A DNA stretch of 39,097 nucleotides from Gemmatimonadaceae bacterium (GTDB taxonomy: Bacteria; Gemmatimonadota; Gemmatimonadetes; Gemmatimonadales; Gemmatimonadaceae), in assembly GCA_017881685.1 (NCBI GenBank), contig JADGQR010000104.1:1-39097 (forward strand), read 5' to 3'. Positions 1 through 39,097 of the stretch are shown piece by piece (positions within the stretch are counted from its first letter, which is position 1; the number at the start of each line of letters is the position of its first letter). The notes under the pieces were generated by a model. That model worked only from the letters and a program-made list of their open reading frames with translations. It ran no database searches and had not been told where the DNA came from. Both the position numbers and the translations under genes were made by a program.

Positions 1-141
1 TCAGGAGTGAACGTCGGTGAGACGGTTGTCGCATCCGCAACGTTCCTCGTCGATGCAGAATCGAACCTCGGCTCATCGCTTGGCGGAATGGGCGACATGC
101 CGGGCATGGACATCACGAAGCCAGACAAGAAGAAGGAGTGA
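1..141 (+). CDS. C-terminal end of RND efflux periplasmic adaptor subunit (CusB/CzcB-like), truncated by window start
   Basis: Frame 1 reads SGVNVGETVVASATFLVDAESNLGSSLGGMGDMPGMDITKPDKKKE*, the typical end of CusB-type adaptors; its stop at 139-141 lies 4 nt before the CusA start. Absent from the ORF track because its start is outside the window. Confidence 0.8.
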   Translation, partial: SGVNVGETVVASATFLVDAESNLGSSLGGMGDMPGMDITKPDKKKE

Positions 142-145
142 GGCC

Positions 146-3100
146 ATGCTGAAGCGAATCATTGACCTCTCGGTAAGGAACAAGTTCATCGTCGGTCTCC
201 TCACGACCGCGGCGATCCTTGGCGGAGTGTGGGCTGTTCGGACGACTCCTCTCGAGGCGCTGCCCGACCTCAGCGACGTGCAGGTGATCGTGCAGGCGGA
301 TTACAACGAGCAGGGTCCGCGAATCGTCGAGGATCAGGTCACATATCCGATCGCGGCGGAGATGCTGAAGGTCCCGGGCGCGGCGTCAGTGCGCGGTTAC
401 TCCTTCTTCGGCGTCTCATTCGTCTACGTGATTTTCGAAGATGGTACCGATCTGTACTGGGCGCGATCGCGCGTGCTCGAGTATCTGAACGGGATCAAGG
501 CAAAGCTTCCGGCGACTGTCACGCCGACGCTCGGACCTGACGCGACGGGACTTGGATGGATTTATCAGTACGCAATCGAAGACACGACCGGCAGGCTTTC
601 ACTGGCTGATCTTCGCTCGATTCAGGATTGGCATCTTCGCTACGCGCTGACGTCCGTGCCCGGTGTGTCGGAAGTCGCGGCCATCGGCGGATTCGAGAAG
701 CAGTACCAGGTCGATATCGATCCGGCCAAGCTGCTCGCCTATCGCGTTCCTGTAACGAAAGTCCTCCAGGCGATCCAGAACGCCAACAACGACGTCGGTG
801 CGATGGTCATCGAGTTGTCCGAGCGTGAGCACATGGTGCGCGGGCTCGGCTACCTCCAAAGCATTTCCGACATCGAGAACGTCGTTGTCGGTGCAACCGC
901 ATCCGGAACACCGATCCGTGTTGCAGAGCTTGGCAGAGTCACTATTGGCCCCGCTGTTCGCAGAGGTGTTGCCGAGCTCGACGGTCGAGGCGACGCAGTC
1001 GGCGGAATAGTGGTGATGCGATTCGGCCAGAACGCTCTGACGACAATCGACCGCGTCAAGAAGAAACTCGAGGAGGTGAAGAGAACCCTCCCTCCCGGCG
1101 TCGTGATCACTCCCGTTTACGACCGAAGCAATCTCATCCTCGAGGCGATCAACACGCTCAAGGGGAAGCTTCTGGAGGAAACCATCGTCGTCGCTCTCGT
1201 GTGTCTGATCTTCCTGATGCACGCCCGGTCAGCTCTTGTTGCCGTGCTGACGCTTCCGATCGGCATTCTCATCGCCTTCATCGGCATGCGGCTCGTTGGA
1301 GTCGGTGCCGACATCATGTCGCTGGGAGGAATCGCCATAGCAATCGGAGCAATGATCGATGCGGCGATAGTGATGATCGAGAACATGCACAAGCATCTCG
1401 AGCGCGCGGTTGCGGAGAAAGACCGGGCCGGAGGAGTTTCGAGCAACGGCTCGTTCGACACCGGCCAGCTGAGTCTGGAAGAGCGGTGGACTGTCGTTGT
1501 CCGGGCATCGAAGGAAGTGGGCCCTGCCCTGTTTTTCTCGCTGCTCATCATCACCGTTTCATTCCTCCCGGTATTCACGCTCGGCGGTCAGGAAGGACGG
1601 CTGTTCAAGCCGCTCGCATTCACAAAGACATTCGCGATGGCGGCGGCGAGCCTTCTTTCAATAACTCTCGTCCCGGTTGCGATGGGTGTTTTCATTCGAG
1701 GCAGGATCCATCGAGAGAGGGCGAATCCGGTGAATCGCTTTCTGATGCGAGTGTATCGCCCGTTGATATCGCGAGTGCTCATGAATCGCTGGCCAGTGAT
1801 CGGTGCGGCCGCGGCTCTCGTGATTCTCACGTGGATACCGTGGAGCAGAATCGGCTCCGAATTCATGCCGCCTCTCGACGAAGGAACGATCCTCTTCATG
1901 CCGACGACACTTCCTGGAGTGAGTGTCGCGCGAGCAAGGGAAATCCTTCGCGTTCAGGATCAGATCCTCAAGTCGTTCCCCGAAGTCGAGCATGTGTGGG
2001 GCAAGGCCGGTCGAGCGACTACGGCAACTGATCCCGCGGGTCTCGACATGTTCGAGACGACGATCACACTCAAGCCGCGGAGCGAGTGGCGTCCCGGAAT
2101 GACTCAGGACAAGCTCGTCTCGCTCATGGATTCAGCGGTAAAGATGCCCGGCGTCGCAAATGCGTGGACGATGCCGATCAAGGGAAGAATCGACATGCTT
2201 GCGACAGGCATCCGCACGCCCGTCGGGATCAAGATCTTCGGCCCGGATCTGCCTGAGCTCGAACGTCTCGGAAAGGAAGTGGAAACAGCGCTGCAGAACG
2301 TCTCTGGAACCCGTAGCGTCTTCGCCGAGCGTGCGCAGTCGGGATACTATCTCGACATCGACATCGATCGCGCGGCCGCCGCGAGACACGGCCTCAACAT
2401 TCAGGATGTCCAGACGGTGATCGCCACAGCCATTGGTGGAATGACGATTACTCAGACAGTTGAAGGACGCGAGCGTTATGACGTCCGTGTTCGCTACCCG
2501 CAGGAGCTGCGCGACACTCCGGAAAAGCTTGCGGACGTCCTGGTGCCCGTCGCCCACGAGTCGTCAGGTGGATCGACAGATGCGACAATGGGCGCCCCGG
2601 GTTCTGCAGCTCCCGCGGCCAACGGCGGAGCTCAAGTGCCGCTCGGACAGATTGCCACGATTCGTAAAGTCGCCGGCCCGATGGTGATCAGAACTGAAGG
2701 TGCGGTTCCTACATCGTGGGTCTATGTGGATGTCGCAGGACGCGACATCGGAAGCTACGTGCGCGACGCGCAGCGGGTGGTAGAGCAGAACGTCGCGCTT
2801 CCCGAAGGCTACTCGATGGTTTGGAGCGGCCAGTACGAGTACATGCAGCGCGCGCGCGAACGCATGAAGCTGGTCATACCCGCGACGCTGGCGCTGATCT
2901 TCCTGCTCCTCTACTTCAATTTCAGAAGTGTCGGCGAATCGCTGATTGTGATGCTTTCGCTCCCGTTCGCTCTCGTCGGCGGAGTCTGGTTCATCTGGAT
3001 GCTTGGCTACAACTGGTCAGTCGCGGTTGCAATCGGGTTCATTGCTCTCGCAGGAGTCGCGGCAGAGACCGGTGTGATCATGCTCATATATCTCGATCAG

Positions 3101-3433
3101 GCGTGGAAGGCGCGTGCATTGAATGGGCGTCCGACACTGCGCGACCTCTATGACGCGATCATGGAAGGAGCTGTCGAGCGAGTGCGCCCGAAGATGATGA
3201 CAGTCACCGCCATCATGGGCGGCTTGCTCCCGATTCTTTGGGGAAGTGGAGCCGGCGCCAGCGTGATGCGCCGCATCGCTGCCCCGATGATCGGCGGAAT
3301 GGTCTCGAGCAGCGTACTGACACTGCTCGTGATACCTGCCATCTACGGATTATGGAAAGAGCGCGAGCTGGCTCGCTCAGCGGATCGATCAGTCGCAGCC
3401 ATGCCGGTCAATCCACTGCCGGCAGGAGGCTAA
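146..3433 (+). CDS. Heavy-metal efflux RND transporter, CusA/CzcA family
   Basis: MLKRIIDLSVRNKFIVGLLTTAAILGGVWAVRTTPLEALPDLSDVQVIVQADYNEQGPRIVEDQVTYPI is HME-RND-like. The ORF-track start at 17 overlaps the adaptor gene, so ATG146 is preferred. Confidence 0.95.
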   Translation: MLKRIIDLSVRNKFIVGLLTTAAILGGVWAVRTTPLEALPDLSDVQVIVQADYNEQGPRIVEDQVTYPIAAEMLKVPGAASVRGYSFFGVSFVYVIFEDGTDLYWARSRVLEYLNGIKAKLPATVTPTLGPDATGLGWIYQYAIEDTTGRLSLADLRSIQDWHLRYALTSVPGVSEVAAIGGFEKQYQVDIDPAKLLAYRVPVTKVLQAIQNANNDVGAMVIELSEREHMVRGLGYLQSISDIENVVVGATASGTPIRVAELGRVTIGPAVRRGVAELDGRGDAVGGIVVMRFGQNALTTIDRVKKKLEEVKRTLPPGVVITPVYDRSNLILEAINTLKGKLLEETIVVALVCLIFLMHARSALVAVLTLPIGILIAFIGMRLVGVGADIMSLGGIAIAIGAMIDAAIVMIENMHKHLERAVAEKDRAGGVSSNGSFDTGQLSLEERWTVVVRASKEVGPALFFSLLIITVSFLPVFTLGGQEGRLFKPLAFTKTFAMAAASLLSITLVPVAMGVFIRGRIHRERANPVNRFLMRVYRPLISRVLMNRWPVIGAAAALVILTWIPWSRIGSEFMPPLDEGTILFMPTTLPGVSVARAREILRVQDQILKSFPEVEHVWGKAGRATTATDPAGLDMFETTITLKPRSEWRPGMTQDKLVSLMDSAVKMPGVANAWTMPIKGRIDMLATGIRTPVGIKIFGPDLPELERLGKEVETALQNVSGTRSVFAERAQSGYYLDIDIDRAAAARHGLNIQDVQTVIATAIGGMTITQTVEGRERYDVRVRYPQELRDTPEKLADVLVPVAHESSGGSTDATMGAPGSAAPAANGGAQVPLGQIATIRKVAGPMVIRTEGAVPTSWVYVDVAGRDIGSYVRDAQRVVEQNVALPEGYSMVWSGQYEYMQRARERMKLVIPATLALIFLLLYFNFRSVGESLIVMLSLPFALVGGVWFIWMLGYNWSVAVAIGFIALAGVAAETGVIMLIYLDQAWKARALNGRPTLRDLYDAIMEGAVERVRPKMMTVTAIMGGLLPILWGSGAGASVMRRIAAPMIGGMVSSSVLTLLVIPAIYGLWKERELARSADRSVAAMPVNPLPAGG

Positions 3434-3567
3434 TGGAGAAATCGGGTTTCCCCTGACGGTCTCACAGACATTCCCTTATCCCAACGTGGTACGGCGCCGG
3501 TCATTGTTCAAGAATCGCTCCGCCAACCGGCGCGACGATTGTGAATTGAACCGGCGAGGGGAGATAC

Positions 3568-4899
3568 ATGACGATCGCTTCTGCAACTTCTCAGTTGGCC
3601 CGACCGCTCTTCGCCGACCGTGTGGCGATGATCGACACCGAAAACGCGTTCAAGGTCGGGCCCTTCATCAAGGAAGTCGAAGACGCAGGCCACAAAGTGG
3701 TGAAGTGCAACCTCGGCGAGCCGGATTTTCCTCTTCCCCGTCATATCGCCGAGGAGGTCAAGCGTCAGATCGACAACGACATGACGCACTACAACGACCC
3801 TCAGGGAATCCTGCCGCTTCGACAGGCAATCGCCCGAACGATGGGGGAAGACCGCGGACTCGATATCAATCCCAACCGCGTCGTTGTTTTTCCCGGCGCC
3901 AAGCCACCGATCGGATTCTCACAGCAGACATACTGCAATGCAGGCGACGAAGTCATCTATCCAAGCCCGGGATTCCCGATTTACGAATCGTTCGTTCGCT
4001 ACATCGGCGCTTCGGCTGTCCCGCTGCACCTCGAAGAAAAGTCGGGCTTCAGCTTTTCAGGTGCCGACCTCGCACGTCTCATCACAGATCGCACAAAGCT
4101 CATCTATCTGAACTTTCCCTCGAATCCAACCGGCGGCGTGGCCTCCCGTGCCGAGCTCGAGGACATCGCTCGTGTGATTCTTTCGAATACTTCGCCAGAA
4201 GTCAGGGTGTACTCGGACGAAGTCTACGAGCGGATCCTCTTTGACGGCGAAAAGCACGTCTCGATCGCATCCCTTCCCGGAATGGAAGAGCGAACGATTC
4301 TTGTCTCCGGAGTCTCGAAGTCCTATTCGTGGACAGGGGGAAGAGTCGGCTGGGCGGTATTCCCGACCGCCGAAGAAGCAGCGGTGTTCAAGAATCTGAA
4401 CATCAACTACTTCTCGTGCATTCCCGCCTACAACCAGATGGGCGCGAAGGTCGCGCTCGAGTCTCCCGAAAGCGCTATCTCCACTGGCGAAATGGTGAGT
4501 GCGTTCTCGAAGCGGCGTGACTTCGTCGTCGATGCGCTCAACTCGATCGAAGGCATCCACTGCCAGAAGCCGAAAGGTGCTTTCTACGTCTTCCCGAACA
4601 TCGGAGGCGTCTGCGAGAACATCGGTGCCGTCGAGGCGTATGCCGCGCTGCCGCCATCGGTACGCGATCTGACAACACCATCGACGCTTTTTCAGCTCTT
4701 CCTTCTCTTCAGGCATCACGTTGCAACGCTCGACAGAAAATCATTCGGACGAATTGGAAGCGAGGGAAAGCATTACCTGCGGCTTTCGATCGCGACATCC
4801 AAAGAGCAGCTCGAGCTGGGGATGCAGCGCATCGCCGATGCAAGCCGCGACGTCGACGGATTCCGCACGTACGTGAGAGAAGGAAAACACCTCTACTAA
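3568..4899 (+). CDS. PLP-dependent aminotransferase, class I/II fold
   Basis: Contains NLGEPDF, YNDPQGILPLRQAIA, NFPSNPTGG, YSDEVYE and SGVSKSYSWTGGRVGWA (PLP-lysine region). RBS-like gaggggag before the ATG. Confidence 0.93.
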   Translation: MTIASATSQLARPLFADRVAMIDTENAFKVGPFIKEVEDAGHKVVKCNLGEPDFPLPRHIAEEVKRQIDNDMTHYNDPQGILPLRQAIARTMGEDRGLDINPNRVVVFPGAKPPIGFSQQTYCNAGDEVIYPSPGFPIYESFVRYIGASAVPLHLEEKSGFSFSGADLARLITDRTKLIYLNFPSNPTGGVASRAELEDIARVILSNTSPEVRVYSDEVYERILFDGEKHVSIASLPGMEERTILVSGVSKSYSWTGGRVGWAVFPTAEEAAVFKNLNINYFSCIPAYNQMGAKVALESPESAISTGEMVSAFSKRRDFVVDALNSIEGIHCQKPKGAFYVFPNIGGVCENIGAVEAYAALPPSVRDLTTPSTLFQLFLLFRHHVATLDRKSFGRIGSEGKHYLRLSIATSKEQLELGMQRIADASRDVDGFRTYVREGKHLY

Positions 4900-4917
4900 C
4901 GCCAAGAGGGCATTGCT

Positions 4918-7326
4918 TTGACAATCGCATTGGAACCGACCTACAGTCCCCAGGCTGCTGCGCCAACTTCACGTTTTGGCTCGCGACGCGGGGTGTGGAT
5001 CGACATCAGTGAAGAGCCCTCGCTCCCGCTGAGCGCGCAGGAGATCGAGGCATTCGAGACGCTGGATCTGATTTACAGATCGGTCTGCGCGATGGTCTAC
5101 AACTACGTACCGACGTCGGGTCATCCAGGCGGCTCGGTGTCCTCCGGCCGATTCGTATCGGCGCTTCTCTTCGACGCGATGGACTACGACTTCTCGCGTC
5201 CGCTGAGCGAAGAAGCAGACATCATCTCCTACGCTGCCGGACACAAGGCACTCGGCCTCTATTCAATGTGGGCGCTTCGAAACGAGATTGTTCGGCTCGT
5301 CGCACCGGAGATGCTTCCAACCGACATCGCATTTCAGCTTCGCCTCGAGGATCTGTTGGGTTTCAGGCGAAATCCCGCCGGACCTGCGCCGCTTGCCGCT
5401 GCATTCAAGTCGAAAGCGCTCGACGGTCACCCCACTCCCGCCACTCCGTTCGTGCGCCTTTCGACGGGAGCATCGGGAGTCGGCCTCGCTTCGTCGATCG
5501 GACTGGCGATCGCAGCGGCTGACACGTTCCACGAGGATTCGCCGCGCGTTCACATAGTTGAAGGAGAGGGTGGACTTACCCCTGGTCGCGTTGCCGAAGC
5601 GTTAGCGGCGGCCGGCACTGCTTCGTTGAAAAACGTCTTCGTCCATCTCGACTGGAATCAGTCATCGATCGACTCGGATCACGTCACGCGAGAGGGCGAC
5701 GTTCCGGGTGACTACGTGCAGTGGACGCCGTGCGAGCTTTTCTACCTCCACGACTGGAATGTCATCTACGTTCCCGACGGCACGAGCTTCCAGCAGATAG
5801 TCGGGGCGCAGAGACGGGCTATGAGCCTCGACAATGGGCAGCCGACCGCAATCGTGTACCGAACGACGAAAGGCTGGCGCTACGGAATCGAAGGCCGTGC
5901 ATCTCACGGCGCCGGCCACAAGCTCTGTGCAGCGGGATTCCAGCAGGCGCTGGAGCCTCTCGTGTCGAAGACTGGGAGACAGCTTCCGATGTGCGAGCCC
6001 GATCATCAGCGATGCGCCGGCGGATCGACCTCCGAGATCGTCGAGCAGTGTTTCTGGGAATCCCTTTCGACAGTGAGGCACGTTCTTGAGGCGAATCACC
6101 TTGTCGTGACACGCATGTCGGAGCGCATCATCGCTTCACGCGAGCGTCTGTACAAGCGTCAGCGACAGGTCGCACCGAGCTCGCCGCGTGTCGCGCGAGT
6201 GTTCGCTGCTGCGCGATCGCGAACGACGCCAGAGTCGCTCGTGCTTTCGGCAGGCGCGAACATAACGCTGCGCGGCCAGCTCGGAAAAGTTCTCGGATAT
6301 CTGAACAAGGAGAGCAACGGCGCGCTTCTCATCTCCGCTGCAGACCTGCTTGGCTCGACAAGCATCAATGAAGCTGTCGCTGGATTTCCTGGCGGCTACT
6401 TCAACATGCAATCGAACCCCGGATCGAGAACTCTCTCAACCGGCGGAATCTGCGAAGACGCGATGTCGGGAATTCTTTCGGGAATTTCCAGCTTCGGTCA
6501 CCACATCGGAGCAGGGTCTTCGTACGCAGCATTCCTCGCACCACTCGGACACATCGCGGCCCGCCTCCACGCAATTGGAAATCAGGCGCGCCAGTCACTC
6601 GACCCAAGCCCGTACCGGCCATTCATTCTCGTATGTGGTCATGCGGGACTGAAGACCGGTGAAGATGGACCCACTCATGCTGATCCTCAGCCGCTGCAGC
6701 TCTTGCAGGAAAACTTCCCGAAGGGCGCGATGGTCACACTCACGCCGTGGGATCCGCAGGAAATATGGCCGCTGATGGCAGCCGCCCTCCGGGCGTCGCC
6801 CGCGATCATCGCGCCGTTCGTCAGTCGTCCATCTGAGACTGTTCCCGACAGAAAGGCCCTCGGCTTCGCTCCGGCGTCTGAAGCAGCGCGTGGTGTCTAT
6901 AAGCTCCGCAGTGCCGCCGGAAGGAGTGACGGTGCGGTCGTCATTCAGGAATCAGGCGTCGCGTATGCATTCGTCGAGCAGACTCTTCCGTTGCTCGAGA
7001 GAACGGGAATCGATCTCGACGTCTACTATGTAGCGAGCGCCGAGCTGTTCGATCTCCTTCCCCAGGCGGAGCAGGACAAGATCTTCCCGGAGAGCGTTGC
7101 ACAGCGCGCGATGGGACTCACCGGCTTCACGATGCCGACGATGTACCGCTGGATCCGGTCGGATCTTGGCAGGTCGCACACGCTGCATCCTTTCTCACAC
7201 AACAAGTATCCGGGAAGCGGACCGGGCGCGCGCGTGATCTCGGAAGCGGGACTCGACGGCGATGCTCAGCTCGCCGCGATCATCGATTACGTGAACGCGC
7301 GAAAGCCGCGGGCATCGCACCACTAG
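4918..7326 (+). CDS. Transketolase-like thiamine-diphosphate enzyme (802 aa)
   Basis: TTG start 18 nt after the aminotransferase. PTSGHPGGSVSSGRF, AGHKALGLYSMWALR, TPP-like HIVEGEGGLTPGRVAEAL...LDWNQSSID, and DGPTHADPQPLQLL in the pyrimidine domain. Confidence 0.85.
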   Translation: MTIALEPTYSPQAAAPTSRFGSRRGVWIDISEEPSLPLSAQEIEAFETLDLIYRSVCAMVYNYVPTSGHPGGSVSSGRFVSALLFDAMDYDFSRPLSEEADIISYAAGHKALGLYSMWALRNEIVRLVAPEMLPTDIAFQLRLEDLLGFRRNPAGPAPLAAAFKSKALDGHPTPATPFVRLSTGASGVGLASSIGLAIAAADTFHEDSPRVHIVEGEGGLTPGRVAEALAAAGTASLKNVFVHLDWNQSSIDSDHVTREGDVPGDYVQWTPCELFYLHDWNVIYVPDGTSFQQIVGAQRRAMSLDNGQPTAIVYRTTKGWRYGIEGRASHGAGHKLCAAGFQQALEPLVSKTGRQLPMCEPDHQRCAGGSTSEIVEQCFWESLSTVRHVLEANHLVVTRMSERIIASRERLYKRQRQVAPSSPRVARVFAAARSRTTPESLVLSAGANITLRGQLGKVLGYLNKESNGALLISAADLLGSTSINEAVAGFPGGYFNMQSNPGSRTLSTGGICEDAMSGILSGISSFGHHIGAGSSYAAFLAPLGHIAARLHAIGNQARQSLDPSPYRPFILVCGHAGLKTGEDGPTHADPQPLQLLQENFPKGAMVTLTPWDPQEIWPLMAAALRASPAIIAPFVSRPSETVPDRKALGFAPASEAARGVYKLRSAAGRSDGAVVIQESGVAYAFVEQTLPLLERTGIDLDVYYVASAELFDLLPQAEQDKIFPESVAQRAMGLTGFTMPTMYRWIRSDLGRSHTLHPFSHNKYPGSGPGARVISEAGLDGDAQLAAIIDYVNARKPRASHH

Positions 7327-7335
7327 AAGAAGTCG

Positions 7336-7359
7336 CGCGCAGATATCTGCGCGCGATTT
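7336..7359. terminator. Perfect 24-nt palindrome followed by T-rich stretch; likely terminator of the transketolase transcript
   Basis: tcgcgcgcagatatctgcgcgcga is self-complementary over its full length, followed by tttctctttt. Confidence 0.7.
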
Positions 7360-7367
7360 CTCTTTTG

Positions 7368-7880
7368 CTACTCCCCGCCTTCGGGCCCCGGTGGTCGCTG
7401 GCTCCGAGGCTCGATGACTGCTGCGTCAGCGGCCGTGGCACCGGGACGCACTTCGGTGTGGCGGATCTGTCCACCAAGCAGGGCCGTGTAGACAAATGCG
7501 CCGCTGACGAATGCGGTGGCGGCGAACATGACTACCGATGCACTGGTTGGAACGGGCTTGTTACGCCACTTTATAAGCGCGCCAAGCGCGAGAACACCGA
7601 GAACGCCGCCAAGCAGATAGGCCTTGTCGCCCATCTCTTCGTGATCGTGAATGATTTCCCGCTTTACTCCGGGAAATCCGCGAATCGCGTCTTGGGCCGA
7701 ATCACCGCTGAGGTCTGCAGTTGCGCCTGCGATGGCGCTGCCGATGATGACAACAAAGGCCGTACGCCGAAGAACATCCGGGGACGTAAACCACGACGCG
7801 ACAAGCAGCGCCAGTGCGAAAAGCGATCCGAAGATCGGCGCGTGGTTTACCAGCAAATGAATGTGTGCGCCTGAGAGCAT
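7368..7880 (-). CDS. Small polytopic membrane protein, DUF2231-like
   Basis: MLSGAHIHLLVNHAPIFGSLFALALLVASWF... with several hydrophobic helices. Start moved to the internal Met at 7880. Confidence 0.65.
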   Translation of the reverse strand: MLSGAHIHLLVNHAPIFGSLFALALLVASWFTSPDVLRRTAFVVIIGSAIAGATADLSGDSAQDAIRGFPGVKREIIHDHEEMGDKAYLLGGVLGVLALGALIKWRNKPVPTSASVVMFAATAFVSGAFVYTALLGGQIRHTEVRPGATAADAAVIEPRSQRPPGPEGGE

Positions 7881-7992
7881 GAGTGTTGGTTGTTGAGTTA
7901 ATGCCGCGATGCTGCGCAAAACATGCCACCGCCTCGCGGGCGACGGAAGTCATTCCTGTCACTCGGCACGCACCGTGCCTGAGAAACCCTCC

Positions 7993-8814
7993 ATGGAATA
8001 TTCTGCCTTGAATAACCCCTTCAATGTGAAATCGGACCAATTGAGCTCCGATGGGTTCGACGCCCTGAGCAAAGTGCCTCAGATCACGATCGCATTCTGG
8101 ATCGTAAAGGTTCTCGCCACCACCCTGGGAGAGACCGGCGGCGACGCGCTATCGATGACGCTGAAACTTGGCTACGCGGTAAGCACGTTGATCTTCCTCG
8201 CGTTCTTCATCGTCACTCTCGTGATGCAGGTGGGATCGAAACACTACCATCCAGTGCTCTACTGGGCGGTGGTAGTGGCGACCACCACCGTGGGAACGAC
8301 CACGTCGGATTATTTCGACCGCACGCTCGGATTGGGCTATGTAAAGTCTTCGGCCATCCTTTTTTCCCTCGTATTGCTCGTGCTCGTCATCTGGCGATAC
8401 ACGACGGGAGCGATCGCAGCCGATCACATCACGACCCGGAAGAACGAGATCTTCTACTGGATGACAATTCTCGTCTCCAACACCCTCGGCACAGCTCTCG
8501 GAGATTTTGTTGCCGATACCTCGGGAATCGGGTTTGAGAAAGGTGCGCTCGTGTTTGCGGTGTTGATCGCAATCGTCGCCGCGCTGCATTTCTTCACTGA
8601 CCTTCCCGAAGCAGTACTGTTCTGGGCCGCGTACGTCCTCACTCGCCCGCTCGGAGCGACTCTCGGTGACACGCTGACCAAACCTCACGTCCAGGGTGGC
8701 CTCAACCTCGGCCGATTCACCTCTTCGTTTGTAATGGCGGTGGCAATGGTGCTCATCATTGCGCTCTCGCGACTTCGCCATCGCGTACCAAAACCCGAAG
8801 CCGCCCCGGCCTGA
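7993..8814 (+). CDS. COG4705-like membrane protein with four internal repeats
   Basis: MEYSALNNPFNVKSDQLSS...KVPQITIAFWIVKVLATTLGETGGDALS...; repeated (F/Y)W...(T/N/P)(L/V)G.(T)..(G/S)D units. The ORF-track start at 7909 would overlap the divergent gene. Confidence 0.75.
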   Translation: MEYSALNNPFNVKSDQLSSDGFDALSKVPQITIAFWIVKVLATTLGETGGDALSMTLKLGYAVSTLIFLAFFIVTLVMQVGSKHYHPVLYWAVVVATTTVGTTTSDYFDRTLGLGYVKSSAILFSLVLLVLVIWRYTTGAIAADHITTRKNEIFYWMTILVSNTLGTALGDFVADTSGIGFEKGALVFAVLIAIVAALHFFTDLPEAVLFWAAYVLTRPLGATLGDTLTKPHVQGGLNLGRFTSSFVMAVAMVLIIALSRLRHRVPKPEAAPA

Positions 8815-9036
8815 TCGAAACGCGATAGCCACAGCGAGCAGCATATCAGGTATTCCCTGAGGACATTTCCGGGCTATCACTGACACTCCCCCCTTGTGAC
8901 CCGAATGCATCATTCGCCGTGCGATCTCGGGAGCACGAGCACGCCCAGGTGTTCTATTCGAGCTTGGCATGCCGGGGTCAAACCACCCGGTTCTCCCATT
9001 CGCTGATCACATCCACCGCCGAGGTATTGCGTCACA

Positions 9037-11229
9037 ATGGGCACACACGATGCGCGCCGAAAATCTCTTGTCGTAGCCGGTCTTTCCCTGGCTCTATCAT
9101 CCTTTACAGCAGCTCGGGTCGGAGCTCAATCGCCCGCCCCGGCAGACACGGCAGCTGCGACAGTGCTGAACAAGGTCACGGTCACTGCAACACGGAATCC
9201 GAAAACAGTGTTCCACACGGCGAGTCCTGTTGTGGTCGTGGACAGCACGCGAATTCGGTCGACACTTCCGAACGGTGTGGCCGAGCTGCTTCGCGAGTCA
9301 CCGGGCGTGGACATCACCGGCACGGGCGCAAATCAGGGACGGCCGATCATCAGAGGACAGCGCGGACAGCGCATTCTCCTTCTCGAGGACGGAATCCGGC
9401 TGAACAACACTCGAAGACAACAGGATTTCGGAGAAATCCCAGCGCTGGTCGGTCTCGATGCAATCGATCGCGTCGAAGTCGTGCGTGGGCCTGCTTCGGT
9501 GCTCTACGGAACAGACGCAATCGGGGGAGTGATCAACCTCATTACCATGCAACCGACGTATGGCGGTACAGGCAGCAGGATCAATGGCCGCGCGAGCTAC
9601 AACTACAGCACGAGCGATCGTCAGCAGAGACCGTCGACAGCTATCTCGGGACAGGTCGGACGGTTCGGCTTCATTGCGGCGGGCTCGTATCGGGATGCGA
9701 GAGCATACGACGCACCAGCAGGCACTTTCGGAAACGTCAAGCTCACCAATCAGACGCGGGTCAACGACACCGGCGTTCGGGACGAATCAGTCCTGCTCCA
9801 GGGGGGTTACGGATTCACGGAACATCAGAGCCTGTCCGCGAAGGTTTCGCGCTACACGGCACATGATGCGGGCTTCGGCTTCGTCGAAAACGCGGCTCTT
9901 GGCCAGACTGATGCGCCGACAATTCAGATTCGGTATCCGGATCAGACATACCAGAAGCTGACGCTCGAGTATCGCGCCAATGCACTCGGGCTGCCATTCG
10001 CCGACCGCGCAGACGTCACCGGGTATACCAGCAGTAACGAACGATCGCTGACTCTCGGAGTGTTTGTCCCCTTCGGACCGGGAACCCCGCCCGGTGCAGG
10101 CGTGCGAGTCGACAGCCGCAACTTCACGGACGTCCGGACCGATGGCTTCCGCGCCGAGGCTTCAAAGGCCCTCGGAAGAAGCCTCGTGACGTACGGGTTG
10201 GATTTTTTCCGCGATCACTCTGACAACTCGGACTCGAGCGTAACCGCAGTCCTTGGATTCGGACCGCCGCAGCCGCAGCTCAACGATACAGCGACGACTC
10301 CCAACGCTTCCTTCCACACAGTCGGTCTTTTCGCGCAAAGTGACATGTCGATCACGGATCGGCTGTCCGCTGTACTCGGAGCTCGATGGCAGAGTGTCAC
10401 CGCGGGCACGCGTCCAACGCCGAGAATTACTGCACCGCTTTTATCATCGACGGACGCGACGGCGGTCGGTGCGGCCAACCTGCTCTATCAGCTTACAGAC
10501 CGAGTGAACCTGATCGCATCCTTTGGCCGCGGATTCCGTTCGCCAAATCTCATCGAACGCTTTTTCAAGGGAGCGACGCCCGAAGGCTCGGGCTATCAGA
10601 TGCCGAATGCGGGACTCAAGCCGGAGCGAAGCTTCGACATCGATCTCGGAATGAAAGTCGGGACAGCGCGCCTGTACGCCGAAGGCTTTGTGTTCAGGAA
10701 CGACGTGCGCGACGGAATCCGGATTGCGCCAACGGGCACAAAAGTCGGCCCGTTCGACGCGTATCAGAATGTGAATGTGGACAGGATTCGCGACCAGGGC
10801 GCCGAGATGATGGTTCAGGCCGGACTCGTGAGCGGATTCTCGGTTGGTGGCACATACACTCGTTACTCGTCGAAGAATGTGCTGGAGCCGCTCAATCCGG
10901 TGGGCGATACTTATTCGTCGAAGATCACCGGTTCTCTCGGCTGGCGGTCGCCGTCGGGCAAACTCTGGAGCGAGTATTCACTTCGCATGAATGGCGAGCG
11001 AAAGGATGTGGACCTTGGTTCCAGCCCTGTCGGTGCAGTGCTGCCGAGCTTCACCGTGCATTCGATACGCGGCGGTGCAAAGCTGTTCACCGTGGGCTCG
11101 GTCTCGAACGATCTGACCGTCGTCGTGAACAACCTCACCAACGTTCTGTACGCCGAGTTCTCGAACGCCAGCTTCTTCCGTCCCGAGCCAAAGCGGTCCC
11201 TGGCAGTCTCGTGGACACTCGGCTTCTGA
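9037..11229 (+). CDS. TonB-dependent outer-membrane receptor
   Basis: Signal peptide, TVTATRNPKTVFHTASPVVVVD, plug motif RIRSTLPNGVAELLRESPGVDITGTG...RPIIRGQRGQRILLLEDGIRLNN...VEVVRGPASVLYGTDAIGGVINLIT, C-terminal aromatic GF. Confidence 0.93.
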   Translation: MGTHDARRKSLVVAGLSLALSSFTAARVGAQSPAPADTAAATVLNKVTVTATRNPKTVFHTASPVVVVDSTRIRSTLPNGVAELLRESPGVDITGTGANQGRPIIRGQRGQRILLLEDGIRLNNTRRQQDFGEIPALVGLDAIDRVEVVRGPASVLYGTDAIGGVINLITMQPTYGGTGSRINGRASYNYSTSDRQQRPSTAISGQVGRFGFIAAGSYRDARAYDAPAGTFGNVKLTNQTRVNDTGVRDESVLLQGGYGFTEHQSLSAKVSRYTAHDAGFGFVENAALGQTDAPTIQIRYPDQTYQKLTLEYRANALGLPFADRADVTGYTSSNERSLTLGVFVPFGPGTPPGAGVRVDSRNFTDVRTDGFRAEASKALGRSLVTYGLDFFRDHSDNSDSSVTAVLGFGPPQPQLNDTATTPNASFHTVGLFAQSDMSITDRLSAVLGARWQSVTAGTRPTPRITAPLLSSTDATAVGAANLLYQLTDRVNLIASFGRGFRSPNLIERFFKGATPEGSGYQMPNAGLKPERSFDIDLGMKVGTARLYAEGFVFRNDVRDGIRIAPTGTKVGPFDAYQNVNVDRIRDQGAEMMVQAGLVSGFSVGGTYTRYSSKNVLEPLNPVGDTYSSKITGSLGWRSPSGKLWSEYSLRMNGERKDVDLGSSPVGAVLPSFTVHSIRGGAKLFTVGSVSNDLTVVVNNLTNVLYAEFSNASFFRPEPKRSLAVSWTLGF

Positions 11230-11236
11230 GATCTTG

Positions 11237-11944
11237 ATGCGAGGACCTGAATTGGTTGGCTATCTGCCGATCGCATCGACAATCATCTCGCTTGCGTTCG
11301 CCGCGCGGCTGTTCGTGCGGTACCGCGAGCGAGGTGGTACGCATCACCTGTGGTGGATCGTCGGCATGCTGACGTACGGAGCCGGAACGCTGACTGAATC
11401 GCTCACAACGCTCACCGGGTGGCACGAGCCAGTGTTTCGCGCATGGTACATCACGGGAGCGTTGCTCGGTGGAGCGCCACTGGCTCAGGGCACTGTCTAT
11501 CTGCTCATGAAGCGGCAGACGGCGAACAGATTGACGGTCGTAGTCGCGTCGATCGTTGTCATCGCCGCAACGTGCGTCATTCTTTCACCGATCAACTATG
11601 CCGGGGTCGAGCCGTACAAGCTCACCGGAAAAGTTCTGGAATGGCACTGGGTCCGGATGTTCAGTCCGTTCATCAATCTTTATGCGGTGACGTTCCTGAT
11701 CGGCGGAGCGATCTTCTCGGCCTTCCGGTACAAGCGCCAGCGCGAGACTTATCACCGCTACGTGGGAAATCTGCTGATCGCGGTCGGTGCACTGCTTCCC
11801 GGAATTGGCGGAACGTTCACGAGATTCGGTCACACTGAAGTGCTTTACGTGACGGAGCTGATCGGACTCATGTTCATCTACGCCGGCTTCAAGTTCAACA
11901 CTGCTCCAGCGGCGGCTTCCATGCCCGTTGCAATAGCTGCCTAG
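11237..11944 (+). CDS. Uncharacterised polytopic membrane protein (about 7 predicted TM helices)
   Basis: Start 7 nt after the TonB receptor stop, same strand; hydrophobic segments separated by short charged loops (RYRERGGTHHLWW, RYKRQRETYHRY). Confidence 0.7.
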   Translation: MRGPELVGYLPIASTIISLAFAARLFVRYRERGGTHHLWWIVGMLTYGAGTLTESLTTLTGWHEPVFRAWYITGALLGGAPLAQGTVYLLMKRQTANRLTVVVASIVVIAATCVILSPINYAGVEPYKLTGKVLEWHWVRMFSPFINLYAVTFLIGGAIFSAFRYKRQRETYHRYVGNLLIAVGALLPGIGGTFTRFGHTEVLYVTELIGLMFIYAGFKFNTAPAAASMPVAIAA

Positions 11945-11961
11945 CTGCAGATCGGATCCCG

Positions 11962-12540
11962 CTAGTCCGGGCTTTCCAGCCTCGATGTTTCAACGATTTC
12001 GGTCTCTGCCTCGATCTTGTCGAGCATATCCTGCGGAGCGATCTCGCGAAGAAGGTCGAGGATCTCGGGATCAAGTGCTGCATTGAGCCCCATTTTGTCG
12101 CTGATCGCTGCTACAATCCGAAGAACGTGAGTGACCTCATTCTCGGTGAGCAGACCCACTTGCAGGTCGAGTTGGTTCCGCAGCGCGGCCTGCTCAGACA
12201 TTCGGTTCTGCGCGATGAGCACGAATGTCGCCACGAATATCGCCTCGATCGAAGCGACAGTTCCCAGAACATTGAAGGACGTATCGTACCGCGGAATTCC
12301 TGGAATCCACCCGACGTCTCCGATCACCCAGAGGCCGAAGAAAACCAGGTGGAAGTAGACGAATTTCATGCTTCCGGCAAAGCGGGATATCGCGACCGCG
12401 ATGCGCTCTCCGGTGCTTCGCATCTTCTCCTGCTCGGCCGCGTGCTCGACTAGGGCGCGGACATTTCGCTCGATTACTGGTGTAGGGCGGGGCTTTCGGC
12501 GGCGTGATGGATGTTCGGCCTTCCCGGCTTCGTCGGCCAT
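11962..12540 (-). CDS. DUF1003 family membrane protein
   Basis: RIAVAISRFAGSMKFVYFHLVFFGLWVIGDVGWIPGIPRYDTSFNVLGTVASIEAIFVATFVLIAQNRMSEQAALRNQLDLQVGLLTENEV is DUF1003-like. ATG overlaps the upstream ABC gene stop by one base. Confidence 0.85.
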   Translation of the reverse strand: MADEAGKAEHPSRRRKPRPTPVIERNVRALVEHAAEQEKMRSTGERIAVAISRFAGSMKFVYFHLVFFGLWVIGDVGWIPGIPRYDTSFNVLGTVASIEAIFVATFVLIAQNRMSEQAALRNQLDLQVGLLTENEVTHVLRIVAAISDKMGLNAALDPEILDLLREIAPQDMLDKIEAETEIVETSRLESPD

Positions 12541-13337
12541 CAGGCAGGGGGACGATTGGCGACTGCGAATTCGACCGTGTATCGGAGCTCGGTGAATCGA
12601 CGGAGAAGATCGTTTGCATCGAGGCCTGCGCGCTCATCTCCCGACAGGTCGGCCAGAATTTCGCCGCGATGGACCATGATGGTTCTGTCTCCCTGCTCGA
12701 GCGCCTGCTCCATGCTGTGAGTGACCATCAGCGTCGTGAGCTTGTTTTCGCGCACGACGTCATCGGTGATTTTGATTATCTGGTCGGCCGCGCGTGGATC
12801 GAGCGCGGCGGTGTGCTCATCGAGCAACAGGAGTTGCGGTCGTTTGAGTGTCGCCATCAAAAGCGTTATTGCCTGTCGTTGTCCACCGGACAGTGTTCCC
12901 ATGGTCGCACGAAGTCGTCCCTCGAGACGCATGCCGAGACCCTTGACAAGCTCGTGATAGCGATCGAGCGCAGACCGGCTCAGTCCGACCCGCAGTCCGC
13001 GCCGCTCACCACGCAATTCAGCCATCCGGAGATTCTCACCAACGCTCATCGATGGGCACGTTCCTTTGAAGGGATCCTGAAAAACGCGGCCGATCAGGGA
13101 CGCGCGCCTGAACTCGGGCTGGCGCGTGACATCGATTCCCGCTATTCGAATTGTTCCCCCGTCGGGAAGAAAAGTTCCCGCGACGGCATTGAGCAACGTC
13201 GATTTGCCGGAACCGTTCGTACCGATGACCGTGACGAACTGCCCAGTGGGAATGACGAGGTCGATGCCACGGAGCGCGGGCACGCGCTCGCCACCAGGCT
13301 GCGTAAAAGTTTTCTCGAGCCGTTCGATCTCGATCAT
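12540..13337 (-). CDS. ABC transporter ATP-binding protein (TrpZ-like)
   Basis: Walker A GTNGSGKST, signature LSGGQRQA, Walker B LLLLDEHTAALDP, H-loop VTHS. Start set to MIEIERLEKTF; ATGA overlap with the upstream permease gene. Confidence 0.93.
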   Translation of the reverse strand: MIEIERLEKTFTQPGGERVPALRGIDLVIPTGQFVTVIGTNGSGKSTLLNAVAGTFLPDGGTIRIAGIDVTRQPEFRRASLIGRVFQDPFKGTCPSMSVGENLRMAELRGERRGLRVGLSRSALDRYHELVKGLGMRLEGRLRATMGTLSGGQRQAITLLMATLKRPQLLLLDEHTAALDPRAADQIIKITDDVVRENKLTTLMVTHSMEQALEQGDRTIMVHRGEILADLSGDERAGLDANDLLRRFTELRYTVEFAVANRPPA

Positions 13338-15268
13338 TTCGCGGTACGGAAAGCGGATCTGGTAACACGAAGCTTCGGCAACGCGAGCGCCGCGAGGACG
13401 AACGCAGCAGTCGCAAGCTTGAGGTCGATCGGATTTAGTCCCATCCGAAGCGCGAGCGCGACCATTCCGCGGAACAGAATTGCTCCCGCCGCCACCATGA
13501 TGATCGTGTAGCCGAGTCCGCGCTTGTTGAACAGCAGGGTTTCTCCCATGATCACCGCCGCCATTCCGGCGACAAGGGTGCCCACGCCCATCGCGACATC
13601 GGCAAAGCCCTGCTGCTGCGCCATGAGCGCTCCGGAGAACGCAACGAGCCCGTTCGCGATGGCGAGCCCGAGCTCGATCATCCGACGCTGATCGACACCC
13701 TGCGCAGTGATCATCGCTGGATTGTCGCCCACGGCGCGCATCGCCATTCCGAAATCGGTTCGCAGGAACCACGCGAGGATGAGACCGAGTACCACGGTTA
13801 TGAAGAAGAAGAGCACGCCGAGCGAGAGGTCGTCCGACCATCCCTGCGACGCGGGAATGATTGCATGGACATCAGCGACGAGAGTCCGTACGTCGAGCAG
13901 TGAAATGTTCGACTTGCCCATCACGTGCAGGTTCACCGAGTAGAGCGCCGTCATCACCAGAATTCCGGCGAGAAGATCTTTCACGCCAAGTCGTGTGTGC
14001 AGCAAGCCCGTGACATAGCCAGCGACCATTCCAGCAAGTACGGCAACGCCGGTCGCGAGGAGCGGATCTTTTCCGCTAACAATCATCGCCGCAGCCACAG
14101 CCGCGCCGAGGGTAAAGCTTCCGTCAGGTGTGATGTCGGCGAACCGGAGCACGCGCGACGACAGATAGACTCCCCATGCAAGCGCAGCGAACGCGAGCCC
14201 CTGCGTGATCGCCACGAGCCAGAACTCGAATGGATTGTTGCCGCGTCTTGCGGGTTGTTGCGTTATTGCCTGCGGACCAGCCGTCGACGTCTTCGCTTCC
14301 GGGTTCCCGCCGATGACTGAATCAGCGCGCGCCAGGATCGCTGGCGGAATCGTGACGCCGTATGCCCGCGCCGAGGCGAGATCGACAACGAGCGACCGTT
14401 TTTTCTCGGATTGGAATGGAATTGTGGCCGGATCAGCTCCGCGGAGAACCCGGATCATGATCAGGCCCATGTCGTACCCGTTCGCGTAAAAGCTGAGACC
14501 AAGCGCAATCGGCGCTCCCTGAAAACTCGTCGTGGTTCCGACGAGCGGCATGTTCGCCTGCCTCGTCGATTTCACCACCGCTGAGAACGCGCCGCCGATC
14601 ATCACGCTCGGGATTTGTACTACGCCGCGCGCGCCCTGCGCCTTGAGCGCCTGAATGCCGGCGGCGATGTCGCCAGGGCCCGTGCATGCGACCGTAATGA
14701 GACGCACTCCAGCCGCAGCCGCACCCGCTTTCGCCTTCTCCAGATAGAACTCGGCGAATGGATCAGCGGGATCGAAGAGCGTTCCCCACTCTTTCACGTC
14801 GGGAAATGTTTCGTGTGCGAGGACAACCGCAGAATCGACAGGAAGAGGGATCTCCGCGCCGGTTATGTTCGGCCGATGATTCGCCGGCGACGTGCCTGCG
14901 CCAATCACGTAAGGATTTGCGACTGCGCCGAAGATGATCGGGCGATCCGTTATCGACTTGAGCGCCGCCTGGGTTGCGACCGAAGAAACCGTCGCGACAT
15001 GAGTGACTCCCTGCTGCTGGAAGTCGCTCATGATCAAACCGAGCGCGGGGATGTCTCCCTGCGCGTTTCGCTCGATGACGGTAATCGTCTTGTCGGGCAC
15101 GAATCCCGAGTCCGCGAGAGCCTTGAAAAATCCGGCCCGCGCCTCATCCAGCGTGGCGACTGAAGAGACTTGCGCGTATCCGATGACGATCTTCCTTGCA
15201 TCGGATTTTCCGCAGGCGAGGGTCATCGTCAGCGGAAGCAGACGTGTTAACCGGCGCAGCTTCGTCAC
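13334..15268 (-). CDS. Fused ABC substrate-binding protein (TrpX/PF04392-like) and permease (TrpY-like)
   Basis: N-terminal half KIVIGYAQVSSVATLDEARAGFFKALADSGF...GVTHVATVSSVATQAAL is binding-protein-like; C-terminal half QGLAFAALAWGVYLSSRVLRFADITPDGSFTLGAAVAA...GLLHTRLGVKDLLAGILVMTALYSVNLHVMGKSNISLL is permease-like. One continuous frame; GTG15268 start proposed. Confidence 0.85.
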   Translation of the reverse strand: MTKLRRLTRLLPLTMTLACGKSDARKIVIGYAQVSSVATLDEARAGFFKALADSGFVPDKTITVIERNAQGDIPALGLIMSDFQQQGVTHVATVSSVATQAALKSITDRPIIFGAVANPYVIGAGTSPANHRPNITGAEIPLPVDSAVVLAHETFPDVKEWGTLFDPADPFAEFYLEKAKAGAAAAGVRLITVACTGPGDIAAGIQALKAQGARGVVQIPSVMIGGAFSAVVKSTRQANMPLVGTTTSFQGAPIALGLSFYANGYDMGLIMIRVLRGADPATIPFQSEKKRSLVVDLASARAYGVTIPPAILARADSVIGGNPEAKTSTAGPQAITQQPARRGNNPFEFWLVAITQGLAFAALAWGVYLSSRVLRFADITPDGSFTLGAAVAAAMIVSGKDPLLATGVAVLAGMVAGYVTGLLHTRLGVKDLLAGILVMTALYSVNLHVMGKSNISLLDVRTLVADVHAIIPASQGWSDDLSLGVLFFFITVVLGLILAWFLRTDFGMAMRAVGDNPAMITAQGVDQRRMIELGLAIANGLVAFSGALMAQQQGFADVAMGVGTLVAGMAAVIMGETLLFNKRGLGYTIIMVAAGAILFRGMVALALRMGLNPIDLKLATAAFVLAALALPKLRVTRSAFRTAK

Positions 15269-15300
15269 GACTGGACGATAATCATGGAGCTCCGTCAGAG

Positions 15301-15354
15301 TTGATTGTTGCGCTTGGCCACGAGGCAAATAGCGCCTCGGGGCGTTTCAATCAA
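15301..15354 (-). promoter_or_regulatory. Candidate structured 5' leader of the fused ABC transporter gene
   Basis: Minus strand TTGATTG...CGAGGC-gctattt... : outer arms TTGATTG/CAATCAA (7 bp) enclosing CGAGGC/GCCTCG (6 bp, 6-nt loop). Confidence 0.4.
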
Positions 15355-15540
15355 GGATTTTCTTTCGTCAGGATGGCTCGGTGCAGGCCGATACCGCAGG
15401 CGCGAACAGGGCCAGAATTGCCCTGGGCGTTGCACAGGTCGAGCGAATATGCATCAGGAGTCGAAGTCTGAAAAGTAAAACGGAATTCCCACCAACCCCG
15501 CTCACTTTATCGACAACGACTCCCGATGTCAAAAATTCTT

Positions 15541-16200
15541 TTATTCGTTCGATGACTGTAGCGAGGCTGTAACGATGCTGAGTGGATCTATCAGAGGCCG
15601 CACCGCGACTGCAAAGTGGACAGTTACTGTGTTTCTGACGCGCAGCAATCCAAGAAAACGTTTCGGCGGTGCCACTCCAAAATCACGGACATCCATCTCC
15701 CGCTCGCCGACCAGCATCAGGCAACCGTTCACGTCACGCAGGATTGTCCCCTGGAACACGACGTTCCGCTCGACGCCGGCGATGCGCAGTGCACCATTCA
15801 TTCTGATCCTCGGAACGATGCCGGAGCTCTCGACGGCATAGTCGCTCAGCACGAAGAGGATCGAAGGATGAGTTGACGCACGGAGCGTCTCGAAGAGATG
15901 CGAATTCTGAAGCCCGATTCCGCAATCGAGCGAGCGAACCGGAACCTCGAGCGCGGCGCTTCTGATAGCCGGCACCCCGTCCAGTTTCGTCCGGACAAAT
16001 TCCTCCGGCGCCGCTTCGGTGCTCACAAACACTTCGCGAGCCGAGCAGGTGAAATTCCGGATGTTGGATGATCCAGTGAACCACACGTGGTCCTGCGACA
16101 CGCCTGGCAGTGGGATCGGCGGCCCGGCTTCAGGCGAGTGGCCCGCGCACGCCGTGAGGGAGACGCAGCAAGCAATGAGTAGCGATCGATTGTAGATCAC
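15541..16200 (-). CDS. YceI-like domain lipoprotein
   Basis: Lipobox LTAC; VPVRSLDCGIGLQNSHLFETLRASTHPSILFVLSDY...GALRIAGVERNVVFQGTI resembles YceI. Confidence 0.75.
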   Translation of the reverse strand: MIYNRSLLIACCVSLTACAGHSPEAGPPIPLPGVSQDHVWFTGSSNIRNFTCSAREVFVSTEAAPEEFVRTKLDGVPAIRSAALEVPVRSLDCGIGLQNSHLFETLRASTHPSILFVLSDYAVESSGIVPRIRMNGALRIAGVERNVVFQGTILRDVNGCLMLVGEREMDVRDFGVAPPKRFLGLLRVRNTVTVHFAVAVRPLIDPLSIVTASLQSSNE

Positions 16201-16306
16201 GGTCCCGCCTGACTGAGTGGACTGAAAGCTCGTCCTCGTCCGCTCGTGGGAGTGTCAGGCTTTGCAGGAAGGTTGGTGGGGGATTAGCCTACCCTGCCCT
16301 ACACCG

Positions 16307-16531
16307 CTATTTCGACTTCGAAGAGAAGCGTCCGAGGATCTCGCTCCAGCCCTTGGTGCTCGTCGTCCACGCTTCCTTGTTGGCGGCACGCAGGCGTGCC
16401 TCAGTCAGACCGACGGTTCGCGATTCCCTTGGGAAGCGATCGTCATCCATCTCGCGCGATGACCGGCGCGACACAGGCGCGGTCGAGCTTTTCGCTCCAC
16501 CCAATAGCCTTTTTTTCAGGCTGTCCCACAT
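16307..16531 (-). CDS. Small hypothetical protein
   Basis: MWDSLKKRLLGGAKSSTAPV...; co-directional and 32 nt after the upstream small ORF. Start uncertain (ORF track extends to 16642). Confidence 0.4.
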   Translation of the reverse strand: MWDSLKKRLLGGAKSSTAPVSRRSSREMDDDRFPRESRTVGLTEARLRAANKEAWTTSTKGWSEILGRFSSKSK

Positions 16532-16562
16532 TGTTGTTTCCGTCTTGAATTGTACTTGTGGA

Positions 16563-16865
16563 TCAACTCGTTTCATCTTCCAACGCGATTCGCTTGCCAT
16601 GGAATTGCTTGCACCAGTCGATGAGCTGTTGCGCGAGCTCATCGGTGGCGTGAGCTGATTCCTTCTCCGCTTTGGCGAGGATGTCCTTCACTGCGATGAT
16701 GATGAGAGTGAGCGACGTTCCTCTCGACTGCTCAGCATCTACGTACCTGCAGACGGCATCCCGCAGCTCCTTGCGGGCGGCGATCGCCATCTCCGTCTTG
16801 ACAGTGAGGACTTCCTGCAGCTCGACGCGCAGTACTTCGAATTCAGTGTTCGACTTGTCCTGCAA
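16563..16865 (-). CDS. Small hypothetical protein (paralogue of 16987..17337)
   Basis: LRDAVCRYVDAEQSRGTSLTLIIIAVKDILAKAEKESAHATDELAQQLIDWCKQF shares spaced residues with the neighbouring small ORF. Confidence 0.6.
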   Translation of the reverse strand: MQDKSNTEFEVLRVELQEVLTVKTEMAIAARKELRDAVCRYVDAEQSRGTSLTLIIIAVKDILAKAEKESAHATDELAQQLIDWCKQFHGKRIALEDETS

Positions 16866-16986
16866 TGGAACGCCTTTGAAACGGGAAGGCGTCGCCAGAA
16901 GCGCCGGATATGCTGTCGGTTAGTAACCGGCGATGGTTTTCGGGCTGGTGCGATAATCCCGGTCCCATCGCAAACGCCGCCTCAGC

Positions 16987-17337
16987 TCAGGCGGTTTTTT
17001 CCCTGAAGAATTCTTCGATACACCACGTGCTGATTCTTTCGTGAAGGCGCGATCCGCCGGCCCACTCGGTCGGATGCACTGCGATTGTCGGAAAGCTCCG
17101 GTTATAGATCACAGCTTTCAGCGCCATGAGCACATGCTCCGGATTGGTGCCTTCATCTCTCAGCACAACGGTGAAATCGCGTACAGCTAGACGAAGAGCT
17201 TCCATGGATTCGGCGCTTCGGTTGGCGGCCTGTTCCAGGGCCAGACGCAATCGCGCGCATTGCTCTTCCGGCGGAATCGGAATATGCGGCGGAAACGGCG
17301 ACCGCTGCTCTTCGTCCATGAGGTGCTCTGCGCGCAA
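16987..17337 (-). CDS. Small hypothetical protein (paralogue of 16563..16865)
   Basis: LRLAVRDFTVVLRDEGTNPEHVLMALKAVIYNRSFP...LHERISTWCIEEFFREK. Start possibly at the internal Met (MDEEQRS). Confidence 0.6.
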   Translation of the reverse strand: MRAEHLMDEEQRSPFPPHIPIPPEEQCARLRLALEQAANRSAESMEALRLAVRDFTVVLRDEGTNPEHVLMALKAVIYNRSFPTIAVHPTEWAGGSRLHERISTWCIEEFFREKTA

Positions 17338-17543
17338 TGCGGCGTCGCCAGAAGCGCCAAGTGCTGTCCTCTGAAAGTACAGACAGCGTGCGCGGGCTGG
17401 TGGAAAGCATCCGCGCGCATCACATCATTCATACTAACGGCTTCTGTCTCAAATAGCTGTAGAGATTGCGTCGTTACTGAGTAGTTACCCTGTCGGCCGA
17501 CGGACGACAAGTTGCACCCCAACCGCAAATTCAGGACTTGCGT

Positions 17544-17587
17544 CGATATATCGCCAGATATAGCATATAGGCGAACGATATATCGTT
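17544..17587. promoter_or_regulatory. Putative autoregulatory operator upstream of padR-like gene
   Basis: Two copies of cgatatatcg (17544-17553 and 17576-17585, the second within 14-nt palindrome aacgatatatcgtt) 47-90 nt before the PadR ATG. Confidence 0.5.
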
Positions 17588-17633
17588 AGTGCTATCGGAG
17601 ACTGGCTCCGAAGCCGACTAATAGGAGAACGAC

Positions 17634-18212
17634 ATGCGGGATCAAAGATGCGGGCCCGGCTTCGCCTGGGCATTTGGAAGACGACCCGAAAACTTCGGAT
17701 TCGACGCCGGTGCGTTCTGGGCAGGACGCGGCAAGTCGCGCGGAGGACCGTTCGGCGGCGGAAGAATGTTCGACCAGGGACACCTCAAGTTCGTAATCCT
17801 TGGCCTCCTGGCAGAGAAGCCGAGGCACGGTTACGAGATCATCAAGGAAATCGAGGACAAGTTCGGCGGCCTGTATTCGCCGAGTCCCGGAACCGTCTAC
17901 CCGACGCTGACGATGCTCGAGGATCTGGGCTATGCCAAAGTCACACCGGAGCCGAGCGGCAAGAAAGTCTACGAAATCACGGACGAAGGCCGTGCGCATC
18001 TCGCCGAGAACAAGCCGGTGATGGATGACATTCTCGAGAAAATCGCTGATTTCGCTCAGAACGTGTTCGGAGAGCCGATGATGGAAGTTCATCGTGGCTT
18101 CAAGAACATCGGACGCTCGATATACGCGAAGAACTCGACGCGCACGCCTGAGCAGATCAAGAAGATCATTGAAATTCTGCAGCGAACGGCAACCGAAATA
18201 GACGCCGTGTAA
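17634..18212 (+). CDS. PadR family transcriptional regulator
   Basis: GHLKFVILGLLAEKPRHGYEIIKEIEDKFGGLYSPSPGTVYPTLTMLEDLGYAKVTPEPSGKKVYEITDEGRAHL is canonical PadR winged helix. Confidence 0.95.
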   Translation: MRDQRCGPGFAWAFGRRPENFGFDAGAFWAGRGKSRGGPFGGGRMFDQGHLKFVILGLLAEKPRHGYEIIKEIEDKFGGLYSPSPGTVYPTLTMLEDLGYAKVTPEPSGKKVYEITDEGRAHLAENKPVMDDILEKIADFAQNVFGEPMMEVHRGFKNIGRSIYAKNSTRTPEQIKKIIEILQRTATEIDAV

Positions 18213-18286
18213 CTGGCATTCTCAGTCGTTCTTGCTTCCGCACGATTCTTGAAGCGAATTAGAGCTTCAACTCACGGAGGCCCCGA

Positions 18287-19531
18287 ATGAAACTGCTTGG
18301 TGTGATCAGCATTGTTGCTCCGTTTGCCCTTGGCAGTCTCGCATGTTCGAGCGGGACTGCTCCGGCGCAGGCACCCGCCCCGCTGACTTCCCTTCCGCGT
18401 GCGCTGACGACGGCGGAACAGAAGCTGATCGGCGGAAGCAACATGTTTGCTTTCGATCTGATGCGACAGATCAACAGTGCGCAGCACAATGACAATGTGT
18501 TCGTGTCTCCGCTCAGCGCGTCAATGGCGCTGGGCATGGCATCGAACGGCGCCGCCGGCACTACGTACGATGCGTTTCACAACACGCTGCGCTTTGGGGA
18601 CGCGAACCGCCAGGAAGTGAATGAAGGTTACAAATCGCTCATCAGTCTTCTGACTGGACTCGACCCGAGCACCGACGTTCGCATCGCCAACTCGATCTGG
18701 TTCGAGAAGACGTTTCCGTTCAAGGACACCTTTCTCTCAGAGAGCAAATCGTTCTTCAGTGCGCAGGTTCAGGGATTGGACTTCAGCAAGCAATCATCCG
18801 TCGATGCAATCAACGGCTGGGTAAGCGATGCAACAGCGAAGAAGATCCCGACGATCATCGATTCGATCGATCCATCCGAGGTGATGTTCCTCATCAACGC
18901 GATCTACTTCAAGGGATCGTGGCAGCAGAAGTTCGATAAGGCGCAGACTACGGATGCTCCATTCCGGTCTTCGACGGGCCAGTCTCAGACTGTTCCGATG
19001 ATGCAGCACGAGGGCAGGATGAGATTCGCGCGTGAGCCCGGGCTCAGTGCCGTTGATCTCTACTACGGCAATTCCGCTTTTGCGATGACGCTGCTGCTTC
19101 CCGATTCGACAAGCGATATCAACGCTGTCACCGAGTCTCTCTCAGGAGCCGACTGGAACAAGCTGCTCGGCGAATTTCATGAGGGAGAAGTCGATCTTTT
19201 TCTGCCGCGATTCAGGATCGAATGGAAGAGGCAGCTCAACGACGACCTGCGTGCGTTGGGGCTTGGCGTTGCGTTCACAGACGCCGCCGACTTTACCGGA
19301 ATGTCCGATCAGGGACGCAGGCTTCGGATATCCCGCGTGATTCAGAAGACGTACGTGGACGTGAACGAAGAAGGAACAGAGGCCGCCGCTGTAACCTCAG
19401 TTGGCATTGAGGCCACGTCGTTACATGAGCCATTCACGGTTCGCTTCGACCGGCCGTTCATTTTCGCAATTCGTGAAAGATTCTCGGGGACGATTCTGTT
19501 CATAGGGAAGATCGTGAAACTGCCGGCGTAG
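18287..19531 (+). CDS. Serpin family serine protease inhibitor, predicted lipoprotein
   Basis: Lipobox-like SLAC; FAFDLMRQI...NVFVSPLSASMALGMASNGAAGTTYD...NAIYFKGSWQQKFD...YVDVNEEGTEAAAVTSVG...FDRPFIFAIRERFSGTILFIGKI. Confidence 0.95.
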   Translation: MKLLGVISIVAPFALGSLACSSGTAPAQAPAPLTSLPRALTTAEQKLIGGSNMFAFDLMRQINSAQHNDNVFVSPLSASMALGMASNGAAGTTYDAFHNTLRFGDANRQEVNEGYKSLISLLTGLDPSTDVRIANSIWFEKTFPFKDTFLSESKSFFSAQVQGLDFSKQSSVDAINGWVSDATAKKIPTIIDSIDPSEVMFLINAIYFKGSWQQKFDKAQTTDAPFRSSTGQSQTVPMMQHEGRMRFAREPGLSAVDLYYGNSAFAMTLLLPDSTSDINAVTESLSGADWNKLLGEFHEGEVDLFLPRFRIEWKRQLNDDLRALGLGVAFTDAADFTGMSDQGRRLRISRVIQKTYVDVNEEGTEAAAVTSVGIEATSLHEPFTVRFDRPFIFAIRERFSGTILFIGKIVKLPA

Positions 19532-20023
19532 TCAGCGGACGGCCACATATATCTCCACTGCGTTCGGCTTTGATGGGTCGTACCGCTCGAAGTCAGTCGT
19601 AAACGCGCGTGACAACTCCGTCGTCTGGGAAAAGTATTTCCAGACGGCGGACCACCCGTCCATCACGGCTTGCGGCATCTCGCCTTCGACCGGAAAGACC
19701 ACATACTCCTGCGCGAGTACGGTGATCCCCGTCATTCCCCTGGGAACGTTGTCGAGATCGGGAACCTCGACTCCGACGATCGCCGAATACGGACCGTGAT
19801 CGTCACTCAGATATCGAGTGTACGCGCCGAGCATTACGCCGCGCTCCCTCACTTCGGCTATCTGCCCCACGAGCTCTTCGTCGATCGCGCGCTTCCACAA
19901 GCCGGGAATTTTCGCCCTTGCCGGATCCATCTCGTCGCGGTTTCTGGTCCGCACCTCCCAGCCGACGATGTACATCCCGAACAGACTTACGAATGTCGGT
20001 TCAACAGGAGTGACTTCGCTCAT
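19532..20023 (-). CDS. GyrI-like / effector-binding domain protein
   Basis: [26 protein letters not shown]...IPGLWKRAI...YSAIVGVEVPDLDNVPRGMTGITVLAQEYVVFPVEG...WKYF is GyrI-like. ATGA overlap with the amidase stop. Confidence 0.75.
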   Translation of the reverse strand: MSEVTPVEPTFVSLFGMYIVGWEVRTRNRDEMDPARAKIPGLWKRAIDEELVGQIAEVRERGVMLGAYTRYLSDDHGPYSAIVGVEVPDLDNVPRGMTGITVLAQEYVVFPVEGEMPQAVMDGWSAVWKYFSQTTELSRAFTTDFERYDPSKPNAVEIYVAVR

Positions 20024-21516
20024 CCAAATATCGGAGGATGGCGATCTTTCCACGGCAACGCCTGCTCGAGTTGTGCAGCAAGGTTGAACAAGGTCGCTTC
20101 GTCGGCATACCCCCCGACGATCTGTACACCCACAGGCAGATTCTCCGAATTCCAGTAAAGGGGCAGTGACATCGCCGGCTGCCCCGTAACGTTGAACATC
20201 GGCGTGTATGGAATAAAGTCAAAAATCTTTTCCGCGGCCTTTTCCAGCGCGCCAATTCTACGCAAGGTTCGCCCTGCCCCGAGGCGGCCGAGCGTACTCA
20301 GCAATCGCTTTTCTCCAGCGGGCGCCTGGAGCTCGCCGGTGCGCACCGGCGGCATTGCGAGGGTCGGAGTGAGCAGCACATCGATTGTCTCGAAGTACTG
20401 CCCTATTCGCCTGCCCGCACGCCTCAGAAAGTTCTCTGCCGTCACGAACTCGCCGGCCGTGATCGTCGAGCCAAGGAGATAGAGGCCCCACGTTGTGACT
20501 TCGACGTCGGCGTAAGTCGCCACGCGTCCGATGAGCCTTTTCGCATCACTCAGGTCAGCGTTGATCTCGCCGCATATCATCGTCAGAAATGCGCGATTGA
20601 ATTCATCGCGCTCCACTGGCGGCGCCGACTCGACCACCTCGTGCCCCATCGACTCGAGAAGCTGAACCGTGCTCATCACAGCCGACACGCAGTCGGAGTG
20701 CACGGTGTGGCCGACGAGCGGCTCCGTTGTAAAAGCAACTCTCAGTCTTCGCGGGGCGGCACTCACCTCTTCCAGAAATGGCCGCGCCGGAGGCTCGGCC
20801 CAATATGGCGCGCCGGCGTCGGGACCAGCGATCGCATCGAGCATCGCTGCGCTATCGCGAACCGAACGGGTGATACAGTGTTCGACCGCTGCGCCTTGCC
20901 ACACTTCGCCGTTGACCGGTCCAGTTGGAACGCGTCCGCGCGTCGGCTTGAGACCGAACACTCCGCAGCACGATGCGGGAACGCGGATCGACCCGCCGCC
21001 ATCACTCGCGCTTGCGAACGGCACCATTCCACTCGCTACCGCCGCTCCCGAACCGCCGGACGATCCGCCGGTCGTTCGTCCAACATCCCACGGATTGAAA
21101 GCGGGCCCATGCAACTCTGGTTCGGTAAACGGAGCAAGTCCGAATTCGGGCGTGTTCGTCTTGCCGAGGACAATGACGCCTGAGCGTCGGAATCGTTTGA
21201 CGGTTTCGGTATCGTGTGGTGGAATCCATCCTTTGAACAGCCGGCTTCCCGCCGTTATTGGCTCTCCGGCGTACCATGCCCCGAGATCTTTCAGGAGAAA
21301 TGGAACGCCCTTGAACGGCCCCTCTGGCAACGGACCTTCGGCCTGGGTGAGCGCGGAGTCGTACATCTTGTGCACGACCGCGTTGAGCATCGGGTTGTGT
21401 GACTCTATTCGTTCGATCGCCGATGCGACCAACTCCCTCGGCGAGACTTCGCCGGCGCGCACGAGTGCCGCAAGAGACAAGGCATCATGTGAGGAGAAAT
21501 CCTGCATGGGCTCCAT
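20020..21516 (-). CDS. Amidase (amidase signature family)
   Basis: [13 protein letters not shown] (Lys), [52 protein letters not shown]. Start at MEPMQDFSS or MQDFSS (21507). Confidence 0.92.
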
Positions 21517-21668
21517 TTGTCGACGATGGCGATGCGAAGTTCCGGCGATCCGCGTTCGTACCGCCACAATCCTGCGACAATTGAGGCCGCCGACGCAACG
21601 GGGCATGTCGGCAGATATGGCAGCGGGGGTGCGAGAGCGCCGCCAGTTGAGGCGGCGCTCTCGTCGTT

Positions 21669-21908
21669 TCAGCCGTGCTTTCTGAGGTTCACCTGGCCGT
21701 TGCCGGTGTTGAAGCGCATCCTTCGGCCTCCTCCTCCAATCGTTCCCTGAATTCGACGCGTGTTCCAGTGCGCGGGAACTTCTACCGGGAAATCGGTATT
21801 GAAGTTGTTGTTATTGACGCTCGCCTCGATCGAGGCCGAGAGATTTGCCGGAGCAGTTACCGTGATCGATCGCGCGACATCTATCGTTCGCTCGTCGAAC
21901 GCTAGCAA
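21669..21908 (-). pseudogene. Short fragment resembling the C-terminus of DUF4097 putative-adhesin proteins
   Basis: [63 protein letters not shown] resembles only the final strands of a DUF4097 repeat domain; the rest is replaced by a divergent gene starting at 21926. Confidence 0.5.
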
Positions 21909-21925
21909 CTCGCAACCCGAGAATC

Positions 21926-23167
21926 TTGAACCAGAACACGCTGATAAGATTTCGTTGGCCGCTGATGCTGTCTCTACTTGTCATTGTGCTGACTGGAAGA
22001 GCTTCTTCAATTGTCGATACTTTCGACAAAGCGCCGCCCGCTGGCACAAGTCTCAATCTTCCGCCCGGCTATGTCGCGATGTCGCCCGTCTCGCGAACGT
22101 TCGACCTTCTCAGCCTGCTGTCGGTTCCGCAAACGGTGTGGCTGTTCGCTGTGGCAGCGCTGATAGTCGTTGCACAAATACTTCTCACGCGATCCGCGAA
22201 AGGCAGAAGTCTGTGGGTTCGGCTCATCTTTGGAGTCGTCGGAACGATAGCAGTAATCGCTGTGCTCGAGGCCGCGGTAATTCTTCTGCCGCGACCGATG
22301 GCGAATCTGAGAGTCGCAGATCCGCAGACGCTGCGGATCGATTTTCACAGTCACACGAACGCGTCACGCGACGCAAACCAGCGATCTACGCCTGCAGACA
22401 ACCGAGAGTGGCACGCGTCGGGCGGCTTTGACGTCGCCTACATCTCCGATCACGTGAAATTCGGCGGAGCTGCGGAGGCAATGCGAAGTAACCCCGCCAA
22501 AGCAGGACAGGGTTTCACAACCCTGAGCGCCGTCGAAGGCCGATATCACAGGATTCTCTCGACAATCATGCTCGGCCTCACTCAGGCGGACACCACTGTA
22601 CTCGACAGCAAGGGTCATCTGCTTCCCGGAACGCCGTCCATCGGGCAGACGCCCGTCACCATCGTCACAATTCCCAACGGCAACATCGACTCTGTCACGA
22701 CCGAGAGTCTCGACAGCCTTCCGCATTTCACTGGAATCGAGCTGGTCGATGCTGCGCCCCGCGGACTCGGTCAGCTCGATCGTGAGGAACCGAGGATCAG
22801 GGGCATTGCATCGAACGGACATTTGATGCTCGTCTCAGCATCCAACAATCACGGATGGGGACGCACTGTCGCAGCATGGAATCTGATGACGATCCCGGGT
22901 TGGAGAGACATGTCACCCGACTCTCTGTCCAAATTGATAGAGAAGCCTTTTCGAGAGCGGCAGACTGACGCCGTGACCATCGTGAAAAGATTGCGACCGA
23001 GAGCTCATGGACTCCTAGTGCCGTTCACCCTTCCAATCGCTTTGGCTCAGACACTCGGCAGTCTCAGTTTGGCCGAGCGCGGAGTATGGCTCGTGTGGAT
23101 CTGGGGAGTGACACTGATCGCTATGCTTCTGCGCAGAAGGAAACCGGCAGCTAGCCGCACCGCCTGA
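21926..23167 (+). CDS. Membrane protein with PHP-type phosphoesterase domain
   Basis: N-terminal TM segments, then RIDFHSHTNASRD...WHASGGFDVAYISDHVKFGGAAEAM, C-terminal TM. TTG start. Confidence 0.7.
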   Translation: MNQNTLIRFRWPLMLSLLVIVLTGRASSIVDTFDKAPPAGTSLNLPPGYVAMSPVSRTFDLLSLLSVPQTVWLFAVAALIVVAQILLTRSAKGRSLWVRLIFGVVGTIAVIAVLEAAVILLPRPMANLRVADPQTLRIDFHSHTNASRDANQRSTPADNREWHASGGFDVAYISDHVKFGGAAEAMRSNPAKAGQGFTTLSAVEGRYHRILSTIMLGLTQADTTVLDSKGHLLPGTPSIGQTPVTIVTIPNGNIDSVTTESLDSLPHFTGIELVDAAPRGLGQLDREEPRIRGIASNGHLMLVSASNNHGWGRTVAAWNLMTIPGWRDMSPDSLSKLIEKPFRERQTDAVTIVKRLRPRAHGLLVPFTLPIALAQTLGSLSLAERGVWLVWIWGVTLIAMLLRRRKPAASRTA

Positions 23168-24746
23168 GAATTCGCTTTGGCGAAACAGCGGAGGGAAACA
23201 GGTCTCGTGCACGCTTCGCGTATGGCACGGCCTTCTCGCACCGTCCGCGATTCGCATACAGCTCGGCCACACGTGCGTTGATGCGATAGCTCCCCGGATC
23301 CCAGGCAGCTCCGCGTACCCAATCCGCTGTGTGTCCACCGTAGCCAATTACCGACATCGCGGTCGTCTGCGCAGCGCTCCTCGCGACGGAAAGAGCGACG
23401 ACGAGCAGCGTGACTGCCGTAATCAATTTCCACGAGCCCGATGAGAGATTTACTTCGCGCCCGCCGGAAACTGAGGCCGGGCGCGACCCGCCGCTCGCGG
23501 CGCCGAGAATTCCCCATACAAGAAATGACGGCGCAGCGAGCAGCAGCACCGCGTCGAAGCAGCTGACCACAATCGTTGCGGCGATCGTTGCGGCAAGCGC
23601 AATCTTGAGAAGAACCGAATCCGCGTCCGGAGCCTCGCTCCACTTTCTCATGGAAACGAGGAACAGGCCTCCAAAGACGCCGAGCAGCGCGAGCGTCGCG
23701 AGTAATCCCCGCTCCGAAACGAATGCTACCCAGTCGCTGCTGGGCCACGGGTTCGCTGTAGTGCCGTCGTCGGTAAGCGACTTGTCACCGCCCGGTGCGT
23801 ATTGGACATACCGCACTGGCCAGTTTCCCGGACCAACACCGAAGACAGGATTCGACTTCGCCATCTTCAGCGAATTCCTGTATTGCGCGATTCTTCCGCC
23901 GCCACTGCCTTTCCTGTAGTCGACCACGCCTTTCGCCGAATCCAGATATGGCGAGTCGCTCGTCCAGTGAAGACTGTTTGGCAGCGTAACCGAGAGGATC
24001 GCACCGATTGCTCCAGCGAGCGCAAGCCTGGCAAGCCGGCCGCCGACGATCTGGCGATTCCAATACTTCCGCGACGCGAAGAGCAGCACCGCAAGAATCA
24101 CCAGCGATCCAATGAGTGCAAGCCACGCCGCGCGCGACCGTGACAGCACGAGCGTCGCCGCGACGAGGGCCATTCCCATCGAGCCAGCGAGCGCTCCGAT
24201 CTGACGTCGGGCCGTAACGGTGCACCAGACAATCGAAGGCAGACCTATCGCCGAGATGTGCGCGATGAAGTTCCGGTTACCGAGTGTCCCACCGGGCGCG
24301 CGCGCGAGGGTGAATAAATCGGTTTCGACGCCATACGCCTGAAGCAAGGCGCTAATCGCGGCAACAACAGTCGCGACCGCCGCGGCAATGAGAAGTCCAC
24401 GCGTTCCGCCCTCCCGCGCGATTCGTCGCGTTGCCCAGAACACGAGCGCGGAGGAAACGCTGAGTCCGAGCGCCCTCTGAGCAAGCCAGTGATTCGTCGC
24501 GAAGAGCGCCGAGATCCCACTGAGCGCGAGGAAAATGATGAGCAAAGCATCGATCGCACTTATCGACAGCTTTCGCCGATTGCCAAACAATACGATGCCG
24601 CATACAAGTGCGGCGATGTGAAGCGCGAGCTCCTTCGGAACGAAATACCGGTCGAGCTCGAACGGCTTGTAAACCAGCGCGACGAGAATAACGGCAACGA
24701 AGCCGAGCTGGAGGAAGATCTTTGTCGCGCGTTCAGCAAATGTCAT
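23151..24746 (-). CDS. O-antigen ligase/polymerase-like membrane protein with short TPR-like tail
   Basis: Multiple TM helices; APGGTLGNRNFIAHISAIGLPSI, LVLSRSRAAWLALIGSL, MAKSNPVFGVGPGNWPVRY, SDWVAFVSERGLLATLALLGVFGGLFL; tail NARVAELYANRGRCEKAVPYAKRARDLFP. Confidence 0.88.
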   Translation of the reverse strand: MTFAERATKIFLQLGFVAVILVALVYKPFELDRYFVPKELALHIAALVCGIVLFGNRRKLSISAIDALLIIFLALSGISALFATNHWLAQRALGLSVSSALVFWATRRIAREGGTRGLLIAAAVATVVAAISALLQAYGVETDLFTLARAPGGTLGNRNFIAHISAIGLPSIVWCTVTARRQIGALAGSMGMALVAATLVLSRSRAAWLALIGSLVILAVLLFASRKYWNRQIVGGRLARLALAGAIGAILSVTLPNSLHWTSDSPYLDSAKGVVDYRKGSGGGRIAQYRNSLKMAKSNPVFGVGPGNWPVRYVQYAPGGDKSLTDDGTTANPWPSSDWVAFVSERGLLATLALLGVFGGLFLVSMRKWSEAPDADSVLLKIALAATIAATIVVSCFDAVLLLAAPSFLVWGILGAASGGSRPASVSGGREVNLSSGSWKLITAVTLLVVALSVARSAAQTTAMSVIGYGGHTADWVRGAAWDPGSYRINARVAELYANRGRCEKAVPYAKRARDLFPSAVSPKRILRRCG

Positions 24747-24802
24747 GGAAGCACAAGATCATGAACGAGGGCTCAATTAGCTAGAAGTTGTGGTTTCCTG
24801 AC

Positions 24803-24828
24803 GGTGTTCGCTGCATCTTGCGAACACC
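24803..24828 (+). promoter_or_regulatory. 5'-UTR hairpin upstream of SIMPL gene
   Basis: ggtgttcgc-tgcatctt-gcgaacacc: 9-bp perfect stem, 8-nt loop, 16 nt before ATG24845. Confidence 0.45.
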
Positions 24829-24844
24829 ACCACACGGAGACCTG

Positions 24845-25573
24845 ATGCGTCTGCTCGTCGGATCACTGGCTGTTTGCGCTACTTTTTTCGCGGCATCTCC
24901 ATCACCGGCTCAAACGCAGTCGCGTCCGGATGCAGTGCCTGAAATCAACACGACCGGCCGGGGCGAGATCCGGGTCACACCCGATCGCGCCACAGTTCTC
25001 ATCTCTGTCGAAACACACGCATCATCCGCAGCGGATGCGTCGTCGTCCAACAGCCAGATTACGAACGCGACGATCAAATCGGTCAAAGCTGTGACAGCTT
25101 CCGGCGACGCGATCACAACGCAGTCATTCAGCGTGACCCCCGATTACGACAAGGGGAAACCGAAGGGCTTTGGCGCAAGGAATACAATTCGCGTCGAGCT
25201 TCACGACATTTCACGAATTGGGGCCGTGATCGACGCTTCGTTGGCGGCCGGAGCGACTCAGGTTTCGCAGGTGCAATTCACGTCATCGCAGGCAGCTGAC
25301 ACTCGTCGAAGAGCCATGAAGTTGGCCGTCGCCGAAGCTCGTCTCGATGCGGAAGCGCTTGCCGAGGCCGGTGGAGGCACTGTGGGAAGGTTGCTCTCGA
25401 TTGGTTCCAGCTCGAGCGGAGGCGTTGCGTATGCCAGGCTGGAGAGTGTCGTCGTAACGGGCCTCACGTCGTCGTCAGGTGGATACGTTCCCCCTCCCAT
25501 CATGCCAGACGACCTGACGATCAGCGCAATCGCGATGACCCGGTGGGAGTTCATCCCTCGCAAAACTCCCTGA
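24845..25573 (+). CDS. SIMPL (DUF541) domain secreted protein
   Basis: Signal peptide, then INTTGRGEIRVTPDRATVLISVETHASSAADASSSNSQITNATIKSVKA...AMKLAVAEARLDAEALAEAGGGTVGRLLSI. Confidence 0.9.
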   Translation: MRLLVGSLAVCATFFAASPSPAQTQSRPDAVPEINTTGRGEIRVTPDRATVLISVETHASSAADASSSNSQITNATIKSVKAVTASGDAITTQSFSVTPDYDKGKPKGFGARNTIRVELHDISRIGAVIDASLAAGATQVSQVQFTSSQAADTRRRAMKLAVAEARLDAEALAEAGGGTVGRLLSIGSSSSGGVAYARLESVVVTGLTSSSGGYVPPPIMPDDLTISAIAMTRWEFIPRKTP

Positions 25574-25591
25574 AATTTCGAGTTGTGAAAA

Positions 25592-25626
25592 AGAAACCCC
25601 GCGACGTTTCCGCCGCGGGGTTTTAA
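25592..25626. terminator. Bidirectional rho-independent terminator between convergent genes
   Basis: aaaccccgcg-acgtttccgc-cgcggggtttt flanked by A-run and T-run. Confidence 0.85.
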
Positions 25627-25637
25627 AACTCCAGTAA

Positions 25638-28295
25638 TTACCGGCCGAGCCAGTACGTCGCCTTGATGAGAAATACGTTCGTCGGCGTCGTCTTGAAAAT
25701 GTCGCCGATGTCGCGGCTCGCGCTGAAGTCACCAATCGGCTCGAAACCGCTGCGCTCCTGCTGCCAAACGAAGAACAGCGCAGAGCCCGGACGATACTCC
25801 CAACGGAATACGGCGTTACCACGAAGGCTCCGCACGTTGAAATTCGGATCGCCAAACTGGAACGCTGTAGCTGGGCCAGTTCCGTCGGGGTCGACGGTAT
25901 ACACACCGGCCGCACTGCGCGCGATCGTTCCGCGGTCCTTTCCGTAAACCGCGAAGTCGTACTGCTTCGGCGTCAGGAACTCCTTGAAGTTCTCATACTT
26001 ACCTGTCGCGACGAACGGCTGCGCGTACATCTGGAGACTCAGTGTCGGCGTGAACGTCCACTCGACTCGCGTGTCCATCGAGAGCGTCGTCTGCCTGATG
26101 TCGGCGAACACATAACGGCGGCCGAACGTGCTCGTTGCAAGCGCATCGGTCACACCGCGAACGTATTGGCCCGTCGAGAGCCCGCCAGTGTAGCTCGGGT
26201 TGAAGCTCAGCCGAACGCTGGTGGTCGGGCGGTACGTGACATTCAAATAAGCACTCGGCTGATACCCGCCTGACTCGGCGCGTGCGTAAGAGAACCCCGT
26301 CCCGTAAACCACTGGCTTGCGACTGTCTGAGCTGATGTCGAATCCACCGTTCCAGGCCGATGGTTGAAGCGCATCAGGACCGCCGCGAGTGAAGCGATCG
26401 CTGTAATACTCGGGATTCGCTCCGCCGTTGAGGGAGAGCGACCATTGGTTGAGGAACGTCAGGTTCGCTCCGAAAGCTCCCGACCTGAGGATCGACAGTC
26501 CACCGAAGTTGTACGCCTGATTCGCATAGGCGTAGTAGGTGAAATTCGTGAGATGCTGCCCGGCGGTATAATCCTGAAATCCCACAAGCACTGACGTTGC
26601 GCGATAATCGGCACGCCCGATGAAGCCCATGTCGTTCAGCTCGAGACCGGGACTCGCTTCCTTGTACGCGAGCGATCCGAAGAGGCTGCCGTTGCGTGCA
26701 ATCGCGAGCTCGCCGATGTGTCCGTCCAGCGACGTCCGATTGGGATCGAACTCGATGTAATCGGCCTGAGGCCGCTGATAATAATGAGTGCTGTTGAGCT
26801 GAGTTGCAGCTATCGCGCCAGTCGATCCAGTGACTCTGCTTCCAGCGAGGAATCCGCTGGCAACCCACGCACGATTCTGCATCGAGTGCTCAAAATCGAT
26901 TCCACCGAATGAAGAGTTTCGCCGAAGCACGTCCGTGAAAACCTTGTCCGATACGTCGCGAACCGTCGACGTGATCATTCCGCCGATCACGCTTCCTCCA
27001 TTTCTGAAATCCCGGCGCGCACGGCCCGCGAAATAGTTGGTGAATGGCTCGACAGGCGAAGTCGTACGAGTTCCGTCCGTCAGCTTGACGTCGGCTCTCT
27101 CCTCCGGCGTAACCCCATCGATCACGCCGAGAGTCCATGGACCCACCTTGCCAGTGATTTTCGCCGCGCCGAGAATCGTCGTTTGATCTGGAACGTCGGC
27201 GTACGCGAGGTTCGATGCGCCCGGAAAGAGCTGGGGCTGACGTCCGATGCGTCGAGAGTAGAAGTACTGCTGTGATCCGAAATCGTTGTGCGTCGTCACC
27301 TGCCCGAAGCTGAATACGTCGCTGCCCTCGAGAAAGAACGGCCGCTTTTCAGGGAAGAACGTCTCGAAGGCCGAAAGATTCACGACGGACGGATCGACTT
27401 CGACCTGACCGAAATCGGGGTTTACGGTTGCGGTGAGAGTCAATCCCGCCGGCAGACCGTAGCGAAGATCTCCTCCGGCGGACGGCTTGAGGTCAGTCCT
27501 GCTGTAGAATGGATTCGCCGCGCTTCCTGGTGCGCGCGTCGCGCGAGCGCTCACATACGGCATGACCTCGAGACGGCTCGGCGTCGGGACATTCATGAGT
27601 CCTACGAGATCACCGAAGCGCGAAACAAATCCCGGATCCTGCGGCTTCCACGGCGACCACGTGTCGCGCTCCTGCCGGCGCGCGATGTCACGCTGAACCT
27701 GGAAGCCCCAGATCCTCTCTCGCGCCGATGAGCTTCCAAATCGAAGCTGCGAAAGCGGAATGCGATACTCGGCCGTCCATCCACCAGAATCGATCTGCGT
27801 CGCGACGTCCCAGACCGCGTCCCAGTTCAGGTCCTCCTGACCATCGTTCGACGTGTAGACATCCTTCTTCACGCCCTTTGGATTCACAGTGAAACGGAAG
27901 CTCGTGCGCCGGTCGTGATAGGAATCGATGATCACGTGTACCCAGTCGGAGAAAATTCCGCTCGCATCGCGCCGGGCGAGCTGCGCTGCGATCGAATCTG
28001 GATGGGAGTCATGCATTCGAACGCCGACGTAAAGGGCCTGATCGTCGTAAAGAATTCTGACTTCAGTGGGATCCGGAGCTGGCGCTCCAGGCTTTGGATA
28101 GCTCTGAACGAATCCGCTGGTTGGAGTCGCCGCAGCCCACGCTGCTTCATCGAGCTTTCCGTCAATGGCGACGAAACCATTCCGGCGGGCAGCCTGCACG
28201 ACTCGTCTGGTTGCTGTATCGGCTGCGGGAGGCTTCTGATTCTGCGCTGCAAGAATCGATGGCACTGCGAGTAGAGCGACAAGAACTCGGCGCAT
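25638..28295 (-). CDS. DUF5916 protein (N-terminal CBM9-like sugar-binding domain plus outer-membrane barrel)
   Basis: IDGKLDEAAWAAATPTSGFVQSYPKPGAPAPDPTEVRILYDDQALYVGVRMHD...NPDFGQVEVDPSVVNLSAFETFFPEKRPFFLEGSDVFSFG. Confidence 0.92.
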   Translation of the reverse strand: MRRVLVALLAVPSILAAQNQKPPAADTATRRVVQAARRNGFVAIDGKLDEAAWAAATPTSGFVQSYPKPGAPAPDPTEVRILYDDQALYVGVRMHDSHPDSIAAQLARRDASGIFSDWVHVIIDSYHDRRTSFRFTVNPKGVKKDVYTSNDGQEDLNWDAVWDVATQIDSGGWTAEYRIPLSQLRFGSSSARERIWGFQVQRDIARRQERDTWSPWKPQDPGFVSRFGDLVGLMNVPTPSRLEVMPYVSARATRAPGSAANPFYSRTDLKPSAGGDLRYGLPAGLTLTATVNPDFGQVEVDPSVVNLSAFETFFPEKRPFFLEGSDVFSFGQVTTHNDFGSQQYFYSRRIGRQPQLFPGASNLAYADVPDQTTILGAAKITGKVGPWTLGVIDGVTPEERADVKLTDGTRTTSPVEPFTNYFAGRARRDFRNGGSVIGGMITSTVRDVSDKVFTDVLRRNSSFGGIDFEHSMQNRAWVASGFLAGSRVTGSTGAIAATQLNSTHYYQRPQADYIEFDPNRTSLDGHIGELAIARNGSLFGSLAYKEASPGLELNDMGFIGRADYRATSVLVGFQDYTAGQHLTNFTYYAYANQAYNFGGLSILRSGAFGANLTFLNQWSLSLNGGANPEYYSDRFTRGGPDALQPSAWNGGFDISSDSRKPVVYGTGFSYARAESGGYQPSAYLNVTYRPTTSVRLSFNPSYTGGLSTGQYVRGVTDALATSTFGRRYVFADIRQTTLSMDTRVEWTFTPTLSLQMYAQPFVATGKYENFKEFLTPKQYDFAVYGKDRGTIARSAAGVYTVDPDGTGPATAFQFGDPNFNVRSLRGNAVFRWEYRPGSALFFVWQQERSGFEPIGDFSASRDIGDIFKTTPTNVFLIKATYWLGR

Positions 28296-28449
28296 GTGAA
28301 TTAGTGTGTTTGGGTGGCGACACACGTTAACGCCGCGTCATCGGCCCGGCATTACGAAGGCTGCGATTCGTGCAAAATCCTTACAGTGTCCTGCTACAAA
28401 ACGCTAACAACTGAAGAATTGTTTCGCATGGCCGACGCTGACCGTTCCG

Positions 28450-29847
28450 CTATTGGGCGACCCGCTTTCCCGGAATGTTCGCACCGCCCTGATGCAGAAT
28501 TATCTGATCGACTTTTCCAGAAGCGTCTTTGACGAACGTTATCTGCGCATCGGTGACCTTCAGGAAAAACTCGGTCTCGGATTCTGCGTACAGCTGGACC
28601 TTCCCCTGTCCTGTCGCCTGCCCAAACAGCGAGTTGCCCTCTTTCGTTATCGCGAGTCTGAAATTGGGCGCTAGCTCATAAACTCCGACCAGTGGATCGA
28701 GCCTGGCAGGATCGATCTGGATTTCTGTCCGCGCCTTCGCAGGCACTTGTGGCGCTTCGAGCGGCACCTGTGGAACGAGCAGATGGAATCCGATGTCGTC
28801 AGGTGAGTTCGTAATGTTCGACAGAACAATGACACCGCGGTGATTCTGCTGATCGATGCCGATGAAGGTCCTGTAACCGCCAGTTCCGCCGTTGTGCCAC
28901 GTGACCGGCGTTCCGAACAGAGTTACGGTATTCCACGCCAACCCAATTGAATTGTTCGACCCGATCGGTTTCCTCGGCGCACGGGCCATCGCCATCGCGG
29001 GGCCGAGCGGTACACTTGCCGAATCGAGATTTGCGGCGAGGAACTTGAGCATGTCATTCGCAGTTGACCTGAGTGCACCGGCACCGGCAAGCGTCGGAAG
29101 ATCCCACAACCGAACCGGAGTTCCAGCAGCGTTGAATCCCTGCGCAGTGCGACTCTTCATCGACGGCGTCAGGGTTATTCCAGTGTCGTGCATGCCGAGC
29201 GGATCTAGCACGCGCTCCCTGACGAGCGCCTCATACGATTTGCCCGCTCGCAGCGCGAGGACATGTCCGAGTATGCCCATCCCGAGGTTTGAATACTCGT
29301 ACTCGGATCCGATGTCGCGAGTCAGTGTGTACGATGAAAGAAAATCGTAGAGCTGCTTTACCGTGTAATCGGCGTAAGGATTGTTCAAGTCAGCGGGAGA
29401 GAGATTGGTCGGCAGACGCGGAAGTCCTGACGACTGAGTCGCAAGATCGAGCAACGTGATCTTCCTGCCGCTTCGCTCGGGAACGTGAACCGTTGCCGGC
29501 AGATACTTCGATATCGGATCGTCGAGACTCACTTCACCTTTCCTCACCATGTCGGCGAGGATCGTGTTGGTGAAGACTTTCGTGATCGAGCCGATCTCGA
29601 AGACAGTATTTCCATCGAGCGGGACTCCCGCTAGCCCGGACACTCCGGCCGTGTAAATGCGCGGCGCCTTTCCCTCCTGCAGGGACGCGACGACAAGACC
29701 CATCGCGCGCTTTCTCGCGATTCGGTCGGCAAGAATGGAGTTGATCGCCGAATCGGTGACAGACGCCTGAGCGATCGCGGATGACGCGAGAACCGACGTG
29801 AATGCGGCGCTGACACAGAGCGTCCGCAGGACTCTTGACTGAATCAT
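28450..29847 (-). CDS. Serine hydrolase, class C beta-lactamase/penicillin-binding type
   Basis: VFEIGSITKVFTNTILADMV (SxxK), YEYSNLGMGILGHVLA (YxN), WHNGGTGGYRTFIGID. Confidence 0.93.
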   Translation of the reverse strand: MIQSRVLRTLCVSAAFTSVLASSAIAQASVTDSAINSILADRIARKRAMGLVVASLQEGKAPRIYTAGVSGLAGVPLDGNTVFEIGSITKVFTNTILADMVRKGEVSLDDPISKYLPATVHVPERSGRKITLLDLATQSSGLPRLPTNLSPADLNNPYADYTVKQLYDFLSSYTLTRDIGSEYEYSNLGMGILGHVLALRAGKSYEALVRERVLDPLGMHDTGITLTPSMKSRTAQGFNAAGTPVRLWDLPTLAGAGALRSTANDMLKFLAANLDSASVPLGPAMAMARAPRKPIGSNNSIGLAWNTVTLFGTPVTWHNGGTGGYRTFIGIDQQNHRGVIVLSNITNSPDDIGFHLLVPQVPLEAPQVPAKARTEIQIDPARLDPLVGVYELAPNFRLAITKEGNSLFGQATGQGKVQLYAESETEFFLKVTDAQITFVKDASGKVDQIILHQGGANIPGKRVAQ

Positions 29848-29926
29848 TTTCCTGAATTGTAGTTGTGATTCGAAGCTACTCAGCGCGGCAGGCAGCAACC
29901 AGCGCGAGCGAATGGGTGACCTCAGG

Positions 29927-31801
29927 TCACCAGATGGGATCGGCGGTCAGAACTTCCTCGACCGCCTCTTTTGTTATCGGCGCTGAGAAGAGATATCCCT
30001 GGCCCTGTTCGCAATTGAGAGATCTCAGCTCGCGTAGCTGTTCAGCGGTGCTGATCCCCTCCGCTTCCGCGCGCACTCCGACCACTTCGGCCAGCGTGAG
30101 TATTGTGCGCACGAGCCTCAGATTCTTTTCGTCGGTTTCCATGTTGCTGATGAACGCGCGGTCGATCTTGATCGCGTCGATCGGCAGCCCGTGCAGATAG
30201 CTGAGCGATGAGTAGCCAGTGCCGAAGTCATCGAGGTAGATCAACACTCCGAGATCGCGAATTCTCTGGAGGAGAGCCGCAGCGCTGTTTCCCTTGTCGA
30301 TGATCGCCGTCTCCGTGATCTCGATTCGCAGGCTGTGCGGATCGATGCCGCTCGACGATACTGCGGCCGCGATCTGATCGACGATGTCGGGCTGGGAGAA
30401 TTGCTTGACCGACAGATTGACGCCGATCGTCAGTGGCTCGGCGCGCGGGTGTGCGTGCTGCCACTCAACCATCTGGCGACACGCCTCCTCGAGCACCCAT
30501 CTGCCCATCGGAACGATCAGACCGGTCTCTTCGGCGATGGGGATGAAGTCCAGCGGATGGACGAGACCGCGGGTTGGATGCTCCCATCGCACGAGCGCTT
30601 CGAGTCCGGTGACGCGACCGGATGCGAGTGATACGAGCGGCTGGTAGTGAAGTCTGAACTCACCGAGCTCAACCGCCCGACGAAGATCTGTTTCGAGCTG
30701 CAACCGCTCGAGTGCATCGGTGTGCATCGTGCGATCGAACATTTCGTACCGCGCGCGACCCGCAGCCTTTGCCCGATACATCGCCATATCGGCGCTGCGG
30801 AGCAGCTGCTCCGGCTGATCGTGCGACATCGAGCTCGTGACGATTCCCATGCTCGCCGATGTCAGGACTTCAGCGCCGGCGAGATTGATTGGAAACGACA
30901 GCGCTTCTTCGATTCTCTCGGCAACGCGACCGGCGTCGCTTGCATCGGTGATGCTCTCGAGGAGAATCGCGAACTCGTCGCCTGAAAGTCGGGCGACTGT
31001 ATCTTCGGGACGAAGACACGCCTCCAGGCGTCGAGCGACTGCACGCAGCAGCTCGTCGCCCGCGAAGTGTCCGAGATTGTCGTTCACGTCCTTGAAGCGA
31101 TCGAGATCGAGGAACAGCACCGCAAAGAGATCGTCCGGATGGCGAGCGGCACGGCGCATCGCGTGACGCAGTCGCTCCGTGAACAGTGAGCGGTTCGGAA
31201 GACCGGTGAGTGCGTCGTGAAGCGTGCTGTAGAGCAGGTGCTCCTGTGTCTGCCGCTTGAGCGATATATCTGTACGAAGCTCGAGCTCAGTGACCAGCGC
31301 TGCCGCGACGTCCATCAGACAGTTGATCTCTGTGTGCGTCCACGCATGCGGCGCCGTATCGATAACGCATATCGTCCCGACGACCTGGCCATCTGCCGTC
31401 ATCACAGGTGCTACCGCATACGCGACTCCATCCGGCGTCCTTTCGTCGATGTCCGGATCATGAGGGACTCGTTCGTCAGTATTGCCGACAAAGACCGGAC
31501 GTCCAGTCGATACAACCTGCCTCGAGTAACGAAGTGCGAGCGGAACTTTGCGCCATACTCGCGAACGGCCGGTCAAGCCTACGCTGCTCTTTACGACGTG
31601 CCTGTCATCGTCAAGAAGCGAGACAATCGAGACCGGCGCGCGAAGCGAGCCCGCGGCGAGCCGCGCGATCCGGTCGAACGACTCTTCGGGAAGAGCGTCA
31701 TAAGGGGTCGCCGGTCTCGGAGAAGGCGCGCCGGAGCTCTCTTCCTTTTTGCCCAGCCGATCGTCGAGCACCTTTTTGTCGCTCGTAACCGGATCAGGCA
31801 T
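29927..31801 (-). CDS. GAF-GGDEF-EAL cyclic-di-GMP signalling protein
   Basis: GAF-like N-terminus; DALTGLPNRSLFTERL...ARLSGDEFAILLE; EAL half LEALVRWEHP...RIEITETAIID...LDDFGTGYSSLSYLHGLPIDAIKID. Confidence 0.95.
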   Translation of the reverse strand: MPDPVTSDKKVLDDRLGKKEESSGAPSPRPATPYDALPEESFDRIARLAAGSLRAPVSIVSLLDDDRHVVKSSVGLTGRSRVWRKVPLALRYSRQVVSTGRPVFVGNTDERVPHDPDIDERTPDGVAYAVAPVMTADGQVVGTICVIDTAPHAWTHTEINCLMDVAAALVTELELRTDISLKRQTQEHLLYSTLHDALTGLPNRSLFTERLRHAMRRAARHPDDLFAVLFLDLDRFKDVNDNLGHFAGDELLRAVARRLEACLRPEDTVARLSGDEFAILLESITDASDAGRVAERIEEALSFPINLAGAEVLTSASMGIVTSSMSHDQPEQLLRSADMAMYRAKAAGRARYEMFDRTMHTDALERLQLETDLRRAVELGEFRLHYQPLVSLASGRVTGLEALVRWEHPTRGLVHPLDFIPIAEETGLIVPMGRWVLEEACRQMVEWQHAHPRAEPLTIGVNLSVKQFSQPDIVDQIAAAVSSSGIDPHSLRIEITETAIIDKGNSAAALLQRIRDLGVLIYLDDFGTGYSSLSYLHGLPIDAIKIDRAFISNMETDEKNLRLVRTILTLAEVVGVRAEAEGISTAEQLRELRSLNCEQGQGYLFSAPITKEAVEEVLTADPIW

Positions 31802-31972
31802 GAAACGCGGTAAGACTCGTCATCAAGTTTCGGAGTCGTTGGAAGGACAGCAAATGCCGGACATTGCTTCCGGACTGGAAGGCATGTCTGACAGCCGTTC
31901 AATGTACTGCCGGCTCTGTCAAATCAAAAGAAAAAAAGGGGAGAAAGGCCAGGGCAAATGCTCGTTAACTAT

Positions 31973-32764
31973 CTACAGAAGCGACTTGATCCATCCGCCA
32001 TCGACGGCAATCGACCCAGCTGTGATGTAGCTCGCCCGTTCCGATGCAAGGAAAGCTGCGAGCGCGGCAAACTCGCGCGGCTGCCCAAGACGACCCATCG
32101 GAATCTCGTCCGTCCATCGCGCAACTATCTGCTCGACCGGAATGCCTTCGCGGCTGGCAGCCGCGGCCGAGAGCTCCCGCACGCGGTCGGTGTCTGTGTA
32201 ACCGGGCAGAATGTTGTTCACCGTCACTCCGTAGGTCGCGACTTCATTCGCCAGCGTTCGCGCGAATCCGGTAACGGCAGACCGGAGACTATTGGAAAGC
32301 ATCAATCCGTGAACCGGCTGCTTCACCGTAATCGACGTGACGTTGATGATTCTTCCCCATCGGCGCTCTTTCATTCCCGGAAGCACAGCGCGCGTGAGGT
32401 TCACTGCGCTTAGCAAGGTGATGTCTATCGCCGTCCTCCACATTGCCGGTGTGAGCGTTTCGAAGGCGCCGCTTGGCGGACCGGCAGCATTTGTCACGAG
32501 TATGTCGATGTGACCAAAGCGAGCAAGGGCTGCCTTCACCATCGCATCGACCTGCTCGGGAACGGACACGTCCCCGGGTAACGCAAGAACATCGACATTC
32601 GTTGACGACTGGATCTGCCTGCATGTCTGCTCGAGCGCGTCGGCTCCTCGCGCGTTCACCGCGAGCGACACCCCCTCCGCAGCAAGCTCCTCCGCGATCG
32701 CGCGGCCGAGTCCCTTGCTGCCTGCCGCGATGAATGCGACGCGGCCACGTAGTCCGAGATCCAC
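31973..32764 (-). CDS. SDR-family oxidoreductase with atypical active site
   Basis: RVAFIAAGSKGLGRAIAEELAAEGVSLAVNAR...ILVTNAAGPPSG...INVTSITVKQPVHGLMLSNSLRSAVTGFARTLANEV...GWIKSLL. Confidence 0.93.
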   Translation of the reverse strand: MDLGLRGRVAFIAAGSKGLGRAIAEELAAEGVSLAVNARGADALEQTCRQIQSSTNVDVLALPGDVSVPEQVDAMVKAALARFGHIDILVTNAAGPPSGAFETLTPAMWRTAIDITLLSAVNLTRAVLPGMKERRWGRIINVTSITVKQPVHGLMLSNSLRSAVTGFARTLANEVATYGVTVNNILPGYTDTDRVRELSAAAASREGIPVEQIVARWTDEIPMGRLGQPREFAALAAFLASERASYITAGSIAVDGGWIKSLL

Positions 32765-32766
32765 GT

Positions 32767-33156
32767 CTACTTCCTCAGGTAAGCGTCGGTCTTGTTCAGC
32801 CAGTCTTCGCGCGGAGGGTCGAAGATGTCGACGTCGAGTGTGTCTTCGAGAGCTTCGGCCTTGTGCGGAAGATTCGCGGGAATGTGGAGCACCTCGCCTG
32901 CGCGGACGACGACTTCCTCCTTCTGGTCTTCGCCAAGCCAGAACCGCAATGCACCTTCGAGGATGTACGTGAGCTGCTCGTTCATGTGCGAGTGTTTCGG
33001 AACGATGCAGCCTTTCGCGAGATAGACATGTGCCAGCATCATGCGATCGCCGGTGATGAGGCGTCGCTCGAGGGTCTCACTCACGCGCTCCCGCGGCATG
33101 TCCTCCCATCGATAGTGAGTCGCTGTTAGTTGTTCTGTTCGGTCGGCCACGTTCAC
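32767..33156 (-). CDS. Cupin-domain protein
   Basis: LAHVYLAKGCIVPKHSHMNEQLTYILEGALRFWLG...VVVRAGEVLHIPANLPHKAEALEDTLDVDIFDPPREDWL. Confidence 0.92.
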   Translation of the reverse strand: MNVADRTEQLTATHYRWEDMPRERVSETLERRLITGDRMMLAHVYLAKGCIVPKHSHMNEQLTYILEGALRFWLGEDQKEEVVVRAGEVLHIPANLPHKAEALEDTLDVDIFDPPREDWLNKTDAYLRK

Positions 33157-33200
33157 GCCCTTGTTGAGATTCTGGATCGGGCCGGAAAATCTACTTCATG

Positions 33201-33231
33201 TAAAAAGAACGGGCTCCCGCTGGAAGCCCGT
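33201..33231 (-). terminator. Rho-independent terminator of the LysM-lipoprotein transcript
   Basis: On minus strand acgggct-tccagcggg-agcccgt followed by tctttttac. Confidence 0.75.
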
Positions 33232-33273
33232 CCGCTCTTTGTCGTCGCCAGCAATCAGCAGTACGCTGTCAGC

Positions 33274-33750
33274 CTATTTGATCGTGAAATCCTTACTGCC
33301 GGCAGATGTCCCGTCGAGCATGACCTCGACCTTGTAGTTGCCTTTTGGCCACGGAGTCTTTTTCTGGATGTGGAATTCGCTCCGCGCCTCCGGACCCGTT
33401 GGCGCGATGTTCTGCGACGATTCATTCACCGTCTGCTTGCCATTGTAGGTCCACTTTGCATCGAGTTTCGCGGTGGTCGCTGTGCCTTCGGTTTTCACGA
33501 CGGTGTAGATAGTGTCGCGCACGCCGAACTCCGTGGTTGGCGTCACGAGGTTCTTGTCGGGAGTGAGGCCCTTTCCAGTCGAAACGTCAGTGACATGAAC
33601 CGGGGCGGCGGGTGGCGGTGTCGTGTCGGCCGCGACCGGAGCCATCGCTGACGTATCAGGAACACCTGTGTCCTTCTTCTTGCAGCCGGCGGCAAAAAGC
33701 ACGAGTGCGACTGCGGCGAGTGACGCAATGCCGCGTGAGTTCACTTTCAT
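33274..33750 (-). CDS. Hypothetical lipoprotein
   Basis: MKVNSRGIASLAAVALVLFAAGCKKKD lipobox; Pro/Ala-rich linker then a compact beta-rich domain. Confidence 0.8.
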   Translation of the reverse strand: MKVNSRGIASLAAVALVLFAAGCKKKDTGVPDTSAMAPVAADTTPPPAAPVHVTDVSTGKGLTPDKNLVTPTTEFGVRDTIYTVVKTEGTATTAKLDAKWTYNGKQTVNESSQNIAPTGPEARSEFHIQKKTPWPKGNYKVEVMLDGTSAGSKDFTIK

Positions 33751-33771
33751 CTTATCTCCTTGCCTTCCGCG

Positions 33772-34086
33772 TCACGCGGATGGAATTGTAAGAACCCAAC
33801 CCGGCTGGATGAGATCCGGATTCTTGATCTTGTCGCGGTTTGCGTCATAGATCTTGTGCCAGTCGCTGGCATTGCCGTAGACATGCTTCGCAATCTTGCT
33901 CAGCGAATCGCCGCTCTTCACGGTGTATGTCTGTGCTGCTGCCGGAGCAGTCGATGAAGACCCGCTTGTCACGTCAGAAAAGTCCGCGGGAGCATCACTG
34001 GATCCCGCCGACGCAGAGCTGCTCGATGTCACATCGGAAAAACCGCCGCTCTTGGTATCTCCTTCCTTGTTGTCGAAGACGCCCAT
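33772..34086 (-). CDS. Small LysM-domain protein
   Basis: [50 protein letters not shown] is a full LysM domain. Confidence 0.93.
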
Positions 34087-34348
34087 ACTTCCTCCTGTTG
34101 CAGTAGGCCGGGCACCGGGCCCGTGAGCGCAAAGGGGCTGCAGTTAACGTGCCGACCCCTTCTTTAAAGAGGCTTAAACAGGTGCTGCAGGTCATAGTCG
34201 CATTCGGCCCTTGTAAAACGTTGGCCTGGTACTATCGTCGATATGTGGCCAGGCGGCTTTTCGGAGTCGCTCGAGAAGTTCGCGTCTACATGGCTTCACT
34301 CATACGCTCATGTGCAATGAGCGGGACTTTCTTCGCCGGAGAATGTTT

Positions 34349-35554
34349 ATGTTGCGCTCCCCCCGCACGCTCGTGAGCATCGCAGCCCTGGTTGGCATCG
34401 CTGCATGCTCGCCCGACAACACGCCAACAAGTCCGAACGTGGCGGTAAGTAGTGATCTAAGCACGGGCCAGACAATGCGCTTTCTTCACGCGAGGGTATG
34501 TCCGAGCGCAGAACCCGGTACCGCTCGCTGCCACTCCCTGGTGCGGATCGACAACGCAGCCAACCCGTTGGCGTCAAGCGGCCCAACTGGCTTGAATCCG
34601 GCCGACCTGGCGTCCGCATACAAGCTTTCTACGAGCGGCGGCGCCGGCCAGACCATCGCTATCGTCGACGCATATGATGATGCCAATGCCGAGAGCGACC
34701 TCGCTGTTTATCGCAGCCGGTTTGGACTGCCCGCATGCACAACTGCCAACGGCTGCTTCCGCAAGGTCAACCAAAACGGCGGCACGAGCTATCCGCGCGG
34801 CGACGCGGGATGGGCTGAGGAGATCTCGCTGGATCTGGATATGGCCAGCGCTATCTGCCCCAACTGCGGCATTCTTCTCGTGGAAGCGAGTTCGAACTCG
34901 TTCGCCAATCTCGCCGCGGCGGTTGATCAGGCGGCTGCGTTGGGCGCGAACGTTATCTCCAACTCCTACGGCGGAGGCGAATACTCCGGCGAGGTGAGCG
35001 ACCAGTCGCATTTCAATCACCCAGGCGTGGCGATCACAGTTAGCTCCGGCGACAACGGGTATGGCGTGGAGTTCCCGGCAGCATCGCGGTATGTGACCGC
35101 AGTTGGTGGAACGACCCTCAGGCGGATTTCGACCGGTAGAGGGTGGAGCGAGACAGTCTGGAGCGGAGCTGGAAGCGGCTGCAGCGCATACATCACCAAG
35201 CCGAGCTGGCAGACCGACACGGGATGTGCACGACGCACTGTTGCGGACGTGTCAGCCGTCGCAGATCCAAATACGGGAGTCTCGGTTTATGACACATACC
35301 GTCTGCATCCGGGCGGATGGCTGGTCTTCGGCGGAACGAGTGTATCGGCCCCGATCATCGGCGCCGTCTACGCTCTCGCAGGCAATTCAGGCTCTATCAA
35401 CGACGCATCATTCTCGTATTCACACACTGCGTCGCTGTTCGACGTGACTTCGGGAAGCAACGGCAGCTGTGGCAGCTCGTATCTCTGCACCGCGAAATCG
35501 GGTTATGACGGTCCGACCGGCAATGGCACGCCGAACGGCAGCGGAGCTTTTTAG
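34349..35554 (+). CDS. S53 (sedolisin)-like secreted serine peptidase, predicted lipoprotein
   Basis: Lipobox-like AAC; TIAIVDAYDDANAESDLAVYRSRFGLPACTTANGCFRKVNQNGGTSYP, WAEEISLDLDMASAICP (candidate E/D), VSSGDNGYG, FGGTSVSAPIIGAVYAL (Ser). Exact start uncertain (34310-34349). Confidence 0.88.
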   Translation: MLRSPRTLVSIAALVGIAACSPDNTPTSPNVAVSSDLSTGQTMRFLHARVCPSAEPGTARCHSLVRIDNAANPLASSGPTGLNPADLASAYKLSTSGGAGQTIAIVDAYDDANAESDLAVYRSRFGLPACTTANGCFRKVNQNGGTSYPRGDAGWAEEISLDLDMASAICPNCGILLVEASSNSFANLAAAVDQAAALGANVISNSYGGGEYSGEVSDQSHFNHPGVAITVSSGDNGYGVEFPAASRYVTAVGGTTLRRISTGRGWSETVWSGAGSGCSAYITKPSWQTDTGCARRTVADVSAVADPNTGVSVYDTYRLHPGGWLVFGGTSVSAPIIGAVYALAGNSGSINDASFSYSHTASLFDVTSGSNGSCGSSYLCTAKSGYDGPTGNGTPNGSGAF

Positions 35555-35591
35555 CCTGGTCCATAACCTTCGCAGCAAAAAGCTGAAGTAG

Positions 35592-35622
35592 AACGGGCCC
35601 GGTCGATTCGACCGGGTCCGTT
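35592..35622. terminator. Near-perfect inverted repeat downstream of the S53-like gene
   Basis: aacgggcccggtcga / tcgaccgggtccgtt; one G-T mismatch. Confidence 0.6.
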
Positions 35623-35636
35623 CCATTATGGAAAAG

Positions 35637-35669
35637 AAAAAGGCGGGCCCCGTTGGAGCCCGCCTTTTT
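35637..35669. terminator. Bidirectional rho-independent terminator between convergent genes
   Basis: aaaaaggcgggc-cccgttgga-gcccgccttttt. Confidence 0.9.
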
Positions 35670-35688
35670 CGAGTCAGCAAATGCTGGC

Positions 35689-36714
35689 TTAGAGCTGCAT
35701 TGCGCATCCACCGCCACTGACGTTCTTCCAGTTCTGCTGCACGAGGAAGTTCTTTCCGCCCAGCGTGACGTTCCACGTGCCGTTGTACGTTCCCCAGGTC
35801 CAGGCGCACTTGTCGGCGTTCTCGTAGCCACGCGTGTCAAACCAGGCGTTGCCCATCATGTCGGTCGTGGTCTCTTCGATCTCGTGGGCCAGAACGCTGA
35901 CTTCTCCGTCTGCGCCAGGATCGTTGTTAGGCGACGGCGACCCGTTGGTGCACGAGCCGGGATACGCGTAATCGTACGGCATCGCAGCGTAGAGAGCGAC
36001 CTTCGAGCCCTGGTTCGGGACCGTTACCGTCGCATGTGTGTGATACCCGCAGTACTGAGTCCCGAAGCCGCCGCCGAGGTTGACCAGTCCAGCAGTGAAG
36101 ATCAGATAGAGCGTGCTCGGGTCGTACGTAAGCGTGCCACTGGTGAACCCTGACTGAAGCATCGCGATCATCGCAGCATCTGAAACATTTTGCGATCCAC
36201 TCGGTGCGTTCGCTCCGTTCGCCCAGAAGCCCGAATACGTGACCGAGTTCGCAATTGCGCGACCCGATCCGTCGGTATAGCTCGAGTTGATATTGAAGTA
36301 CGCCGAACCTCCGAGGCTGCGAAGGAAGTGGCCGACTAGCGAACCGTCTGAAGTGCCTGCTCCCACCGAGCCGACCGCTGGGCCTCCGATATAGATCGGA
36401 GCCGAAGCCCAATAGATGGCGACAACCTTGGTTCCCGCCTGAAGCACCGGTCCACCGTGATAGCTAATGCCAGTCCCACTTCCAGGACGATTCTTTCCCG
36501 CCTGCGACTGTGCCTCAGCCGCATTCGACTTGAGCGGCATGAAATGAACATGCGGATCATTGGCGGCATCCGGTGTAACATTCTGGGCAAGACTCGGCGC
36601 GAGGTCCACGCCACTTCCGGATGATCGGTCTACTCCAGTTGCATCGGTACATGCGGTGAAAGCGAGAATCCCGGCGGACACAGCAACGGCGGTGGACAGT
36701 CTGTTCATCGACAA
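35689..36714 (-). CDS. Secreted bacterial homologue of EXORDIUM/phosphate-induced protein 1 (PHI-1) family
   Basis: ISYHGGPVLQAGTKVVAIYWAS, SYTDGSGRAIANSVTYSG, YDPSTLYLIFTAGLVNLGGGFGTQYCGYH, MPYDYAYPGSCTNGSPSPNNDPGADGEVSVLAHEIEETTTDMMGNAWFDTRGYENADKCAWTWGTYNGTWNVTLGGKNFLVQQNWKN match the recalled motif order of the EXO/PHI-1 family. Confidence 0.75.
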   Translation of the reverse strand: MSMNRLSTAVAVSAGILAFTACTDATGVDRSSGSGVDLAPSLAQNVTPDAANDPHVHFMPLKSNAAEAQSQAGKNRPGSGTGISYHGGPVLQAGTKVVAIYWASAPIYIGGPAVGSVGAGTSDGSLVGHFLRSLGGSAYFNINSSYTDGSGRAIANSVTYSGFWANGANAPSGSQNVSDAAMIAMLQSGFTSGTLTYDPSTLYLIFTAGLVNLGGGFGTQYCGYHTHATVTVPNQGSKVALYAAMPYDYAYPGSCTNGSPSPNNDPGADGEVSVLAHEIEETTTDMMGNAWFDTRGYENADKCAWTWGTYNGTWNVTLGGKNFLVQQNWKNVSGGGCAMQL

Positions 36715-36860
36715 ATCCTTCTGATAAGTGTGGCTTCGGCTTGCGGAACCCGCTGATATTATGTCAGGGACTCATAAAAGCCATAGCGAGTTTGGACAGG
36801 CGTTTTCCGAATCACCATTTTACCGCCGCCTTTGATGGGCCGGCGATTCAAAGAGAATCC

Positions 36861-37331
36861 ATGATGTTGCTGAAAATTGCGATTGCGGTAACGACGCTTG
36901 CTTTTGCCTCACAAGGCCCCTCGCCTGTAATTACAGGCACCCATCCGGTCGCTCGTCCAGCCCGTGCCTCGGCCCACGCCAAACCGTCAAATGCCTGGAA
37001 GGGCTCGAGCGAGGACCTGTCGGTGGAGCTGCTGTTCGAGCAGGGTGTCGATTCGATCTACGCTCGCGGCACCTACACGGTCGCTCCGACCAAACGCGTC
37101 GGCTGCGGCGGTGAGACTCTTTACGAAAGCGGACGGTTCACGATGCGGGCGGCCGGCACTGAGCGCTCCTTCCGAGGAAAGCTCCTGTTCGACAGCGGCT
37201 GGACTCCACCGGTGACCGCCTCGAGGACGTCAGCAAATACGATCAAGGTGAGGATTCGGTCCGTCGATCGAGGAGCATGCGTGCTGACTCTTCACAGAGT
37301 ACCGCGAAACAAGATCCGGCCTATACACTGA
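36861..37331 (+). CDS. Hypothetical secreted protein
   Basis: MMLLKIAIAVTTLAFASQG signal peptide; beta-rich remainder with Cys. Start chosen at ATG36861 instead of 36741. Confidence 0.55.
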   Translation: MMLLKIAIAVTTLAFASQGPSPVITGTHPVARPARASAHAKPSNAWKGSSEDLSVELLFEQGVDSIYARGTYTVAPTKRVGCGGETLYESGRFTMRAAGTERSFRGKLLFDSGWTPPVTASRTSANTIKVRIRSVDRGACVLTLHRVPRNKIRPIH

Positions 37332-37929
37332 CGGCTTGTTGCGGCCCGCGTGAAAGGAAACCGCGAAGCCGCTCCTTCATCGCGGGCCATTCAGTGTCGA
37401 GAACACTATAATAGACGGAATCACGGTAACGGCCGCCTTGTGTGAGAATGTTCCTGCGAAGCACTCCCTCCTCCACAAGGCCGAGCCGCAGCATCGCGTT
37501 GCGCGACTTCTGATTGAGCACGTCAGTCTTCAGCTCGACACGCACGCATTCCCAGACTTCGAATGCGTGCGTCATCATGAGAAGCTTCGCTTCCGAATTG
37601 ACGTGCGTTCGCTGAAACGCGGGAGTGATCCACGTCCAGCCGATTTCGGTCTTTCGATTGGCAGGATCGATATTGCCAAAGCGGCTGCTGCCGATCACTC
37701 CGCCTGACGGCTTGTCGATCGTGACGAACGGCAGGGCGACACCCTTTGCCGCATCGGCCAGCGCCGCATCGATATAGCTCTTCATGTCTTCGCGCTTTGC
37801 TGCATTGACTGCAGTCCAGCGCCATAGCTCATCGAAGCCCCCAGCCAGAGCAAGCGCGTCCAGATGCTCCGCCGACATCGGCTCCATTCTCACCCGCTCT
37901 CCGTCGAGCGTGACCGGCTTCACTTCCAT
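37321..37929 (-). CDS. GNAT family N-acetyltransferase (RimJ/RimL type)
   Basis: VTLDGERVRMEPMSAEHLDAL...GVIGSSRFGNIDPANRKTEIGWTWITPAFQRTHVNSEAKLLMMTHAFEVWECVRVELKTDVLNQKSRNAMLRLGLVEEG. Confidence 0.93.
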   Translation of the reverse strand: MEVKPVTLDGERVRMEPMSAEHLDALALAGGFDELWRWTAVNAAKREDMKSYIDAALADAAKGVALPFVTIDKPSGGVIGSSRFGNIDPANRKTEIGWTWITPAFQRTHVNSEAKLLMMTHAFEVWECVRVELKTDVLNQKSRNAMLRLGLVEEGVLRRNILTQGGRYRDSVYYSVLDTEWPAMKERLRGFLSRGPQQAVSV

Positions 37930-37931
37930 CG

Positions 37932-39097
37932 CTATCTGGTGATCGGGTTGATCGGATTGGGTGGAACAGCAGGATGAACCAGGTGGAATCCAGTCGCGTG
38001 CTGGTATGCGTTTGCGACCGCCAGCAGCTTTGCTTCCTCGAACAGGCCGCCAAGGAAAGTCAGTGATACCGGAGTGCCGTCCGCGCGAAATCCGTTCGGA
38101 AGAATTACGGCCGGGTGGCCCGTGAGATTGGTCGCTACGAGCTGAGAGAGATTCGCCGCGTTCGTCGGCGTGACTATTACGTCAAAGTTCTTCATCATCT
38201 CGTCCCACGCGGCAATCGCGGTCGTGCGCAGCCGGTTTGCGTTGATGTAATCCACTGCCGGAATGAACCGCGCCGTGCGGAACGTGTTCGCCCAATCGTT
38301 TCTGGTCTGCTGCACGAGTTCGCTGTCCCGGTTCGATCGCGTGAGATCATCGAACGCCGCCGCAGCCTCGGCAGTGAGAATTATTCGCATCGCATCGTAC
38401 TGAACGTCCGGAAGCTCGACAGGAATGAGATTGACGCCCATTCCCTTAAGCACATCGAGCGCACGATCGTCGAAAATCTTCGATCCATGCTGGGTGCGCT
38501 TGGGATCGTTTGGATCCATCATCGGCATATCGAACGCGCTCTTTATGTATCCGATGCGAAGCTTCTTTGGCGAAAGTGTAGCATCCCAGTGGAATGACGC
38601 TGGAATCGCCATGTTGTCCTTGCCATCCGGGCCGTAGATCGCGTCGAGCACCAGCGCGCAGTCTTCGGCGCTCCGACAGAGTGGCCCGAGCTTGTCCATG
38701 CTCCACGAGAGCGCCATCGCGCCTGTCTTCGGGACGCGACCGTACGTCGGGCGAAGTCCGGTCGTGCCACACACTGTCTACGGCGATGAGATGGAGCCGA
38801 GTGTCTCGCTGCCGATCGCGAAACCAACGAGACCGGCGGCTGTAGCAGACGCAGGTCCAGCAGACGATCCGCTCGATCCCTGAGCGACATTCCACGGATT
38901 CCGCGTCCTCGCGCCGAACCAGATGTCACCCTGCGCCAATTCGCCGAGGGCGAGCTTTGCAACGAGGATTGCGCCAGCGGCGTCGAGTCGCTGCACGACG
39001 GTCGCGTCCTCATCGATCACCTGTTCCTTGTACGGCCCCGCACCCCATGTCGTTTTGTAGCCTTTGACGGCAAGCAGATACTTCGCGCCCCACGGAA
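37932..39097 (-). pseudogene. Amidase signature family gene interrupted by an in-frame TAG; 5' end outside window
   Basis: Same frame throughout: PWGAKYLLAVKGYKTTWGAGPYKEQVIDEDATVVQRL...GSSGSSAGPASATAAGLVGFAIGSETLGSISSP-[TAG 38780-38778]-TVCGTTGLRPTYGRVPKTGAMALSWSMDKLGPLCRSAEDCALVLDAIYGPDGKD.... Confidence 0.85.

Follow-up and report, generated by a model that had tools for sequence, protein, structure and literature searches.

A bacterial EXORDIUM/PHI-1 (Phi_1) family protein with a conserved HExxE motif and a predicted metzincin-like fold

EXO/EXL proteins of the EXORDIUM/PHI-1 (Phi_1) family are mediators of brassinosteroid-dependent plant growth, and the seven papers found to name the Pfam family, PF04674, are plant papers as judged by their titles and abstracts. 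EXO is biologically important (PMC2661892), and the biochemical function of EXO/EXL was still called unknown in a 2026 plant paper (PMC13103426). The window analysed here (the whole stretch of Gemmatimonadaceae DNA, 39,097 nucleotides) contains a gene of this family whose product carries an HExxE motif. The locus raises the question of whether the motif marks a metal site, and whether the protein that bears it is an enzyme.

The gene, its exported product and its bacterial relatives

The open reading frame covers 341 codons on the reverse strand (35689-36714), with TTG as the listed start codon, which is counted as residue 1 throughout. An ATG at 36708, two codons past the TTG, opens the signal sequence MNRLSTAVAVSAGILAFTAC and appears from the sequence to be the likelier true start. 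With this probable start, the coding sequence of the Phi_1 lipoprotein extends over 35689..36708 on the reverse strand, as supported by the reading frame, the Pfam match and the codon-position pattern. The Sec signal sequence (36649..36708, reverse strand) was recognized by inspection as a hydrophobic stretch ending in a lipobox-like FTAC, with Cys22 as the putative lipidated residue, in agreement with the lipoprotein-type N-terminus described in the first-pass annotation. A lipobox-like motif was present in 34 of 35 Gemmatimonadota relatives. The protein is very likely exported, and its N-terminus suggests that it is probably lipid-anchored. A hairpin of 16 pairs followed by a T-run, resembling an intrinsic terminator, was found 3' of the stop codon (35636..35670, reverse strand). 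Differences from the closest relative, L030, were distributed 53/46/164 over codon positions 1, 2 and 3, a pattern indicating that the gene is real and under purifying selection. The source genome has one Phi_1 copy. L030 itself has an in-frame stop within its signal sequence, at about 4230-4330, a sign of a sequencing error or else of a broken start.

The product matched PF04674 with 47.6 bits (E 1.9e-12, cut-off 25), aligning residues 138-309 with profile positions 54-230 of 276, and it departs from the profile at both ends. This match settled the family assignment made earlier from the ordered motifs, all of which were found (YHGGPVL, CGYH, YPGSC, PNNDPGADG, AHEIEE, NAW, YENADKC and FLVQQNW). 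Membership is virtually certain, and the protein adds one more member to an established Pfam family. NCBIfam offered no usable model. The Phi_1 domain, delimited by Pfam, the alignment, AlphaFold2 and Foldseek, comprises residues 83-341 (35692..36468, reverse strand).

The first-pass annotation described the family as known mainly from plants, and its distribution does not bear out a family centred on plants. In 2009 Solibacter usitatus was the only bacterial homologue known (PMC2661892), whereas members are now found in several bacterial phyla, as judged by record titles. PF04674 was present in 25 of the 298 genomes sampled from the same phylum, in 7 of 199 from another phylum (Acidobacteria, judged by the title of one locus, L073) and in 2 of 300 from the order of Mizugakiibacter. 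A pattern-based scan of named genomes gave 264 relatives, and 79 loci were kept, with titles of Gemmatimonadota, Acidobacteria/Blastocatellia/Terriglobia, Proteobacteria, Actinomycetota, Myxococcales and Armatimonadetes; nearly all are from metagenome-assembled genomes, and their taxonomy is that of the record titles. Phi_1 relatives are thus sparse yet widespread among soil bacteria. The closest relatives of the window protein are Gemmatimonadaceae, and members from outside Gemmatimonadota fit the Pfam profile much better (up to about 127 bits, compared with about 48 for the window protein). Gemmatirosa kalamazoonensis, which has two Phi_1 genes on a 1.04 Mb plasmid (NZ_CP007130.1), and Mizugakiibacter sediminis, also a named organism with a family member, provide bacterial entry points for further work. 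A Phi_1 gene (4650-5690, 28% identity) was also found in a record of a viral collection (L109, IMGVR_UViG_3300033405_000495), next to an HNH endonuclease, a thymidylate-kinase-like gene and other PHROG-matching genes; the family may be carried by a virus here, or the contig may have been mis-sorted.

Conservation of HExxE in bacterial and plant members

Conservation was assessed in an alignment of 67 proteins, whose identity to the window protein is 29-78% and 66 of which matched PF04674 at E ≤ 0.1. The invariant residues include C222, H225, C255, H277, E278, E281, D285 and W291, together with E298, N299, D301, K302, C303, Q326, W329 and C337. The four Cys are essentially invariant across the bacterial alignment. 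In a wider sample, K302 and N299 were variable (L064, L144, L148 and L149), whereas H277, E278, E281, D285, E298, D301 and C303 were retained. Three segments stand out on the reverse strand. The first is C222-G-Y-H225 (36040..36051), with invariant Cys and His, which AlphaFold2 places at the start of strand 4. The second, H277-E278-x-x-E281 and D285 (35860..35886), lies in the second half and at the end of a long helix (core 217-235) and is the putative metal or catalytic site, as indicated by sequence, alignment and AlphaFold2. The third, E298-N299-A-D301-K302-C303 (35806..35823), was recognized in the alignment and may form the second half of this site.

HExxE was found, more often than chance would allow, in 77 of the 78 relatives from the genome scan, the exception being L103, for which just an open frame of 209 residues was read, and in 13 of 13 checked loci from other searches, some of which are the same genes seen again. 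The spacing HExxE-16-ExxD was kept in 73 of the 77. Two Gemmatimonadota paralogues, L026 and L027, no longer carry H277 and E281, and in L027 D285 and D301 are lost as well. Intact genes lie beside these HExxE-less copies: L029 is on the same contig as L026 (G224:C53), and L006 occurs with L027 in G243. The joint loss of site residues fits one functional site with degenerate duplicates, and the HExxE-less paralogues are, on their sequences, probable pseudo-enzymes.

To compare the bacterial motif with the plant-rich Pfam profile, a 152-residue C-terminal segment of the plant EXO type, composed for the purpose rather than taken from a database record, was scored against PF04674. It reached 257 bits, and it can therefore be taken as representative of the profile. 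Replacing Ser with His in the HExxE columns changed the score by +0.6 bits and Leu with Glu by -0.4, and changing Ala at the third position to Glu or to Gly gave +2.1 bits in either case. A Ser to Asp change in the D301 column gave +0.1 bits. At the first motif position His is, by our own background-corrected estimate, about half as common as Ser. In contrast, the columns of Glu298, Cys303 and Asp285/Asn are strongly constrained, a change to Trp costing about 5 to 6 bits. Since the profile is mixed at HExxE, the plant-rich Pfam family probably consists of two classes, with and without the motif, and many plant members probably lack it. On this sequence evidence HExxE appears to be a bacterial hallmark, displayed only partly by the Pfam profile. 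The columns of His225 and Glu298 are constrained in the profile where HExxE is not, and these two residues may therefore be structural. The window protein resembles plant EXORDIUM/EXL/PHI-1 proteins in scoring above the curated PF04674 cut-off, in being secreted and in its Cys and CxxH positions; it differs from them in its lipoprotein-like N-terminus and its low score, and bacterial members differ in nearly always having HExxE.

Predicted fold and the reading of the site

AlphaFold2 gave confident models for the window protein (mean pLDDT 93.6, pTM 0.92) and for a Myxococcales relative, L099 (pLDDT 91.8, pTM 0.90). The elements of the window model follow the order b-a-b-a-b-b-b-a, and HExxE falls in the second half of the last, long helix. 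Adamalysin/ADAM-type metzincins have their strands and helices arranged in this order. When the L099 model was searched against the PDB with Foldseek, each of the top 30 matches was a metzincin, and the first other protein appeared at rank 31. They comprised fragilysins, snake-venom metalloproteinases, ADAM8, 10, 17 and 22, ADAMTS4 and archaemetzincin; many of these entries represent an enzyme that is already in the list, and the 30 do not count as independent observations. The E values were 0.0029-0.24, none reaching E ≤ 0.001, with probabilities up to 0.94 and TM-scores of 0.3-0.4, and in the single-domain cases the matches covered about 175-190 columns of domains of 180-202 residues. The window protein's own model gave no significant match in the PDB, although three snake-venom metalloproteinases were among its few long, weak ones, and none among the viral models of BFVD. 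The signal of a metallopeptidase fold, which the first-pass annotation had suggested looking for, is consistent across the best matches of the L099 model and weak in the window model.

No PDB relative was found by sequence, with one short insignificant stretch at most. A profile-profile search against M54 (archaemetzincin) and reprolysin detected no homology (probability ≤ 1.2%), whereas the positive control, M54 against reprolysin, gave 89.5%. The best local alignment with reprolysins places HExxE on HExxH (P 0.046, with one Phi_1 profile), while column-shuffled profiles gave 0.18 or worse. Single-sequence comparison with M57 was uninformative, and the M57 and M43 searches yielded a single genome each. 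On the evidence of the models, a metzincin-like fold in which HExxE replaces HExxH is likely. The label metzincin was nevertheless rejected, as the HExxHxxGxxH/D consensus is absent (HExxExxxTD is found instead) and no Met downstream of the motif is conserved in the 67-protein alignment, as a Met-turn would require. Gluzincins such as thermolysin have the arrangement HExxH-19-Glu. The HExxE-16-ExxD of Phi_1 proteins is similar in spacing, but the second His is Glu, and no thermolysin-type fold was among the matches listed.

From the predicted models we propose, as a reading with about an even chance of being right, that the window protein is an exported, probably lipid-anchored Phi_1 protein in which a variant metzincin-like domain with HExxE acts as a metal-dependent hydrolase. 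The single domain would adopt an alpha/beta fold resembling that of ADAM/adamalysin enzymes, and its active-site helix would bear HExxE where theirs has HExxH. A divalent metal would be held by His277 and Glu281, joined by either Asp285 or Glu298 as a third carboxylate and/or by His225, and Glu278 would serve as the general base. The substrate would be extracellular, and the bond hydrolysed would most plausibly be a peptide or amide bond. The metal site raised as a possibility in the first-pass annotation gains support from the invariance of HExxE, Asp285, Glu298 and Asp301, from the position of HExxE, which falls on the helix bearing HExxH in metzincins if the predicted fold is right, and from the 30 metzincin matches of one model. 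A metal site in the Phi_1 domain is somewhat favoured, and hydrolase activity is at best evenly balanced.

The chief alternative keeps the fold but not the catalysis: the protein would be an extracellular pseudo-peptidase with a structural role or one of binding metal, glycan or a partner, and HExxE would be structural or calcium-binding. Plant EXO may be such a protein. Many plant members probably lack HExxE according to the profile probing, and EXO is important all the same (PMC2661892). Glu is an uncommon replacement for the second His in zinc peptidases and counts against the metal-hydrolase reading, and the lectin-like and Ig-like fusions and the co-occurrence with an NTF2-like protein described below also fit a binding role. 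However, in bacteria Glu278, a residue of the catalytic type, shows the same invariance as His277, and degenerate paralogues drop the site residues jointly, both of which are more typical of an enzyme. We consider this rival a serious possibility, though a minority one. A novel fold, whose likeness to metzincins is generic alpha/beta topology and whose HExxE is no metal site, is unlikely: the low TM-scores, the lack of any Foldseek match at E ≤ 0.001 and the missing profile-profile signal would fit it, but all 30 best PDB matches of the L099 model belong to one superfamily and to several of its peptidase families, and by element order the motif helix sits where a zincin would have it. A relationship to microbial transglutaminase through the common GW[FY]...ADK..W..G stretch, seen as a weak local PF09017 match in 5-6 members (best E 0.002) and a profile match to 1iu4 (E 0.14), is highly improbable and was rejected, because the similarity spans about 45 residues only, the column that would correspond to the catalytic His is Phe or Trp in Phi_1 proteins, and no transglutaminase was among the listed fold matches of either model. 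In the A2/A3 relatives the transglutaminase-like stretch lies in the NAW...ENADKCAW...NG region, probably by chance.

The searched literature contained no proposal that would give EXORDIUM/PHI-1 proteins a metzincin-like fold bearing HExxE, and no paper naming both EXORDIUM and HExxH. The predicted zinc-protease-like shape and the HExxE motif suggest, but do not prove, that the family arose from an enzyme, and the predicted peptidase-like fold together with the motif invariant in bacteria provides a concrete biochemical hypothesis for it. If the metal-hydrolase reading is true, an active zincin with a carboxylate for a histidine would be an uncommon form within a superfamily that has been studied in great detail. 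It is conceivable, though rather doubtful, that EXORDIUM/PHI-1 as a whole forms a branch of the metzincin-like metallohydrolases that has so far gone unnoticed, is marked by HExxE, and is both old and broadly distributed among soil bacteria. Plants would then have retained the site in some of their paralogues, and the classical EXO/EXL growth proteins, having lost it, would be pseudo-peptidases.

Neighbouring genes and domain fusions

The Phi_1 gene is directly followed by a gene of the DUF4440 (NTF2-like) family in 19 of 43 loci from outside Gemmatimonadota (L067, L071, L075, L078, L079, L083-L088, L090, L091, L094, L097, L098, L102, L106 and L108); the window has no such gene. The two genes are mostly no more than about 100 bases apart and codirectional, although they converge in L087, L088 and L098, and most of the DUF4440 products have a hydrophobic N-terminal stretch. 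This conserved gene arrangement hints at a DUF4440-Phi_1 pair, in which the adjacent NTF2-like protein is a candidate partner or inhibitor. Fusions were also found. One 873-residue protein (L100:4761-7379) combines Phi_1 with TIG, chitobiase C-terminal, DUF2341 and laminin-G-like domains, modules consistent with an extracellular role, and in L019/L064 Ig-like repeats, judged by eye, precede the Phi_1 domain.

In the window, the gene converging on the Phi_1 gene (34310..35554, forward strand) encodes a secreted peptidase of the S53 kumamolisin/sedolisin type (kumamolisin E 1.9e-18), as the first-pass annotation had noted. As a conserved partner it was rejected, for L030, the closest relative, is the only one that shares it alongside the Phi_1 gene. 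On the other side, a gene divergent from Phi_1 (36858-37331, forward strand) encodes a small secreted-looking protein, and this gene stays near Phi_1 in L030 and L031 despite altered gene order.
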